Assembly (NCBI RefSeq): GCF_029542205.1 | Contig: NZ_CP113783.1 | Location: 983,001-1,047,000 of the forward strand | From: Pseudoxanthomonas sp. SE1 | GTDB taxonomy: Bacteria > Pseudomonadota > Gammaproteobacteria > Xanthomonadales > Xanthomonadaceae | Length of the DNA stretch: 64,000 bases | Direction: 5' to 3' | Shown: positions 1 to 64,000 of the stretch, piece by piece | How positions within the stretch are numbered: position 1 is the first letter of the stretch | Layout: each line of letters begins with the position of its first letter | Position numbers and translations under genes: made by a program | Notes under the pieces: generated by a model | What the model saw: the letters and a program-made list of their open reading frames with translations, nothing else | What the model was told of the DNA's origin: nothing | The model's database searches: none

Positions 1-1
1 C

Positions 2-1771
<1,770 letters not shown>

Positions 1772-1773
1772 AG

Positions 1774-1800
1774 AAAAGCCCGGCTCGGCCGGGCTTTTTC
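1774..1800 (+). terminator. intrinsic terminator after murA and the EF-hand gene
   Basis: An 11-bp perfect stem (1774-1784 pairing with 1788-1798) with a 3-nt loop is followed by a run of T. It lies right after the EF-hand gene stop. The A-rich left flank means it can also act on the opposite strand, for the DUF3108 operon that converges on it. Confidence 0.9.
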
Positions 1801-1817
1801 ATGGATGCCTGAAGGAT

Positions 1818-2492
1818 TCAGCGCCAGGACGTGAGTTGAAGGCGGAACACGTCGCTGCCGTCTTCCCGTTGCACGATGCGGACCGGCGTGGGGACGCCCG
1901 CGGCGATCCACGCGGTGGTCTGCTTGCCGCCGGCGTTCTGCACCACTTTGGTCGTGTCCAATGCGCGACCACCCACGGTGATCTTCTCGCGACCGGCCAC
2001 GCGGTAGGTCATCGGCTTGGCCTTGCCGTTCTCCAGCAGGCGATAGGTCATGACCGTGCGACCGAAGCCGACGTCGCGCACCAGCGCGAGGTTGACCAGC
2101 AATGCATCCATGTCGCCAGGCTGCATGGCCACCGGGCCCGCGCGTTGCGGTTTCACGTCGCCGGTCCAGCGCGCCTGCATGGCTTTCCAGTTGTAGACGG
2201 TCATGACCGAGCGGGTCTTCATCAGGTAGGTGGCACGATCGCTGCCCCCCAGCGGCCGGTAGCGTCCGGCCGCGTCCTCGAACACCGTAGCCTGGCTCAG
2301 GTTCGCCATCGTGTTGCGGACCCCCATCGCGTAGGTCCAGCGGTTGCCCTGCTGGCTCAGCGACATCGCGCCGCCTGCGGAGATGCCTTTGAACGACGCC
2401 TCGTATTGCGCCGTGAACGGTTTGAGCGCATGGGCGGGGAGGGCCACCGTGGCCAGCGCGGCGGTGAGGAAGAGGACGGACATCCGTGTCAT
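1818..2492 (-). CDS. DUF3108 exported protein, copy 3 of 3
   Basis: A 224-residue protein with a signal peptide (hydrophobic stretch after MTRMS, cleavage probably after PAHA near residue 22). The mature part begins LKPFTAQYEAS and contains GDMDALLVNLALVRD and a final TSWR, both typical of DUF3108 proteins, which are periplasmic or envelope-associated and of unknown function. It is closely similar to the gene at 2523-3218: both share long stretches including GDVKP..RAGPV, ENG.AKPMTY.VAG and PVRI.QRE.G. This indicates a fairly recent tandem duplication. It is the last gene of the leftward purM operon, and the terminator hairpin at 1774-1800 lies beyond it. Confidence 0.85.
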   Translation of the reverse strand: MTRMSVLFLTAALATVALPAHALKPFTAQYEASFKGISAGGAMSLSQQGNRWTYAMGVRNTMANLSQATVFEDAAGRYRPLGGSDRATYLMKTRSVMTVYNWKAMQARWTGDVKPQRAGPVAMQPGDMDALLVNLALVRDVGFGRTVMTYRLLENGKAKPMTYRVAGREKITVGGRALDTTKVVQNAGGKQTTAWIAAGVPTPVRIVQREDGSDVFRLQLTSWR

Positions 2493-2522
2493 GAGGGTCT
2501 CGGAAGTGCGGGAGCGCGCGGC

Positions 2523-3218
2523 TCAGCGCCAGGACTTGAGCGTCAGGTCGATGGTGTCCTGTCCATTCTCGCGCTGCAGGATGCGTGCAGGCACCGGAGC
2601 GTCGGCAACGACCCAGACGATGGTCTGCTTGTCGCCGTCGGTGCGCACCACCTTGGTGGCGTCCTGTGGCTTGCCGCCGATGGTGATGCGCTCCTTGCCA
2701 GCGACCTGGTAGGTCATCGGCTTGGCGCGACCGTTCTCCACCATGCGGTAGGTCAACGGCTTGCCTGCTGCCACGTCGCGGACGATGGCCAGGTTGACCA
2801 GCAGGGCATCCATGTCGCCGACGGCCAGCTTCACCGGACCGGCGCGATCGGGCTTCACGTCGCCGCTCCAGGTGGCTTGGGCCTTGGACCAGTCATAGAC
2901 CGTGTTGACGTTCTTCTTCTTGATCAGCAGACGCGAGCTGTCGGTGCTGCTGAGCGGTCGCATGCGGCCATCCTGCACGTCGAACACGGTCTTCTGGCTG
3001 AGGTCCACGGCCTGGTTGCGCACGCTCAGCGAGTACTGCCAGCGGTCGCCTGGCTGTGGCGAGACTGACATCTGGCCTTCGCCCACCATGCCCAGCGCGC
3101 TGGCGCTGTACTGCGCAGTGAAGGCCTCGATGGCCAGGGCGGGCGCGCTGGCGCCGGCGAGCAACACGGCTGCCAGCAACGTACGCGTCATGGGGGATGC
3201 GGTCTTCATCATGTTCAT
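2523..3218 (-). CDS. DUF3108 exported protein, copy 2 of 3
   Basis: A 231-residue protein with a signal peptide ending near APALA (about residue 29) and a mature DUF3108 domain (IEAFTAQYSAS, GDMDALLVNLAIVRD, final KSWR). The start overlaps the stop of the upstream copy by 3 bp (ATGA), so the two are coupled. An AAGGAG lies close upstream. Either the first ATG or the one two codons in (at 3212, better spaced) could be used. It is the closest relative of the copy at 1818-2492 and is separated from it by 30 bp. The molecular function of the family is unknown to me. Confidence 0.85.
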   Translation of the reverse strand: MNMMKTASPMTRTLLAAVLLAGASAPALAIEAFTAQYSASALGMVGEGQMSVSPQPGDRWQYSLSVRNQAVDLSQKTVFDVQDGRMRPLSSTDSSRLLIKKKNVNTVYDWSKAQATWSGDVKPDRAGPVKLAVGDMDALLVNLAIVRDVAAGKPLTYRMVENGRAKPMTYQVAGKERITIGGKPQDATKVVRTDGDKQTIVWVVADAPVPARILQRENGQDTIDLTLKSWR

Positions 3219-3931
3219 GGTGCTCCTTGGTATTCGACCAGGCGGAGGTCCACGCCGTCCTGCCCGTTTTCCCGCTGCAGGATGCGCACGGGGGTGGGCA
3301 CGCCATCGGCGACCCAGAAGATGGTTTCGTCGTTGCCGCCATTGGCACGGCTCACGCGCAGCGCGCTGTAGCTCAGGTCTTCGACGGTCACGTTTTCCGG
3401 TTCGGGTGATACGGCGTACTGATATTCGCGGATACGTCCATTGTCCACCACCCGGTAGTCGAGCTGTTTCCCGGGGGCGGCATCGCGGATCACCGCCAGG
3501 TTCATCAGCAGCGCACTCATGTCGCCCGGCTCAAGGGGCAGTGGGGCGCGCCGGTTCTTCTTGATGTCGCCCTGCCACTGTGCCGTGCGGGTGGTCCAGT
3601 TGTAGGTGCCGATCATCTTCTTGCCCATCAGCAGAGCGCGGCGGACAGTGGCCTGGCTGAGGGGACGGAACTGTCCATCGGCAGTATCGAAGACGGTGCT
3701 TTGTTCGATGTTCAGTCCGGCCAGCCGAGCGAAGCCGCGCGTACCCCTCACGTTCAGGTCGATCTGCCATTGACTGCCCGCCTTGGGCACCACCTTCATG
3801 CTCGCGCTGCCAGCCAGCTTGCCCTCGTTGTAAGCCTGGTAGCTGGCCACGAACGGCTCCAGCGCCAGTGCGGGCGCAGTGGCTCCTGCCATGGACAGGC
3901 CGAGCAACAGGGAGCGAAGGGTGAGAAGCAT
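3215..3931 (-). CDS. DUF3108 exported protein, copy 1 of 3
   Basis: A 238-residue protein with a signal peptide (MLLTLRSLLLGLSM then ATAPALA). The mature part starts LEPFVASYQAYNEGKL and has the family core GDMSALLMNLAVIRD. It is the most divergent of the three tandem DUF3108 genes: the segment after the core reads YRVVDNGRIREYQY instead of the ENG.AKPMTY seen in the other two, and it has a short extra acidic segment (SPEPENVTVEDLS). It lies 12 bp downstream of purN on the same strand, so it belongs to the purM-purN operon. Three paralogues in a row suggest a shared envelope process, possibly as partners, but nothing in the sequence says which. Confidence 0.85.
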   Translation of the reverse strand: MLLTLRSLLLGLSMAGATAPALALEPFVASYQAYNEGKLAGSASMKVVPKAGSQWQIDLNVRGTRGFARLAGLNIEQSTVFDTADGQFRPLSQATVRRALLMGKKMIGTYNWTTRTAQWQGDIKKNRRAPLPLEPGDMSALLMNLAVIRDAAPGKQLDYRVVDNGRIREYQYAVSPEPENVTVEDLSYSALRVSRANGGNDETIFWVADGVPTPVRILQRENGQDGVDLRLVEYQGAP

Positions 3932-3943
3932 CAGAGGAGCGGG

Positions 3944-4597
3944 TCAGGGCAGCAGACGGTCGGCTGAATCTAGGGACAGGGCATTTAATAGCGGCTGACC
4001 GTGACAGAGTGTGATGTCGCCCTGTTCAGCCAAGTCGCCGGCGGCGGCCAGGCGCAGCACGGCCAGCAGCAGGGCGTGCTCGCGCGGGAGCAGTCGTGCG
4101 GCCAGTGTTTCCGGCGTGTCGCCGGGCAGGACCGGCACCCTAGCCTGGGCGATCACAGCCCCTGCATCCAGTTCAGGAATGACGAAGTGGACACTGGCGC
4201 CATGTTCGGTGTCGCCAGCCTCAAGCGCGCGGGCGTGGGTGTGCAGGCCGCGGTACTTGGGCAGCAGCGATGGATGGATGTTCAGCAGCCGGCCACGGAA
4301 GCGGGCGATGAAGGCATGGCCCAGGATGCGCATGTAGCCCGCGCAGACAACCCAGTCCGGACCGCTGGCGGCGACAGCGTCCGACAGGGCGGCCTCGTAC
4401 GCGGCACGATCCGGGAATGCTGCGGGTCGCGCGCTCCAGCGCCGCGCTGCCGGGACCAGATGCAGGGCAGGGGCGGTCGGCTTGTCTGAGAACACGCCCA
4501 CCACGTCGGCGTCGAGGGTGCCGTCGGCAATGGCCTGCAGGATGGCCTGCAGGTTGCTGCCGCGGCCGGAGGCCAGTACTGCGATGCGCGCGGTCAT
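3944..4597 (-). CDS. purN: phosphoribosylglycinamide formyltransferase PurN
   Basis: This enzyme transfers a formyl group from 10-formyltetrahydrofolate to GAR in de novo purine synthesis. Taking the ATG at 4595-4597 gives 217 residues, the usual length, beginning MTARIAVLASGRGSNLQ, the standard N-terminus. The catalytic triad sits at exactly the E. coli numbering: Asn106 and His108 in LLNIHPSLLPKYRG and Asp144 in PELDAGAVIAQ. A longer frame extends upstream to 4969, but it runs through the out-of-frame yjdF gene and is not credible. The start overlaps the stop of the yjdF-like gene (ATGA). purM lies just upstream, so two purine enzymes share this operon. Confidence 0.96.
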   Translation of the reverse strand: MTARIAVLASGRGSNLQAILQAIADGTLDADVVGVFSDKPTAPALHLVPAARRWSARPAAFPDRAAYEAALSDAVAASGPDWVVCAGYMRILGHAFIARFRGRLLNIHPSLLPKYRGLHTHARALEAGDTEHGASVHFVIPELDAGAVIAQARVPVLPGDTPETLAARLLPREHALLLAVLRLAAAGDLAEQGDITLCHGQPLLNALSLDSADRLLP

Positions 4598-5214
4598 GCC
4601 GTCACACCATGGCGCTCGGCGCGCGCCAGTGGCCAGGCCAGCAGCGCGCCGAGCGTGGCCAGCAGCATGTCGGCATGCGCGTCCCACGGGTCGCCCTGCT
4701 GGCCGTTGTAGGACTCGGCGGCTTCGGGCGACATCGTCAGCGCGATGCCCCACTCCAGCCATTCGTAAGCCAGGCTCGTGCACATGACCAGCATCACTGC
4801 CAGCGTGAACGCCTGGCCAACCGATAGCCGCGGCCAGCGCTGACGCAACCAATGCCACACCGCGGGCGTGAAACAGACCCCATACATCAGGTGGATGAAG
4901 CGGTCGAAGTGGTTGCGCTGCCAGCCGAACGCCTCCGCGAGCGACAGCCCCGTCGCGGCCTGCAGCCACGCGTCGTACGGCACATAGGAATACAGCCAGC
5001 GCGCCCCGACGCAGTGCGCGACGATGAAGGCGCAGATCAGCGCGAAATGCACCGGCCGCAGTGGCCAGCGCCGGTCATGCCACCACAGCCACGCCAGGCC
5101 GAGCACGGTCAGGCTGCTGTGCATCGCCTGTTCGACCGGCCACCGCGGCGCAATCCAGCTGGCGCCGAACACCGCCAGCGTCAGCCCGAAGGCGATCCCC
5201 TTGCTGCGCGGCAT
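4594..5214 (-). CDS. yjdF: DUF2238 / YjdF-type integral membrane protein
   Basis: A 206-residue polytopic membrane protein with five or six hydrophobic helices. Conserved features of the DUF2238 (YjdF) family are visible: DRFIHLMYGVCF, SLAYEWLEWG and GQQGDPWDAHADMLLATLGALL, rich in Asp, His and Trp. I chose the start MPRSKGIAFGL at 5214 because it lies just past the purM stop; a longer frame to 5268 would overlap purM by 47 bp. The gene sits between purM and purN, an arrangement I associate with xanthomonads. The function is unknown, and membership in a purine operon is not evidence of a purine role. Confidence 0.82.
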   Translation of the reverse strand: MPRSKGIAFGLTLAVFGASWIAPRWPVEQAMHSSLTVLGLAWLWWHDRRWPLRPVHFALICAFIVAHCVGARWLYSYVPYDAWLQAATGLSLAEAFGWQRNHFDRFIHLMYGVCFTPAVWHWLRQRWPRLSVGQAFTLAVMLVMCTSLAYEWLEWGIALTMSPEAAESYNGQQGDPWDAHADMLLATLGALLAWPLARAERHGVTA

Positions 5215-5221
5215 GCCGCGT

Positions 5222-6238
5222 TCAACCAATGCGGACGCGTTCGCCACCCGGCGCAGCGACCACTTCACCGATCTGCCAGTGCGTCAGGTGCAGGCGGGCC
5301 AGGTCCGACTGGACGGCGGCAAGCTGGTCTGGCGCGACCACCAGCACGAAGCCGATGCCGCAATTGAAGGTGCGCCACATCTCGGCGTTCTCCACGGCGC
5401 CTTCGCGTTGCAGCCAGTCGAACACCGGCGGCAGCGTCCACGCGCTGGCATCGATCTGCAGGCCCAGGCCGTCGGGGATGACGCGGATGATGTTCTCGGT
5501 CAGCCCTCCACCGGTGATGTGCGCCATGCCGTGCAGGTCGTGCGCCTGCAGCAACTCCAGGATCGGCTTCACGTACAGGGTGGTCGGCGCCATCAGCGCA
5601 TCGGCCAGCTTCACGCCGCCCACGTCGAGGTCGGCGGGACGCCCGGCACGGTCGTAGATGCGGCGGACCAGCGAGTAACCATTGGAATGCGGGCCGCTGG
5701 AGGCGATACCGACCAGCACGTCGCCTGCACGTATCCTGGCGCCGTCGAGCAGCTTCGACTTCTCCACCGCCGCCACGCAGAACCCGGCCAGGTCGTATTC
5801 GCCCGGACCGTACATGTCCGGCATCTCGGCGGTCTCGCCGCCGATCAGCGCACAGCCGGACAGTTCGCAGCCGCGGGCGATGCCGCCGACCACCGCGACG
5901 GTCGTGTCCACGTCCAGCTTGCCGGTGGCGAAGTAGTCCAGGAAGAACAGCGGCTCGGCACCCTGCACCAGCACGTCGTTCACGCACATGGCGACCAGAT
6001 CGATGCCGATGGTGTCGTGGCGGCCCAGCTGCTGAGCCAGTTTCAGCTTGGTGCCCACGCCATCGGTGCCGGAGACCAGCACCGGCTCGCGATACTTGCC
6101 GGACAGGTCGAACAGCGCGCCGAAGCCGCCCAGGCCGCCCATCACCTCCGGCCGGAAGCTGCGCTTGACCAGCGGCTTGATGCGTTCGACCAGTTCGTTG
6201 CCGGCGTCGATATCGACACCCGCGTCGCGATAGGTCAT
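5222..6238 (-). CDS. purM: phosphoribosylformylglycinamidine cyclo-ligase PurM
   Basis: AIR synthetase, which closes the imidazole ring in purine synthesis using ATP. The 338-residue frame starts [17 protein letters not shown], the usual beginning in xanthomonads. Signature segments include [15 protein letters not shown] (nucleotide/phosphate loop, about residues 57-71), [29 protein letters not shown] and the dimer-forming [11 protein letters not shown]. An in-frame GTG 11 codons upstream ([11 protein letters not shown]) is a possible alternative start; neither has a clear ribosome binding site. It is the first gene of the leftward operon purM-yjdF-purN-DUF3108 x3 and is transcribed away from the DUF2066 gene at 6409. 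Confidence 0.96.
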
Positions 6239-6408
6239 CGGGGTGGGGGCGGAAGGCGTCGGCTGGTTCACGGGCGGTCGTCGATGGGGCAAGAGGCGTG
6301 ATTTTAATGGAATCGACGCGCCTCGCGGCCGTCCTGAACGGGTGGCGTTGGCGATGGCGTGCCATTCGGGCAACAATTCACAGGGTCTGCTGAGCCCAAG
6401 GACGCTCG

Positions 6409-7491
6409 ATGCGCTGGATCCCAGGTTTCGCCCTCGCTACCGCCTTGCTGTTGGCGGCAATGACCACGGCGCCCGCCGCACTCGCCCAATCGGGCCTGCG
6501 CACCGAAGGCGACGCGGTCTCCGCGCGCGGGCTGTATCAGGCCGAGGTGCCGGTCAACGGACAGGGCGAGGAAGAGCGGCAGGGCGGTTTCGCACGTGCT
6601 TTGGGAACGGTGCTGGGCAAACTGTCGGGCGACCGGTCGGCGATGTCGCGTCCTGGCGTCGGCGCCGAGCTGCGCAATGCCAAGGACTACGTGGACGGCT
6701 ACGACTACCGGCAGGACCAGGGTACATCGCCCACCGGTGCCCCCACCTTCCGCACCACGCTTGTGGTGCGTTTCGACGAAGACCAGGTCAACGGCCTGGC
6801 GGGCGCGCTTGGCCTGCCCGTTTGGCCTCAGCCACGCCCGAAGCCGGTGGTCTGGCTGGCGATCAATGACGGCAGCGGTCCGCGCCTGATGGGCTTGCAG
6901 CACGCCAATGCCGCGCGGCCGCTGCTCAATCGCGCCATCGAGCGCGGCTACGGACTCGGCCTGCCGGCCGGTGGTGCGGCGGAACAGGCGCTGGTCGGTG
7001 CGATCTGGCGCCAGGACACCGCCGCCGTCGCCCGCGCATCGGCGCGTTACAGCCCGCCGATGCAACTGGTGGGCAAGCTGTACCGCAACAAGGGGGGTTG
7101 GACGGCCGACTGGGTGTTCGTCGATGCGGGCAAGGTGCTGGCCAAATGGTCGGTGACCGATGCCGATGCGCGTCGTGCGATGGCATCCGGTGCCGACGGC
7201 ACGGCCGACGCGCTGGTGAAGCGATACGGCAAGCGTGGCAGTGCGGGCCCTGCGGGCACTTATCGCGTGCTCTTCACGGGCATCCGCAGCACGGACGATT
7301 ACCTGCGCCTGACCGGGCACCTGCAGAAGATGGCGGTGGTCCGGCGCATCACCCCCGTGCGCGCCAGTGGCGATGTCGTGGAACTCGACCTGGAACTGGT
7401 CTCGGGCTTGGCCGGCTTCCGTCGCACCATGGGCGATGAAGCCCCCTTCACCGGGGGCGAAGGCGAGCCACCGGCCTACCAGATGCGCTGA
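6409..7491 (+). CDS. DUF2066 exported protein
   Basis: A 360-residue protein with a signal peptide (hydrophobic stretch at residues 8-24, cleavage near PAALA|QSG). It matches the DUF2066 pattern: an N-terminal region on taking a 'value' with [23 protein letters not shown], then [17 protein letters not shown] and [18 protein letters not shown]. The family is common next to purM, perM and hda in gammaproteobacteria, which is the context here, but its biochemical role is not established. It is divergent from purM across 170 bp. The permease gene begins 9 bp after its stop, so the three rightward genes probably form an operon. Confidence 0.85.
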
Positions 7492-7500
7492 CATACAAGG

Positions 7501-8670
7501 ATGCCCATGGATCTTTCCCCCACGCCGGTCGGAACGCTGGCCCGCCGCTGGCAATGGCTGCTGATCGCAGTGATCGTCGGCTGGCTGATCTGGCTGCTGG
7601 CGCCGGTACTGACGCCGTTCGTCTGCGCGGCGCTGTTGGGCTGGCTGGGCGACCCATGGGTCGACCGGCTTGAACGCTCAGGGCGCTCGCGTACCGTGGC
7701 GGTGGTGCTGGTGTTCACGCTGATGCTGCTGTTGCTGGTGTTGGCGCTGGTCATCCTGGTGCCGATGATCGAACGTCAGGTGGTCACGGTGATCGAATCG
7801 CTGCCGGCCTACCGGGACTGGTTCGTTCAGACCGCATTGCCGTGGGTGGAGCGTCGCACCGGGCTGGAACTGGTCGCCTGGCTGGATCCGGACCGGCTGA
7901 CGGAGTGGGTGCGCGGGCACTGGCAGCAGGCCGGTGGGGTGGCGGCCACGATGTTCGGCTATTTCTCGCGCTCGGGCTTTGCGGTGATGGCATGGGTGGC
8001 CAACCTGGTGCTGCTGCCGATCCTGACGTTCTATTTCCTGCGCGATTGGGATCTGCTGGTCGAGCGCATCGCCGCACTGGTGCCACGCGACCACATCGCG
8101 ACGGTCACCCGACTGGCGCTGGAATCGAATGAAGTGCTGGGCGCATTCCTGCGCGGCCAGTTCCTGGTCATGCTGGCGCTCGGCGCGATCTATGCGGCCG
8201 GCCTGTCGGTGGTGGGCCTGAAAGTGGGCCTGCTGATCGGCATCATCGCTGGCCTGATCAGCTTCGTGCCCTACCTTGGCACCGCCACCGGCATCGTGCT
8301 GGGCGTGATCGCCGCGCTGGTGCAGTCCGGTGGCGACTGGTCGCTGGTGGCGATGGTGCTGGGCGTGTTCGTGGTCGGCCAGATGCTGGAAGGTTACGTG
8401 CTGACGCCGCGCATCGTGGGTGATCGCATCGGCCTGCATCCGGTGGCGGTGATCTTCGCCATCATGGCTGGTGGCCAGTTGTTCGGCTTCCTCGGTATGC
8501 TGCTGGCGCTGCCGGTGGCGGCGATCGCGAACGTGCTGCTTCGCTTCGCCCACGAGCGTTACACGCAGAGCCGGTTGTATGCCGGCGACCGGCCGTCCAT
8601 CGTGCTGGATTCGTACATCGACAAGGGCAGCGTGGAGCAGGCGCCGGCGCGCGACATCGATACGCCGTGA
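7501..8670 (+). CDS. AI-2E / PerM family membrane protein
   Basis: A 389-residue integral membrane protein with the helix layout of the AI-2E transporter (PerM, TqsA-like) family: two N-terminal helices (about 18-50), a third at about 65-85, a long extramembrane loop (RQVVTVIESLPAYRDWF onward), and a C-terminal block of five helices with the conserved FVPYLGTATGIVLG and YVLTPRIVGDRIGLHP segments. The family is assigned as exporters or permeases, with real substrates mostly unknown; some members are Na+/H+ antiporters. The stop codon overlaps the GTG start of hda by 4 bp. The neighbourhood DUF2066-perM-hda is the usual one for this subgroup. Confidence 0.88.
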   Translation: MPMDLSPTPVGTLARRWQWLLIAVIVGWLIWLLAPVLTPFVCAALLGWLGDPWVDRLERSGRSRTVAVVLVFTLMLLLLVLALVILVPMIERQVVTVIESLPAYRDWFVQTALPWVERRTGLELVAWLDPDRLTEWVRGHWQQAGGVAATMFGYFSRSGFAVMAWVANLVLLPILTFYFLRDWDLLVERIAALVPRDHIATVTRLALESNEVLGAFLRGQFLVMLALGAIYAAGLSVVGLKVGLLIGIIAGLISFVPYLGTATGIVLGVIAALVQSGGDWSLVAMVLGVFVVGQMLEGYVLTPRIVGDRIGLHPVAVIFAIMAGGQLFGFLGMLLALPVAAIANVLLRFAHERYTQSRLYAGDRPSIVLDSYIDKGSVEQAPARDIDTP

Positions 8671-9377
8671 GCAGGGACATGCAGGGCACCGATCTTGGTC
8701 CGCAATTGCCGTTGACGCTGCGCTATCCACCGGATCAGCGCTTCGAGAGCTTCATCGGTCCGCCGGAAGGCGCGTTGGCTGCGCTGGATGCACTGGCGAC
8801 CAGACCGGGTGCTGACTGGGTTTATCTGGCCGGCCCTTCAAGGACCGGCAAGACCCATCTGGCGCTGGCACTGTGCGCCGCCACCGAACAGCAGCATCGT
8901 CGCGCGGCCTATCTGCCGATGGCGGCTGCGGCCGGCCGGTTGCGCGATGCACTCGACGCACTGGAGGGCAATGACGTGGTTGCGCTGGACGGTATCGAGG
9001 TGATCGCGGGCGCGCACGAGGATGAAGTGGCGCTGTTCGATTTCCACAACCGCGCACGCGCCTCCGGTTTGAACGTGCTGTACACCGCGCGCGGTATCCC
9101 GGACGACATCGGCCTTGGTCTTCCCGATCTGCGTTCGCGCCTGCAGCAGTGCCTGCGCGTGATGCTGGATCCCCTGGACGACGCCGGTCGCCGCGATGTG
9201 CTGCGCGAGCGTGCGCAGCGGCGCGGCCTGGTGCTGGAAGATGCCGCGCTGGAATGGCTGCTTACGCGGACCGATCGCGACCTGGGTACGTTGGTGGCAC
9301 TGCTGGACCGCCTCGACCGCGCATCCCTCGCGGCACAGCGACGCATCACGGTGCCGTTCCTGCGCAGCGTGCTGTAG
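8667..9377 (+). CDS. hda: DnaA regulatory inactivator Hda
   Basis: A DnaA-related AAA+ protein which, with the DNA-loaded sliding clamp, promotes hydrolysis of DnaA-bound ATP and prevents re-initiation of replication. The 236-residue product has the N-terminal clamp-binding motif QLPLTL (residues 13-18), a Walker A-like GPSRTGKTHLAL, a short arginine-finger region, and a lid domain at the C-terminus (LDRLDRASLAAQRRITVPFLRSVL). The GTG start at 8667 overlaps the perM stop; an ATG four codons further in (8679) would keep the clamp motif and is an alternative. The stop codon is embedded in a GTAG-type palindrome at 9374-9394. Confidence 0.93.
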   Translation: MSRDMQGTDLGPQLPLTLRYPPDQRFESFIGPPEGALAALDALATRPGADWVYLAGPSRTGKTHLALALCAATEQQHRRAAYLPMAAAAGRLRDALDALEGNDVVALDGIEVIAGAHEDEVALFDFHNRARASGLNVLYTARGIPDDIGLGLPDLRSRLQQCLRVMLDPLDDAGRRDVLRERAQRRGLVLEDAALEWLLTRTDRDLGTLVALLDRLDRASLAAQRRITVPFLRSVL

Positions 9378-9394
9378 GAGCGGGTCATGCCCGC
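9374..9394 (+). repeat. GTAG-headed REP-like palindrome
   Basis: GTAG followed by GAGCGGGTCATGCCCGC, in which GCGGG and CCCGC form a hairpin. The head and layout match the other GTAG/GTGG repeats in this window (31427, 51249). The TAG here is the hda stop codon. It lies in the 55-bp gap between converging hda and murU and may act as a bidirectional transcription or mRNA-stability element. Confidence 0.55.
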
Positions 9395-9432
9395 GATGTG
9401 TTCGGCGTAGTGCAGGGGAAGAACGCTGTCGG

Positions 9433-10137
9433 CTACGCGCTCAGCGTGGCTTCCAGGTCGGCCAGCCGTTGCGGCGTGCCGACGTCGGTCCAGCGCCCCT
9501 GCAGACGCTCGCCCGTCACGCGTCCTGCAGCCATGCCGGCATGCAGGAGGGGCAGCAACGGGAAACGCGGCTTGCCACCGGTCGTGACACGGAGCTCGCC
9601 GGTGATGTGCTCCTGCCAGGGATCCAGCAGTGTGGGGCGGTAAAGCCCCAGGCCAGCGTACGTCAGTCGCTGCTCGCCTTCGCGGTGCAACTGGCCGGCA
9701 GCGTCGAGTGCGAAGTCCCCGCGCGGCGCGAAGGCCGGAGGTTCCACCATCACCAGGTGTGCCAGCCCCTGCGGCTCGCGCGGCAGTCGCGCGAAATCGA
9801 AATCGGTCCAGATGTCGCCATTGACCAGCAGGAAAGGCGCTTCGCCCAGCAGCGGGCGCGCGTTGAGCATGCCGCCGCCGGTTTCGAGGGGCGTGTCGCC
9901 TTCGTACAGGTAATGGATGCGCATCCCCCAGCGTTCGCCATCCCCCAACGCCTCGGGGAACCGGTCAGCCAGCCAACTGGTGTTGATGACGACATCGCGC
10001 ACGCCCAGCGCCGCCAGCTTTTCGAGATGCCAGACGATCAGCGGTTTGCCTCCGGCTTCGATCAGCGGCTTGGGCGTGTGGTCGGTCAATGGGCGCATGC
10101 GCTCGCCTAGTCCAGCCGCGAAGATCAGCGCCTTCAT
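9433..10137 (-). CDS. murU: N-acetylmuramate alpha-1-phosphate uridylyltransferase MurU
   Basis: A small nucleotidyltransferase (234 residues) that converts MurNAc-1-phosphate and UTP to UDP-MurNAc in cell-wall recycling. It has the N-terminal signature FAAGLGERMRPLTDHTPKPL (residues 7-26), GDTPLETGGGML and LVNGDIWTDFDF for nucleotide and metal binding, and the closing RWTDVGTPQRL. The assignment to MurU rather than a generic sugar nucleotidyltransferase rests on its length and on coupling to amgK, the kinase that makes its substrate. Its ATG overlaps the amgK stop (ATGA). It converges on hda. Confidence 0.9.
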   Translation of the reverse strand: MKALIFAAGLGERMRPLTDHTPKPLIEAGGKPLIVWHLEKLAALGVRDVVINTSWLADRFPEALGDGERWGMRIHYLYEGDTPLETGGGMLNARPLLGEAPFLLVNGDIWTDFDFARLPREPQGLAHLVMVEPPAFAPRGDFALDAAGQLHREGEQRLTYAGLGLYRPTLLDPWQEHITGELRVTTGGKPRFPLLPLLHAGMAAGRVTGERLQGRWTDVGTPQRLADLEATLSA

Positions 10138-11150
10138 GCGATCTCACCCCGCGCATGCAACACCGGCTTGATGCGCTTGTCGAGCAGGGTGCGGAGGCCT
10201 GCGAGTTCGGGGTAGCGCGGCAGCACCTCGTCCAGGTAGCGGATGAAGCGCGGCACGTCGGGCAGGTAGCGGGTCTTGCCGTCGCGATAATGCAGGCGCG
10301 AGAAGATGCCGAGGATCTTCAGGTGCCGCTGGATGCCCATCCAGTCCGCATCGCGCAGGAACACCTTCAGTTCCGGCACCGGCAACCCGGCACGCGTGGC
10401 GCGCGCGTGGTAGCGCGCCAGCCAACCGTCGACGCGTTCGATCGGCCAGCTCAGGAACGCATCCTTGAACAGACTCATGGCGTCGTATGCGACGGGGCCC
10501 CGCACGCAGTCCTGGAAATCGATCACCGCAGGGCCGGGCGTCATCGGCATCAGGTTGCGCGGCATGAAGTCGCGGTGGGTCAGCACGCGTGTCTGCGACA
10601 GTGCGTTGTCCATCAGGCGACGCTGCGACAGTTCCAGCCCTTCGGTCTCGCCGCAATCCAGCGTCAGGCCCAGGTGGCGGCGCAGGAACCATTCGTCGAA
10701 CAGGCCGGCATCGCGCTGCAGCAGGGCTTCGCCGAATTCGCCCATGCCCTCCGGCGGTGCGATGGCCTGCAGGCGAAGCAATTGTTCGATGGCGGCATCG
10801 AACCAGGTGTCCGCATTGTCCTCGCTGATCACATGCGCCAGCGTCGGCCCCCCCAGATCTTCCAGCAGCAGGAAACCCAATTCCGTGTCGATGGCCAGCA
10901 CGTCGGGCACGCGGACGTCGCCACCGGCCAGCAGTTCGCGCATCGCCAGCCAGGGCCGCACGTCCTCCAGGCCAGGAGGGGAATCCATCACGATCCGTCC
11001 CGGTCCGTCGCCCAGACTGCGCCAGTAGCTGCGGTAGCCCGCGTCCATCGACGCGCGTTCGAGCTGCGCGTACGGGTCGCCGAGCGCGCCGCGCGCCCAC
11101 TCCAGGCGCTGGGCGCCGCGTCCGGAAGGGTCCTGAATCGTTGGGTTCAT
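10134..11150 (-). CDS. amgK: N-acetylmuramate/N-acetylglucosamine kinase AmgK
   Basis: An aminoglycoside-phosphotransferase-fold kinase (338 residues) that phosphorylates the anomeric position of recovered MurNAc or GlcNAc. Catalytic elements are visible: LTHRDFMPRNLM (catalytic loop with the HxDxxxxN pattern, about residues 194-205) and AVIDFQDCVRGP (metal-binding Asp). The N-terminal lobe has FLLLEDLGGPTLAHVI. With MurU it provides the shortcut from recycled muramic acid to UDP-MurNAc that bypasses MurA and can confer fosfomycin tolerance. murA itself lies 9 kb away. The gene is divergent from xanB across 71 bp. Confidence 0.92.
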   Translation of the reverse strand: MNPTIQDPSGRGAQRLEWARGALGDPYAQLERASMDAGYRSYWRSLGDGPGRIVMDSPPGLEDVRPWLAMRELLAGGDVRVPDVLAIDTELGFLLLEDLGGPTLAHVISEDNADTWFDAAIEQLLRLQAIAPPEGMGEFGEALLQRDAGLFDEWFLRRHLGLTLDCGETEGLELSQRRLMDNALSQTRVLTHRDFMPRNLMPMTPGPAVIDFQDCVRGPVAYDAMSLFKDAFLSWPIERVDGWLARYHARATRAGLPVPELKVFLRDADWMGIQRHLKILGIFSRLHYRDGKTRYLPDVPRFIRYLDEVLPRYPELAGLRTLLDKRIKPVLHARGEIA

Positions 11151-11221
11151 GCAGTCGCGGCCACGCAGAGGCGATAAGGCCTACAGGGTAAACTGGCGCC
11201 CTACCGACTTGCGAGGCTTGC

Positions 11222-12628
11222 ATGGCCCATCTCCAACCCGTGCTGCTGTCCGGCGGCTCCGGCACGCGCCTGTGGCCGCTTTCGCGCGAGGCCTATCCCA
11301 AGCAGTTCCTGCCGCTAGTCGGTGACGACACGATGGTGCAGGCCACGTGGCGACGGGTCGAAGGGCTGGCCGAACGTGCGCCGATCGTGGTGGCGAACGA
11401 GGAACACCGTTTCCTGGTCGCCGAACAACTTCGGCAGATCGGCGCCCCCGTGCCGGCCATCCTGTTGGAGCCGGTCGGCCGCAACACCGCCCCCGCGATC
11501 GCGGCTGCCGCGCTGCAGGCGATGGCCGATGGTGCGGATCCCCTGTTGCTGGTGTTGCCGTCGGACCATGTGGTCCGTGATGTGTCCGGCTTCCAGCGCG
11601 CCGTACGCGAAGCCTCGGCTGCCGCGGATGCGGGAGCGCTGGTGACGTTCGGCATCGTGCCCCATGCGCCGGAAACCGGCTTTGGCTACATCCAGGCCGA
11701 AGCCGGCGACGGCCTTCGCAAGGTGTCGCGCTTCGTCGAAAAACCCGATGCCGCCACGGCCCAGGCTTACCTCGATGCCGGCGGCTACTACTGGAACAGC
11801 GGCATGTTCCTGTTCCGCGCCAGCCGCTATCTCGAGGAGCTCGCGCGGTTCCGCCCCGACATCGTCGATGCGGTGCGCGCTGCGCACGCGGCGGCACGCC
11901 ACGACGGCGACTTCGTCCGGCTCGACAAGCAGGCCTTCGCGGCGTGCCCGTCGGACTCGATCGATTACGCGGTGTTCGAGAAGACGGAGCATGCGATGGT
12001 GCTGCCGGTCGACATCGGCTGGAGCGATGTCGGCAGCTGGTCGGCGCTGTGGGATGTCGCCGAGCGCGATGCCGACGGCAACGCACACCACGGCGACGTG
12101 ATCGCCGTGGACAGCCGCAACAGCTATGCCTACGCGCAGCGCCTGGTCGCGCTGGTGGGCGTGGACGACATCGTGGTGGTCGAAACGGACGACGCAGTGC
12201 TGGTCGCACGCAAGGACCGTGTGCAGGACGTCAAGCTGGTCGTTGCCCAGCTGAAGAAGGAGCAGCGCAGCCAGGCCGTCCTGCACCGCGAAGTGCACCG
12301 CCCGTGGGGCAGCTACGATTCGGTCGACAACGGCGGCCGCCACCAGGTGAAGCGGATCAAGGTCAAACCGGGCGCCGCGCTCAGCCTGCAGATGCACCAC
12401 CATCGCGCCGAGCACTGGATCGTGGTCAGCGGCACGGCCAAGGTGACGCGGGGCGACGAGACGCTGCTGCTCTCGGAAAACGAAAGCACCTATATTCCCC
12501 TCGGCGTGAAACATCGCCTGGAGAATCCCGGCAAGGTGCCGCTGGAATTGATCGAAGTGCAGTCGGGCAGCTATCTGGGTGAAGACGACATCGTGCGCTT
12601 CGAGGATGTGTACGGCCGCAGTGAGTAA
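11222..12628 (+). CDS. xanB: mannose-1-phosphate guanylyltransferase / mannose-6-phosphate isomerase XanB
   Basis: A bifunctional type II enzyme (468 residues) for making GDP-mannose, used for xanthan-like exopolysaccharide and LPS. The N-terminal pyrophosphorylase domain has [23 protein letters not shown] (about residues 8-30), [15 protein letters not shown] and FVEKPD. The C-terminal cupin-type isomerase domain (from about residue 350) has [27 protein letters not shown] and the zinc-binding histidines. Alternative names are manC and algA. The downstream regulator starts within the last codons of this gene, so the two are probably cotranscribed. Confidence 0.95.
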
Positions 12629-14222
12629 TGGCGTGAGTTCAGCGCGCTACCGCCTGGACGATCTGGTGATCGATCTGGAGCGGCAGCGCGTCGAACGCGA
12701 CGGCGCACTCCTCAACGTGGCGGGGCTCAGTTTCCAGCTGCTGCGCCATCTGGTGGAGCAGGACGACCGCGTCGTGGGTTTCGACGAGCTCATCCAGCGC
12801 GTGTGGGCACCGGCGGTCGTCAGCGAGGAGACCGTCACCCAACGGGTCAAGCTGCTGCGCCAAGCCCTGGGGGACGACGGACGCAGCCCGCGCTATCTGC
12901 GTTCGGTACGCGGGCAGGGTTACCAGTTGTGCCTTCGTCCGCAGCCATTGCCCGCCACCGAGCCTGCAACGTCGCCGGCACCTCGTCCGCACCGATCACG
13001 CGTGATGACGGTGGTCATGGCAGGCATCGTGGTGCTTGCGGCGGGCACAGGTCTATGGGCGTGGAAGCAGCACGCCAACCGCATGGACATCCCCGTCGCA
13101 GCCCCCACGTCGGAGCCACCTTCGTTGCTGCAGCGCGCCGCCTACTACGCGGGCATCGGCCAGCGCGACGACAACGAACGCGCCATCGAACTCTTCGGCC
13201 AGGCCCTTGAAGAAAAGCCCGGCAACGTGGATGCGCTGGTCGGATTGAGCCGCGCCTACAGTGCCCGCGTCTGCCTGTTCAATTTCCCCCCGGAATGGGC
13301 GGCGCGCGCGCAGACGCTGGCCGAGCAGGCCATCCGCGCGCAGCCCGGGCGCGTGACTGCCCATGCCGCCCTGGGTTACTCGCATGACTGTCGCGGACGC
13401 ATCGACGATGCGCTTGCCGGTTACGAACGCGCGCTTGCCCTGGACCCCGCCGCCGACAGCAGCCGCGCGTCCGCGGCCTACCTCTACGACCGCAAGGGAC
13501 TGCTCGCCCAGGCACTGCTCGCGAACACATCGCTGCGCGGCGATCCAGCGCGCGTGCGCTACCTGCAGGTGCAGATCGCGGGCATCCTGGATCTGCTGGG
13601 CTACCCGCAGGCCGCGGAAGCGCGTTATCGCCAAAGCTTCGCGCTGTATCCCGACAATGTGTTCTCCAACATCGCGTGGCCGCGTTTCCTGTTCCGGCAC
13701 GGACGCACGACGGAAGCCCAGGCCGCGCTGGACCAGGCCATGCAACGGGGGACCGATCATGTGGACCTGTTCCTGCTGGCCGCCGAACTGGCGCAACTGC
13801 GGGGCGACCCCGCCGTTGCCCTGGCGGCCTATCGGCAGGCCGAAGCCTTGCGCCCGCAGGCAAGCCTGCCAGCGACACTGGCCCAGCTTCAGGCCGGCCC
13901 TGTCGATCCGGCATGGGCCCATGCGCGTGCCGACCGCATCACCCGCGATCTGGAAGGCGGTGCAGGCTACCCCGCCGACTGGCTCGAAGTCGCGGTGCTG
14001 CGCGAGGCTGCCGGCGACCGAGCGGCGGCGCTCGCATCGCTGCAACGCGCAGTGGATGCGGGTTACAGCGATACGGCGTACCTGCGGGTGTCGCCGTTGT
14101 TCAGGACGATGGCAGCCGAGCCGGGATTCGCCCGCAGCGTGGATGCGCTCAACCGGCGCGTCGCGCTCGAGCACGGCAAGGTGCCCGGCGCGTTGCTGGA
14201 ACGCCTTACGGCATCGCCTTGA
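12621..14222 (+). CDS. membrane-anchored winged-helix regulator with TPR-like periplasmic domain
   Basis: I start this at the GTG at 12621, which overlaps the end of xanB by 8 bp (533 residues). The N-terminal 100 residues are an OmpR/CadC-type winged helix: [19 protein letters not shown], then [30 protein letters not shown] and the closing [13 protein letters not shown] Pro/Arg linker leads to one transmembrane helix ([21 protein letters not shown], about residues 127-147), so the rest faces the periplasm. That part consists of alpha-helical repeats with TPR-like spacing ([39 protein letters not shown]). This is the layout of CadC/ToxR-like one-component sensors; the signal and target genes are unknown. 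It ends 17 bp inside the converging serine hydrolase. Confidence 0.85.
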
Positions 14223-15348
14223 GTATGTAGTCGCCGAACATCTGTTGCGACTGCGGGTGCACGTTGCGCTGGTTGAACGAGGTCCGCGTGATCACCGCCA
14301 CCAGCTGCCGTTCGGGCACGATGAAGACGTAGTTGCCGCCGTTGCCCGACATGGCCCACGCCGCCTGTTCCCCTTGCGCACGCGGGAAACGGAACCGCCA
14401 GAACTGGTAGCCGTAGTCCGCATCCTCGCGCGCTTGCGCATGCACTGTCAGTGCCGCGTTTATCCAGGGCGCGGAGATGACCTGCCGGCCCTGCCAGCGA
14501 CCGCCATCGGCCACCAGTTGCCCGATCTTGGCCAGGTCGCGACTGCGGTAGCGCGTGCCACCGCCGCCCATGCCCACCCCCTCCGATGATCTGTTCCACT
14601 GCACCTGCTGGATGCCCAGCGGGTGTTCCAGTGCCTCGGCAGCGAAGGTCGCCAGCGGTTTTCCGGTTGCCCGTTCGATCACCGCACCCAGCAGGAAGCT
14701 GCCCGCCGTGCAGTACGAAAAGGCCCGGCCATGCGGACTGTCCTCTGGGCGCGTCATCCACGGCGCGAAACCACGCACCGGCAGGTCCAGCGCGAACCGG
14801 GTCCAGTCCTCGCTCAGGTACATGCGTTCCTCGTTGCCGGCGGAGAACTGGTTTTCGTCGTCGCATTCCCAGGCCGAGCTCATCGTGAGCAGGTCTTCCA
14901 GCGTCATCCGCTGCTTGCGGGGACTGGGGTTCTGCCACGGTTGCCTGTCGGCGAAGTAGGTGTACACGGGCGCCTGCGCACCCGGGATGTGCCCTCGATC
15001 GATCGCCGCCCCCAGCAGCAGGGCGGTGACGCTCTTGGTGGCCGAACGCGTGTCGTTGAGCACATCCGGGCCGCCGCCGTTGAAGTAGCGCTCGTACACC
15101 AGCTTGCCCTGGTGGGCGATGACGATGCTGGTGACCCCCGCGTAATCCCCCCTGGCGATGGCCGCTTCCAGTGCCTGCAGGCGATCAAGCTGCCAGCCGT
15201 CGCGACGGGCGTCGGCGGTCTGCCAGCCATCCTGCATCGGCACGGGCGGGCGATAGGCTTCGGGTGGGAGGGCGGCGCCGGCGGCCGATTCCGCCGCGTG
15301 CGCAACGGAGGACGTGGCGAGGGACAACAACAGCAGGAAATGACGCAT
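14206..15348 (-). CDS. serine hydrolase of the beta-lactamase / class C family
   Basis: A 380-residue exported hydrolase with a signal peptide ending near AHA (about residue 18). The catalytic SxxK is S102-A-T-K105 in TRSATKSVTALLLGAAID. The second-motif position reads YCT in AFSYCTAGSFLLGAVIERATGKP, replacing the usual YxN, and the third-motif region near the C-terminus is AMSGNGGNYVF in place of a KTG. The family includes esterases, D-amino-acid peptidases and penicillin-binding-like proteins; the substrate cannot be read from sequence, and the non-standard second and third motifs argue against a simple beta-lactamase call. Its last 17 bp overlap the converging regulator gene. Confidence 0.85.
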   Translation of the reverse strand: MRHFLLLLSLATSSVAHAAESAAGAALPPEAYRPPVPMQDGWQTADARRDGWQLDRLQALEAAIARGDYAGVTSIVIAHQGKLVYERYFNGGGPDVLNDTRSATKSVTALLLGAAIDRGHIPGAQAPVYTYFADRQPWQNPSPRKQRMTLEDLLTMSSAWECDDENQFSAGNEERMYLSEDWTRFALDLPVRGFAPWMTRPEDSPHGRAFSYCTAGSFLLGAVIERATGKPLATFAAEALEHPLGIQQVQWNRSSEGVGMGGGGTRYRSRDLAKIGQLVADGGRWQGRQVISAPWINAALTVHAQAREDADYGYQFWRFRFPRAQGEQAAWAMSGNGGNYVFIVPERQLVAVITRTSFNQRNVHPQSQQMFGDYILKAMP

Positions 15349-15457
15349 GGCATCGCTCCTTGGAAGGGAGCGTCATTCCATCGCGAGCCTCGGTGAAGCG
15401 CCTGACAGCCGGATGAAGATTTATGAAAGCAGTCGTGCGCGCCACACGGTTACAAGA

Positions 15458-15482
15458 AAAAGCCCCGCGTGGCGGGGCTTTT
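15458..15482 (-). terminator. intrinsic terminator of the GlsB-type gene
   Basis: An 11-bp perfect stem (15458-15468 with 15472-15482) and a 3-nt loop, with A/T runs on both sides, 35 bp after the stop of the leftward gene at 15517. It works as a U-tract terminator on the minus strand. Confidence 0.85.
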
Positions 15483-15516
15483 CGCTGCATTGGGCCGTCC
15501 GGTTGTCCCCGATGGC

Positions 15517-15783
15517 TCAGGCCTTCTTCTTCACCATGGCGTAGATGAAGAGCAGCACGATGGCGCCCACCACCGAGGCGATGAAGCCCGCCGGTTCGCC
15601 GGGTGAGTACCAGCCCAGCGCACCCCCGATGAAACGGGCCAGCAGGGCGCCCAGGATGCCCAGCACGATGGTCATGAAGAAGCCGAGCTTGTCGTTGCCG
15701 GGCTTGAGTGCCCGCGCGAGCAGGCCGGCGAGGAAGCCGATCAGCAAGGTCCAGAGGATGCCACCGCCAAAGATCTGTTCCAT
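15517..15783 (-). CDS. GlsB/YeaQ/YmgE family membrane protein
   Basis: A small membrane protein (88 residues, MEQIFGGGILWTLLIGFLAG onward) with three predicted transmembrane helices (about 8-24, 31-52, 63-82) and glycine-rich faces. It fits the YeaQ/YmgE transglycosylase-associated family, linked to stress responses. I start at the ATG at 15783 because a GGAG lies 8 bases upstream; a longer in-frame start at 15897 lacks that support. It appears to be a single-gene transcription unit with its own terminator. Confidence 0.85.
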   Translation of the reverse strand: MEQIFGGGILWTLLIGFLAGLLARALKPGNDKLGFFMTIVLGILGALLARFIGGALGWYSPGEPAGFIASVVGAIVLLFIYAMVKKKA

Positions 15784-15944
15784 CGAAACACTCCGGTTGG
15801 GAAGGTGTGGGGCGATGCGCAGCGTAACCCAGCTGCGCGCGGAGTGGGATGGCGGCGGGCAGAGGCAGTCAGAGGCGGAGAGGCCGACTCGGGACAAGCG
15901 CCCTAAGCCTTCACGACCCTCATGCGCATGAGGCGGGAAGCAAC

Positions 15945-15968
15945 GAAGGCCGGGTCGCCCCGGCCTTC
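15945..15968 (-). terminator. possible terminator hairpin after the M20 peptidase gene
   Basis: A 10-bp perfect stem (15945-15954 with 15959-15968) and a 4-nt loop, 27 bp past the stop of the leftward peptidase gene. The stem is G+C rich, but no strong T run follows on the minus strand, so it may be a weak or Rho-assisted terminator. The rest of the gap 15784-15994 shows nothing further. Confidence 0.55.
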
Positions 15969-15994
15969 ATCGCAAGGGAACCGGAACGCGCGGA

Positions 15995-17485
15995 TCAGCA
16001 GCAGCCGTGATCGCCGTGCTGCTCGCCGCCGGCCGCCACGCCCACGCCCGTGGTTTCACCGCGTACGCTGGCGGCATGGTGTTCGGCGATCACGCGTGCC
16101 ACGCAGGCGGTGACCTTCTTGCCCATCGGGATGTGCAGGAATTCGTTCGGCCCGTGCGCGTTGGAATGCGGCCCCAGCACACCCGTGATCATGAACTGCG
16201 CGCCGGGGAACTTCTCGCCCAGCATGCCCATGAACGGAATGGTGCCGCCTTCGCCCATGTACATCGCCGGGGCGCCGAAGAACTCGCGGCTGGATGCGTC
16301 GATGGCGTTCTCCAGCCATGGCGACATGGCCGGGGCGTTCCAGCCGGTGCTCGCCTTCTCCAGCTCCAGGCTGACCTGCGCGCCGTTCGGCGCATCCTTC
16401 TCCAGCAAGTCCTTCAGCAACTGTCCGGCGTGCTTGCCATCCAGCGTGGGCGGCAGGCGCAGCGACAGCTTCACCGATGTGTACGGCCGCAGCACGTTGC
16501 CCGCCGACGACAGCGGCGGCATGCCGTCGACGCCGGTGACCGACAGCGCCGGACGCCACGTGCGGTTGAGCACCAGTTCGGTCAGGTCCTCTGCCATCGG
16601 CGTCATGCCGGGCAGGAACGGAAACTTGTCGAACACCGCCGTGTCCAGCACGCGCGCGGCTTCCCGGGCCTGCGCAAGGCGGTCCGCCGGGATCTCGACC
16701 TGCAGACCCTCAGGCAGGATGCGGCCGGTCTGCTCGTCTTCCAGCCGCGACAGCAACTGGCGCAGCAGGCGGAAGCTGGAGGGCACCACGCCCGACGCAT
16801 CGCCGGAATGCACACCTTCCTCCAGCACCTTCACGGTGAAATTGCCGCCGGCCAGCCCGCGTAGCGATGTGGTGCACCAGAGTTGCTCGTAGTTGCCGCA
16901 ACCCGAATCCAGGCAGACGACCAGCGACGGCTTGCCGATGCGGTCGGCGAGGTGGTCCACGTAGGCGGGCAGGTCGTAGCTGCCCGATTCCTCACAGGCC
17001 TCGATCAGCACCACGCACCGCGCATGCGGCACGCCCTGCTGCTGCAGCGCCTGGATGGCGGCCAGCGAGCCGAAGATCGCGTAGCCATCATCGGCACCGC
17101 CACGGCCGTACAGCTTGTCGCCCTTGATCACCGGCACCCACGGGCCAAGGTCGTCGTCCCAACCGGTCATTTCCGGTTGCTTGTCCAGGTGACCATAGAG
17201 CAGCACCGTGTCCGCCGCGGTTTCTGGCCCGGTAGCCGGGATCTCGATGAAGATCAGCGGCGTGCGACCTTCAAGGCGCACCACTTCAACCTGCATGTCC
17301 GGAACCGGCTGCGCCTTCGCCCAGCGCTCCATCAGCTGGACCGCCTGTTCCATGTACCCGTTGGCCACCCAGTCCTTGTCGAACATCGGGGACTTGTTGG
17401 GGATGCGGATGTACTCGACCAGCTGCGGGACGATGTCGTCGTCCCATTTCTCGGCTACGTAGCGGTCGACTTTGGCGGTATCCAT
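15995..17485 (-). CDS. M20 family metallodipeptidase
   Basis: A 496-residue di-zinc peptidase of the M20 (carnosinase/CNDP-like) family, probably cytoplasmic since no signal peptide is seen. The metal and catalytic residues are visible: H99 and D101 in LLYGHLDKQPEMTGW, D132 in GRGGADDGYA, E165/E166 in IEACEESGSYD, an aspartate in CLDSGCG, and the distal histidine in GVLGPHSNAHGPNEF. The dimerisation domain follows in the middle. The C-terminus ends in GEQHGDHGCC, an unusual His/Cys tail after a glycine-rich linker, which could bind metal. Such enzymes cut dipeptides, but the substrate is not inferable. Confidence 0.92.
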   Translation of the reverse strand: MDTAKVDRYVAEKWDDDIVPQLVEYIRIPNKSPMFDKDWVANGYMEQAVQLMERWAKAQPVPDMQVEVVRLEGRTPLIFIEIPATGPETAADTVLLYGHLDKQPEMTGWDDDLGPWVPVIKGDKLYGRGGADDGYAIFGSLAAIQALQQQGVPHARCVVLIEACEESGSYDLPAYVDHLADRIGKPSLVVCLDSGCGNYEQLWCTTSLRGLAGGNFTVKVLEEGVHSGDASGVVPSSFRLLRQLLSRLEDEQTGRILPEGLQVEIPADRLAQAREAARVLDTAVFDKFPFLPGMTPMAEDLTELVLNRTWRPALSVTGVDGMPPLSSAGNVLRPYTSVKLSLRLPPTLDGKHAGQLLKDLLEKDAPNGAQVSLELEKASTGWNAPAMSPWLENAIDASSREFFGAPAMYMGEGGTIPFMGMLGEKFPGAQFMITGVLGPHSNAHGPNEFLHIPMGKKVTACVARVIAEHHAASVRGETTGVGVAAGGEQHGDHGCC

Positions 17486-17669
17486 GGCAACTCCGGGGTA
17501 CTGAAGACGTAGCGCTCCATTCTACGCCCTTGCCTGGGGTAGGACTTTTCCTACGCGTTACCGGGGTGTTTACGGGCAGATTCGCACGCGCCGTGGCGAT
17601 ACCTTGATGCCCATGGGCGCTGGACACTCTCCCTACCGTCGCGGGCCTGAGGCGATCGACGGAACATGA

Positions 17670-17689
17670 CGGATGCGTCGACGCATCCG
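17670..17689. promoter_or_regulatory. 20-bp perfect palindrome upstream of the ComEA-like gene
   Basis: A 20-bp sequence with perfect dyad symmetry and no spacer (half-site CGGATGCGTC), ending 38 bp before the ATG at 17728. Uninterrupted symmetry without a loop suits a dimeric DNA-binding protein better than an RNA hairpin. No binding protein can be named. The remainder of the 242-bp gap holds no gene. Confidence 0.5.
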
Positions 17690-17727
17690 CCATCCATGGA
17701 GAGTCCAACGTCACAAGGAGAGTTGTC

Positions 17728-18066
17728 ATGAAGTCGTTCATCCACATCGTATCTGCCGCTGTTCTTTCGCTGCTGCTCGCCATGCAGGCGATGGCCGCAG
17801 AGAAGGTCAACATCAACACGGCGGATGCGGCCGCCCTTGATCGAGTGCTGGTGGGCGTGGGTCCGGCGAAGGCTGTCGCCATCGTCGAATACCGCAAGGC
17901 CAACGGGCCGTTCAAGAGCGCCGAGGAACTGGCGATGGTGAAGGGCATCGGCCTGAGCACCGTGGAACAGAACCGCGACCGCATCGAACTGCGGGCTGGT
18001 GCCACCCCGGTGCGCAAGCCGGGAGCCGCCGCCGCAACGCCCGCAAAGCCGGTAGCGCGGCGCTGA
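17728..18066 (+). CDS. ComEA-like exported helix-hairpin-helix protein
   Basis: A 112-residue protein with an AAGGAG 9 bases before the start and a signal peptide (cleavage after MQAMA, about residue 23). The mature part has paired helix-hairpin-helix motifs: VNINTADAAALDRVLVGVGPAKAVAIVEYR and SAEELAMVKGIGLSTVEQNRDRI. This is the DNA-binding fold of ComEA, the periplasmic receptor that pulls DNA in during natural transformation. A low-complexity Ala/Pro/Lys tail follows. A role in DNA uptake is plausible from the family; no other competence gene is nearby, so it should not be taken as proven. Confidence 0.85.
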   Translation: MKSFIHIVSAAVLSLLLAMQAMAAEKVNINTADAAALDRVLVGVGPAKAVAIVEYRKANGPFKSAEELAMVKGIGLSTVEQNRDRIELRAGATPVRKPGAAAATPAKPVARR

Positions 18067-18237
18067 TGGATTCCCGTGCCCGGCGCTTCCACAGGATGTG
18101 GAACGCCGGACACAGGGGCTGGATGCCAAGGGGGAAACAGGCAGGAGGCCGACAGGGACGTAACTACAACGCGCAGGATGCGCAAGGGCAGGAACAGGCA
18201 TTGGCCCGTCACTGTCCCGACGCCGACACGGAGGTGG

Positions 18238-18280
18238 ACATCGCCCGGGTGCGCAGGAAGCGCATCCGGGCGATGTCTTT
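18238..18280 (+). terminator. strong hairpin after the ComEA-like gene
   Basis: A 16-bp stem with one G-U pair (18238-18253 with 18261-18276), a 7-nt loop and a short T run. It lies 172 bp after the ComEA-like stop in the 289-bp gap before the HutD-like gene. Nothing else in this gap looks like a gene; the long 3' distance leaves room for a long untranslated tail. Confidence 0.65.
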
Positions 18281-18355
18281 CTGTGGCCGCCGCGTGGCTG
18301 CCCAGGGAGTGCGAAGGGGCTAGAATCGCGCCGCATCCTGACGGGGGGAACCACC

Positions 18356-18958
18356 ATGCCGGACGTGTCGCGCATCATTCCTGCCAACGAGTACCGGCGG
18401 GAGCGATGGAGGAATGGCTTGGGCTGGACCCGCGAAATCGTGCGCGTGCCCGATGCCGAGGCATGGGACTGGCGCCTCTCGATCGCCGAGATCGAGCATG
18501 ACGCTGCGTTTTCCGCGTTCCCCGGCATTGATCGCGAACTGGTCCTGTTGCGTGGCAATGGCCTGCGCCTCCGTTTCGACGGAGAGCGCGTGGTGGACCT
18601 TGCACCACCGCATGGTCGCCATCGTTTCGCGGGCGAAGACGCCGTGACCGGCGAACTGGTCGACGGTCCCACGCATGACTTCAATCTGATGTGGCGGCGC
18701 GATGTCGTCCGTACCGAGTTGCTGCATCGTCCCCTGGTGGGGCCGATGCTGTTCTTCACCGAGCCCGGCGTGCAGTGGGTGGTTCACCTGCTCGCAGGGC
18801 AGGCTGCATTCGATGCCGATTGCGGGCTAGGGAATCTCTGGAACGGCGACACGGCCATCCTGGCCGCCGGGCCGGCGCGTACCCGCTACGCGCTTCACGG
18901 TGGTGGCGAACTGCTGGCGATCCGCATCGAGGATGGGGGTGCTGGAAAAAGCGCGTGA
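18356..18958 (+). CDS. HutD/Ves family cupin protein
   Basis: A 200-residue protein of the HutD (Ves) family, with the diagnostic opening RIIPANEYRRERWRNGLGWTREI and the segments WDWRLSIAEIEHDAAFSAFPGIDREL and HDFNLMWRR. These proteins have a double beta-barrel (bicupin) fold and are sometimes found beside histidine-utilisation genes, but there are none here, so a role in histidine breakdown is not supported by context. A TAGAAT at 18323-18328 may be a -10 element. The gene ends 10 bp before the converging flavoprotein gene. Confidence 0.85.
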   Translation: MPDVSRIIPANEYRRERWRNGLGWTREIVRVPDAEAWDWRLSIAEIEHDAAFSAFPGIDRELVLLRGNGLRLRFDGERVVDLAPPHGRHRFAGEDAVTGELVDGPTHDFNLMWRRDVVRTELLHRPLVGPMLFFTEPGVQWVVHLLAGQAAFDADCGLGNLWNGDTAILAAGPARTRYALHGGGELLAIRIEDGGAGKSA

Positions 18959-18968
18959 ACGGATGGCG

Positions 18969-20612
18969 TCAGTACACGTCGCGTCGGTAGCGGCCGTCAC
19001 CGCGCAGTTGCTCGACCCTGTCGTCGCCGAGTATCCGGCGCAGCGCGGCGTCCACGTCCGGCGCCATGCCCGCCAGGCTGCCGCACACGTACAGGGCGGC
19101 ACCTTCGTCGACCCACTGGCGAAGGCGCTCGGCCTGCGCCAGCAGGGCGTGCTGGACATACCGGTGTCCGCCTTCATCGCGGGAGAAGGCCAGGTCGAGG
19201 TGTTCGAGCGCACCTTGTGAACGCCATGCCATGAGTTCGTCGGCATGGAACAAGTCGCGGGTTCGCTGGCGTTCGCCGAACAGCAACCAGTTCCGGCTCG
19301 CTCCCGCCCGCATCCGTGCCTTCACGTGCGCGCGCAATCCCGCCAGCCCCGTGCCGTTGCCTATCAGCACCATCGGCACCCGCGCTGCAGGGGGATGGAA
19401 GTTGGGATTTTTCCGGATGCGCAGCGCGATCGTTTCGCCAGGTCGGGCATGCCGGCACAGCCATCCGCTACCGAGTCCGGGCGTACCGTCCGCGCGCTGC
19501 ATCAGGCGAACCAGCAGGTGCAGCGCGCCATCTTCGGGTATCGACGCGATGGAGTACTCGCGATGCGGCAGCGGCACGCAGCCGTCAACGAACGCCTGCG
19601 GGTCAACAAGCAGGGGCGCTCCGGCCGTTGAGGGCCACTGGCTGCCTGCGAGTGCGTCGGCCAGCGTCACCCGGTCGCCCTGCCAGTCCACGACCGCATC
19701 GCCCTGCAGGCCGTAGGCAAGCAGGAGAGCCTCAACATCGGCGACGGCGTGTCGTGGACCGATCTCGGCAATGTCGCCGGCGGTCCATGCCGGCATCGTG
19801 CCCTCAACGGGCTCCAGCGAAAGATGGAATACGGGGCCGCCGAGGCTTCCGGGATTCAATTCGATGCGCTCGCGCAGTCGCCAGGATTCGTAGCGTGGCG
19901 TCGACCAGTCGGGCATGTCGGCGCCATTGCCGAGCTGGCCGATGTGGTGCTGCCAATGACGCAGCGCGCTGTCGTCGGCGTTGTCCACCTCGACGATGTC
20001 GAACAGTGGTTGCGCACCGTGGCGGCGCAGCCAGTCGTCCAGTTGATGGCCGAAAGCGCAGAAGTGCGCATACTCACGATCGCCCAGCGCAAGCACCGCG
20101 TACTGCAAGCCTGCCAGCGAAAGCGATTGCGGCATCACCCGACGCACGAAGCCCAGGGCGGGGTCCGGCGGATCGCCTTCACCGGTCGTACTGACCACGA
20201 AGACCGCGCGGGTCATGCTCTTCAGCCTGACCGCATCCAGGTGCTCGAGTCCCGCGCGTTGCACGGCCACGCCGCTGTGGCGGAGCGAGGCGGCGGTCAG
20301 GTCGGCCACTTCCAGCGCGAAGCCTGTCTGACTGGCATGCACGACCCACACCGCATCCTGCACGGCCTGCGCGCTGGGCTGGGCGTCGCGCAGGCGCATG
20401 CGGGCGCGTTGCAGGAACCAGGCCGTCAATCCCGCGTACGCAAGCAGCGCTGCCGCAGCGGCATATCCGCGTGCCGCCGATGGCGTGGCCAACCACCAGT
20501 CGCCCTCGTGCAGGCGTGCGAACAGCCACGCGCATGCGGCCAGCAGCAGGATCGCGACCGTGTTGCCCAGCAGTGGAGCGATTCCGCGCGAGGGAGCAGG
20601 AGACGCGCTCAT
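18969..20612 (-). CDS. membrane-anchored flavodoxin/NAD(P)H oxidoreductase
   Basis: A 547-residue flavoprotein built like the reductase half of sulfite reductase or cytochrome P450 reductase. Two N-terminal transmembrane helices (about residues 17-33 and 46-63) are followed by a flavodoxin-like FMN domain (HASQTGFALEVADL, then VVSTTGEGDPPD and LALGDREYAHFC), an FAD-binding beta-barrel (HREYSIASIPEDG) and a nicotinamide-binding domain (MVLIGNGTGLAGLRAH, ALYVCGSLAGMAPDVDAAL). It should take electrons from NAD(P)H in the cytoplasm and pass them to a membrane partner. I start at the ATG that overlaps the apbE stop (ATGA). It is the last gene of the iron-linked cluster; its likely acceptor is the PepSY protein at 23116. 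Confidence 0.9.
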   Translation of the reverse strand: MSASPAPSRGIAPLLGNTVAILLLAACAWLFARLHEGDWWLATPSAARGYAAAAALLAYAGLTAWFLQRARMRLRDAQPSAQAVQDAVWVVHASQTGFALEVADLTAASLRHSGVAVQRAGLEHLDAVRLKSMTRAVFVVSTTGEGDPPDPALGFVRRVMPQSLSLAGLQYAVLALGDREYAHFCAFGHQLDDWLRRHGAQPLFDIVEVDNADDSALRHWQHHIGQLGNGADMPDWSTPRYESWRLRERIELNPGSLGGPVFHLSLEPVEGTMPAWTAGDIAEIGPRHAVADVEALLLAYGLQGDAVVDWQGDRVTLADALAGSQWPSTAGAPLLVDPQAFVDGCVPLPHREYSIASIPEDGALHLLVRLMQRADGTPGLGSGWLCRHARPGETIALRIRKNPNFHPPAARVPMVLIGNGTGLAGLRAHVKARMRAGASRNWLLFGERQRTRDLFHADELMAWRSQGALEHLDLAFSRDEGGHRYVQHALLAQAERLRQWVDEGAALYVCGSLAGMAPDVDAALRRILGDDRVEQLRGDGRYRRDVY

Positions 20613-21601
20613 GCCGCGAGGTGCCGCTCGAACGCAGGCGTCTTCGCTTCCTGCAGGCCTTGCGCGGAGCGTTGCAGGAAGCGCGCTGCCAATCCGTGGC
20701 GCGCTGCGAATGCCCGGCCAGCGGTTGCCCCCATCACGGTCAACGCGGTCGCCCACGCATCGGCTCGCATGGCATCGGTCGCGACTACGGTGACCGCTGC
20801 TGCGGCATCGGTCACCGGTTCGCCACTGCGCGGATCGATGGTGTGCGAGTAGCGGCGACCTTCATGCGCATAGGCATGCCAGCGGTCACCTGAGGTCGCG
20901 ACCGCCACGCCATCGAGGGTGAGCACACGCGGCTCCAGGCCCTCGCTGTCCGCTTCTTCATCCGGCGACGACTCCACCAGCACGCGCCAGGGCTGGCCGT
21001 CCAACTTGCGACCATAGCCGTACAGCTCGCCGCCGACTTCGACCAGCGCGCTGTCGATGCCGCGATGGCGCAGCAGCGCGGCGACGACATCCACGCCGTA
21101 GCCCTTGGCGATGGCCGACAGATCGAGCATGAGGCCGCCGGGCTGCCTGATGCGGCGTTGGTCGGCATCGAAGCGGAGATGCTGCCAGCCAACGCGCGCG
21201 CGCGCCGCGACGAGATCGGCCGGCGTCGGACGTCCGCGGGCGCCGGCATGCGCGCCAAAACCCCACGCGGCCACCAGGGGCGACACAGTCGGATCGAAAG
21301 CGCCCTCGCTGGCGGCCGCGATCTCGAGCGCTGCCGTCAGCACGTGCAGGACGTCGTCCTGCAACGCGAACCATTCTCCCGCCATGCCGCGGCCGAAGCG
21401 CATGATGTCCGTATCCGCATGCCACGTGCTCATCTGTGCCACGACCTGATCCAGGCGCGCCTGCACCGCGTCGTGCAGTGTGTGGAGATCGAGGCGCGTC
21501 TCGCTGACGCATTGCACGGACCAGGTGGTGCCCATGGTCTGTCCGTGCACGGCCTGCACGGGCGATGGAGGCGCGGAGAGCGGGGAGAGGGAAACGTTCA
21601 T
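20609..21601 (-). CDS. apbE: FAD:protein FMN transferase ApbE
   Basis: An enzyme that splits FAD and attaches FMN covalently to a threonine or serine of a target protein. The 330-residue product has the family motifs GQTMGTTWSVQ near the start, DPTVSPLVAAWGFG, LMLDLSAIAKGYGVDVVA, ALVEVGGELYGYG, RRYSHTIDPRSGEPV and the metal-binding DAMRADAWATAL. I start at the ATG at 21599-21601, after the upstream stop. No signal peptide or lipobox precedes the domain, whereas many ApbE proteins are periplasmic lipoproteins; this copy may therefore act in the cytoplasm or be misstarted. Its probable target is within this cluster: see the DUF2271 protein. Confidence 0.93.
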   Translation of the reverse strand: MNVSLSPLSAPPSPVQAVHGQTMGTTWSVQCVSETRLDLHTLHDAVQARLDQVVAQMSTWHADTDIMRFGRGMAGEWFALQDDVLHVLTAALEIAAASEGAFDPTVSPLVAAWGFGAHAGARGRPTPADLVAARARVGWQHLRFDADQRRIRQPGGLMLDLSAIAKGYGVDVVAALLRHRGIDSALVEVGGELYGYGRKLDGQPWRVLVESSPDEEADSEGLEPRVLTLDGVAVATSGDRWHAYAHEGRRYSHTIDPRSGEPVTDAAAAVTVVATDAMRADAWATALTVMGATAGRAFAARHGLAARFLQRSAQGLQEAKTPAFERHLAA

Positions 21602-21610
21602 TCGGATACG

Positions 21611-21636
21611 CGCCGCCGGATGCCTGTCCGGCGGCG
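21611..21636 (-). terminator. intercistronic hairpin between the DUF4198 and apbE genes
   Basis: A 10-bp perfect G+C stem (21611-21620 with 21627-21636) and a 6-nt loop in the 44-bp gap between two cotranscribed genes. Without a T tract it is more likely to slow decay or attenuate transcription than to terminate it fully. Confidence 0.5.
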
Positions 21637-21645
21637 CCATGCGCA

Positions 21646-22461
21646 TTACTGCGGCAGCACTTCGAGCGTGGCCACGTAGGTCAGGCGACGCTGCCGGGCC
21701 TGCGGTACCGACGTCCTGTCATCTTGCGTACCGGTTTCGAGCCAGTACATGCCGGCTTCCGGCCAGGTCACGCTGAACTCGCCGCGGGCGTCGGTGGTGA
21801 CCTTGATCTCTTCCTGCGCGTTGCGGTAACGCGTGCCGCCGCGCGTGATCTCGAATTCCAGGCCGGCCGCGGGCTTGCCGTCGACCAGCATGCGGAACGT
21901 GGCGGCTTCACCTGCGAACAGGTCGTTCGGGTGGGTCACCGGCACCAGTTCGATCCCTTCCCCCGTGCTCTTCAGCGCGGTGTCGTTCGGCGCCCCATTG
22001 GTCACGAACGTTTCGATGCGTCCGATCGACTGCGATACCTGCAGGTTCTTGGCGTCCTTCGGTACCTTGGTCGCCAGGTCTTCGGGCTTCGCGCCTCGCA
22101 GGCCACCCGGCTTTCCGTCGGCGCCCTCCCAGCGAACCATCAGGTTCTTGTTGACCGTGGCGATGCGGTAGGTGCCCTGCTGTTTCAGCTCGATATCGAA
22201 CACCGTGCGGTACTTGCCCGTGGCGAGGTTCTGCGCCCCGGCGGTGGACCCATCCGGCGCGGTGATGACCAGGCCTTCGGTGCGCAGCGGCACGTGGTTG
22301 AAGTAGAACAGGTCGTTGGACACCGCGGCGTCCACCGTGATCCAGGGGTTGGTGCCGGCGATGACGGTCTGCGACGGCTGCAGCCACGCCTTGTGCGCCA
22401 GCGCGGAGAACGGCGTCGTTACGGCGAGCGAGAGGGCGAGGATCAGGGCGTTGCGTTTCAT
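21646..22461 (-). CDS. DUF4198 exported protein
   Basis: A 271-residue periplasmic protein with a clear signal peptide ([22 protein letters not shown]) and a mature start [14 protein letters not shown]. It matches DUF4198, a family of immunoglobulin-like proteins with a histidine at the mature N-terminus, often found near metal-transport genes. A GGAG lies 5 bases before the ATG at 22461; a longer in-frame start at 22521 has no such support. A second domain from about residue 190 ([33 protein letters not shown]) resembles a carboxypeptidase-regulatory fold. I infer it helps bind or present metal in the iron-reduction cluster. No enzymatic residue pattern is evident. Confidence 0.85.
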
Positions 22462-22492
22462 TGGAATCTCCAGCGATGTGGGATGGGGGTGC

Positions 22493-22552
22493 AGGAGGGG
22501 CTTCAGTTCCGATCGCTTCACGCGGAAAGCGATCAGGACTGAAGCCCCTCCT
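22493..22552. repeat. long inverted repeat between the DUF2271 and DUF4198 genes
   Basis: Two 26-nt arms (22493-22518 and 22527-22552) pair almost perfectly, with an 8-nt loop. The core AGGGGCTTCAGT resembles the head-palindrome layout of REP elements. It separates two cotranscribed genes and could act as an attenuator or an RNase-protecting structure. Confidence 0.75.
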
Positions 22553-22559
22553 CTGCAGG

Positions 22560-23090
22560 TCAGGGCTTGACGGTGAGCGTGACGGCGCCCAGTTCGGTGG
22601 CGCCCTGCGCCTTGCCCGACTGCGGTGCGCCCTTGGCGGGCCAGGTGAAGGGGATCTTGAGCAGCTCACGGCCGCCGACTTCGCGCGCGGCTTCGACGAC
22701 CAGCGTGTACTGGCCGGGTGCCAGCTTGGCCAGGTGCTGCTTGTCGCTGAAGCTCAAGGCGTGCTTGCCGACCGGTTTGGTGGGCCCCGTCACGCCATCC
22801 ACCGGCACCTTCAGCGCGCGGCCGGACTTGCGCCACCACTGGCGCATGTCCGGCAGCCACTTGGTGCCATGACCTTCAGAGTTGCTGGTCTGCTGGTACC
22901 AGACGGAGAGGTTGGCGGCGACCTTCTGGTCCGCGCCTTCGATCCACACGGCGACGTAAGGACGGTGGTACTCGGCCACGTTGAGTTTCGGGATCTCGAC
23001 ATTGACGTCGAGCGTGGCGGCGTAGGCCGGCGTGGCCAGCAGGCCGCTGAGCGCGATGGTCAGCGTGGTGTAGACGGCGATCTTCGACAT
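22560..23090 (-). CDS. DUF2271 exported protein with possible FMN-attachment motif
   Basis: A 176-residue periplasmic protein: signal peptide to about residue 24 (cleavage AYA|ATL) and a DUF2271 domain ([68 protein letters not shown]). The fold is probably an immunoglobulin-like sandwich. Residues 98-104 read DGVTGPT, close to the ApbE flavinylation consensus D-x-x-[ST]-G-A-[ST], with Pro in place of Ala; Thr104 would be the FMN-bearing residue. An apbE gene lies two genes downstream. This makes it the best candidate for a covalently flavinylated electron carrier between the PepSY membrane protein and iron. The flavinylation itself is inference. Confidence 0.85.
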
Positions 23091-23115
23091 GCGGGGTTCC
23101 GGGTAGGGGAAAGGG

Positions 23116-23751
23116 TCAATGGATGAAGAGCAGCGCGATCAGCAGCGGCACCAGCAGGCCCAGGCCCACCATCGGCCACGTCATGCGGCGCTGCCGGCCA
23201 TGCAGGTAGAGCAGGAACAGGCCGGTGATGCAGAACACCAGGCAGGCCACCGCGAAGATGTCCAGGAACCATCCCCACGCCGGCCCGGCATTGCGACCCT
23301 TGTGCAGGTCGTTGAAGTAGGAGATCCAGCCGCGGCTGGTCCGTTCGTACTCGACGGCTCCGGTTTCGCGGTCGATGCTGAGCCATGCATCGGTCCCCGG
23401 GCCCGGCATCGAGAGATACAGCTCCATGTCGGACCATTCCGCGGGTCGCGTGCCGATCGATATCGACAGCTCCTGCTCCAGCCAACCGCCAACGGCCGCA
23501 GGCAGCGGTGCATTGCCTTCCTGCCGGGCGCCCAGGGTGGCGAGGACGGGTGCAGGAAGGGTGGCGGTAAGGTTGGTGACCTGGGGCGTGGCTTCGATCT
23601 TCGCGGCGTGGTTCAGCGTGATCCCCGTGATCGCGAACAGCAGCATGCCGATCAGGCACACCGCCGAACTGATCCAGTGCCACTGGTGCAACGTGCGCAG
23701 CCAGAAGCCACGGCGTTGTTGCTGGAGGGCTGGGGAAGCGGGAGGGGACAA
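23116..23751 (-). CDS. PepSY-associated transmembrane protein, probable haem-binding electron carrier
   Basis: A 211-residue inner-membrane protein. Helices lie at about residues 26-47, 160-183 and 193-211, with a periplasmic PepSY-type domain between the first two (GAPLPAAVG region to [34 protein letters not shown]). Histidines H22, H25, H48, H150 and H184 sit at or near the membrane faces, the placement used for haem b in PepSY reductases such as FoxB-like proteins. The only start in this frame is a TTG at 23749-23751 without a good ribosome binding site. A Fur-like box lies 42 bp upstream. It heads the sub-operon PepSY-DUF2271-DUF4198-apbE-flavoreductase, fitting a role in ferric reduction. 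Confidence 0.85.
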
Positions 23752-23792
23752 CGGCAGTCTCGGCGCAGGTTGAGGCGGGTCGTCATTACAGC

Positions 23793-23811
23793 ATAGATGA
23801 GAATGGCTCTC
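23793..23811 (-). promoter_or_regulatory. possible Fur box before the PepSY operon
   Basis: ATAGATGAGAATGGCTCTC matches 10 of 19 positions of the Fur consensus and has the inverted GAGA/TCTC core seen in many Fur sites. It lies 42-60 bp upstream of the leftward PepSY gene. Confidence 0.4.
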
Positions 23812-23818
23812 AATTGAG

Positions 23819-23852
23819 GTGCGTCCCCCTCCCGCGTGGAGAGGGGGCGCAC
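23819..23852 (-). terminator. terminator hairpin after the first TonB receptor gene
   Basis: A 12-bp stem with one bulge (23819-23831 with 23841-23852) just 7 bp beyond the receptor stop codon on the minus strand. It separates the receptor from the PepSY operon, so the latter probably also has its own promoter near the Fur-like box. Confidence 0.65.
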
Positions 23853-23859
23853 TTCAGCG

Positions 23860-26241
23860 TCAGAAGCTGACGTTGAGGCTCAGCCACAGGTTCCGCGACT
23901 TGTCCTTATTGTTGTAGTCGTCCAGGTACGACACCTCGTTGGAGGTGTAAATGCCGTCGTTGTCGAGGTCGCTGAAGACCGTCTGGAAGGTGGTGAAGTC
24001 CTCGTCGAGCAGGTTGTTGATGCGGCCCGATACCGAGACGTGGTCGTTGAAGCGGTACTGCGCGCCCAGATGGAGCACGGTGTAGTCCTGGTAGTCGCGG
24101 CGCACGCCATTGAGGGTGTCGCGATAGCGCTTGGATCGGGCTTCCGCCAGCAGCTGCAGGCTGAAATTCGCGGTCGCCTGCCAGTTCAGGCTGGTGTTCG
24201 CCATGTGCCGGGCGGTATTGGTCAGCGGAAGACCCTTCTGCGCACCACTCAGCTGCTCGCTGTCGGTAAAGGTGTAGTTGGCACGCAGCGACACGGTCTC
24301 CGTGATGCCCCAGCGCCCGGCGATCTCCACGCCCTGGATGCGTACTTCATCGATGTTGATGTTCTGCGCATACGTCGTATAGCCCAACAGCGCGTAGTCA
24401 CCGAGGTTGGCGCAGGGGCGCGTGCCGCCCGTCTGCTCGCAGCTCTGGCTGCTCTCGCCGCGCGCGATCTTGTCGTCGAAGTCGTTGCGGAAGACGGTGA
24501 CGTTGAAGTTGTGCGCGTCGTCCGGCGAGGTCCAGTACAGCGCGATCTCGCCGTTGACGCTGGTCTCGGGCTGCAGGTCCGGGTTGCCGACGAAGGGCGT
24601 GGTGCCCTGGCCGCCGAAGCCGGTGATGCCGTCGTACAGGTCGGTGGTCTTGGGTGTCTTGAAGCCGGTGCTGACGCCACCCTTCAGCGTCCATGCTTCG
24701 CTGATATCCCACACGGCATAGGCGCGCGGACTGAGTTGGCTGCCGAACACGCTGTGGTCGTCATGGCGCAGCCCCAGCGTGATGGTCAGCGCATCGAGCG
24801 GATTCCAGTTGTCCTCGGCGAACAGCGACCACATCTTGTGCTCCTGCACGGTACCGCCGCCATCGCCGCCGCCTTCCATGCCGAAGACGCCGTCTTCCAG
24901 TTCGCCGTCGATCAGCTGGCCGCCCACGACGAAGCGATGGGTATCGCCGACGGCGAAATCCAGCTTCGCATCCAGCGTGTACTGGCTGCTCTCCATGGTG
25001 CGCTTGGGGCGCGGCAGGAAGGTGTCGATGGCCAACTGCTGGCGCTGCGCGCGGGTCTGTCCGGCATAGGGACCCGTGGCGCAGGTCGCCGCGTTGTTGC
25101 AATAGATGTCCCGATGCAGCAGTCGCTCGGCCACCGTGAAGGGCAGCGTGCGGCCGTGATTGCCGGTGTCGATATGCGCCAGCGACACGAAGCTGGTGCC
25201 GAACGCCCACTGGCCGTTGTGCGTGATCGACCACTGGTCGCGGGTGAACTCCTGGTCGGCGGCATAACCGACCTGCGGCGCCGCGCGCCAGATGCCCGCC
25301 AGGCCGTCCACGGTGCCCAGCGGATAGGTTTCGGTGCCGAGGTTGTTGATGTACGGCGTGTTGTCGTACACATGTTCGGAGGTGTCGTAGTCGAACATGA
25401 CGCTCTGGTTGTCCGTCGGCGTCCAGCTCAGGGTCACGCCCGCGCTCTTGTTGGTGTTGTCCACCGTCTTGCCACCACCGCCGAAGCCCAGCGAGCGCTC
25501 GAAGATGGTGCCATCCGGCGCGGTGATCGCTTCATATTCGGGCGTCGACGCATTGCGCTCGTACCAGGAGCCGCGAACACCCAGGCCCAGGCGATCCTTC
25601 ACCAGTGGTCCCATCAGGGCGAAGTCGAACGTGCTGTCGCTGCCGAAATCGCTGTTCTCCTGGATGCCGTGGCCCAGCGTGGCCGACCCGCGCCAGCGAT
25701 CGGACACCTTGCGGGTGATGATGTTGATCACGCCACCCAGCGCGTCGGCGCCATACAGCGTCGATGCGGGGCCGCGGATGACTTCGATGCGCTGGACCAT
25801 GTCCAGCGGCGGAATGTGGTTGAACTGGTTGCCGCCGAACGAGTTCGGGTAGATGTCGCCGTGGTTGTTCTGGCGCTTGCCGTCGATGAGGATCAGCGTG
25901 TAATCCGGCCCCATGCCGCGGATGCTGATCGTCTTCTGCCCGGTCTTGTCCGAGGTTTCGCCGACATCCACGCCCTCCAGGTCGCGCACCGCATCGATCA
26001 GCGTGATGTAAGGGCGCTGCCGCAACTCCTCCGCCGTGATCACGCTGATGCTGGCGGGCGCATCGGTGATCTTCTGTTCAAAGCCCGAGGCGGTGACCAC
26101 GACGGTATCGAGATCGGTGGCATCCGCCGCGCCGTCCGGCGCAGGCTGTGCGAGCACGGGAGCGGAGGCCAGGGCGAGAAGGGCAACGGCAAGGCGATTG
26201 CGGCGCAGCGGCGCCTGCAGGGAGCTGCAAGAAGGATTCAT
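23860..26241 (-). CDS. TonB-dependent outer-membrane receptor (catecholate-siderophore type)
   Basis: A 793-residue outer-membrane protein. After a signal peptide (APVLAQ) comes a TonB box-like DTVVVTAS (about residue 43), a plug domain (GFEQKITDAPASISVITAEEL, RGMGPDYTLILIDGKRQNN, VQRIEVIRGPASTLYGADALGGVINIIT) and a 22-strand barrel ending LWLSLNVSF with the terminal aromatic needed for assembly. The plug segment RGMGPDYTLILIDGKR resembles FepA/IroN-type receptors for ferric catecholates. The substrate is inferred only by family. The start at 26241 follows the conserved mature region; no clear Shine-Dalgarno is seen. A small exported protein gene precedes it, with a Fur box before that. Confidence 0.93.
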   Translation of the reverse strand: MNPSCSSLQAPLRRNRLAVALLALASAPVLAQPAPDGAADATDLDTVVVTASGFEQKITDAPASISVITAEELRQRPYITLIDAVRDLEGVDVGETSDKTGQKTISIRGMGPDYTLILIDGKRQNNHGDIYPNSFGGNQFNHIPPLDMVQRIEVIRGPASTLYGADALGGVINIITRKVSDRWRGSATLGHGIQENSDFGSDSTFDFALMGPLVKDRLGLGVRGSWYERNASTPEYEAITAPDGTIFERSLGFGGGGKTVDNTNKSAGVTLSWTPTDNQSVMFDYDTSEHVYDNTPYINNLGTETYPLGTVDGLAGIWRAAPQVGYAADQEFTRDQWSITHNGQWAFGTSFVSLAHIDTGNHGRTLPFTVAERLLHRDIYCNNAATCATGPYAGQTRAQRQQLAIDTFLPRPKRTMESSQYTLDAKLDFAVGDTHRFVVGGQLIDGELEDGVFGMEGGGDGGGTVQEHKMWSLFAEDNWNPLDALTITLGLRHDDHSVFGSQLSPRAYAVWDISEAWTLKGGVSTGFKTPKTTDLYDGITGFGGQGTTPFVGNPDLQPETSVNGEIALYWTSPDDAHNFNVTVFRNDFDDKIARGESSQSCEQTGGTRPCANLGDYALLGYTTYAQNINIDEVRIQGVEIAGRWGITETVSLRANYTFTDSEQLSGAQKGLPLTNTARHMANTSLNWQATANFSLQLLAEARSKRYRDTLNGVRRDYQDYTVLHLGAQYRFNDHVSVSGRINNLLDEDFTTFQTVFSDLDNDGIYTSNEVSYLDDYNNKDKSRNLWLSLNVSF

Positions 26242-26350
26242 GGCATTTGTCGAAGTGGGGAAGGAGGGCTTGGCGCACACGCGCACAGGCGCTGACGCCG
26301 GAGGACGCAGGAAGGGTCCGGACGGCCGTGTCTGGCACGAACCAGGGGCG

Positions 26351-26803
26351 TCAGGCAGCGTGCGGCGGAGCTTGGCCCGGATGCAGGCGCAGGGCAGGAT
26401 CGGTGCGATGGGCGTGCACGGAATCCGCCGGAGAGGAGCGACGTGCGAAGTCGTCACCCGATGGGACGGCGTCGCCATCGCCGTGACCGAAGACCAGCGA
26501 CGCACGCGCGTGCAACGCCCGCAGCGTGCAAACCTGCAGTGCCGCCAGCCGTGGCTTCTTCAGGTGCAATCCGCGATGGCGCACCTCGCGGGGCGGGTCG
26601 CCCCGGTGCGCGTCGGCCATCGCCCACGATGGGGCCGTGGCGCGGGTGGTCGCCGTTTCGACAGGCGTCGTGTGGGCGGCGGCGGAGCCGATGGCCACGC
26701 AGAGCATCATCAGGGCCAGGAGCACCGACAGCCAACGCCATGACGACGCGCGATGGCGTGGTGCGCAGGTCTGGCGGGCAGTGACTGGCAAGGCGTGGAT
26801 CAA
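26351..26803 (-). CDS. small exported protein preceding the TonB receptor
   Basis: A 150-residue frame with an N-terminal basic region, a hydrophobic helix (RWLSVLLALMMLCVAIGSAAA, about residues 23-43) and a histidine-rich remainder (HRGLHLKK, FGHGDGD, SVHAHRTDPALRLH). The only start in frame is a TTG, which lowers confidence. It sits between a Fur-like box and the receptor gene on the same strand. A similar arrangement occurs at 30058-30429, so a small secreted or membrane-anchored partner of TonB receptors is possible; the histidines hint at metal binding. I do not recognise the family. Confidence 0.45.
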   Translation of the reverse strand: MIHALPVTARQTCAPRHRASSWRWLSVLLALMMLCVAIGSAAAHTTPVETATTRATAPSWAMADAHRGDPPREVRHRGLHLKKPRLAALQVCTLRALHARASLVFGHGDGDAVPSGDDFARRSSPADSVHAHRTDPALRLHPGQAPPHAA

Positions 26804-26851
26804 GCGTTTCCCCGACGATGCGCCGTAGGCGGTGCATCAAGCGGGGTCATC

Positions 26852-26870
26852 TTAAATGAGAATACTTATC
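26852..26870 (-). promoter_or_regulatory. Fur box before the first receptor operon
   Basis: TTAAATGAGAATACTTATC matches 13 of 19 positions of the Fur consensus and stands out as an AT-rich patch in G+C-rich DNA. It lies about 50 bp upstream of the leftward small-protein and receptor genes, so iron-replete repression of this operon is expected. Confidence 0.7.
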
Positions 26871-26875
26871 AAATG

Positions 26876-26898
26876 CAAACAAGGATGAATCTTGTTTG
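26876..26898 (-). terminator. AT-rich hairpin after piuC
   Basis: Perfect 8-bp arms (CAAACAAG and CTTGTTTG) with a 7-nt loop, 13 bp past the piuC stop on the minus strand. A weak terminator is likely. It lies next to the Fur box for the following operon. Confidence 0.45.
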
Positions 26899-26910
26899 TG
26901 GTTGATGGGC

Positions 26911-27597
26911 TTACGTCTCCGCCCACTGCCTCAGCAGGTTGTGGTACACGCCGGTCAGCTGGACCAGTGCGGGATGGTCGGGAACGTCGGCCGTCACGTG
27001 GCGGATCGCGACATCCAGGTCGAACATCAGTCGCCGCTGGCCGTCGTCGCGCACCATGCTCTGCATCCAGAAGAAGGACGCCACGCGCGTACCCCGCGTC
27101 ACCGGGGTGACCTTGTGCAAGCTGGTGCCGGGATACAGCACCATGTGCCCGGCCGGCAGCTTCACGCTCTGCATGCCGAAGGTGTCTTCGATGATCAGTT
27201 CGCCGCCGTCGTACTCGTCCGGCGCGCTGAGGAAGAGCGTGGCCGACAGGTCGGTCCGTACGGGATCCACGCCGCCACGGCTGCGGTCGTAGCGGATGGC
27301 GTTGTCGACGTGGTAACCGAACGACTGGCCGCCGCCGTATCGGTTGAACAGGGGGGGATAGATGCGCTTGGGCAGCGCCGCCGAGAAGAACGTGCTGTTG
27401 CGCGCCAAGGCATCGAGGACCATCGCGCCGACATCGCGCGCAGCAGGTGAATCCTCCGGCAACTGCGCATTGTCCTTGGCTTTCGCTGATTGATAGCCGG
27501 CCGTGATGCGGCCATCGGCCCAGTCCGCCGCATCGAGCATGGCGCGTGCCTGCGACACCTGTGCGGCCGTGAGGACATCCGGAATCGCCAGCAGCAT
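26911..27597 (-). CDS. piuC: Fe(II)/2-oxoglutarate dioxygenase PiuC
   Basis: A 228-residue PKHX-type hydroxylase (PiuC/YbiX), typically Fur-regulated and encoded beside catecholate or hydroxamate receptors. The double-stranded beta-helix core is visible: HVDNAIRYD supplies the His and Asp iron ligands, [13 protein letters not shown] follows, and the distal histidine is in [17 protein letters not shown], followed by the 2-oxoglutarate arginine (ASFFW after TRGTR). The likely role is in handling siderophores or their breakdown in the cytoplasm, but the true substrate is not established. It lies 77 bp downstream of the second TonB receptor, separated by a 13-bp hairpin. Confidence 0.93.
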
Positions 27598-27619
27598 ATC
27601 GAACTACCTCGGAATGAAG

Positions 27620-27650
27620 CCACCCCGTCCATTGTGCATGGACGGGGTGG
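27620..27650 (-). terminator. perfect hairpin between the second receptor gene and piuC
   Basis: A 13-bp perfect stem (27620-27632 with 27638-27650) with a 5-nt loop and no T tract on the minus strand. Its place between two cotranscribed genes suggests partial termination or protection of the receptor mRNA, giving less PiuC than receptor. Confidence 0.65.
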
Positions 27651-27674
27651 ATGGGAACTACCGCATGGTGCCGA

Positions 27675-29927
27675 TCAGAACTTGAACGTCGCCGTCAGCA
27701 CGGCGGAGCGGGCCGCGCCCGGGGTCGCCCAGCCGTTGTTGCGCACGCGGGTGAAATACGCCTTGTCGAACAGGTTGTCGATGTTCAACTGCAGTCCGAA
27801 GCGTGCATTGAACTGGTAACCCGCCATCGCCCTGTGCATGGTGTAGCTCTTCACGCGCGGGGCATTGGCCGTACTCGCCGTGTAGAAGTCGCCCTGGTAG
27901 GTGACGCCGTAGCCGAACGTCCAGCCCTGCAGCGCGTAGGTGGTCCAGGCACTGGCCGAATGCTCCGGCGTATTCGGCAGCGGATTGCCTGCCTGGGCAT
28001 CGATGCCGGTGGTCTCACGCACATGGTCCGACACGCTCTGCAGGACTTCGCTGTCCAGATAGGTGTAGTTGGCGAAGATCGACCAGGCGCGGGTGATGTT
28101 GCCGGCCACACCCAGTGCGATGCCGTCCACGCGCGCCTTGCCATCCAACTGCTGCGTACCGGAGGGGTTGTCCGGGTTGCTGGGGTCGGCCACCTTGTAG
28201 TTCTGGCGTTCGTTGCGGAACAGGGCCGCGGTCACCGCCAGCCTGTCCTGCAGCAGATTCCACTTGGTGCCCAGTTCGATGTTGACTGCGGTCTCCGGAT
28301 CGACCTCGCAAGTCGCTGCATTGCAGGCTCCGTTCACGGATGCCTTCGATGGCGTCTTCGAGTTGGCGTAGGACAGGTAGACACTGCCATTGTCCGCTGG
28401 CTTGAAAAGCAGGCCTGCGCGGTAGGAGAACAGGTCATCCTCATTCCTGAGGGTGGGGCCGACGGTGATGGCGCCGCCCGCGGCGGGCGTGGCAAAGCTC
28501 AGTGTGCGCGTATCGCCTTCGTTGTGTTCGTATCGCGCGCCCAGTGCGAGCTCCCATCGTGGACTGAACTTCAGGGTGTCGAACGCGTAGAGCGCCTGGT
28601 TGTCCAGCGTGCCGTCCGTGTGCCCTGTGCGGATGTAGTTGACCGGCCCCGTGTACACGTTATTCGGGTTGTGGATGTCCATCACCGGATAAACAGGAGC
28701 CGTGCCGTCGGCGTTGCGCTGGGTATTGCCGTTGTCCAGTTCGTAGGTTTCGTGCATGAACGAGACTCCGGCGACCAGTGCATGCTCAATACGGCCGGTG
28801 CTGAATCGCGTGGTCAGGTCGGTCTGGCTGAGCGCCAGGCCGTTCGTCGTGTCGCGGGTCGTTCCGCGCGGGCCACTGGGCTGGTACGTTCCCGGCGAAG
28901 CACACGGCTGACCGTTGGCCGGGTTGACGCCGCTGTCGAGACACCAGGTGCCCTGGGTCGGATTGACCACCGTGTACTGGTCCACCTTCTGATAGCGGGC
29001 CAGGCTGCGCAGGGAGGTCGTGTCGCTGAAATCATGCTCGAACACGCCCGTCAGCACGTCGACATCGATCTCCTGCGTGTCCATGTTGCGGTAGCCGAAG
29101 TAGGCTTCACGGCTGACGCCGGGCAGCAATCCGCCATAGGCCGCGAAATAGGGCAGTCCGTATTCCGGAATGTTCTCGTCGTGCTGGTGCAGGTAGCTGA
29201 GCGTGAAGCGGGTGTCCGAGCCGAGGCCGATCGCGAATGAAGGCGCAATGCCCCAACGCTTGTATTCCTCGACATCCCGATCGGGCACGTCGTTGCGATG
29301 GATCATCGCATTCACGCGCAGCGCCTGGCCCTCGCCCAGGTCGGTATTGCTGTCCACGGTTGCCCGACCGAAGCTGTCCGTGCCGGCACCCAGCGTGAAG
29401 GTATTGAAGTCGCCTTCCCTTGCCATCTTGCTGACCAGGTTGATGTTGCCGCCCACCGAGCCCGCGCCCGACATGGCCGAATTGGCGCCGTTGATCAGTT
29501 CGATCGATTCGAGATTGAAGTTGTCCGTGCGGGTGTACTGGGCACTGTCGCGCACGCCGTCCACGGTGATGTCGGTGGTGGCGTTGAAGCCGCGCAGGTT
29601 GATGCTGTCGCCATAACCGCCGCCGCCTTCGCCGGCGCCGAAGGTGATGCCGGGCAACGTGCTGAGCACGTCCCTCAGCCCGAGCAGGTTCTGCTGCGCC
29701 ATCACCTCACTGGTGACCACAGTGATGGTCTGCGGCGTGTCGAGCAGTTCTTCGGTGTACTTCGGTGAGCTCGCTTTCTGCACGCGTTCACCGTGCACTT
29801 CGACGGTATCGAGCTCCTTGGCCTGCATGGCCGCGTCGGCGGGCGCATCGCCGGCCGGGGCGGCGAAGGCAGGTGTGGTGATGGCCAGCAGCAGGGCAGT
29901 GGCGAGGGGAGAGTGGCGCAGGTTCAT
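27675..29927 (-). CDS. TonB-dependent siderophore receptor (Fiu-like)
   Basis: A 750-residue outer-membrane receptor. Signal peptide to about residue 23 (TPAFAA), then the plug (ELDTVEVHGERVQKAS, TPQTITVVTSEVMAQQNLLGLRDVLSTLPGI, INLRGFNATTDITVDGVRD, ESIELINGANSAMSGAGSVGGNINLV) and a barrel ending AARSAVLTATFKF. The plug style and the adjacent piuC match Fiu/CirA-like receptors for monomeric catechols and catechol conjugates. I start at the ATG at 29925-29927 because GAGGA lies 5 bases upstream; an ATG two codons earlier is possible. Iron control is expected from the Fur box at 30481. Confidence 0.93.
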   Translation of the reverse strand: MNLRHSPLATALLLAITTPAFAAPAGDAPADAAMQAKELDTVEVHGERVQKASSPKYTEELLDTPQTITVVTSEVMAQQNLLGLRDVLSTLPGITFGAGEGGGGYGDSINLRGFNATTDITVDGVRDSAQYTRTDNFNLESIELINGANSAMSGAGSVGGNINLVSKMAREGDFNTFTLGAGTDSFGRATVDSNTDLGEGQALRVNAMIHRNDVPDRDVEEYKRWGIAPSFAIGLGSDTRFTLSYLHQHDENIPEYGLPYFAAYGGLLPGVSREAYFGYRNMDTQEIDVDVLTGVFEHDFSDTTSLRSLARYQKVDQYTVVNPTQGTWCLDSGVNPANGQPCASPGTYQPSGPRGTTRDTTNGLALSQTDLTTRFSTGRIEHALVAGVSFMHETYELDNGNTQRNADGTAPVYPVMDIHNPNNVYTGPVNYIRTGHTDGTLDNQALYAFDTLKFSPRWELALGARYEHNEGDTRTLSFATPAAGGAITVGPTLRNEDDLFSYRAGLLFKPADNGSVYLSYANSKTPSKASVNGACNAATCEVDPETAVNIELGTKWNLLQDRLAVTAALFRNERQNYKVADPSNPDNPSGTQQLDGKARVDGIALGVAGNITRAWSIFANYTYLDSEVLQSVSDHVRETTGIDAQAGNPLPNTPEHSASAWTTYALQGWTFGYGVTYQGDFYTASTANAPRVKSYTMHRAMAGYQFNARFGLQLNIDNLFDKAYFTRVRNNGWATPGAARSAVLTATFKF

Positions 29928-30057
29928 GAGCATCCTCAGGTGCGGTGAAGGAATACCCGGTGGCGAAGGCTGGCGGGAAGTGATGGAGACGGGTCGACCC
30001 CGGTCGGCGCAAGGATCGGAAAGCAGCGGGGGGCGCCGACGGGTGCGGCGCACGCGG

Positions 30058-30429
30058 TCAGGCGTAGGGCGGTCCGCGGCCCGGGTGGCGGATGTCGCGC
30101 GGCGGTGCCGTGTCGGTGTGACCACCAACGCCAGCGCGTGTCCGGGACAACACCGGCCCGGAGGCGGGCGGGACGATGGCGTCATCGCCTTCGCACTCCG
30201 CCGGCACGGGCGGGCTTTCCGTTGCCGGCCCCACCAGAGCGGCGGACGCAGTGTGCATGTCGTCCCGCAGGTCGGACAGAGCATCGTGCTGGGATGGCGT
30301 TGCCGATGCGCTTCCGGTCTGGGCGACCATGTCGGAGATGAACCAGTGCGAGCTGCCTGCCAGCACGAGCAGGCACGCCAGCAGCAAGCTGGCGAACATG
30401 GTCGGGAAAGGGCGGGTCTCGCGCAGCAC
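30058..30429 (-). CDS. small membrane-anchored protein preceding the Fiu-like receptor
   Basis: A 123-residue frame with one N-terminal transmembrane helix (MFASLLLACLLVLAGSSHWFISDMV, about residues 11-35) and a Pro/Ala-rich acidic region with one cysteine (PAECEGDDAIV). It lies directly downstream of the Fur-controlled promoter at 30479 and 130 bp upstream of the receptor gene, so it is probably the first gene of that operon. I do not recognise the family. It could be a leader gene or a receptor accessory; the parallel gene at 26351 strengthens the case that such a gene is a regular neighbour. Confidence 0.5.
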   Translation of the reverse strand: MLRETRPFPTMFASLLLACLLVLAGSSHWFISDMVAQTGSASATPSQHDALSDLRDDMHTASAALVGPATESPPVPAECEGDDAIVPPASGPVLSRTRAGVGGHTDTAPPRDIRHPGRGPPYA

Positions 30430-30449
30430 CAGGGCCTCGGACGGGTCGG

Positions 30450-30470
30450 GCTGCGACAGCCTGTCGCAGC
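30450..30470. promoter_or_regulatory. 21-bp palindrome downstream of the Fur-regulated promoter
   Basis: Perfect 10-bp arms GCTGCGACAG and CTGTCGCAGC around one base, followed by a third TGCGACAG. It lies between the -10 element (30479-30484) and the start of the small protein gene, an operator or 5'-UTR hairpin position. Confidence 0.55.
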
Positions 30471-30478
30471 GGTGCGAC

Positions 30479-30507
30479 AGGATAATGAGAATGATTTGCG
30501 ATTACAA
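30479..30507 (-). promoter_or_regulatory. Fur-overlapped promoter of the second receptor operon
   Basis: On the minus strand, TTGTAA (30502-30507) and TATCCT (30479-30484) are spaced by 17 bp. The 19-bp Fur box at 30481-30499 (GATAATGAGAATGATTTGC on the plus strand) matches 15 of 19 consensus positions and covers the spacer and -10. This is the classic layout for repression under iron sufficiency. Confidence 0.8.
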
Positions 30508-30528
30508 CAAAAGCTTTACATGCCGGAC

Positions 30529-30861
30529 TCAGTCCCGATCGTCCCGGGTCCAGACGCCACCGTGTTCGATCCGGGTCGGAAACTTCACCACCGGCGAATA
30601 AGCCGGTGCGCACAGGGCGCGCCCGTCCCTGACATCGAACCGCGCACCATGCAGCACGCATTCGAGGCTGCCCTCGGCCGGGTCGAAACTGCCCGCCGAC
30701 AGCTCGAAATCCTCATGGCTGCACTTGTCCTCGAGCGCATACAGGGCCCCGTCCTGGTTGACGACCACGATCGGCGTACCGGTGACTTCGTCGAAGACGG
30801 TCTTCATTTCCCCGGGCAGCAACTCGCCGGTGGCGCAGACGAAGGTCCATGTCCCGCTCAT
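30529..30861 (-). CDS. Rieske-type [2Fe-2S] ferredoxin
   Basis: A 110-residue soluble Rieske protein. Cluster ligands are C47 and H49 in DKCSHEDF and C68 and H71 in LECVLHGARFDV, the C-x-H...C-x-x-H pattern. The rest of the fold is typical of dioxygenase ferredoxin components (GEMKTVFDEVTGTPIVVVNQDG, CAPAYSPVVKFP). It lies downstream of the suf genes and the GNAT gene, starting inside the GNAT stop by 4 bp, so it may be part of the SUF operon. It may supply or receive electrons during cluster assembly, but this is inference. Confidence 0.9.
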   Translation of the reverse strand: MSGTWTFVCATGELLPGEMKTVFDEVTGTPIVVVNQDGALYALEDKCSHEDFELSAGSFDPAEGSLECVLHGARFDVRDGRALCAPAYSPVVKFPTRIEHGGVWTRDDRD

Positions 30862-31397
30862 GCCGTGTCCCCCGGAAGCGGCTTCTCCAGGACTTCGAAA
30901 CGCAGGTCGTCACGCTTGGGAATGCCGTAGCGTGAGTCGCCGTAAGGGAAGGGCTTCTTGACGCCGGTGCGCGCATAGCCGCGCCGCTCATAGAAGGCGA
31001 TCAGTTCATCACGCAGGTCGATCACGGTCATGCGCATGGCAGGCAGTTGCCATTCGGCGCGCGCGATACGCTCTGCTTCCGCCAGCATGGCTTTCCCCAC
31101 GCCGGCGCCCTGCAGGTCGGGACGCACCGAGAACATGCCGAAGTAACCGGCACCGTCGTCGTCCGCCACGTGTGCGCAAGCGAGTAGCGCACCGTCCCGC
31201 TCGGCGATGATGATCCTGCTGCGCGGCCGTTCGATGTCGTGGCGGAGCGCATCGGCGTCGATACGCTGGCCGTCCAGCAGATCGGCTTCGGTGGTCCAGC
31301 CCTGCCTGCTGACGTCCCCCCGGTAGGCGGACGTCACCAGGGCGACGAGTTCGGGGATGTCGGCCTCGGTGGCCGCGCGGAATGTCGGGGTGTCCAT
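30858..31397 (-). CDS. GNAT family N-acetyltransferase
   Basis: A 179-residue acetyltransferase with the acetyl-CoA loop PDLQGAGVGKAMLAEAERIARAEW (motif A, Q/R-x-x-G-x-G/A) and a C-terminal YERRGYARTGVKKPFPYGDSRY. The start region FRAATEADIPELVALVTSAYRGDVSRQGWTTEADLL is typical of the GNAT fold. The acyl acceptor is unknown. It sits between sufS and the Rieske gene on the same strand, but a 136-bp gap with GTAG repeats separates it from sufS, so it may be transcribed separately. Confidence 0.88.
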   Translation of the reverse strand: MDTPTFRAATEADIPELVALVTSAYRGDVSRQGWTTEADLLDGQRIDADALRHDIERPRSRIIIAERDGALLACAHVADDDGAGYFGMFSVRPDLQGAGVGKAMLAEAERIARAEWQLPAMRMTVIDLRDELIAFYERRGYARTGVKKPFPYGDSRYGIPKRDDLRFEVLEKPLPGDTA

Positions 31398-31399
31398 GA

Positions 31400-31420
31400 C
31401 CGGATTTTACGTAAATCCGG
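31400..31420. promoter_or_regulatory. short palindrome just before the GNAT gene
   Basis: Arms CCGGATTT (31400-31407) and AAATCCGG (31413-31420) with a 5-bp spacer. It begins 2 bp upstream of the GNAT start codon on the minus strand, where an operator or ribosome-occluding hairpin would act. Confidence 0.4.
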
Positions 31421-31426
31421 CAACCT

Positions 31427-31520
31427 GTAGGAGCGACGGCAGTCGCGACCGGGAATCTTCCGCCTGCTGGCAGGTGTCTGATGTCGTTCGGGCGTGCGGT
31501 CGCGACTTACGTCGCTCCTA
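31427..31520. repeat. pair of inverted GTAG REP elements
   Basis: Two 24-bp copies in opposite orientation, 31428-31451 and the reverse complement at 31497-31520, agree at 22 of 24 positions. The first is preceded by G to give GTAG, then GAGCGAC..GTCGCGACC. Each copy is itself an imperfect palindrome. They lie between sufS and the GNAT gene. The same family recurs at 51249-51339 and, as a single copy, at 9374. Confidence 0.8.
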
Positions 31521-31533
31521 ACAGAAACACGCG

Positions 31534-32787
31534 TTATGCCAGCAGGCTGCGCGCCTTCTTCAGTGCGGCAATGAAGCGCTCCACTTCCTCGTGCGTGTTG
31601 TAGAACGCGAACGACGCCCGCAGCGTGGCTGCCACGCCATAGAACTGCAGCAGGGGGTGCGCGCAGTGCTGGCCGGAACGGACGGCGACGCCTTCAAGGT
31701 CCAGCAGTGTGGCCAGGTCGTGCGCATGGGCACCTTCGATCAGGAACGAGATGACGGCCGCCTTCTCCGGCGCACGGCCGAAGATGCGCAGGCCCTCGAT
31801 CCTGTCCAGTTCCTCGGTGGCGTGCGCCAGCAGTTCAGCTTCGCGTGCCTCGACCTTTTCCATCCCCAGCGCATCCAGGTAGTCGACGGCCGCACCCAGG
31901 CCGATGAAGCCGGCGATGTTGGGCGTGCCGGCCTCGAACTTGTGCGGCGCGTCGTTGAAGACGGTGCCGTCGAAGCTGACTTCCTTGATCATCTCGCCAC
32001 CGCCGATGAAAGGTGGCATGGCCTGCAGGTGTTCCCGGCGTGCCCACAGTGCGCCGGTACCGGTGGGGCCGCACATCTTGTGGCCGGTCAGGGCGTAGAA
32101 GTCGCACCCGATGGCCGCGATGTCCACCGCACGATGCGGCACGGCCTGCGAGCCGTCGACCACAGTGACGATGCCGCGCTTGCGGGCCTCGCGGCAGATC
32201 TCGCGCACCGGGTTGACGGTGCCCAGCACGTTGGAGGTGTGGGTGATGGCCAGCAGCTTCACGTCGCCGGTCATCGCGGTATACAGTGCGTCGAGGTCGA
32301 GCGTGCCGTCGGCGTCGATCTCCGCGACCTTGATGGTCGCGCCGGTACGCTGGGCCACCAGCTGCCACGGCACGATATTGGCGTGGTGTTCCATGCGCGA
32401 CACCAGGATCGTGTCGCCGGCCTTCAGGCGCGGCAGTGCCCACGAGTAGGCGACCAGATTGATCGCGAACGTGGTGCCGCTGCACAGCACCAGTTCGTCC
32501 GGGCGCACGTTGAGGAAGCGCGCCAGCTTCCTGCGCGCGCCTTCGTAGGCATCGGTGGCCTCGGTGCCGAGTGTGTGCACGGCACGGCTGACGTTGGCGT
32601 TGTGTTGTCGGTAGAACGCGTCGACGGTCTCGATCACCGATGCGGGTTTCTGGCCGGTATTGGCGCTGTCCAGATAGACCAGCGGCTTGCCGTTGACCTG
32701 CCGCGTGAGCAAGGGGAAATCGGCGCGGACACGCGCCCAGTCGATGCCGGTCTCCGCTGCAGGCAGGTGAACGGTCTCGTGGTTCAT
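31534..32787 (-). CDS. sufS: SufS cysteine desulfurase
   Basis: A PLP enzyme (417 residues) that removes sulfur from cysteine for Fe-S cluster assembly. The type II desulfurase signatures are present: SRMEHHANIVPWQL (about residues 125-138), the PLP-binding lysine in YALTGHKMCGPTGTGALW, and the active-site cysteine in VRSGQHCAHPLLQFYG near residue 370. Its sulfur acceptor, SufE or SufU, is not in this window. The start overlaps the sufD stop by 4 bp. It is the last core gene of the SUF operon. Confidence 0.96.
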   Translation of the reverse strand: MNHETVHLPAAETGIDWARVRADFPLLTRQVNGKPLVYLDSANTGQKPASVIETVDAFYRQHNANVSRAVHTLGTEATDAYEGARRKLARFLNVRPDELVLCSGTTFAINLVAYSWALPRLKAGDTILVSRMEHHANIVPWQLVAQRTGATIKVAEIDADGTLDLDALYTAMTGDVKLLAITHTSNVLGTVNPVREICREARKRGIVTVVDGSQAVPHRAVDIAAIGCDFYALTGHKMCGPTGTGALWARREHLQAMPPFIGGGEMIKEVSFDGTVFNDAPHKFEAGTPNIAGFIGLGAAVDYLDALGMEKVEAREAELLAHATEELDRIEGLRIFGRAPEKAAVISFLIEGAHAHDLATLLDLEGVAVRSGQHCAHPLLQFYGVAATLRASFAFYNTHEEVERFIAALKKARSLLA

Positions 32788-34046
32788 GCCGCGCCCAACG
32801 TCGCCAGCGCCGCATCGACACGCGCCACCAGCAGGTCGCGCAGGCCCGCGTCCTCGATGACCGACAGCGGTTCTCGGCAGAATGCGGCCGTGAGCAACTG
32901 CTGGGCTTCCGGCGCGGACAGGCCCCGGGAGCGCAGGTAGAAGAGCGCATTGGCTTCCAGTTGGCCGACGGTGGCGCCATGCGCCGCCTTCACTTCGTCG
33001 GCATGGATCTCGAGCACCGGCTGGGTGTCGATCTCCGCGTTGTCGGAGAGCAGCAGGTTCTTGTTCGACAGCGCTGCGTCGGTGCCGTCAGCACCCTCGC
33101 GGATCAGGATGCCGCCGTGGAAAACCGCGCGGCCACGACCGGCACCCAGGCCGCGCCACGTCAGCTCGCAGGCGGTATCGCGGGCGATGTGGTCGATGCC
33201 CAGGCGCGTGTCCACGTGGCGGCGACCGTGCGCCAGCAGCACGCCGTTGGCGATCAGGCGCGCGCCGTTGCCTTCGAGGCGGACATTCAGTTCATGGCGC
33301 GACAGGCCGCCATCGAGCTCCAGGTCCACGCGACGGTACTCGGTGTCGCGGGCCAATACCGCGTCGGTGCGCAGCAATGTGGTGGCGCGCGCGCTGTCGG
33401 CTTCGACGCGCGCATGTGTCAGGCGGGCGCTCTGCGCAAGGTGCACATGGCTCAGGGCGTTGATCAGGTGTGCATGCGCACCGATGGCGACATGGTGCTC
33501 GACCACGGTCAGCGCGGCGCCGGCGCGCAGTTCGATCAGGTTGCGCAGGTGCCAGGCACGGTCGGTGCCGTCTTCGGCGCCGATGAAGACCAGGTGCAAC
33601 GGCTGTTCGCTGCGCGTACCTTCCTCGGCGCGCAAAAGGACGCCTTCGGTGGCGAGCGCGGCGTTGAGGCGGGCGAACACTTCCTCGCCGCGCTCGAAGC
33701 GGCGCTGCAGGAAACGCGCAGCTTCGCCTCCCTCGGCCAGGGCTTCGGACAGCAATTGCAGGGTGACGCCATCGGGCAGGTCGGTGGTCAGCGACAGCGC
33801 GACGGAGTAGCGGCCGTTGACGAACACCGCACGCGGTGCCGGGATGTCGGCCAAGACCATCGGGTCCACGGTGGGCGCGGCGTCCACGCCGGCGAAGCTG
33901 CGACGCTCCAGCTGGCGCAACGAGGTGTACTTCCACGCTTCCGTACGCGGGCCGGGCAGGCCGTCGCGCAGGGCTTCGTCCAGTACGGTGCGGCGCGCCG
34001 CGTCGCCATTGAAGCCGGCGGACAGGGAATCCAGCAGCGCGCTCAT
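32784..34046 (-). CDS. sufD: Fe-S cluster assembly scaffold protein SufD
   Basis: A 420-residue beta-helix protein that pairs with SufB in the SufBC2D scaffold. It has the family features EAWKYTSLRQLERRSF near the N-terminus, and AHGATVGQLEANALFYLRSRGLSAPEAQQLLTAAF near the C-terminus containing the functionally important histidine region. I start at the ATG at 34044-34046 because it overlaps the sufC stop by 1 bp; a longer frame to 34085 would run into sufC. The C-terminus ends SVIEDAGLRDLLVARVDAALATL. Confidence 0.95.
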   Translation of the reverse strand: MSALLDSLSAGFNGDAARRTVLDEALRDGLPGPRTEAWKYTSLRQLERRSFAGVDAAPTVDPMVLADIPAPRAVFVNGRYSVALSLTTDLPDGVTLQLLSEALAEGGEAARFLQRRFERGEEVFARLNAALATEGVLLRAEEGTRSEQPLHLVFIGAEDGTDRAWHLRNLIELRAGAALTVVEHHVAIGAHAHLINALSHVHLAQSARLTHARVEADSARATTLLRTDAVLARDTEYRRVDLELDGGLSRHELNVRLEGNGARLIANGVLLAHGRRHVDTRLGIDHIARDTACELTWRGLGAGRGRAVFHGGILIREGADGTDAALSNKNLLLSDNAEIDTQPVLEIHADEVKAAHGATVGQLEANALFYLRSRGLSAPEAQQLLTAAFCREPLSVIEDAGLRDLLVARVDAALATLGAA

Positions 34047-34810
34047 CAGGCGACCTTCTCCGGCGCCACGCGGTCCTTGATCCACGCGTAGCCGTGCTGT
34101 TCGAGTTCCAGCGCCAACTCGGGGCCACCGGTCTCCACGATGCGGCCATTGGCGAGCACATGCACCACGTCCGGCTTGATGTAGTCGAGCAGGCGCTGGT
34201 AGTGGGTGATGACCAGGAAGGCGCGATCGAGCGAACGCAAGGCATTGACGCCCTCGGCGACGTTCTTCAGCGCGTCGATGTCCAGGCCGCTGTCGGTTTC
34301 GTCCAGGATGGCCAGCTTCGGTTCCAGCACGGCGAGCTGGAAGATCTCGTTGCGCTTCTTCTCGCCACCGCTGAAGCCTTCGTTGACGCCGCGGTGCAGC
34401 AGTTCGTCCTTGAGGTGCAGCACGGCCAGCTTCTCGCGCACCAGCTTGAGGAACTGCATGGAATCCAGTTCCGCCTCGCCACGCGCCTTGCGCTGGGCGT
34501 TGAGCGCGGCGCGCAGGAAGTAGGTGTTGTTCACGCCCGGGATTTCGACCGGGTACTGGAAGGCGAGGAATACGCCGGCAGCGGCGCGCTCTTCCGGCTC
34601 AAGGTCGAGCAGGGGCTTGCCTTCGAATTCGATGGTGCCGGCGGTGACTTCATAGCCCTCGCGGCCGGCCAGGATGTTGCCCAGCGTGGACTTTCCCGCG
34701 CCGTTGGGGCCCATGATGGCGTGCACCTGGCCCGGCTTCACGTCGAGCGAGAGGCCTTTCAGGATTTCCTTGCCGGCGACGCTGGCGTGGAGGTTGTCGA
34801 TCTTGAGCAT
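34046..34810 (-). CDS. sufC: Fe-S cluster assembly ATPase SufC
   Basis: A 254-residue ABC-type ATPase that drives conformational change of the SufB-SufD scaffold. It has Walker A GPNGAGKST (about residue 35), the Q-loop in VFLAFQYPVEIPGVN, the signature FSGGEKKRNEI, Walker B LAILDETDSGLD and the H-loop in LVITHYQRLL. The serine/glycine-rich signature and the lack of membrane domains in the operon separate it from transport ATPases. A 156-bp spacer with two hairpins separates it from sufB upstream. Confidence 0.97.
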   Translation of the reverse strand: MLKIDNLHASVAGKEILKGLSLDVKPGQVHAIMGPNGAGKSTLGNILAGREGYEVTAGTIEFEGKPLLDLEPEERAAAGVFLAFQYPVEIPGVNNTYFLRAALNAQRKARGEAELDSMQFLKLVREKLAVLHLKDELLHRGVNEGFSGGEKKRNEIFQLAVLEPKLAILDETDSGLDIDALKNVAEGVNALRSLDRAFLVITHYQRLLDYIKPDVVHVLANGRIVETGGPELALELEQHGYAWIKDRVAPEKVA

Positions 34811-34835
34811 GTTCGTTTCCGTTTGATTTCTTGAG

Positions 34836-34958
34836 CCCCTCTCCCACCGGGAGAGGGGTTGGGGTGAGGGTCCGGCGGAATCGTTGGCGGTGAACCATCC
34901 CGATTTCGTCGCACCCTCATCCGGCGCTTTCGCGCCACCTTCTCCCGACGGGAGAAGG
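34836..34958. repeat. double-hairpin intergenic element inside the SUF operon
   Basis: Two G+C hairpins: CCCCTCTCCC with GGGAGAGGGG (34836-34845 and 34849-34858), and CCTTCTCCC with GGGAGAAGG (34938-34946 and 34950-34958). The stretch between has GGGGTGAGGGTCCGGCG and CACCCTCATCCGGCG, which share a direct TCCGGCG and opposing GGTGAGGG/CCCTCATCC. This composite, of a type found dispersed in many proteobacterial genomes, fills the sufB-sufC gap. Confidence 0.75.
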
Positions 34959-34966
34959 GAAAAGCC

Positions 34967-36406
<1,440 letters not shown>

Positions 36407-36421
36407 GGGGCTGCCTACAGG

Positions 36422-36880
36422 TCAACTGGCGGCGACATGCACGGCGATGGGGCGCCTGCGCGTGTCGTCGGAGGAAGGGGGAGGGGTGATCATCTGGGCC
36501 AGCGTGAAGCCGCGCAGGGCGTCGGCCACCACGTCATTGATCAATCGCCAGTTGGCGCGGGCGCCACACTGGTGGGCGATGCCGCAGTGGCTTTCGCTCT
36601 GGCTGCACTCGGTCATGGCCAGCGGACCTTCCATGGCCTCGACGATCTCGACCAGGGTGATGTCGGCCGCGCCGCGGCTGAGGCGGTAGCCGCCGTGCAC
36701 GCCGCGCAGGCCTTCCACCAGCCCGGCCTGGGCCAGCGGCTTCAACACCTTGCTGACCGTGGGCGTCTCCAGGCCGGAATGCTCGGCCAGATCGGACGCG
36801 CTGAGCACTTCACCCGGCCGTGCGGCGAGCACGGTCAGGACCACGGTGGCGTAGTCGGTGAGCTTGGTGACACGGAGCAT
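36422..36880 (-). CDS. Rrf2-family SUF regulator (IscR/SufR-like)
   Basis: A 152-residue winged-helix regulator of the Rrf2 family. The DNA-binding part is MLRVTKLTDYATVVLTVLA to PTVSKVLKPLAQAGLVEGLRGVHGGYRLSR. A cluster-binding loop has three cysteines at 92, 99 and 105 (ECSQSESHCGIAHQC), close to the IscR pattern for a [2Fe-2S] cluster. It heads the SUF operon and probably represses it when cluster-loaded, lifting repression under iron limitation or oxidative stress. It is often annotated as the SUF system Fe-S cluster assembly regulator. Confidence 0.93.
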   Translation of the reverse strand: MLRVTKLTDYATVVLTVLAARPGEVLSASDLAEHSGLETPTVSKVLKPLAQAGLVEGLRGVHGGYRLSRGAADITLVEIVEAMEGPLAMTECSQSESHCGIAHQCGARANWRLINDVVADALRGFTLAQMITPPPSSDDTRRRPIAVHVAAS

Positions 36881-36896
36881 GGGGAGGCGGGTCTTG

Positions 36897-36938
36897 AAAA
36901 CGTACCGAAATTGTACGCTTTTGGCCCCCGAGGCTCAA
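36897..36938 (-). promoter_or_regulatory. SUF operon promoter with overlapping palindrome
   Basis: On the minus strand a -35 TTGAGC (36933-36938) and -10 TACAAT (36910-36915) are spaced by exactly 17 bp, 30 bp before the regulator start. An inverted repeat, AAAACGTAC at 36897-36905 with GTACGCTTTT at 36913-36922, covers the -10 region and is a good candidate autoregulatory operator for the Rrf2 protein. Confidence 0.75.
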
Positions 36939-37087
36939 ACCCCGACGGATTCCCCGTTCAGGCGTGCGGACGCGGGCTGACGAATGTCACCCGCGATGGC
37001 TGACGGCTGCGACTGATGCCGGGTGCGCCGGGTCGGGAAGATGGGCAGCGTCCACTCGCGGACAGCCTCTCTTCAAGGACACTTGCC

Positions 37088-37291
37088 ATGAACACGATCC
37101 ACGGTCACCCCGAATCCGCTCCCTCCCGTCACGGCCTGGACCAGGGCTTCCTGTGGCGTGTCCTGCTGGCCATCGGTGGCGTCTATCTGGCAGTGAAGCT
37201 GTTCCGCGGGCTGGGCCAGCTGTTCTGGACGCTGTTCGGCCTGGCGTTCGGCCTGTTCTGGATGGTCAGTGGCCGCGTGTTTCCGTGGTGA
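37088..37291 (+). CDS. small single-pass membrane protein
   Basis: A 67-residue frame (MNTIHGHPESAPSRHGLDQGF onward) with one or two hydrophobic helices (LLAIGGVYLAVKLF at about 26-39 and LFWTLFGLAFGLFWMV at about 45-60) rich in Phe and Gly. I start at the ATG at 37088; a longer frame to 37016 has no better support. It converges with the cytochrome gene at 37307. The family is not recognised. Small size and absence of motifs leave the function open; the composition is consistent with a real membrane protein. Confidence 0.6.
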   Translation: MNTIHGHPESAPSRHGLDQGFLWRVLLAIGGVYLAVKLFRGLGQLFWTLFGLAFGLFWMVSGRVFPW

Positions 37292-37306
37292 CGCCGCCAA
37301 CACCGT

Positions 37307-37846
37307 TCACTGGGCTGCGGCAGACGCTGCAGGCGGTTCCGGCAGCACCATGCCGAAGTAGGGCGGCGGCGGCGTCCTGCCCGGCGGCAGCGCCTCGGGC
37401 GCCGGCTGTCCTGCGGCGCCGAGTGCGTGCACGAAACGGTAGATCGCGCGACGGTCTTCCTCGCTCATGTCGCGCACGGCGAAGTCCGGCATGATCGGGC
37501 GGGTGCGCAGGTTGGCGCTGTATTCCAGCCATTGCGCCTCCGTCAGCTGCTGCATGCGCAGGCGCAGGTTGCTGGCGTACGTCGTGCCCCAAGGGCCGTG
37601 GAAACCCATCGGCGAACCCACCAGCCACCCCGCCTTGTCGACCTTGCCGCCCGATTCGGCATAGCCCGGCGTGTGGCAATCGTTGCAGCCGGCGATGCGG
37701 ACCAGGTATTCGCCGCGCGCGAGCAGATCGCCCGCCGGTGCCGACGGGGGCGGCGGCAAGCTTGCGACGGTACGCGTCGGGGTGGGTTGGCACGCGGCCA
37801 GGAACAGCAACGAGGCGGGCATCAGCAGGGCACGGACAGGGCGCAT
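37307..37846 (-). CDS. c-type cytochrome lipoprotein
   Basis: A 179-residue protein with a lipoprotein signal (MRPVRALLMPASLLFLAAC, lipobox LAAC) and a proline-rich linker, then one haem c site CNDCH in LVRIAGCNDCHTPGYAESGG (about residue 54). The distal methionine is probably in RTRPIMPDFAVRDMSEEDRRAIYRFVHAL. It is likely anchored to an envelope membrane and carries electrons in the periplasm. The longer frame to 37981 is an upstream extension without a signal peptide; the lipobox decided the start. Its redox partner is unknown. Confidence 0.88.
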   Translation of the reverse strand: MRPVRALLMPASLLFLAACQPTPTRTVASLPPPPSAPAGDLLARGEYLVRIAGCNDCHTPGYAESGGKVDKAGWLVGSPMGFHGPWGTTYASNLRLRMQQLTEAQWLEYSANLRTRPIMPDFAVRDMSEEDRRAIYRFVHALGAAGQPAPEALPPGRTPPPPYFGMVLPEPPAASAAAQ

Positions 37847-38004
37847 GGCGAGGGCAAATTGAAGGGAACCGGGCAAGGAACGCACCGCCCCGTGCGGACC
37901 GGCCATGTGTCGCGCGATGCCGTTCAGCGGCACGGAAGGTGGGAAACGCGGCGGCATTGGGCGAGAATCCCCCCTCCGCACTCCACTGCCTCCCTGGATA
38001 CCGC

Positions 38005-38478
38005 ATGCCCCGCAAGATCGAAGCCCGCCAATCCGACATCCATGGCAACGGCGTGTTCGCCATCGCCCCGATCGAGAAGGGCGAGCGCGTAGTGGAGTAC
38101 AAGGGCAAGCGCCGCACGCATGACGAAGTGGACGCCGACGACACCGGCGACGTGGATTCGGGCCACACGTTCCTGTTCACGCTCAACGACGATTACGTCA
38201 TCGACGCCAACCACAAGGGCAACAAGGCGCGCTGGATCAACCACAGCTGCGACCCCAACTGCGAAGCCGTGATCGAAGAGCACGACGGCAAGAACCGCAA
38301 GAAGGACAAGGTCTTCATCGAGGCGATCCGCGCGATCAAGCCCGGCGAGGAGCTGACCTACAACTACGGCATCACCCTGTCCGAACCGCACACCGCGCGC
38401 CTGAAGAAGATCTGGGCCTGCCGTTGCGGCAGCAGGAAGTGCACGGGCACGATGCTGCAGCCCAAGAAAGGCCGCTGA
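38005..38478 (+). CDS. SET-domain lysine methyltransferase-like protein
   Basis: A 157-residue protein that is almost entirely a SET domain, the fold of eukaryotic histone lysine methyltransferases. Key elements: HGNGVFAIAPIEKGERVVEY (start), RWINHSCDPNC (residues 76-86, cofactor-binding NHSC), GEELTYNYG (residues 114-122, catalytic Tyr), and a post-SET zinc site with C139, C141 and C146 (CRCGSRKC). All residues needed for S-adenosylmethionine-dependent lysine methylation appear present. Bacterial SET proteins occur in scattered lineages, so horizontal origin is possible. The substrate is unknown; a Lys-rich HU protein is encoded 6 kb away at 44634. Confidence 0.9.
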   Translation: MPRKIEARQSDIHGNGVFAIAPIEKGERVVEYKGKRRTHDEVDADDTGDVDSGHTFLFTLNDDYVIDANHKGNKARWINHSCDPNCEAVIEEHDGKNRKKDKVFIEAIRAIKPGEELTYNYGITLSEPHTARLKKIWACRCGSRKCTGTMLQPKKGR

Positions 38479-38591
38479 TCCCCATCAGGCACGGATGCCG
38501 CGGAAGGCCTGAGGGTTGAAATGACCGAAGGCAGGTGTCGCCCGTGTTTTCCGCCGCTAACGTGCGCGCACCGGACCACTCCCCAGCCTCC

Positions 38592-40802
38592 ATGACCCTG
38601 CCACGCCTGATCGGCCTGCTTGCCCTGGCCTTGCCCTGCGCCTCCGTCCACGCCGTCGAGATCGATGGCCGCGTCGATCCTGCCGAATGGCAGGGTGCGC
38701 ACCACGTCACCGACTTCCGCAAGACCCAGCCGCTGACCGGCGAGCCGGGTTCGTTGCCCACCGAGTCCTGGATACTGGCCACGCCGGACGGCCTGGCCAT
38801 CGCGTTCCGCAACACGCACCCTGCCGGCGTGCCGCGGACGCGGCAGAAGGTGCAGCGCGATTTCGACGAACAGGTCGACCGCGTCAATGCGTTCATCGAT
38901 TTCGATGGCGATGGGCGCACCGGCTATGCGTTCACCGTCAGCTCCACCGGTGGCATCGCCGACGAGGTCATCACCAACGAAAACCAGTTCAACAGCGACT
39001 GGGACGGCCAGTGGCGGCATGCGGTCGGTGAAGACGAACAGGGCTGGAGCGTCGAACTGCTGATCCCGTGGCATACCGCGCCGATGCGCGATGGCACCGA
39101 CGGACAGCGCACGCTGAAAGTGTTCCTGGCGCGCGTGATCGGCGTGACCGGCGAGCGCATGGCCTGGCCGAGCGCCAGTTTCGAGCGCCCGCGCTTCATG
39201 TCCGATTTCGCGTCCGTCACCGTGCCGCGTTACGACCAGTCGCTGCTGGCGCTGACGCCGTATGTGTCGGGCCTGTACGACAACGTGGGCCGGCGCAGCG
39301 ACTTCAACGGCGGTGCGGACGTGTTCTGGAAGCCCAACGGGCGCTTCCAGCTCACCGCCACGGTGAACCCGGACTTCGGCCAGGTGGAGGCGGACGACCT
39401 GGTGGTGAACTTCAGCGCCACCGAGACCTTCATCAGCGACAAGCGACCGTTCTTCACCGAGAACCAGGGCATCTTCGAGCTGACCACGCCGTCGGACGAC
39501 AGCCAGCAGCTGTACACGCGTCGCGTGGGCAGCACGGGCGACATCACCGCGGCGCTGAAATTGAACGGCAGCCTGGGCAAGGCGAACTACGGCCTGTTCT
39601 CGGCCGACGAGGATGGCGAGTACGGAAGGAGCTTCCACGCGCTGCGCGTGGTGCGCGATTTCGACAAGCAGAACCTCGGCGCCATGCTGACCCGCGTGGA
39701 GCAGGACGCCACCGACCGCGAGGCCACCGTGCTGGGCGTGGACCACAACTGGCGGCCGACGGCGCGCTGGAACATCCGCAGCCGTCTGCTGGGCAGCCGC
39801 ATCGATCAGGCCGGGGATCGCGTGCAGGACCTGGGTGCGACGGTGTGGGCCGACTATGAAATGGACGATGGCTGGCGCCAGCAGTGGATCGCCATGCACT
39901 TCGGCAACGACCTGCAGATCAACGACTTCGGCTATCTCTCCCGCAACAGCACCAACTACCTGCATTGGGAAGTCCGCAAGCGGTTCACCGGTCTGCCGGA
40001 TGCCTCGCGTTACTCATCCAAGGACTGGCGCTGGCGGGTGAGCAGCAGCCACAACAACCACGGCGACAAGCTCAACGACCAGTTCCGGATGAGCCGCGAG
40101 GGCCAGTTGCGCAACGGCAGTTACGAATACGCCCAGATCAACGTCAACAGCGCGGGCCTGAGCGACATGCTGCTGCGTGGCAACGGCGTGGTGCGGCTGC
40201 CGGCGAACTTCAACACGTACTTCGAGTACGAGCGGCCGCGCAAGGGCGACTGGGCGCACGAAACGGAGTTGGAAACCTTCACCGGCGGCCTGGCCGGCAA
40301 TCGCAAGCTGGGCGCGGGCGCCGGATACACCGTCACCTACTTCATCAATGATGCCTTCAGCATCTACGCCGGTGGCTACGCGCTGTACACCCCCGACTGG
40401 CTGGTGTGGCAACGCGAGGACCTGGTGGGCGGCTTCAAGCGACGGCAGTTCGATCTCAGCGCCGGCCTGGACTGGGTGGTCGATGACCGCCACGAACTGC
40501 GGGTGAAGATGCAGGCCATCGCGCTGGACGCCCGCGTGCAGGATGCCTGGCGCTTCGATCCGCAGGGCTACGCGCTGGCGGCGACCGACACGGTGGAGGA
40601 CTTCAGCGTGCGCAACCTGGGGTTCCAGGTGCGCTACCGCTACGAACTGGCGCCGCTGTCCTACCTGTACGTGGTCTATGCCCGCGGTGGCTACGAGCAG
40701 CGCACCGGCACCGAAGGGGTGGAGGACCTGCTGCAGGACAGCTTCCGCCTGCGCGACGACGAGCAACTGGTGGTGAAGCTGAGTTACCGCTTCGAGATAT
40801 GA
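38592..40802 (+). CDS. DUF5916 protein with N-terminal carbohydrate-binding-like domain
   Basis: A 736-residue exported protein: signal peptide MTLPRLIGLLALALPCASVHA, then a CBM9/DOMON-like domain starting VEIDGRVDPAEWQGAHHV (about residues 22-190), and a C-terminal beta-rich region of the DUF5916 type (LTATVNPDFGQVEADDLVVNFSATETFISDKRPFF) that looks like an outer-membrane barrel, ending KLSYRFEI. I use the ATG at 38592; a GTG at 38535 would add 19 residues before the signal peptide. The family is linked to outer-membrane or secreted functions of unknown detail. Confidence 0.82.
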   Translation: MTLPRLIGLLALALPCASVHAVEIDGRVDPAEWQGAHHVTDFRKTQPLTGEPGSLPTESWILATPDGLAIAFRNTHPAGVPRTRQKVQRDFDEQVDRVNAFIDFDGDGRTGYAFTVSSTGGIADEVITNENQFNSDWDGQWRHAVGEDEQGWSVELLIPWHTAPMRDGTDGQRTLKVFLARVIGVTGERMAWPSASFERPRFMSDFASVTVPRYDQSLLALTPYVSGLYDNVGRRSDFNGGADVFWKPNGRFQLTATVNPDFGQVEADDLVVNFSATETFISDKRPFFTENQGIFELTTPSDDSQQLYTRRVGSTGDITAALKLNGSLGKANYGLFSADEDGEYGRSFHALRVVRDFDKQNLGAMLTRVEQDATDREATVLGVDHNWRPTARWNIRSRLLGSRIDQAGDRVQDLGATVWADYEMDDGWRQQWIAMHFGNDLQINDFGYLSRNSTNYLHWEVRKRFTGLPDASRYSSKDWRWRVSSSHNNHGDKLNDQFRMSREGQLRNGSYEYAQINVNSAGLSDMLLRGNGVVRLPANFNTYFEYERPRKGDWAHETELETFTGGLAGNRKLGAGAGYTVTYFINDAFSIYAGGYALYTPDWLVWQREDLVGGFKRRQFDLSAGLDWVVDDRHELRVKMQAIALDARVQDAWRFDPQGYALAATDTVEDFSVRNLGFQVRYRYELAPLSYLYVVYARGGYEQRTGTEGVEDLLQDSFRLRDDEQLVVKLSYRFEI

Positions 40803-40821
40803 GGTCGCCGCCGCCTTCAGG

Positions 40822-41215
40822 TGGCGCGCAAGGCCTGGATTCCGGGCCGTGAGTATCGGGAGCCTTGCGCGCGAGGTTCCTGGGCTGGCGCGCGACGCGC
40901 CACGGCTCGTGCGCCACTGACGGGAATGTCGCGGGCGGGTTTCCGCGACTTGCGCGCAGGACTCTGCGTCTCGCGTGCCGGTATCGGGAGTCTCGCTCAC
41001 GAGTCTCAGGATCTTGCGCGCAAGGCTCCGCGACTCGTGTGTGGGCAGGCATGGCCTTGCGCCCGGGTTCCGGCAGCTTGCGCGCGCGTCTTCGCGACCC
41101 ATGGCTCGGTATCGGCGCCTTGCACGCAAGTGTCTGCTGCTTGCGGATGGGACTCAGAAGGTCGCGCGCAAGCCCCGAGGAGTCGCAGGCGAGTCTCCGG
41201 ACCCTGCGGATCTCC
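40822..41215. repeat. degenerate 21-22 bp tandem repeats
   Basis: The 425-bp gap between two converging genes is filled with decayed copies of a 21-22 bp unit resembling CTTGCGCGCAAGGCTCCGCGA. At least ten units can be read, for example near 41013, 41056, 41078, 41117 and 41139. The core CTTGCGCGCAAG (41013-41024) is a perfect 12-bp palindrome. The array creates long artificial open frames on both strands and holds no convincing gene. Confidence 0.7.
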
Positions 41216-41227
41216 GTCAGGCCGGCT

Positions 41228-41785
41228 TCACGGCGTCGCGGCCGGCGCCAGCCGCAGTTCCACGTGGCCGTCGTTGATCCGCAGCGAGTCCGCGCCCAAC
41301 GGGCCGGGTGCCTGGGCCAGATCCGCTTCGGTGAGCGTGTAGAGCGGCCGGGTGCGGGCGTACTCGCCGATCAGCTCCTGCAGGACCTCGCGCGAGCCGC
41401 CGGGCAGGCCGCGACCGGCGGCGCCGGTGCCCAGGTGTTCGATCCGCGGATCCACCAGGTGCAGGCCGCGGGTGCCGGGGTCGTAGCGCAGTCCGCTGCT
41501 GACCACTACGTTGCCGTTCTCCAGGCGTTCGCCCGTGGCCAGCGCGATGTCGTAGTCCATCTGCAACGTCAGCCGTTCACCGGGCGAGGGAATGCGCACA
41601 TCCGGATCGCTCAGCGTGAGCGATGCGAAGCCTTCCAATAGCGATTGTTCCATCGGGAAACCGGCACGCGCCGCCGTCTGCAGCTGGGCGGCGTTGAAGC
41701 GCAGCACGCTGCCGGTATCGGCCATGGCGATGGTGGACAGGGCGAGCAGGGCGATCAGCGCGACGCGCGAGAGCAGGTTCTTCAT
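41228..41785 (-). CDS. DUF1439 exported protein, copy 2
   Basis: A 185-residue periplasmic protein with signal peptide (MKNLLSRVALIALLALSTIAMA) and the DUF1439 body: FNAAQLQTAARAGFPMEQSL, SDPDVRIPSPGERLTLQMDYDIALATG, PRIEHLG and REVLQELIGEYARTRPLYTL. Related YceB-type proteins are lipoproteins, but this copy lacks a lipobox and should be soluble. It is 9 bp from the paralogue at 41795 on the same strand. The family resembles SRPBCC/lipid-binding-like beta sheets, and its function is not established. It may act with its neighbour. Confidence 0.85.
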   Translation of the reverse strand: MKNLLSRVALIALLALSTIAMADTGSVLRFNAAQLQTAARAGFPMEQSLLEGFASLTLSDPDVRIPSPGERLTLQMDYDIALATGERLENGNVVVSSGLRYDPGTRGLHLVDPRIEHLGTGAAGRGLPGGSREVLQELIGEYARTRPLYTLTEADLAQAPGPLGADSLRINDGHVELRLAPAATP

Positions 41786-41794
41786 GGGCGTGCC

Positions 41795-42364
41795 TTATTG
41801 CAGGTGGATGACCACGCGGCCGTCTTCGATCAGCGTGCTGCCGATCCGCTTGCTGGCCGGCAGGCGCCGCAAGGTGTCGCTGTCGATCCGGTAGACCGGT
41901 TCGGAGCGGGCGTACTCGGCCAGCACCGTGTTGACCAGCTGGCGCGTGCCGCCGGACATCAGCGAGCCGGAGCCGGGCACGTCGACCGACAGGATTTCAG
42001 GGTTGTCCAGGTGCAGGCCCTGGGTGGCGGGGTCGTAGCGCAGGCGGCTGGCCAGTGCGAAATGGCCGCGGCTGACATCGCGTGCGCCCAGTGCGCTCAC
42101 CCCGATGTCGAAATCCAGACGCAGGCGATCATCGCCCGACGGAATGCTGAGGCGCGGATTGGTGAGCGTGGCCGATACCAGCCCGCCCAGCTTGTCGAAC
42201 TCGCGCGGGAAGCTGTGGTTGAGGTAGCGCTGCAGCTGCGGCTGGGTGAAATTGATCTGGTTACCCAACAGGCCGGTGACCGTGTTGAGGGTCTCGCAGC
42301 CGGCGAGGGCGAGCGCGGTGGTACCGGCGAGGGCGGCGACCAGGAAGCGGCGGCGGGTACGCAT
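41795..42364 (-). CDS. DUF1439 lipoprotein, copy 1
   Basis: A 189-residue lipoprotein with signal peptide MRTRRRFLVAALAGTTALALAGC (lipobox LAGC, Cys about residue 23). It has the same DUF1439 core as the next gene: FTQPQLQRYLNHSFPREFDKLG, RLSIPSGDDRLRLDFDIGVSALG, PEILSVD and RQLVNTVLAEYARSEPVYRI. I chose the start MRTRRRF at 42364 because the lipobox fits; the longer frame to 42481 is an extension. Together the pair looks like a duplicated YceB-like unit. Confidence 0.87.
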   Translation of the reverse strand: MRTRRRFLVAALAGTTALALAGCETLNTVTGLLGNQINFTQPQLQRYLNHSFPREFDKLGGLVSATLTNPRLSIPSGDDRLRLDFDIGVSALGARDVSRGHFALASRLRYDPATQGLHLDNPEILSVDVPGSGSLMSGGTRQLVNTVLAEYARSEPVYRIDSDTLRRLPASKRIGSTLIEDGRVVIHLQ

Positions 42365-42417
42365 GGGAAGCTCCGTGACGGGTCGCCGCACCTTAGCCGG
42401 CGCCGCCTGTCCGAAGG

Positions 42418-42747
42418 CTAACCGGCGAGTGCGGGATCCTGCTGGAATCGTTGCTTGCGTTCGGCCGTGTAGTGCCACCACGGCACCGGTCCGCTGCCTT
42501 CCATGAAGCGCACGGCGGCGATGAAGCAGTCGCAGAGGCAGGGATCGTGACGCTGGCCGGTGGTTTCGTTCACGCGCCGGTAGAGTGCGAAGGGATCCTG
42601 GCCGACAAGCCCCTGCGGCCGGGCGATGCCGATGCCACGCAGGTCGGCGGCGATGGACGGCCCGATATTGGGGATGTCCTCGAGTACGCGCGCGTCGTCG
42701 GCATGGCGTGCTTTCCTCGACGCAGGCTGGCGCGGGATGGGCGGCAT
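42418..42747 (-). CDS. helix-hairpin-helix protein of the Cdd1 (pathogenicity locus) family
   Basis: A 109-residue protein. The N-terminal half has a helix-hairpin-helix motif, VLEDIPNIGPSIAADLRGIGIARPQGLVGQDPFALY (about residues 21-56), which often binds DNA without sequence specificity. The C-terminal half has conserved RHDPCLCDCFIAAVRFMEG and PWWHYTAERKQR typical of Cdd1/PF11731 proteins. The Cys-rich patch is conserved and may bind metal. The role is unknown. It ends 53 bp before the DUF1439 lipoprotein gene, and its own start lies 1 bp from the stop of the DUF3861 gene upstream. Confidence 0.85.
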   Translation of the reverse strand: MPPIPRQPASRKARHADDARVLEDIPNIGPSIAADLRGIGIARPQGLVGQDPFALYRRVNETTGQRHDPCLCDCFIAAVRFMEGSGPVPWWHYTAERKQRFQQDPALAG

Positions 42748-42748
42748 G

Positions 42749-43060
42749 TCAGCCTGCGTCGCGACCGCGCTCCTTCAGCGATGCGATGAATTCGCCCATG
42801 TGCGGGCGCAATGGCGCGAACAGGTCGTCGGCGTCCTTGCGATGATCCAGCATCAGGCCGCTGAGCAGCTTGGTGCCGACGACCAGCGCAGCGCGCTCGT
42901 CGCCGCTGAGGCCGCGCTGGCGCTGGAGCTTTTCCAGGATGCGCATCCAGTCGTCGTGGCAGGCGTGTTCGAACTCGATGGTGCAACGGCCGTTGCATTG
43001 CAGGCCATCGTCTTCGATGGGGGTGACGGTGATGCGGTAGCGATGGGTGGTGTTGGGCAT
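42749..43060 (-). CDS. DUF3861 protein
   Basis: A 103-residue cytoplasmic protein of the DUF3861 family, with YRITVTPIEDDGLQCNGRCTIEFEHACHDDWMRILEKLQ and a helical C-terminus GDERAALVVGTKLLSGLMLDHRKDADDLFAPLRPHMGEF. No catalytic pattern is visible. It is just upstream of the HhH protein gene on the same strand (1 bp between), so the two are cotranscribed. Function unknown. Confidence 0.82.
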   Translation of the reverse strand: MPNTTHRYRITVTPIEDDGLQCNGRCTIEFEHACHDDWMRILEKLQRQRGLSGDERAALVVGTKLLSGLMLDHRKDADDLFAPLRPHMGEFIASLKERGRDAG

Positions 43061-43170
43061 GGCGGCGGGCGCGGGAGCGCGGTGGGGACCAAGGCCAAGA
43101 TAGGCCCGTGTGCGCAGTGGAACGAGGGCTGCTGTCGCGATGGACTGTTCTGCCGGTTCGTGTCGTTCAG

Positions 43171-43737
43171 TCAGCGCGGGCGTGTGTCCGCGGCGGCCTT
43201 GAACAGCGGCAGCGGATCGTAGGCGCCCTGTTCGCCATAGATGCCGTAGTGCAGGTGCGGCGGCGTGCCCTGCGCGTTGCCGGTGGTGCCGACGTAGCCC
43301 AGCACATCGCCGGGCTGGACGACGTGTCCGGTGGACAGATCGTCGGCCCAGCCGTCCAGGTGGGCGTAGTAGTGGCGTTCACGGCCGGGGCCGAGCACCC
43401 ACACCTGCTTTCCGCCGAGTCCGCTGTCGCGAACCGACACCACCACGCCGCGCGTGGCGCTGACGATCGGCGTGCCACGCTTGGCGAAGATGTCCACGCC
43501 CTGGTGGGTACGGTCGCTGCCGCGCGGGGCGCCGAACGTGTCCGCGATCTGTCGTGCGCGCACGCCCTGCACGGGCACCGGGAGTTCGCTCGGCGGCGTT
43601 GCACGCGAGATGTCCCACAGCATGCGCGCCGACGCCATGAATGGCCGGCCCCACGCCCAGGCAAGCAGCACGGCCAGCGCCGCCAGCCACAGCAGCGACC
43701 AGGCGAGGCGGCGCAAACGGCGCGCGGTCGGTCGCAT
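43171..43737 (-). CDS. M23 family metallopeptidase
   Basis: A 188-residue single-pass membrane protein (helix at about residues 10-30) with a LytM/M23 domain. Zinc-site motifs are HQGVDIF (first His and Asp, about residues 78-84), HYYAHLD and the final PHLHYG, giving the H-x-x-x-D...H-x-H pattern. It is probably anchored in the inner membrane and acts on peptidoglycan in the periplasm as a DD-endopeptidase or as an activator of amidases. All zinc ligands are present, so it is likely catalytically active rather than an EnvC-like regulator. It lies 8 bp from the DUF533 gene. Confidence 0.9.
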   Translation of the reverse strand: MRPTARRLRRLAWSLLWLAALAVLLAWAWGRPFMASARMLWDISRATPPSELPVPVQGVRARQIADTFGAPRGSDRTHQGVDIFAKRGTPIVSATRGVVVSVRDSGLGGKQVWVLGPGRERHYYAHLDGWADDLSTGHVVQPGDVLGYVGTTGNAQGTPPHLHYGIYGEQGAYDPLPLFKAAADTRPR

Positions 43738-43745
43738 GGCGCCGG

Positions 43746-44384
43746 TCAGGGCAATGCGGGCGGCTGCGGCTGCGAGAGTTGGTGTTCGAGCTGTGCCTTC
43801 AGTGACGGATCGAGCTTCAGCTGCTTGGCCAGTTCATCCAGGTAGGCGCGCTCCATGAAGCTCTGATCGTCGGCGACCATCAGGCTGGCGAGATACATTT
43901 CGGAGGCGATTTCGGGCGTGCTGGCCGAACGCGCCACCTCGACCGGATCCAGTGGCTTCTCCAGTTCCGCATGCAGCCACTGCTGCAGTTCGCCGTCGTT
44001 GCTGATGCGGGCGAACTCGCCCTCGATCACCTGGCGTTCGCGCGCATCGATGTGGCCATCCGCCTTTGCTGCGGCAACCAGCGCCTTCAGGATGGCCTGG
44101 CTGTGCAGTTCGGCCTGCGGCGGAGGCAGGCGATCCACGGTCTGCGGGCCGGCGCCGGCGGCGAAGCCACCCTGTTGCTGCTTGTAGTCCCCGTAGGCCT
44201 TGTACGCCATCACACCGATGGCCGCCAGGCCGCCGTAGGTGGCCAGCTTGCGCGTGGTCTTGTTCTTTCCCAGCAACAGGCCGAGCGCGCCGCCGGTGAT
44301 CGCACCCTTGCCGAAGTCGGCATTGAGCAGGCTGCCGCCGTTGGAGGATTTCAGCAGATGGTCGAGGAAGCCCTGGATCTTCAT
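43746..44384 (-). CDS. DUF533 (TerB-like) inner-membrane protein
   Basis: A 212-residue protein: GKGAITGGALGLLLGKNKTTRKLATYGGLAAIGVMAYKAYGDY gives a glycine-rich membrane segment at about residues 25-66, followed by a TerB-like helical domain (ILKALVAAAKADGHIDARERQVIEGEFARI) with the acidic A-D-G-x-I-D motif that binds metal in this fold. Such proteins are described as related to tellurite resistance but their function is unclear. I start at the ATG at 44384; the longer frame to 44597 is an extension. It is in the same leftward run as the M23 peptidase gene. Confidence 0.85.
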   Translation of the reverse strand: MKIQGFLDHLLKSSNGGSLLNADFGKGAITGGALGLLLGKNKTTRKLATYGGLAAIGVMAYKAYGDYKQQQGGFAAGAGPQTVDRLPPPQAELHSQAILKALVAAAKADGHIDARERQVIEGEFARISNDGELQQWLHAELEKPLDPVEVARSASTPEIASEMYLASLMVADDQSFMERAYLDELAKQLKLDPSLKAQLEHQLSQPQPPALP

Positions 44385-44581
44385 GCGTTGCGTACCGGGT
44401 TGGAGGAAGGACAGCAATAGAGCTGCGGGCGACGCCGGACGATCACAAGGGTGACCGATGGCACGCCGCGCCGTGGGCAAGCGGCGGCAGCTGTCGTGCC
44501 CGGCAGCGCGCCGTGCGATCGCCGCGCAGAGCGGCGGTACGTCCTGGGCGGGAGGCGCGCGCTGGATGATGTGCCGCAAAA

Positions 44582-44609
44582 GAAAACGGGACGGCATGGC
44601 CGTCCCGTT
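44582..44609 (-). terminator. intrinsic terminator of the HU gene
   Basis: An 11-bp perfect stem (44585-44595 with 44599-44609), 3-nt loop, and an A-rich left flank giving a T run on the minus strand. It begins 24 bp past the HU stop. The gap 44385-44633 otherwise holds no gene that I can see. Confidence 0.85.
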
Positions 44610-44633
44610 CGGGTGACACGAGGTGCGCAGCGA

Positions 44634-45032
44634 TCAGGCTGCGGCGTCCTTCAGCTTCTTCAGCGGACGGACCTTGACCTTCACCGAGGCGGGCTTGGCA
44701 GCGAACCACTGCTCTTCCTTGGTGAACGGGTTGATGCCCTTGCGCTTCGGCTTGGCCGGCACGTTGACGGCGCTGATCTTCAGCAGGCCCGGCAGGGTGA
44801 AGGAGCCGGCGCCCTTCTTGTTGACGGAAGCGTGCACGGCGCTTTCCAGCGAGGCCAGCACGGCGCGGACGTCCTTGGCGGCGATGGCGGTCGCTTCGGC
44901 GATGTGGGCGACGAGGCCCGACTTGCTCAGCGCTTCCTTGATCGGCTTCGGCGCGGCCGGCTTGGCGGCGGCCTTCGGTGCAGCTTTCTTGGCGGCCTTC
45001 TTCGGCGCGGCCTTCTTGGTGCTCTTTGCCAT
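44634..45032 (-). CDS. HU-type DNA-binding protein with Lys/Ala-rich N-terminal tail
   Basis: A 132-residue histone-like protein. Residues 1-30 are a lysine/alanine/proline tail (MAKSTKKAAPKKAAKKAAPK onward) like eukaryotic linker-histone tails, followed by an HU/IHF fold from about residue 31 (IKEALSKSGLVAHIAEATAI, VHASVNKKGAGSFTLPGLLKI) and the DNA-binding arm with conserved KGINPFTKEEQWFAAKPASVKVKVRPLKKLKD. The tail should add general DNA affinity and is a candidate for post-translational modification. Promoter and terminator are readily identified on either side, so it is monocistronic. Other xanthomonads carry such tailed HU proteins. Confidence 0.92.
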   Translation of the reverse strand: MAKSTKKAAPKKAAKKAAPKAAAKPAAPKPIKEALSKSGLVAHIAEATAIAAKDVRAVLASLESAVHASVNKKGAGSFTLPGLLKISAVNVPAKPKRKGINPFTKEEQWFAAKPASVKVKVRPLKKLKDAAA

Positions 45033-45090
45033 GTGTCCTGTCTCTACTGTCGAGTGGTTGGGTAATCGGGCCGATCGCATCGGCAAGCGA

Positions 45091-45119
45091 AATGTAGGGC
45101 AAAGGAATCGCGCCGCCAA
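45091..45119 (-). promoter_or_regulatory. promoter of the HU gene
   Basis: On the minus strand, TTGGCG (45114-45119) and TACATT (45091-45096) are separated by 17 bp, giving a 5' leader of about 55-60 nt. Upstream of the -35 is an A-rich tract (45138-45180 on the plus strand reads as T-rich), consistent with an UP element for high expression. Confidence 0.6.
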
Positions 45120-45292
45120 GGGCAGGAAGGCCCCAAAACAGCTTTTTCTTCGGTTTTTTTCGATTTTCTTCGATTCGGCGCTCGCCGCGCGTCGGAAATG
45201 GCCGTATGTGAGGAGCAAACCCGCCCGCCCGCGCGCGCCGGAAGCGGCATCCATCGCGTCCCGCCGCGACCGGATGCCGCACCGGAATGCCC

Positions 45293-47338
45293 TCATTCTT
45301 CTTCGTGCCTCGGCCTGTACGCGTCCACCAGCTTCTGCTGCACGCCGGGCGGCACGGGTTCGTAGTGGCTGAAATCCAGGCTGTAGCGGCCCTGGCCTGC
45401 GGTCATCGACTTGAGTTCGGCCGCATACCCTTCCAGTTCCGCCAGCGGCACCTGCGCTCTCACCACGATCTCGCCGCGCAGCACATCCGTGCCGTTGATG
45501 CGCGCCCGCTTGCCTGCCAGGCCACCGGTGACGTCGCCCACCTGCGCCTCGGGCACAGCGACTTCCAGGTCGACCACCGGTTCCAGTACCTGTGGCCGCG
45601 CCTTGGCGATGGCGTCGAGGAAGGCCTTCTTGCCTGCGGCAACGAAGGCGACTTCCTTGCTGTCCACCGCGTGGTGCTTGCCATCGTGGACGATCACCCG
45701 GATGTCCTGCAGCGGATAGCCGGCCAGCGCGCCGCTGCCCAGCACCTGGCGCACGCCTTTCTCCACGGCCGGCAGGAACTGTCCGGGAATGGTGCCGCCC
45801 TTGACCTCGTCGACGAACTCGAAGCCGCCGCCGCGCGGCAAGGGTTCGATGCGCAGGAAGACTTCGCCGAACTGCCCAGCGCCGCCGGTCTGCTTCTTGT
45901 GGCGATGATGGCCTTCGGCTTTCGCGCTGACCGTTTCGCGGTAGGCGATGCGCGGTGGGCGCGTCTTCACTTCCACGCCGTGGCGTTCCTTCAGGCGTTC
46001 CAGCATCACCCGCAGGTGCAGGTCGGACAGGCCGCGGATGACGGTCTCGTTCAACTCAGGCTGGTGTTCGACCACGAACGCGGGATCTTCCTCGGCCAGT
46101 TTCTGCAGCGCCACCGACAGCTTCTGCTCCTGGCCCTTGCTGGCGGCCTCGATGGCCAGGCCGAACATCGGCCTGGGGAAATCGATCGGTGCCAGCTGGA
46201 TGTGGTCCTCGTCGTGGCTGTCGTGCAGCACCGCGTCGAAGTGCAGGTCGTCCACTTTCGCCACCGCGGCGATGTCGCCGGGAATGGCCTGGTCCACTTC
46301 CACGTGGTCCTTGCCCTTGAGCTTGAACAGATGCCCGACCTTGAACGGCTTCTTGCCGTCGTCGACGAACAACTGGGTGTCCTTCTTCAGCGTGCCCTGG
46401 TAGACGCGGAAGATGCCCAGCTTGCCGACGAAGGGGTCGTTGACGATCTTGAAGACATCCGCGATGACATGCGCGCGCGCGTCGGGGACGGCCTCGATGG
46501 GTTGCGGGCCGGTGCCGTTGAGCTTAACGAACGGAGGCGGATTGGCTTCGGCCGGATTCGGAAACAGACGCTCGGCCACGTCCAGCAGTTCCTTCACGCC
46601 CGCGCCGGTACGGGCGGACGCAAAGCACACCGGTACCAGGTGGCCTTCGCGCAGGCATTGTTCGAAGGCATCGTGCAGTTCCTCTCCGGACAGTCCGCCT
46701 TCGCCCAGGTCCAGGTAGTGCTCCATCACTGTCTCGTTGATCTCCACGACCTGGTCGATGATCCGCTGATGCCAGTCGGCGACGGGACCGAGGTCGGAGT
46801 CGCCATTGGCCTGGCCGAAGCAGTCGACCACTGCCTTGCCGCCGTCCGCCGGCAGGTTGAGCGGCAGCAGTTCGGGACCGAACTCCTCGCGCAGCGCGGC
46901 CAGCACGCCGGCGCAGTCGGCACCTTCGTGGTCGATCTTGTTGATGACGATGGCGCGACAGAGGTTGCGTTCGCGTGCGCGCTCCATCAGCCGCCGCGTG
47001 CCATGCGCGATGCCGGTATCGGCATCCACCACGACCAGTACGGTTTCCACGGCGGAGAATGCCGACAGGGCGGGCCCGCGGAACTCCGGGTAGCCGGGTG
47101 TGTCGATCAGGTTGACGTGCATGCCGCCGTGATCGGTGCTGGCGATGGCGGTGTCGATGGAATGCCCGCGCGCTTTCTCGATCGGGTCGTGGTCGGACAC
47201 GGTGGTGCCGCGCTCGATGGTGCCTGCCACCTGGAGGGCGCCGCCGGCATGCAGCAGGGCTTCGAACAAGGTTGTTTTGCCGGCGCCGGGGTGGCCCGCC
47301 AGGGCCACGTTGCGGATCTGTTGTGTGCTGTACGACAT
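45293..47338 (-). CDS. elongation factor G paralogue (FusA2-like)
   Basis: A 681-residue GTPase of the EF-G family. The G domain has GHPGAGKTTL (G1, about residues 15-24), DTPG (G3) and NKID (G4). Domains II-V follow, with PRIAYRETVSAKAEGHHRHKKQTGGAGQFGEV and the EF-G C-terminal fold. Compared with canonical EF-G it is shorter and the G1 motif reads AGHPGAGKT rather than the usual AHxDAGKTT, placing it among the FusA2 paralogues seen in proteobacteria whose role is accessory or unknown. No ribosomal-protein or EF-Tu gene is nearby. It is divergent from the OsmC gene. Confidence 0.9.
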   Translation of the reverse strand: MSYSTQQIRNVALAGHPGAGKTTLFEALLHAGGALQVAGTIERGTTVSDHDPIEKARGHSIDTAIASTDHGGMHVNLIDTPGYPEFRGPALSAFSAVETVLVVVDADTGIAHGTRRLMERARERNLCRAIVINKIDHEGADCAGVLAALREEFGPELLPLNLPADGGKAVVDCFGQANGDSDLGPVADWHQRIIDQVVEINETVMEHYLDLGEGGLSGEELHDAFEQCLREGHLVPVCFASARTGAGVKELLDVAERLFPNPAEANPPPFVKLNGTGPQPIEAVPDARAHVIADVFKIVNDPFVGKLGIFRVYQGTLKKDTQLFVDDGKKPFKVGHLFKLKGKDHVEVDQAIPGDIAAVAKVDDLHFDAVLHDSHDEDHIQLAPIDFPRPMFGLAIEAASKGQEQKLSVALQKLAEEDPAFVVEHQPELNETVIRGLSDLHLRVMLERLKERHGVEVKTRPPRIAYRETVSAKAEGHHRHKKQTGGAGQFGEVFLRIEPLPRGGGFEFVDEVKGGTIPGQFLPAVEKGVRQVLGSGALAGYPLQDIRVIVHDGKHHAVDSKEVAFVAAGKKAFLDAIAKARPQVLEPVVDLEVAVPEAQVGDVTGGLAGKRARINGTDVLRGEIVVRAQVPLAELEGYAAELKSMTAGQGRYSLDFSHYEPVPPGVQQKLVDAYRPRHEEE

Positions 47339-47543
47339 GAGGCCGTTCCTCCCGAGGGTTGGGGTCGAAGGGCCGTCATGGCTGTCCGGGCTGAGCGCAT
47401 CCCGTGAGCGGTGTCGCTCGGCGGGCGGTCATGGCGGGCGGTCAGCATCGGCGCGGCTGCCGGAGGGGTCAAGTCGCACTGCGGAACGCGGCGTGAACAT
47501 CGGCGGGTGTACGCTGCGCGTCCCTTACCCGAGGAGTACGACC

Positions 47544-47978
47544 ATGGCTTTGAAGCGTTATGCGGATGCGGTGTGGAATGGCGACCTGCAGTCCGGCAAA
47601 GGCAGCCTGAGCACGCCGCAGAGCGGGCTGTTCGAAGGCCAGAACTATTCCTTCAAGACGCGCTTCGGCGACGAGAAGGGCACCAATCCGGAGGAACTGC
47701 TGGCGGTCGCGCACGCGGGCTGCTTCAGCATGGCGCTGTCGGCGGTGTTGGGAAAGGCGGGCTTCACGCCGGACAAGATCCAGACCCGTGCCGAGGCGAC
47801 GATGGAGCCGGGCATGGACCCGGGCCCCACCGTCACCGGCATCAAGCTGACCGTATCGGCCAGCGTGCCGGGCATCAGCGCCGCACAGTTCGAGGAGATC
47901 GCCCAGCAGGCGAAAGCGGGCTGCGTGATCTCGCGCGCGCTGTCGGTGCCGGTGTCGCTGGAGGCCACGCTGCTTTGA
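47544..47978 (+). CDS. OsmC family peroxiredoxin-like protein
   Basis: A 144-residue thiol protein that reduces organic hydroperoxides in this family. The catalytic cysteine pair is visible: the first in ELLAVAHAGCFSMALSAVLGK (about residue 60) and the second in QAKAGCVISRALS (about residue 125), the OsmC/Ohr spacing. A GAGGAG lies 6 bases before the ATG. OsmC is usually induced by osmotic stress and stationary phase. The alpha/beta hydrolase gene starts 6 bp after its stop, so the two may be cotranscribed. Confidence 0.93.
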   Translation: MALKRYADAVWNGDLQSGKGSLSTPQSGLFEGQNYSFKTRFGDEKGTNPEELLAVAHAGCFSMALSAVLGKAGFTPDKIQTRAEATMEPGMDPGPTVTGIKLTVSASVPGISAAQFEEIAQQAKAGCVISRALSVPVSLEATLL

Positions 47979-47983
47979 CGGCC

Positions 47984-48670
47984 ATGCGGGCCGCGCTGCT
48001 GGTGCATGGCGCCGGTGGCGGCGGCTGGGAATGGAACGTGTGGCGGGGCGTGTTCGAGGCGGTGCGCATCCGGGTGGAAGCGCCCGACCTCGAGCCCGTG
48101 CGCGGCGGACTGGCGGCGACCCGCCTGGAGGACTACCAGGCCCAGGTCTGCGCTGCGCTCGCGGACCTGCCCCGGCCACGCGTGCTGGTGGGTGCGAGCC
48201 TTGGTGGCCTGCTGGCCCTGGGCGCCGCCGCGGACGCGGATGCCGTGGTGCTGGTCAATCCGTTGCCGCCCGCACCGTGGCACGCCGGATTGCCCGTGCG
48301 CGACTGGCCCGACGTGGTGTCGTGGCGACGCGATGCCCGGCTTGCCGGCACCCGCAGGGCGTTGCCCGGGACGGACGAGGCAACGGCGCTGTTCGCCTTC
48401 CGGCATTGGCGCGACGAATCCGGCGCGGTCCTGCGCGAGGCGCAGGGCGGCGTCGCACGGGGGCGTCCCGCGTGCCCGACGTTGTGCGTGGTATCGCGAC
48501 ACGACGCTGACGTACCACCCGGGGTAACTCGGGCCATCGCGGATGCCTGGGGCGCCGAAACACTGCAAACGCTTTCGGGTTCGCACGTCGGGCCACTGCT
48601 CGGGCGTGAGGCTGCCGGCATCGCCGCGCAAGCTGTCGAATGGCTAAACCGGGCATCGCCCGCCGCCTGA
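47984..48670 (+). CDS. small alpha/beta hydrolase
   Basis: A 228-residue hydrolase with the nucleophile elbow GASLGG (serine about residue 72), the N-terminal oxyanion region LLVHGAGGGGWEW (about residues 5-17), the acid Asp in VVSRHDADVPP and the catalytic His in LSGSHVGPL. I start at the ATG at 47984; the frame extends to 47411 but that part lies over the osmC gene in another frame. No substrate can be inferred. Coupling with osmC suggests a stress-related role, but that is weak evidence. Confidence 0.82.
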   Translation: MRAALLVHGAGGGGWEWNVWRGVFEAVRIRVEAPDLEPVRGGLAATRLEDYQAQVCAALADLPRPRVLVGASLGGLLALGAAADADAVVLVNPLPPAPWHAGLPVRDWPDVVSWRRDARLAGTRRALPGTDEATALFAFRHWRDESGAVLREAQGGVARGRPACPTLCVVSRHDADVPPGVTRAIADAWGAETLQTLSGSHVGPLLGREAAGIAAQAVEWLNRASPAA

Positions 48671-48739
48671 GTTCAGCCATGTTTCACCCGGCGCGCCCGA
48701 GCATGCCGGCACGCCACTCCGGCGTGGGGAGTACCCGAC

Positions 48740-49420
48740 ATGAAGCGTCTATCCGCCGCCGTGCTGGCCATCGGCCTGCTGACCACGGGCATGGCGTCCG
48801 CGCAATCCTCGCGCTACTACGGCACCGAAGACCGTGACAGCGACCAGCCCTATTACGACTATGCCCGCGTAGTCCGGGTGGATCCGGTCATCGACAGCGG
48901 GTACCGAAGCAATGGCGGCGGAGAGCGGTGCTACTACCGCGATGCCGACGATGTCTACGCGCGCGACATCCCGCGTGACGATGTCTACGACAATGGCGAT
49001 TACCGCGATGTGTACGAACAGGACCGCTACGGCGACCGGCGCTATCCCGCCGGTGGCAGCGAATCGGGCCGTACCGTGGCCACGGTGATCGGCGGCATTG
49101 CCGGTGCAGTGCTCGGCAGCAAGGTGGGCGATGGCAGTGGCCGCTACGTCGGCACCGCCGTCGGTTCGATGGTCGGCGGCATGGCGGGCCGTTCCATCTA
49201 CGACAACGCGCAGCGCGGGCGCCAGGTACAGCGCGGCCGGGTGCGGGTCTGCGATCCGGTGCCGGTGAGCGACGGGCGCTACGGTGACGATTACTACGGT
49301 GGCGGACGCGTCAACGGTTACGACGTGACCTACGAGTACGCCAACCGCACCTACCGGACGCGTACGGACCATCATCCGGGCGACCGTATCCGCATCCGCG
49401 TGGATGTCCGCCCCGAATGA
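48740..49420 (+). CDS. glycine-zipper 2TM domain envelope protein
   Basis: A 226-residue exported protein with signal peptide MKRLSAAVLAIGLLTTGMASAQ. An Asp/Tyr-rich low-complexity region follows (DRDSDQPYYDYARVVRVDP, DDVYDNGDYRDVYEQDRYGD), then a glycine zipper (TVATVIGGIAGAVLGSKVGDGSGRYVGTAVGSMVGGMAGRS, about residues 111-151) typical of Rickettsia 17-kDa antigen-like surface lipoproteins, and a second Tyr/Gly/Arg-rich part. There is no lipobox, so it is probably soluble or membrane-inserted through the zipper. Two cysteines may form a disulfide. Confidence 0.85.
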   Translation: MKRLSAAVLAIGLLTTGMASAQSSRYYGTEDRDSDQPYYDYARVVRVDPVIDSGYRSNGGGERCYYRDADDVYARDIPRDDVYDNGDYRDVYEQDRYGDRRYPAGGSESGRTVATVIGGIAGAVLGSKVGDGSGRYVGTAVGSMVGGMAGRSIYDNAQRGRQVQRGRVRVCDPVPVSDGRYGDDYYGGGRVNGYDVTYEYANRTYRTRTDHHPGDRIRIRVDVRPE

Positions 49421-49480
49421 TCGTGCGGAGGTGTCCGCTCCGCGGACATCTCGCCTGACAACGGATATCAGCCGGAAACC

Positions 49481-49505
49481 GAGGGGCCGAAAGGCCCCTC
49501 TTGTG
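49481..49505 (+). terminator. hairpin with GAAA tetraloop after the glycine-zipper gene
   Basis: An 8-bp stem GAGGGGCC/GGCCCCTC (49481-49488 with 49493-49500) and a GAAA tetraloop followed by TTGTGT. A moderately strong intrinsic terminator separating this gene from the amidohydrolase. Confidence 0.7.
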
Positions 49506-49571
49506 TATCCGGGTTGCCGCAGTGCGCGCGAGACCGCATAGTCCGGCCGGTCACCAAACGGGGAGCGGGGC

Positions 49572-51236
49572 ATGCGGCGTCTGGTATGGGGAATCGGGTG
49601 TGCGCTGGGGTTGGCAGGTGTCGCACAGGCGCAGGTGCAGGTATTGACGGCGACGCGCGTGCATACCTCCGATCCTGACCGTCCCGTCGCGGAGGCGCTG
49701 GCATGGGATGCCACGGGCCGCGTGCTGGCGGTCGGCGATGCGAAGACCTTGCTCGCGCGGTATCCCGATGCGAAGCGCATCGATGCGGCCGGCAAGACCG
49801 TCATCCCCGGCCTGATCGACGCCCATGGCCACGTGATGGGCCTGGGCTACGCGCTGATGCGTGTCGATCTGGTCGATGCCCGCGACAAGGCCGAGGTGAT
49901 CGCCCGCCTGCGTGCGTACGAAAAGCAACTTCCACCGAATGCGTGGCTGCTCGGCAGCGGCTGGGACCAGAACGACTGGCCGGAGAAGGCATTTCCGACG
50001 GCCGCCGATCTGGATGCGGCCTTCCCTGAGCGTCCGGTCTGGCTTGAGCGCGTGGATGGCCATGCCGGCTGGGCGAACAGCGCGGCGCTGCGCGAGGCGG
50101 CAGAGAAGGCGGCGCGTCCGCTGGAAGGCGACTGGCAGCCCGATGGCGGGCGCATCGAGCGCATCGATGGCAAGCCGAGCGGGGTGTTCGTGGATGCCGC
50201 GATGTCGCTGGTCCATGCCGTCGTTCCCACGCCCGATGGCGCCTACCGCCGACAGGCTTTGGAGAAGGCGTTGCAGGCCGCAGTGCGCAATGGCCTGACC
50301 GGTGTGCACGACATGGGCGTGTCACGCGAGGATCTGGCGCTGATGGTGCAGTTCGCCGACGAACAGCGTCTGCCGCTGCGCATCGACGCGTATGCGGATG
50401 GCGACGGCGCCGCGCTTGCCGAGCTGTGCGCACGCGGTCTGTATGGCCATGCGGGTGGCCGACTGCAGATGCGCGGCGTGAAACTGTATGCCGACGGTGC
50501 GCTGGGCAGCCGTGGCGCTGCGTTGCTGGAGGACTACAGCGACGACCCCGGCAATCGCGGCCTGCTGGTGACCGAACCTGCCGCGCTGGAAGCCGCGATG
50601 CGCAAGGCGCAGGGTTGTGGCGTGCAGGTGGCCACGCATGCGATCGGGGATCGCGGCAACCGCCTGGTGCTGGATGCCTACCAGCGCGTGCTGGGCGACA
50701 CGGCGAAGACGGACCATCGCTGGCGCATCGAGCATGCACAGGTCGTCGCGCCGGAGGAGTTCCCGCGCTTCGCCGAGCTTGGCGTGATCGCCTCGATGCA
50801 GCCAACGCACGCGACATCCGACATGCCGTGGGCGCAGGACCGGCTGGGGCCGGTGCGCATCGCGGGTGCCTATGCGTGGCAGCGCATGCAGGCCAGCGGC
50901 GTGAAGCTGGCGCTGGGTTCGGATTTTCCGGTGGAATCGGTCGATCCGCGGCGCGGCCTGCACGCGGCGGTGACGCGGCAGGACGCGCATGGTCATCCTG
51001 CAGAAGGCTGGAGGGCGGCCGAGCGCCTGAGCGCTGCGGAGGCGCTGCGGGGTTTCACCGCCGATGCGGCCTGGGCCGCGCATGACGAAGCGACGGTCGG
51101 CCGACTGGCGCCCGGCCTGCGTGCGGATTTCGTGATCCTCGACGAAGACCCGTTGGCGATTCCGGGCGAACAGCTCGACGACTTGCACGTCCGTTCGACG
51201 TGGGTCGATGGGAAACCGGTTTACGAGGTGGAGTAG
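49572..51236 (+). CDS. amidohydrolase of the YtcJ/exoenzyme regulatory type
   Basis: A 554-residue exported metal-dependent hydrolase, with signal peptide MRRLVWGIGCALGLAGVAQA. Amidohydrolase metal motifs are present: VIPGLIDAHGHVMGLG (HxH, about residues 82-90), a conserved Lys in GVKLYADGALGSRGA, VATHAIGDRGN, RIEHAQVV and LALGSDFPVES (final Asp). The YtcJ subgroup (Amidohydro_3) is broad, hydrolysing N-acyl bonds, and substrates are rarely predictable. A signal peptide makes it periplasmic. It is followed by the REP-like repeats at 51249-51339. Confidence 0.88.
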   Translation: MRRLVWGIGCALGLAGVAQAQVQVLTATRVHTSDPDRPVAEALAWDATGRVLAVGDAKTLLARYPDAKRIDAAGKTVIPGLIDAHGHVMGLGYALMRVDLVDARDKAEVIARLRAYEKQLPPNAWLLGSGWDQNDWPEKAFPTAADLDAAFPERPVWLERVDGHAGWANSAALREAAEKAARPLEGDWQPDGGRIERIDGKPSGVFVDAAMSLVHAVVPTPDGAYRRQALEKALQAAVRNGLTGVHDMGVSREDLALMVQFADEQRLPLRIDAYADGDGAALAELCARGLYGHAGGRLQMRGVKLYADGALGSRGAALLEDYSDDPGNRGLLVTEPAALEAAMRKAQGCGVQVATHAIGDRGNRLVLDAYQRVLGDTAKTDHRWRIEHAQVVAPEEFPRFAELGVIASMQPTHATSDMPWAQDRLGPVRIAGAYAWQRMQASGVKLALGSDFPVESVDPRRGLHAAVTRQDAHGHPAEGWRAAERLSAAEALRGFTADAAWAAHDEATVGRLAPGLRADFVILDEDPLAIPGEQLDDLHVRSTWVDGKPVYEVE

Positions 51237-51248
51237 CCGTTCCCTGTT

Positions 51249-51339
51249 GTGGGAGCGACGTCAGTCGCGATCGCTCCCCGTCATCTGTTGCTGCGGGAAC
51301 GGTCGCAGACCGCGCTTTCGCGACTCACGTCGCTCCCAC
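51249..51339. repeat. pair of inverted GTGG REP elements
   Basis: GTGGGAGCGACGTCAGTCGC (51249-51268) is repeated as its inverse complement at 51320-51339 with 19 of 20 positions identical. Between them are further palindromic bits (GGTCGCAGACC). It is the same family as the 31427 pair. It lies between the converging amidohydrolase and PhzF genes. Confidence 0.8.
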
Positions 51340-51354
51340 AGGAGGCGGGTTCCG

Positions 51355-52233
51355 CTACCAGTCGATCTGGCCGGTGACGATGGTGCGCACGTGGCCGCCG
51401 GACCAGACGTCACCAGCCTCGTCCACGCGCAACTGCAGGCGGGCGTCGTAGCCGACTTCACGGCCCTGGCTGACAATGTACCGTCCGTTGCGACCCGGCG
51501 ATGCGTCGCGCGACTTCAGCCATGCGGCCAGCGTTGCATTGGCCGCACCGGACGCCGCATCCTCGAACGCGGCCGGCGCGCCGACAAAGGCGCGCACGGC
51601 AAGGTCGTAGCCCTGGCCGTGCGTGCGTGCGTAGGCGCAGACACCCATGCTGTCGGTGGCGGTTGCCAGTGCACTGATCGCGGCCCAGTCGGGCGCGGCG
51701 GCGCGCAGCGCGGCTTCGTCACGCACTTCGGTCAGCCACCAGCGGCGTCCACCATCGACCAGGGCGGGTGGCAATGCGCCCGCCGGCAGGTTCGCGATGG
51801 CGGCACGCAGCACATCGTCGCTGTGGGTGTCGCCCACCTTCACCACGTGGGCGCGCGGCGTGCGTACCGCGATGGTGCGGCCGGCAGCATCGTCTTCGAC
51901 ACGCAACGGCAGCAGGCCGGCCACGCCTTCCTGCACCAGCAGGCCATCGACGGGCACGGCCAGTCCGGCTTCGAGCACGACATGCGCCGTGCCCACACTG
52001 GGATGGCCGGCGAACGGCACTTCGCGGCGCGGACTGAACATGCGTACGGCGTAGCTGGCGCCCGGTTGCGTGGGCGCGAACACGAACGTCGTTTCCGGCA
52101 GGCGGGTCCAGCGGGCGATGGCCTGCATCGCCGTGTCGTCGAGGCCGGCGGCATCGAGCACGACGGCCAGGGGATTGCCGGCGCCAGGGCGGTCGGCGAA
52201 CACGTCCAGCTGGACGTAACGGCGAGAAGTCAT
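51355..52233 (-). CDS. PhzF family isomerase/epimerase-like protein, copy 2
   Basis: A 292-residue PhzF-like protein. It starts TSRRYVQLDVFADRPGAGNPLAVVLDA, the family opening. Conserved elements include the catalytic glutamate in TRLPETTFVFAP (about residue 46) and VPFAGHPSVGTAHVVLEAGL. The second half-domain segment is EDAASGAANATLAAWL, in place of the usual DP-T-G-S-N. These proteins fold like diaminopimelate epimerase but use a Glu instead of two Cys; many have unknown roles. I use the ATG at 52231-52233. It is a tandem paralogue of the gene at 52263. Confidence 0.88.
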   Translation of the reverse strand: MTSRRYVQLDVFADRPGAGNPLAVVLDAAGLDDTAMQAIARWTRLPETTFVFAPTQPGASYAVRMFSPRREVPFAGHPSVGTAHVVLEAGLAVPVDGLLVQEGVAGLLPLRVEDDAAGRTIAVRTPRAHVVKVGDTHSDDVLRAAIANLPAGALPPALVDGGRRWWLTEVRDEAALRAAAPDWAAISALATATDSMGVCAYARTHGQGYDLAVRAFVGAPAAFEDAASGAANATLAAWLKSRDASPGRNGRYIVSQGREVGYDARLQLRVDEAGDVWSGGHVRTIVTGQIDW

Positions 52234-52262
52234 GTCGGGGTTTCGCGTGGGGGCCGCGCAGC

Positions 52263-53138
52263 TTACCAAGTCATCCGGCCGTCGATGACCAACTGCACCT
52301 GACCGCCGATCCAGACCTGACCCCCATCATCCACCTGCACCTGGATGCGGCCGTCACGACCCAGCTCGCGGCCCTGGCTGACGATGTAGCGTCCGCCGCT
52401 GCCGGGCAGTGTGCCGGCAGCGTGAAGGGCCGCGGCGATGCAGGCGTTGACGCTGCCGGTGACCGGGTCTTCCGGAATGTTGTCGGCAGGGCAGAACGCG
52501 CGCACGGCGAGGTGGTGGTCGCTGCCTGGCGGTGTCCGGCCGAACACGCACAGACCCACTGCCCCCGTGGCCGTGGTCAACGCAGCGATGGTGGCGAGAT
52601 CGGGCGCCAGGTGTCGCACGGCTGCAGCGTCCTCCAGTTCCACGAGCCACCAGGAAGGTCCGTTGTCCCATAGCGCGGGACGGAGGCCGGCGATCGGGAG
52701 TGATGAAAGGACGGCATCCAGGGCGGGTAGCGGCGGCGTCTCGACCAGGTGCGCCTGCGGTGTCCTCAGTTGAATCGTGAGTTGAGGACCAGTGCTGTCG
52801 GTCCGTATGGGCAACAGACCGGCGGCGCATTCCTGCACCAGGCGGTCGGATGCGGCGACCAGACCAGCCTGCAGCGCGACCCAGGCCGCGCCCACACTGG
52901 GATGCCCGGCGAACGGGAGTTCCTGCCGGGGGGTGAAGATGCGGATGCGGTAACTGGCGTCGGGCGTTGTCGGCGGGAGGAAGAAGATGGTCTCGGACAG
53001 GTTCGTCCAGGCGGCGAACGCCTGCATGCGGGCGGTATCCCAGCCGGCCGCATCCAGCACGACGCCCAGCGGGTTGCCAGCGCCCGGCCGGTCGGCGAAC
53101 ACGTCGACCTGCAGGTAGCGATGTGACGTTCGTTGCAT
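52263..53138 (-). CDS. PhzF family isomerase/epimerase-like protein, copy 1
   Basis: A 291-residue PhzF-like protein with the opening YLQVDVFADRPGAGNPLGVVLDA, glutamate in TNLSETIFFLPP, LPFAGHPSVGAAWVALQAGL and the more typical IPEDPVTGSVNACIAAAL. It shares much of its sequence with the gene 29 bp downstream, including SGGRYIVSQGRELG/NGRYIVSQGREVG, so the two arose by tandem duplication. No phenazine genes are present, so a phenazine role is unlikely. The start is divergent from lysAC. Confidence 0.88.
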   Translation of the reverse strand: MQRTSHRYLQVDVFADRPGAGNPLGVVLDAAGWDTARMQAFAAWTNLSETIFFLPPTTPDASYRIRIFTPRQELPFAGHPSVGAAWVALQAGLVAASDRLVQECAAGLLPIRTDSTGPQLTIQLRTPQAHLVETPPLPALDAVLSSLPIAGLRPALWDNGPSWWLVELEDAAAVRHLAPDLATIAALTTATGAVGLCVFGRTPPGSDHHLAVRAFCPADNIPEDPVTGSVNACIAAALHAAGTLPGSGGRYIVSQGRELGRDGRIQVQVDDGGQVWIGGQVQLVIDGRMTW

Positions 53139-53225
53139 GCGGTACGGTCCGGTCGGCTGCGTGGGGTTCGGCTAGAATCGCGGGCTCACGCCCGAAGGGT
53201 TCGGGCATTCGTCCCCATTCTATCC

Positions 53226-55856
53226 ATGCCCTCTGCCATCCCCGCGTCTGATCGTTGGATTGTTCTCAAGTTTGGCGGCACCTCGGTGTCGCGTCGCCAC
53301 CGCTGGAACACGATTGGCACGCTGGCGAAAAAACGCGCGGAAGAGGGTGATGCCCGCATCCTGGTGGTGGTGTCGGCCTTGTCGGGCGTCACCAACGAAC
53401 TGACCGCGATCGCCGACGGGGCGATGGACAGTGCGGAGCGCGTGGCAAAGCTGGAACAGCGCCACCGAGAGTTCGTCGCCGAAATGGAACTCGACGCGGA
53501 CAACGTGCTGGGCGAGCGCCTCGCGGCGTTGCGCAACCTGTTGGCCGATCCGCGCGCGGCCAGCCGCACGCTGGACTGGCAAGCCGAGATACTGGGGCAG
53601 GGCGAACTGCTGTCCTCCACGCTGGGCGTGGCCTACCTGCGCGCGCAAGGCCTGGACTTCGGCTGGGTCGATGCGCGGCACTGGCTGCAGGCCAACTTCC
53701 TGCCCAACCAGAGCCCGTGGGCACAGCGGCTGTCGGTGTCGTGCAACACCGCGCCCGACCAGGACTGGCGCCGCGCGTTCGCCGGGCAGTCCAGCCGCAT
53801 GCTGCTGACGCAGGGCTTCATCTCGCGGCATGCCGATGGCGGTACCGCCATCCTTGGCCGTGGGGGCTCGGACACGTCGGCGGCGTACTTCGGTGCACTG
53901 CTCGGCGCGCAGCGGGTGGAGATCTGGACTGATGTGCCGGGCATGTTCAGTGCCAATCCGCGCGAAGTGCCCGATGCGCGCCTGCTGACGCGGCTGGACT
54001 ACTACGAGGCGCAGGAAATCGCGACCACCGGCGCCAAGGTGCTGCACCCGCGCTCGATCAAGCCGTGCCGCGATGCCGGCGTGGCGATGGCGATCCTGGA
54101 TACCGAACGCCCCGACCTTCCCGGCACCACCATCGACGGAAGCGCCATCACGGTGCCCGGCGTGAAAGCGGTCAGCCGCCGCAACGGCATCGTACTGGTG
54201 TCGATGGAAGGCATCGGCATGTGGCAGCAGGTAGGCTTCCTGGCAGACGTGTTCGCGCGCTTCAAGAAGCATGGCTTGTCGGTGGACCTGATCGGTTCGT
54301 CGGAGACCAACGTCACCGTGTCGCTCGATCCGAGCGAGAACCTGGTCAACACCGACGTGCTGGCCGCGCTGTCGGCCGACCTGGCCGAGATCTGCCGGGT
54401 GAAGGTGATCGCACCGTGCACGGCGATCACTCTGGTGGGCCGTGGCATGCGGTCGCTGCTGCACAAGCTGTCGGACGTGTGGGCGATGTTCGGCCGCGAA
54501 CGCGTGCATCTGATCTCGCAGTCGTCGAACGACCTCAACCTGACGTTCGTGATCGACGAAGCCGACGCCGAAGGTTTGTTGCCCGTACTGCACGAGGCGT
54601 TGATCGACAGCGGCGCGATGCCCGTCGATGAAGGCAGCGTATTCGGGCCGAGCTGGCGCGAGATCAACGGCGCCGTCCGCCACCGCGGCGTGCGCTGGTG
54701 GAGCGCGCCGGCCGCGCGTGAGCACTTGCTGTCGCTGGCGCAGGCCGGCACGCCGCGCTACGCCTACAACCTCGACATCGTGCGCGCCCGCGCCCGCGCG
54801 CTGGCCGGCATCGCGGCGGTCGATCGTCGCTTCTTCGCGATCAAGGCGAATTCGCATCCGGCCATCCTGCGCACGCTGGTGGAAGAAGGCTTCGGCCTGG
54901 AATGCGTGTCGCGTGGCGAACTGGAGCGCGTGTTCGACGTGGCGCCATCGCTGCCGATGGACCGCGTGCTGTTCACCCCGAGCTTCGCACCGCGCGCCGA
55001 GTACGCCTTCGCGCTGGAACGCGGCATCAACGTCACCTTGGACAATGTCGAAGCGCTGGAACAATGGCCGGAGGTCTTCCGTGGCCGCCGCCTGTGGTTG
55101 CGCGTGGACCTGGGCCGCGGCGACGGCCACCACGACAAGGTGAAGACTGGCGGCAAGACTTCGAAGTTCGGCCTGCCACTGGCCAAGCTGGAAACGTTCC
55201 TCACGGCCGCGCGTGCGCTGGATGTGCGCATCACCGGCCTGCATGCGCACCTCGGCAGTGGCGTGGAAAGCCCCCAGCATTGGAACCAGATCGCCGACGA
55301 GCTCGGTGGGCTGGCGGACCAGATCGGTACCATCGAGACCATCGACATCGGCGGTGGCCTGCCGATTCCCTATGCCGAGGGCGACGAGCCGTTCGATCTG
55401 GCCGCGTGGGGTGAGGGTCTCTCGGCGATCAAGGCGGCTTATCCCGCCTACCAGCTGGTGATCGAACCGGGGCGCTACCTCGTGGCCGAGGCCGGCGTGT
55501 TGCTTGCGCAGGTGACGCAGGTCGTCGAGAAGCTGGGTATCCGGCGCGTCGGCAGCGATGCCGGCATGCACACGTTGATACGCCCTGCGCTGTACGACGC
55601 CTGGCACGACGTGGCCAACCTGTCGCGCCTGGACGACCCGGAGCAGGAGCCATTCGACGTGGTCGGTCCGATCTGCGAGTCGAGCGACATCTTCGGCAAG
55701 CGCCGCAAGCTGTCATCGGCGACGGCGGAAGGCGACGTGCTGCTGTTCTCCGATGCGGGCGCCTACGGCTACGTGATGGCCAGCCACTACAACCTGCGTG
55801 GGCTGCCGGCGGAAGACGTGATCGAAGGAGTCCCCGGCGATGTCGCCGCAGGCTGA
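53226..55856 (+). CDS. lysAC: bifunctional aspartate kinase / diaminopimelate decarboxylase
   Basis: An 876-residue fusion. Residues 1 to about 460 are an aspartate kinase, with WIVLKFGGTSVSRRHRW at the start, GRGGSDTSAAYFGALLGAQRVEIWTDVPG and two C-terminal ACT domains (VSMEGIGMWQQVGFLADVFARFKKHGLSVDLIGSSETNVTVSL). Residues about 470-876 are a PLP-dependent meso-DAP decarboxylase (FFAIKANSHPAILRTL with the Lys, LHAHLGSGVESPQHW, GGGLPIPYAEGD, EPGRYLVAEAG, LFSDAGAYGYVMASHYN). The first and last steps of lysine/DAP synthesis are thus joined, as seen in xanthomonads. A -10-like TAGAAT at 53173 lies 50 bp upstream. It starts a four-gene operon. Confidence 0.96.
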   Translation: MPSAIPASDRWIVLKFGGTSVSRRHRWNTIGTLAKKRAEEGDARILVVVSALSGVTNELTAIADGAMDSAERVAKLEQRHREFVAEMELDADNVLGERLAALRNLLADPRAASRTLDWQAEILGQGELLSSTLGVAYLRAQGLDFGWVDARHWLQANFLPNQSPWAQRLSVSCNTAPDQDWRRAFAGQSSRMLLTQGFISRHADGGTAILGRGGSDTSAAYFGALLGAQRVEIWTDVPGMFSANPREVPDARLLTRLDYYEAQEIATTGAKVLHPRSIKPCRDAGVAMAILDTERPDLPGTTIDGSAITVPGVKAVSRRNGIVLVSMEGIGMWQQVGFLADVFARFKKHGLSVDLIGSSETNVTVSLDPSENLVNTDVLAALSADLAEICRVKVIAPCTAITLVGRGMRSLLHKLSDVWAMFGRERVHLISQSSNDLNLTFVIDEADAEGLLPVLHEALIDSGAMPVDEGSVFGPSWREINGAVRHRGVRWWSAPAAREHLLSLAQAGTPRYAYNLDIVRARARALAGIAAVDRRFFAIKANSHPAILRTLVEEGFGLECVSRGELERVFDVAPSLPMDRVLFTPSFAPRAEYAFALERGINVTLDNVEALEQWPEVFRGRRLWLRVDLGRGDGHHDKVKTGGKTSKFGLPLAKLETFLTAARALDVRITGLHAHLGSGVESPQHWNQIADELGGLADQIGTIETIDIGGGLPIPYAEGDEPFDLAAWGEGLSAIKAAYPAYQLVIEPGRYLVAEAGVLLAQVTQVVEKLGIRRVGSDAGMHTLIRPALYDAWHDVANLSRLDDPEQEPFDVVGPICESSDIFGKRRKLSSATAEGDVLLFSDAGAYGYVMASHYNLRGLPAEDVIEGVPGDVAAG

Positions 55857-56330
55857 GTTCATCGTATCCAGCCTGCTGGCCGCCGCAGCACTGACAGTCG
55901 CGGCCGTGGTGCTGATGGATGCGGACCGTCGCACGCCCGGCATGGCGGAGGTGGCATCCGCATTGCGCTTCTTGCCGGCCTCGGTGCTGGCAGCCGGGCT
56001 GGGCGCATGGTCCGTCACCCGCTGGCACAGGCATGCCAGCGCTGCGGGACGTCGATGGAAGGCCGGCGGCATGACGCTGCGCATGCTGTTGGTGGTCTTC
56101 CTGCTGTTCCCGCTCGCCATTGCGGCATGGGCGGTGGTGGCCACCGGCATCGACCAGCTGGTGGCCAGTCGACCGGCAGGATCTGCGGACGCGCTGGCCT
56201 GGTTGCCGGTCATCGTGTTCTACGCTTCCCTGGCGGCGGTGCTGTTCGGCGCCGCGCCGCTTTTTGCCATTGAATACTTCGCCTGCCGCCGCTACCTGCG
56301 CCGCCAGGCCGCTCCTTTGACGGATCACGC

Positions 56331-56334
<4 letters not shown>
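55840..56334 (+). CDS. polytopic membrane protein of unknown family
   Basis: A 164-residue protein overlapping the lysAC stop by 17 bp. It has four likely transmembrane helices (about residues 7-26, 42-60, 80-103 and 120-145) and ends in a short basic cytoplasmic tail. No catalytic motif is visible. Its overlap with both lysAC and murL (4 bp) shows it is translated with genes for peptidoglycan precursors, so a role in that pathway or in transport of a precursor is possible but unproven. Confidence 0.72.
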
Positions 56335-57666
<1,332 letters not shown>

Positions 57667-57686
<20 letters not shown>

Positions 57687-59070
57687 CGGTCGACGTGTTG
57701 CGCTGTGGGGCTGGGGGCGCGAGGGTCGCGCCGCTCACCACGCCGTACGGTCGCGGTTGCCGTCGCTGCCATTGACGCTGTTCTGCAGCGATGCGGAAGC
57801 GGTCGAGGCCGCCGCGCTGGGCGATGCGCATCTGTCCATCGAAACGCAGCCGACGGCGGAGCGGCTGTCGGCCTTCGGGATCGTCATCAAGTCTCCGGGC
57901 ATCAGCCCCAACACCCCGACGGCGCTTTCGGCGTCGTCGTCGGGGACGCGCTTCATCGGCGGCACCGGCCTGTGGTTCGGCGAACACGCGGGCGACGACG
58001 GTGTGGTCGCGCACACGTTCTGCGTTACCGGGACCAAGGGCAAGAGCACGACCACCTCGCTGCTCGCGCATCTGCTGCGCGCAGCGGGAAGGCGCACGGT
58101 GCTGGCGGGCAACATCGGCCTGCCGATGCTGGAGGTGCTGGATCCACAACCGGCGCCGGACGAGTGGGCCATCGAGCTGTCCAGTTACCAGACCGGCGAT
58201 GTCGCGGACAGCGGTGCACGCCCGGACGTGGCGATCGTGCTGAACCTGTTCCCCGAGCACCTGGACTGGCACGGCAGCGAGGCGCGCTACATCGAGGACA
58301 AGCTGAAGCTCGTCACCGCGGCGCAGCCCCGCATCGCCGTGCTCAATGTGGCCGATCCGCGCCTGGCCGCGCTCGAGCTGCCACGCAGCGAGGTGCGCTG
58401 GTTCAACCATGCCGATGGCTGGCACCTGCGCGAGGACGATCTGTACCGCGGCGATGTGTTCGTTATGGATACCCGGCCGCTGCCGCTGCCGGGGCGCCAC
58501 AACCGCAGCAACCTGTGCGCGGTGCTGACGGCACTGGAGGCGCGCGGCATCGACGCGTTGCCGCTGGCCGCGCATGCGCAATCGTTCCGTCCGTTACCCA
58601 ACCGCCTGCAGGCGATGGGCACACGGGACGGCATCACCTGGGTCAACGATTCGATCAGCACCACGCCGCACGCCACGGTCGCCGCGCTCGAGTGTTTCAC
58701 GGGACGCCGCATCGCGCTGCTGGTCGGCGGGCATGACCGGGGCGTGGACTGGTCCGATTTCGCGGCGCACATGCGCCATGAAGCGCCGGCCACCATCATC
58801 ACGATGGGAGCCAACGGTCCGCGCATCCACGCGTTGCTCGCTCCTGTGGCGCGCGAGGCGGGATTCAGGCTGATTGGCGTCGAGACACTGCCGGAGGCGA
58901 TGGCGGCCGCACGCGAGGCGCTTGGTGATGACGGGGTGGTGCTGCTGTCGCCCGGCGCACCGAGCTTCGGGCAATACCGGGACTACGTGGCACGCGGCCG
59001 CCACTTCGCGGAACTCGCCGGATTCGATCCGGACGCCATCACCGCCATCCCGGGTCTCGGATCGGGCTGA
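57667..59070 (+). CDS. murD2: UDP-MurNAc-L-Ala-L-Glu ligase MurD2
   Basis: A 467-residue Mur ligase that adds L-glutamate (not D-glutamate as in MurD). I start at GTG 57667 because a GGGAG sits 7 bases upstream, inside the end of murL (20-bp overlap). The Rossmann start is [18 protein letters not shown]. The ATP site is [19 protein letters not shown], the metal-binding part [15 protein letters not shown] and [21 protein letters not shown], and the last domain begins [20 protein letters not shown]. Together with MurL this avoids the need for a glutamate racemase. It is the last gene of the lysAC operon. Confidence 0.94.
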
Positions 59071-59144
59071 GCCCGCACGGACCGTCGATTCGCCTGCAAT
59101 CCGCGGGCGTACACTCGCAGGCCATCCCCCAAGGAGGACGCGTG

Positions 59145-59927
59145 ATGCGCCGCATGCTGCTGTTGCCCTGCCTGCTGTCCCTGTTCTGGTCGCCTCTGCT
59201 GCGGGCCGCACCCGTGGCCAAGCCCGTGGAGTGGAAGCTCGGCGGCGACACATTCGCCGGCGTGCTCGTCTACGACGATGCGGTGCAGCAGCCGCGTCCG
59301 GGCCTGCTGATGGTGCCGAACTGGAAGGGCGTGAACGAGTCCGCGATCGAGAAGGCGCGTCTGGTCGCTGGCGACGACTACGTGGTGCTGGTCGCCGACG
59401 TCTACGGCAAGGGCATCCGGCCGAAGACCGATGCCGAAGCCGGGCCCGTGGCCACCGCGATGCGTGCCGATCGACCGGAACTGCGTGCCCGCGTCCAGAA
59501 GGCGGTCGAGGTGCTCAAGCAGCAACCGGGGAGCTTGGTCGATGCCACGCGCATCGCTGCGTTCGGCTACTGCTTCGGCGGCAGCACGGTCCTGGAACTC
59601 GTCCGCGCGGGTGACGCGCTGTCGGGCGTGGTCAGCCTGCATGGCGGGCTCGCCACCGACCTGCCGGCCGCCGGTGCGGTGAAGTCGCCGGTGCTGGTGC
59701 TCAACGGCGGCGACGACACCTACGTATCCGGCGCGGAAATCACCGCATTCCAGGATGAGATGCGCAGGGCCGGCGCCGATTGGCAATTCGTGAACTTCAG
59801 CGGCGCGGTGCACTGTTTCGCCGAGGCGGATGCGCAGAATCCACCGGGTTGCGTGTATCACGAGCGCTCGGCAAAGCGCGCCTACCGGATGATGGCGGAC
59901 TTCTTCGCGGAGGTGTTCGCCAGGTGA
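59145..59927 (+). CDS. exported dienelactone-hydrolase family protein
   Basis: A 260-residue exported hydrolase with signal peptide (MLLLPCLLSLFWSPLLRA). The nucleophile is a cysteine in AAFGYCFGGSTVLEL, the acid Asp is in LNGGDDTYVS and the catalytic His in FSGAVHCFAEAD, the triad of the family. AAGGAGG sits 7 bases before the ATG at 59145; a GTG 3 bases earlier is an alternative. Family members cut lactones or esters, but periplasmic versions are of unknown role. It converges on ispB, with 13 bp between the two stop codons. Confidence 0.88.
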   Translation: MRRMLLLPCLLSLFWSPLLRAAPVAKPVEWKLGGDTFAGVLVYDDAVQQPRPGLLMVPNWKGVNESAIEKARLVAGDDYVVLVADVYGKGIRPKTDAEAGPVATAMRADRPELRARVQKAVEVLKQQPGSLVDATRIAAFGYCFGGSTVLELVRAGDALSGVVSLHGGLATDLPAAGAVKSPVLVLNGGDDTYVSGAEITAFQDEMRRAGADWQFVNFSGAVHCFAEADAQNPPGCVYHERSAKRAYRMMADFFAEVFAR

Positions 59928-59940
59928 CGCGCCGCTCGGG

Positions 59941-60939
59941 TCAGTGCCCACGCTCCACGGCGTAACGCGCAAGACCCCGCAGGGCCGCCAGCGCATCGGA
60001 TTCGGGCAGGCCATCGAGGGCCTGTTCGGCCATCGTCGCGTAGTGGTGCGCGAGCTCGCGGCTGTAGTCCAGTCCGCCGGTCGCACGGATGGCGGCCAGG
60101 ACGTCAGGCATGGCGTCCGCGTCTCCCTCCCGCACGATGGTGCGCAGGCGCTCCGCCGCGGCGGTATCGGAATGGCGGATCGCGTGGATCAATGGCAGCG
60201 TGGCCTTGCCTTCGGCCAGGTCGTCGCCGAGGTTCTTGCCGAGGGCTTCGGCATCGGCCGTGTAGTCGAGCACGTCATCAGCGATCTGGAAGGCGTAACC
60301 CAGCGCCATGCCGTAGTCGTACAGCTTGCGCTGCGTGTCCGGTTCCGCACCGGATGCCATCGCACCGAGTTGCGTGCCCGCTGCAAACAGCACGGCGGTC
60401 TTGCGTTCGATCACACGCAGGTAGGCGGCTTCGTCGGTATCCGGGTTGTGGACGTGCAGCAGCTGCAGGACTTCGCCTTCGGCGATCCGGTTGGTCGTGT
60501 CGGCCAGCAGGCGCATCACGTCCATGCGGTCCAGTTCCACCATCAGCTGGAAGCTGCGCGAATACAGGAAGTCGCCGACCAGCACGCTCGGCGCGTTGCC
60601 CCACAGGGCATTGGCCGTACTGCGACCGCGGCGCAGGTCGGATTCGTCCACCACGTCGTCGTGCAGCAGGGTGGACGTGTGGATGAACTCGATGATCGCC
60701 GCCAACTGGTGATGATCCGGCGTGGTCGGACCGCAGGCCTGGCCGGCCAGGACCACCAGCATGGGCCGCAGGCGCTTGCCGCCAGCGGAAATGATGTGGT
60801 CGGCGATCTGGTTGATCAGGACCACGTCCGAGGCCAGCCGCGCCCGGATCAGGGCATCCACGGCGGACATGTCGGCCTGGGCCAGTGACTGGATGCCTGG
60901 GAGGGCGAGGGCGGTGCGGATGGATTCGACGACGGACAT
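59941..60939 (-). CDS. ispB: polyprenyl diphosphate synthase (octaprenyl type, IspB)
   Basis: A 332-residue trans-prenyl synthase that makes the side chain of ubiquinone. The first aspartate-rich motif is LLHDDVVDESDLRRG (DDxxD, about residues 93-107) and the second QIADDVLDYTADAEALGKNLGDDL. The GGKRLRPMLV segment precedes them. Small residues before the first motif (HTSTLLHDDV) allow long chains; octaprenyl is the expected length in this group but is not proved by sequence. A perfect TATAAT lies 27 bp upstream. It diverges from ssb. Confidence 0.93.
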   Translation of the reverse strand: MSVVESIRTALALPGIQSLAQADMSAVDALIRARLASDVVLINQIADHIISAGGKRLRPMLVVLAGQACGPTTPDHHQLAAIIEFIHTSTLLHDDVVDESDLRRGRSTANALWGNAPSVLVGDFLYSRSFQLMVELDRMDVMRLLADTTNRIAEGEVLQLLHVHNPDTDEAAYLRVIERKTAVLFAAGTQLGAMASGAEPDTQRKLYDYGMALGYAFQIADDVLDYTADAEALGKNLGDDLAEGKATLPLIHAIRHSDTAAAERLRTIVREGDADAMPDVLAAIRATGGLDYSRELAHHYATMAEQALDGLPESDALAALRGLARYAVERGH

Positions 60940-60965
60940 GGGGCGACGGGCCGGAAAGTCACGTA

Positions 60966-60971
60966 ATTATA
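60966..60971 (-). promoter_or_regulatory. -10 element of ispB
   Basis: On the minus strand this is a perfect TATAAT, 27 bp before the ispB ATG. A convincing -35 hexamer is not seen at 16-18 bp. Confidence 0.55.
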
Positions 60972-61037
60972 GGGTCTTGGGTGCGGCAATGCCCTACAGG
61001 CGGGTGGGTCGGCGGCCGATGGCGAGGGCGAGGCAGG

Positions 61038-61043
61038 TATACT
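61038..61043 (+). promoter_or_regulatory. possible -10 element of ssb
   Basis: TATACT on the plus strand, 49 bp before the ssb ATG. There is no clear -35 hexamer at 17 bp. Position and one mismatch to consensus support it modestly. Confidence 0.4.
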
Positions 61044-61092
61044 CCACTGGTCTTTGCCCGCGCTTGGCGGGCATCCCTGAACGGATATCGAT

Positions 61093-61590
61093 ATGGCCCG
61101 CGGCATCAACAAAGTCATCCTGGTCGGCAACCTCGGCAACGACCCCGAAACCCGCTACACGCAGGGCGGCATGGCGATCACCCGGATCAGCCTGGCCACC
61201 ACCAGCGTGCGCAAGGACAAGGACGGCAACCAGCAGGAGCGCACCGAATGGCACCGCGTGGTGTTCTTCGGCAAGCTCGGCGAGATCGCCGGCGAGTACC
61301 TGCGCAAGGGCAGTTCGGTGTATGTCGAGGGTTCGATCCGCTACGACAAGTACACCGGTCAGGATGGGCAGGAGAAGTACTCCACCGACATCATCGCCGA
61401 CGAGATGCAGATGCTCGGCGGCCGCGAAGGCGGCGGTGGCGGAGCGGCTGGTGGCGACCGCCCGGCCCGTGCGCCGCGCCAGGACTACGGCAACCAGGGC
61501 GGTGGTGGTGGCCAGCGTCGTTCCGCGCCCGCGCCTGCTTCGCAGCCGGCGCCGATGGATGACTTCGCGGATGACGATATTCCGTTCTGA
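61093..61590 (+). CDS. ssb: single-stranded DNA-binding protein SSB
   Basis: A 165-residue SSB protein, with the OB-fold beginning [35 protein letters not shown] (residues 2 onward) and a [33 protein letters not shown] core. A glycine-rich linker leads to the acidic tail [11 protein letters not shown] that binds partner proteins such as RecQ, PriA and ExoI. The length is normal. It coats single-stranded DNA in replication and repair. It is 57 bp upstream of rfbB on the same strand, though the two probably have separate promoters. Confidence 0.97.
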
Positions 61591-61647
61591 TTTCCGCGCA
61601 TCGCGGTCGAATGGAAGGCAATCTGTCTTGATTTGAAGGAGTTGTAT

Positions 61648-62703
61648 ATGCCGACATGGCTCGTCACCGGCGGTGCCGGTTTCATTGGTGGGAATTTCGT
61701 TCTGCGCGCGGTTGCAAGCGGCGTCAAGGTGATCAATCTCGATGCGCTGACCTACGCCGGCAATCTGGATACCCTTGCGTCCCTGCAGGACAATCCGCTG
61801 CACGTTTTCGCCGAAGGCGATATCGGTGATCGGAACCTGGTCTCACGCCTGCTGGCCGAGCATCGGCCGGACGCCGTCGTCAACTTCGCCGCAGAGAGCC
61901 ACGTCGATCGTTCCATCGATGGCCCGGGCGCCTTCATCCAGACCAACGTCGTCGGCACGCTGGGCTTGCTGGAAGCGACGCGCGACTACTGGAAAGCGCT
62001 GGACGGAGAACGCCGCGAACATTTCCGTTTCCTGCATGTGTCCACGGACGAGGTCTACGGCTCGCTGGGCGATACCGGCAAGTTCACGGAAACCACGCCC
62101 TACGCGCCGAATTCACCGTATTCGGCCTCCAAGGCCGCCTCCGACCACCTCGTGCGCGCGTTCCACCACACGTACGGGCTGCCGGTCCTCACAACCAATT
62201 GCTCCAATAACTATGGCCCATACCATTTTCCCGAGAAACTGATTCCGCTGGTCATCGCACGCGCGCTGGCGGGCGAACCGTTGCCGGTGTACGGCGACGG
62301 CAAGAATGTCCGCGACTGGTTGTTCGTCGGCGACCATTGCAGCGCCATCCGCACGGTGCTCGCGAAGGGACGGGTCGGCGAAACGTACAACGTCGGCGGC
62401 AATGCCGAGAAGCAGAACATCGAGGTCGTGCACACGATCTGCGCGCTGCTCGATGCGCGTGTGCCCCGCGATGACGGACAGCCGCGCAGCAGCCAGATAA
62501 CCTTCGTCGCCGACAGGCCGGGACACGACCGCCGTTATGCGATCGATGCGTCCAAGCTGCGTGACGAACTGGGATGGGAGCCGGAGTACACCTTCGAGCA
62601 GGGCATAGGCGAAACCGTCGACTGGTATCTGTCAAACCAGGATTGGGTGCGGCGCGTGCTGGATGGCAGCTACCGTCTCGAACGCATCGGCACCGCCATC
62701 TGA
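61648..62703 (+). CDS. rfbB: dTDP-glucose 4,6-dehydratase RfbB
   Basis: A 351-residue short-chain dehydrogenase/reductase that converts dTDP-glucose to dTDP-4-keto-6-deoxyglucose, on the path to dTDP-L-rhamnose. NAD-binding GGAGFIG (residues 8-14), VSTDEVYG with the catalytic Thr/Asp/Glu, and [10 protein letters not shown] with the YxxxK pair (about residue 160). AAGGAG sits 6 bases before the ATG. It begins the rmlBAC operon, whose sugar goes into LPS and exopolysaccharide. Confidence 0.97.
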
Positions 62704-62717
62704 TCCGGGGGCATGAC

Positions 62718-63605
62718 ATGACGACGCGCAAAGGCATCATCCTGGCGGGTGGCTCCGGCACCCGCCTTTATCCGCTGACCCAGGCCATCAGCAAGCAGTT
62801 GTTGCCGGTCTACGACAAGCCCATGATCTATTACCCGCTCAGTGTGCTGATGTTGGCGGGCATCCGTGACGTTCTGGTGATCAATACGCCGCACGAACAG
62901 GCATTGTTCAAGGCTCTGCTCGGCGATGGATCCCAGTGGGGCATGAACATCGAGTACGCGGTCCAGCCGAGCCCGGATGGCTTGGCACAGGCTTACCTCA
63001 TCGGTCGCGATTTCGTCGATGGGAAGCCGAGCTGCCTGGTTCTGGGGGACAACATCTTCTATGGACATGGGTTCACGGATCAGCTGCGTCGTGCGGATTC
63101 CCGCGAGAGTGGCGCTACCGTCTTCGGCTACTGGGTCAACGACCCTGAACGATACGGTGTCGCGGAGTTCGACAAGGACGGACGCGTGATCGGTATCGAA
63201 GAAAAGCCATCTACACCGCGATCCAACTACGCCGTCACCGGCCTTTATTTCTACGATGGGCGGGCAAGCGAGTACGCAGCTTCGCTGAAACCATCACCGC
63301 GTGGTGAATTGGAGATCACGGACCTCAATCGCTGCTATCTCGAAGCCGGCAACCTGCACCTGGAGCAGCTTGGCCGTGGGCACGCCTGGCTCGATACCGG
63401 CACACACCAATCGCTTCTTGAAGCGTCGACTTTCATCGAAACCATCGAAGCGCGCCAGGGGCTGCGCGTGTGCTGTCCTGAAGAGATTGCTTATGGCAAT
63501 GGCTGGATAGATGCGGCTCAGCTGGAGAAGTTGGCGGCACCACTGGCCAAGAATGGATATGGACAATACCTGCTCTCGCTGGCAGCACGTGGAGTGGTCA
63601 GGTGA
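62718..63605 (+). CDS. rfbA: glucose-1-phosphate thymidylyltransferase RfbA
   Basis: A 295-residue nucleotidyltransferase that makes dTDP-glucose, the first step of dTDP-rhamnose synthesis. It has [38 protein letters not shown] (residues 5 onward), [26 protein letters not shown] and the C-terminal [16 protein letters not shown]. Its stop overlaps the rfbC start by 3 bp. Rather many AT-rich codons occur in this and the next gene compared with the rest of the window, a hint of different codon use typical of LPS loci. Confidence 0.97.
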
Positions 63606-64000
63606 AGGTTGTTGAAACCAGCCTGCCCGGTTGCGTGGTAGTCGAGCCAGCCGTCTTCGGCGACGACCGCGGCTTCTTCTTTGAAACCTGGAACGCCGAC
63701 CGCTACGGCCAGCAGGGTCTTCCGACGAAGTTCGTTCAGAGCAATGTGTCATCTTCATCGCGTGGCGTGCTGCGCGGACTGCACTACCAATGGCCGAACC
63801 CCCAGGGGAAGCTGGTCAGCGTGCTGGAGGGCGAAGTCTATGATGTCGTCGCCGACATCCGCCGTGGATCACCGACCTTCGGCCAGTGGGCGGCGGTGAT
63901 CCTCAGCGCGGAGAACAAGCGCCAGTTCTGGATCCCGGAAGGATTCGCGCACGGTTTCGCGGTGTTGTCCGAACGGGCCATATTCAGTTATCTGTGTACG
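63602..64000 (+). CDS. rfbC: dTDP-4-dehydrorhamnose 3,5-epimerase RfbC (N-terminal part, cut by window end)
   Basis: The GTG start overlaps the rfbA stop (GTGA). The first 133 codons are visible: [35 protein letters not shown], then [50 protein letters not shown] and [24 protein letters not shown] carries the catalytic histidine and FAHGFAVL the substrate-binding part of the cupin. The normal protein is about 180 residues, so some 50 are missing beyond the window. It completes three of the four rhamnose genes; rfbD is expected next. Confidence 0.96.

Follow-up and report, generated by a model that had tools for sequence, protein, structure and literature searches.

Five genes in the 64,000-nucleotide stretch of Pseudoxanthomonas sp. 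SE1 DNA analysed here (hereafter the window) probably make up an iron-repressed electron-export operon, in which an ApbE FMN transferase flavinylates an exported DUF2271 protein on Thr104. Flavinylation most likely takes place in the cytosol, because the ApbE encoded in the operon has no export signal. The cluster belongs to an already described operon type and is not new; it differs from the published PepSY-like flavinylation clusters (PMC8238504) in its [ST]GPT acceptor motif and in an ApbE without export signal.

All five genes lie on the minus strand. The first encodes a PepSY_TM_like_2 membrane protein of 211 aa (23116–23751; PF16357, 285.8 bits) and is followed by genes for an exported DUF2271 protein (22560–23090; PF10029, 171.2 bits), an exported DUF4198 protein (21646–22461; PF10670, 198.3 bits), ApbE (20609–21646; PF02424, 269.1 bits) and a membrane-anchored, CysJ-like flavoreductase of 547 aa (18969–20612; Flavodoxin_1 and NAD_binding_1). 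All Pfam assignments score above the curated cut-offs, which confirms the five genes as named in the earlier note on this DNA. The genes are closely packed: 25 bp separate PepSY from DUF2271, the stop codon of DUF4198 overlaps the start of ApbE (TAATG), and the stop of ApbE overlaps the start of the flavoreductase (ATGA).

We propose that (i) on the cytosolic side, the membrane-anchored CysJ-like protein would take electrons from NADPH on its FAD and pass them to its FMN; (ii) the PepSY haem protein would move them over the inner membrane; (iii) the covalent FMN on Thr104 of the exported DUF2271 would take them up and reduce periplasmic ferric iron, free or siderophore-bound; (iv) DUF4198, whose mature chain would begin with His, may hold or pass on a divalent metal; and (v) cytosolic ApbE would add FMN from cytosolic FAD to DUF2271, which would then be exported by Sec. 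The path from NAD(P)H through flavoreductase, PepSY haem and flavinylated DUF2271 to ferric iron had been suggested before. It fits the published model (PMC8238504) and the conserved His residues of PepSY, and for this cluster we infer it, together with the acceptor residue and the side of flavinylation.

The PepSY protein has three helices (residues 27–45, 165–183 and 192–210). H25 and H150 are present in 51/51 aligned rows and H48 in 90%, and these three residues are likely haem ligands. A sequence search found no solved relative of this protein, so the case for haem binding draws on the conserved His residues and on the published structure of FoxB (cited in PMC11334425). By description, P. 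aeruginosa FoxB and V. cholerae VciB share with the window a PepSY-type membrane protein and periplasmic iron reduction (PMC11334425, PMC8238504); unlike the window PepSY, however, VciB is stated to be unassociated with flavinylation components (PMC8238504). The flavoreductase combines a flavodoxin with a FAD/NAD(P) domain, as in CysJ. Of the two helices formerly assigned to it, one, at the N-terminus, is clear (14–32), and the second is weaker (about 49–67).

According to the accessible text of a 2021 eLife study, there are 3,220 PepSY-like flavinylation clusters, with DUF2271 in 2,833 and DUF4198 in 1,500 (PMC8238504). The window cluster shares with them PepSY PF16357, DUF2271, DUF4198, ApbE and the link to iron and TonB receptors. 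A subset has an NAD-binding partner, whereas here this is a separate membrane-anchored CysJ-like protein. Such clusters are recognized by a PF03929 or PF16357 protein lying no more than five genes from ApbE, FMN_bind, DUF3570 or DUF2271 (here both ApbE and DUF2271), by three transmembrane helices in the PepSY protein, as found here, and by a signal peptide or lipidation site in one or more of these target genes; DUF2271 carries a signal peptide to judge from its N-terminus and its relatives under a hydrophobicity rule. The same study demonstrated flavinylation of DUF2271. For DUF4198, work published in 2025 showed that an I. sakaiensis member binds Ni2+ with a Kd of 18 nM, the N-terminal His acting as a ligand (PMC12537917). 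Hence the cluster is not the little-described system that the earlier note took it for, and the view that roles for DUF2271 and DUF4198 had yet to be assigned is outdated.

The Caulobacter crescentus genes CC_3059–3063 (CCNA_03155–03159), compared by description, match the window cluster in all five families and in gene order and are Fur-regulated (PMC3751524, PMC12004947). They are up about 12- to 51-fold in two data columns whose headings lie outside the accessible text, the text itself naming iron limitation and a fur mutant, and transposon insertions in them lower fitness in EDTA (PMC3751524, PMC12004947). The accessible text of these papers states no adjacent TonB receptor, whereas one adjoins the cluster in the window. 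Among 86 loci (80 named and 6 others), PepSY is present in 86, DUF2271 in 85, DUF4198 in 84, ApbE in 82 and the flavoreductase in 81. A full-length DUF2271 was found in 7 of 321 class-level genomes, and in each of the seven PepSY and DUF4198 adjoin it in unchanged order. One further match above the cut-off is a contig-edge fragment. Co-occurrence beyond close relatives, on which the earlier reading depended, is borne out by the presence of the cluster across Gamma- and other Pseudomonadota.

The window ApbE is the only PF02424 match in the host genome, and its best structure match is 5mgy. Residues S237, G238, H253 and D281, among which we take the catalytic residues to lie, are kept in 96–100% of 48 rows. 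Export signals were sought with a rule that looks for a charge-free 11-residue window with hydrophobicity of at least 1.7, not with SignalP. Over any start codon, the best h-region of the window ApbE reaches 0.58, that is, no signal peptide or lipobox. By the same rule, the cluster ApbE has an export signal in 0/77 named loci and in 4/43 of a wider set (one clear lipoprotein, at locus L177, and three marginal cases), whereas signal peptides are found in 53/53 DUF4198 proteins and in 57/64 non-fused DUF2271 proteins, the DUF2271 count using a slightly different search range from the other two. The window DUF2271 has a Sec-type signal with a cleavage site placed by eye. Because the cluster ApbE lacks an export signal and DUF2271 has one, FMN is probably attached to DUF2271 before export.

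It is rather unlikely that the same chain works with an ApbE that enters the periplasm despite lacking a classical signal, whether a partner carries it or an unrecognized signal guides it, so that flavinylation would be periplasmic. Most ApbEs characterized so far are lipoproteins (PMC12052999), as is the one at L177 in the same kind of cluster. Moreover, in genomes whose cluster has no apbE, an ApbE encoded at another site presumably acts on DUF2271, and the ApbE sampled from each such genome bears an export signal in 18/18 genomes. The near-absence, in the cluster ApbE genes, of any start codon that would give an h-region reaching 1.7 argues against this route, as does their position: the window ApbE start overlaps the preceding gene, and the ApbE domain begins no more than 120 bases from the DUF4198 stop in 62/77 loci. 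Points against attachment before export are the statement that an ApbE lipoprotein must sit in the periplasm to act in thiamine synthesis (PMC12052999), the A. ursilacus apbE of the 2021 study, termed 'signal peptide-truncated' (PMC8238504), and the lipoprotein at L177. The cytoplasmic ApbE of Klebsiella also has no signal peptide but acts on a soluble fumarate reductase (PMC12052999), while the presumed substrate here is exported.

A Fur-type box (TGAGAATGGCTCTCA, 23798–23812, strand unassigned) was found upstream of PepSY by a consensus scan. We used the 7-1-7 and 19-mer forms that we take to be the Fur consensus; the box matches the former at 10/14 positions, and the 19-mer scan does not list a site at 23798. 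Since six sites in the window reach a score of 10, the box taken alone is weak. A site scoring at least 9 is nevertheless present in 60/85 upstream regions (mostly from close relatives and hence not independent), compared with 8.6% of random 260-base segments from the same loci. A Fur-type box ahead of the operon is thus conserved in relatives.

The upstream neighbour encodes a TonB-dependent receptor resembling catecholate receptors (23860–26505, minus strand; PF00593, PF07715). These coordinates give the longest frame, the true start being probably lower, and matches to CfrA/IreA/CirA-type models remain below their cut-offs. A relative of this receptor (at least 300 bits) occurs in 49/86 loci, contig ends being among the misses; the tie of the cluster to one particular receptor is loose. 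A PiuC/YbiX-type gene lies nearby in 71/86 loci.

An operon for another metal (nickel, zinc or copper), which would reduce Cu(II) or free a non-iron metal, is improbable. Nickel binding by the I. sakaiensis protein (PMC12537917) and the Zcp structures with Zn, Cu and Co would suit it, but the Caulobacter counterpart is under Fur and induced by iron limitation (PMC3751524, PMC12004947), and both the box kept in relatives and the frequent PiuC/YbiX-type neighbour point to iron. In the proposed chain, DUF4198 may be the metal-handling partner. His stands at the mature N-terminus in 54/54 rows, with cleavage inferred from an AxA site directly before it, and H1, the conserved H155 and, less so, H34 are candidate metal ligands. 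IsDUF4198 (PDB 9GCB, PMC12537917) shares the N-terminal His at 16% identity; by plain count, mature residue 18 is Trp here and not the published second ligand His18, and H155 is conserved in the cluster proteins instead. A single-sequence PDB search with DUF4198 returned Zcp only (E 0.0066 and 0.013), and a 16-row profile matched Zcp at 2.3e-12 and did not match 9GCB. In Zcp (PDB 9MHI–9MHO), H29, H31 and H142 are known from the title of a triple-mutant entry; the column taken as H142, a His in which native and triple-mutant chains differ, is non-His in the window DUF4198, and the alignment does not reach H29 or H31. A literature search found no paper describing Zcp.

The candidate acceptor Thr104 of DUF2271 ends the motif DGVTGPT (residues 98–104; 22779–22799, minus strand), which was read from the sequence and is the only near-canonical motif among seven local proteins. 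It departs from the canonical D-x-x-[ST]-G-A-[ST] by Pro, not Ala, before the acceptor. T104 is present in 10/10 rows of one alignment and in 98% of 52 rows of another, and [ST]GPT in 82/82 readable loci of the window's family, as against the published [ST]GA[ST]. The Pro codons, read in 80/81 sequences, are CCG (54), CCC (22), CCA (2) and CCT (2); the search pattern itself demands Pro, so this count describes codon spread only. The switch between Ala and Pro took at least eight changes on the tree, some of them on weakly supported branches. Because DUF2271 lacks the published motif, and because an A-to-V change in another substrate lowers flavinylation to about half (according to a review), TGPT might by analogy be a poor or dead acceptor site. 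A search of article text found no published Pro variant and no signal-less ApbE beside DUF2271; figures and supplements lay outside it, and the DUF2271 logo of 2021 may show Pro.

The host genome contains one DUF2271 and, on searching, no FMN_bind, NqrB/RnfD or DUF3570, which leaves DUF2271 as the sole ApbE substrate among these four families. A decayed acceptor, with DUF2271 unflavinylated and ApbE serving some other, unknown cytosolic protein, would agree with the departure from the canonical motif and with an apparently cytosolic ApbE but is very improbable given [ST]GPT throughout the readable loci of the family, the retained acceptor Thr, the lack of another substrate of the four families and an ApbE kept in the operon in overlap with its neighbours.

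We advance only tentatively a wider scheme, in which cytosolic ApbE would flavinylate DUF2271 before Sec export, a dedicated ApbE would tolerate a Pro that arose repeatedly, and the operon copy would be dropped wherever a genome encodes FMN_bind proteins and an exported ApbE; Pro at −1 would be tolerated because ApbE is relieved of other substrates. Pro at −1 is associated with FMN_bind content of the genome (Fisher p 1.2e-5; 55 rows, 17 P and 38 A, a single E row omitted). Independent tree pairs give four supported cases, never the wrong way, with a median p of 0.5, and for local ApbE versus FMN_bind two or three supported pairs, also with a median p of 0.5. The associations with genome content thus fail phylogenetic pairing, the independent pairs being too few. 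The searches for ApbE and FMN_bind covered 53 genomes, a set that leaves out the 13 genomes of loci L214–L225 and L227; L221 and L222, outside this set, have no local ApbE, so that a 19/19 count for loci of that kind applies to the rows searched.

If ApbE can use a site with Pro ahead of the acceptor Thr, the motif used for predicting flavinylated proteins and designing flavin tags would widen. If an exported flavoprotein gains its covalent FMN inside the cell, no delivery of FAD to the periplasm would be needed. The question of how ApbE obtains its FAD, called still obscure by a 2025 review (PMC12052999), would then be answered for these bacteria, and one protein family would receive its FMN in the cytosol of some bacteria and in the periplasm of others. 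Operons of this class have already been connected with iron acquisition, and the window member and its relatives offer two sharp tests, one of Pro acceptance and one of the side of flavinylation.

Two gene boundaries differ from the segments scanned: the Pfam scan of ApbE covered 20609–21601, while its open frame begins at 21646, and the flavoreductase was scanned as 18969–20756, the start at 20612 being the better fit. A PDB sequence search with DUF2271 gave no relative at E up to 1, and Foldseek matched its model (pLDDT 89.6) to no structure at E ≤ 0.001; the top row reached 5.5e-3 with TM 0.33, and several of the sub-threshold rows are C2 domains. The 98-bp gap between DUF2271 and DUF4198 contains a hairpin (22493–22552, strand unassigned) with 26-nt arms that are 92% complementary, and this hairpin recurs elsewhere in the genome.

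The five-gene cluster reported in the earlier note was confirmed by Pfam matches and gene order. A TonB receptor gene (23860–26505, minus strand), first in transcription order, lies upstream of a Fur-type box (23798–23812), which is followed on the minus strand by PepSY_TM_like_2, DUF2271, DUF4198, ApbE and a CysJ-like flavoreductase; the Pfam cut-off is exceeded for each domain of the receptor and the five operon proteins. Stop and start codons overlap at both junctions of the last three genes, as TAATG between DUF4198 and ApbE and as ATGA between ApbE and the flavoreductase, so that these three very likely form a single transcript. Between DUF2271 and DUF4198 lies a hairpin with 26-nt arms (22493–22552), a REP-like repeat within the operon, whose 24 matches represent 13 separate genome places, its own included (a palindrome is counted on both strands). 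The genome is a single contig of 4.23 Mb, and the proteins' nearest named relatives are from Pseudoxanthomonas.

The earlier note also called this a little-described system. Its interpretation as an iron-linked flavin electron-transfer cluster is correct in outline but not new, and the cluster should be regarded as a described system because of five published sources. Among 3,220 PepSY-like flavinylation clusters, for which iron reduction was the proposed role, 2,833 contain DUF2271 and 1,500 contain DUF4198, and one DUF2271 protein was flavinylated ApbE-dependently at its [ST]GA[ST] motif (PMC8238504). Caulobacter CC_3059–3063 encode a transporter, DUF2271, DUF4198, ApbE and a sulfite reductase flavoprotein, for which two data columns, unlabelled in the excerpt, list values from ~12 to 51 (PMC3751524); insertions in this region reduced fitness in EDTA (PMC12004947). 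DUF4198/DUF2271 pairs are linked to iron-responsive TonB receptors in Alteromonas (PMC7190382), and a Ni2+ structure of a DUF4198 protein has been published (PMC12537917). What makes a bench test worthwhile is two variant features, i.e. the acceptor motif and the ApbE signal.

Full-length DUF2271 (>100 bits) is present in 7 of 321 genomes of the class, in all of which PepSY and DUF4198 adjoin it in the same order; one additional match above the cut-off is a fragment at a contig edge. DUF4198 exceeds its cut-off in 45 of the 321, including these seven. Across Pseudomonadota, DUF2271 exceeds the cut-off in 65 of 398 genomes. The surroundings of 62 of these matches and of six earlier loci reveal four forms: full clusters with a local ApbE, clusters that lack one, fusions of ApbE with DUF2271, and a divergent form containing flavoreductase and ApbE. 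A further set of 86 loci (the best 80 of 530 relatives from a named-genome scan, plus six others) contains PepSY in 86, DUF2271 in 85, DUF4198 in 84, ApbE in 82, flavoreductase in 81, PiuC in 71 and a receptor resembling that of the window in 49, some absences being contig ends. Most record titles among the best 80 give Xanthomonadaceae genera; the five exceptions are L076 and L083 ('[Pseudomonas]'), L133 and L138 ('Pseudomonadota bacterium') and L091 (JAHREJ010000005.1, titled Bacillus subtilis). The last contains the cluster with a DUF2271 84% identical and is probably mislabelled or contaminated. DUF2271 could not be read from start to stop in L120 (CP060419.1), yet tblastn matches residues 10–171 at 75%; this record may contain a broken copy of the gene.

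The DUF2271 motif in the window is DGVTGPT, with Pro preceding the candidate acceptor Thr. Tetrads in the 86 loci are TGPT (77), SGPT (5), SAAT, TQPT and SGAT (one each), with L120 unread; the 82 [ST]GPT loci, all of the window's family, comprise the 79 readable among the best 80 of 530 relatives and three further ones. The Pro codon varies (CCG 54, CCC 22, CCA 2, CCT 2; 80 of 81 sequences, as the Pro-requiring pattern missed L132, whose third residue is Leu), and the residue is therefore kept while its codon changes. Among 69 rows across Pseudomonadota, this position is Ala in 51, Pro in 17 and Glu in one, with at least eight Ala/Pro changes on a tree in which many branches are weak. In all 17 Pro rows ApbE is local or fused, and the genomes are free of FMN_bind; of the 38 Ala rows within the 53 tested genomes, 19 lack a local ApbE and 23 belong to genomes with FMN_bind. 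Tree-paired tests of these Pro, ApbE and FMN_bind associations did not reach significance. The window's own genome contains a single ApbE; FMN_bind, NqrB/RnfD and DUF3570 are all absent from it. DUF2271 alone among seven local proteins carries a near-canonical motif; a loose match, DFGSDST, occurs in the TonB receptor. The second DUF2271 of one genome (L226) has an AGAT motif, an adjacent DUF4198 and no recognisable signal peptide.

ApbE is typically periplasmic, and a cytosolic Klebsiella ApbE has soluble fumarate reductase as its substrate, according to a 2025 review (PMC12052999). We scored export signals by the best charge-free 11-residue window following any in-frame start (threshold 1.7). 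Only 4 of 43 non-fused cluster ApbEs reach 1.7, one a clear lipoprotein (L177) and three marginal (L208, L167 and L058); by a second measure, 1 of 43 reaches 1.6. None of the 77 ApbE frames found among the best 80 of 530 relatives reaches 1.7, and the window ApbE scores 0.58 at best. As controls, 19 of 20 ApbEs outside the cluster and all 53 DUF4198 proteins reach 1.7. The former include one ApbE from each of 18 genomes with an ApbE-less cluster (18/18, all with a visible lipobox-like Cys) and two from genomes in which the cluster has an ApbE as well (G275 reaches 1.7, G694 does not). Non-fused DUF2271 proteins reach 1.7 in 57 of 64 cases and 1.6 in 62 (exceptions L187 and L226), and all four ApbE-DUF2271 fusions have an h-region of 1.7 or more. 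Since cluster ApbEs mostly lack a signal and DUF2271 has one, FMN is probably attached to DUF2271 before export. Among the 53 genomes tested (13 of the divergent form excluded), 19 rows, from 18 genomes, have no local ApbE, and each of these genomes has ApbE elsewhere and FMN_bind; of the 37 rows in which ApbE is local, 4 come from genomes with FMN_bind. Seven ApbE N-termini (L193, L195, L198, L200, L203, L206 and L207) have a short R-V-L-I-P-like stretch preceding the domain, common to signal-less ApbEs of two families and perhaps a docking segment.

The box upstream of PepSY scores 10/14 against the 7-1-7 consensus. Sites of 9 or more occur in 60 of 85 upstream regions versus 8.6% of random segments, an upper estimate of the contrast because close relatives supply most of the regions and most of the segments are coding; low scorers include several Xanthomonas loci. 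Two other boxes lie upstream of the two TonB receptor genes, one for each, at 26857–26871 (12/14) and 30481–30499 (15/19 by the 19-mer consensus, 10/14 by the 7-1-7 form). A PiuC/YbiX-type Fe(II) dioxygenase gene (26911–27597, NCBIfam) adjoins a second TonB-receptor-like frame (27675–30284) recognised by eye, and together they look like a piuA-piuC/cciT-cciO pair. Adjoining these iron-uptake genes are frames (31534–34085) that we take to be SufS cysteine desulfurase- and SufD-like, for Fe-S assembly. The genome contains a second DUF4198 gene (C1:2165087–2165779) of the AHDLFVAFSKP type, which lacks the operon-type His34 motif and adjoins a long frame that by eye is TonB-receptor-like.
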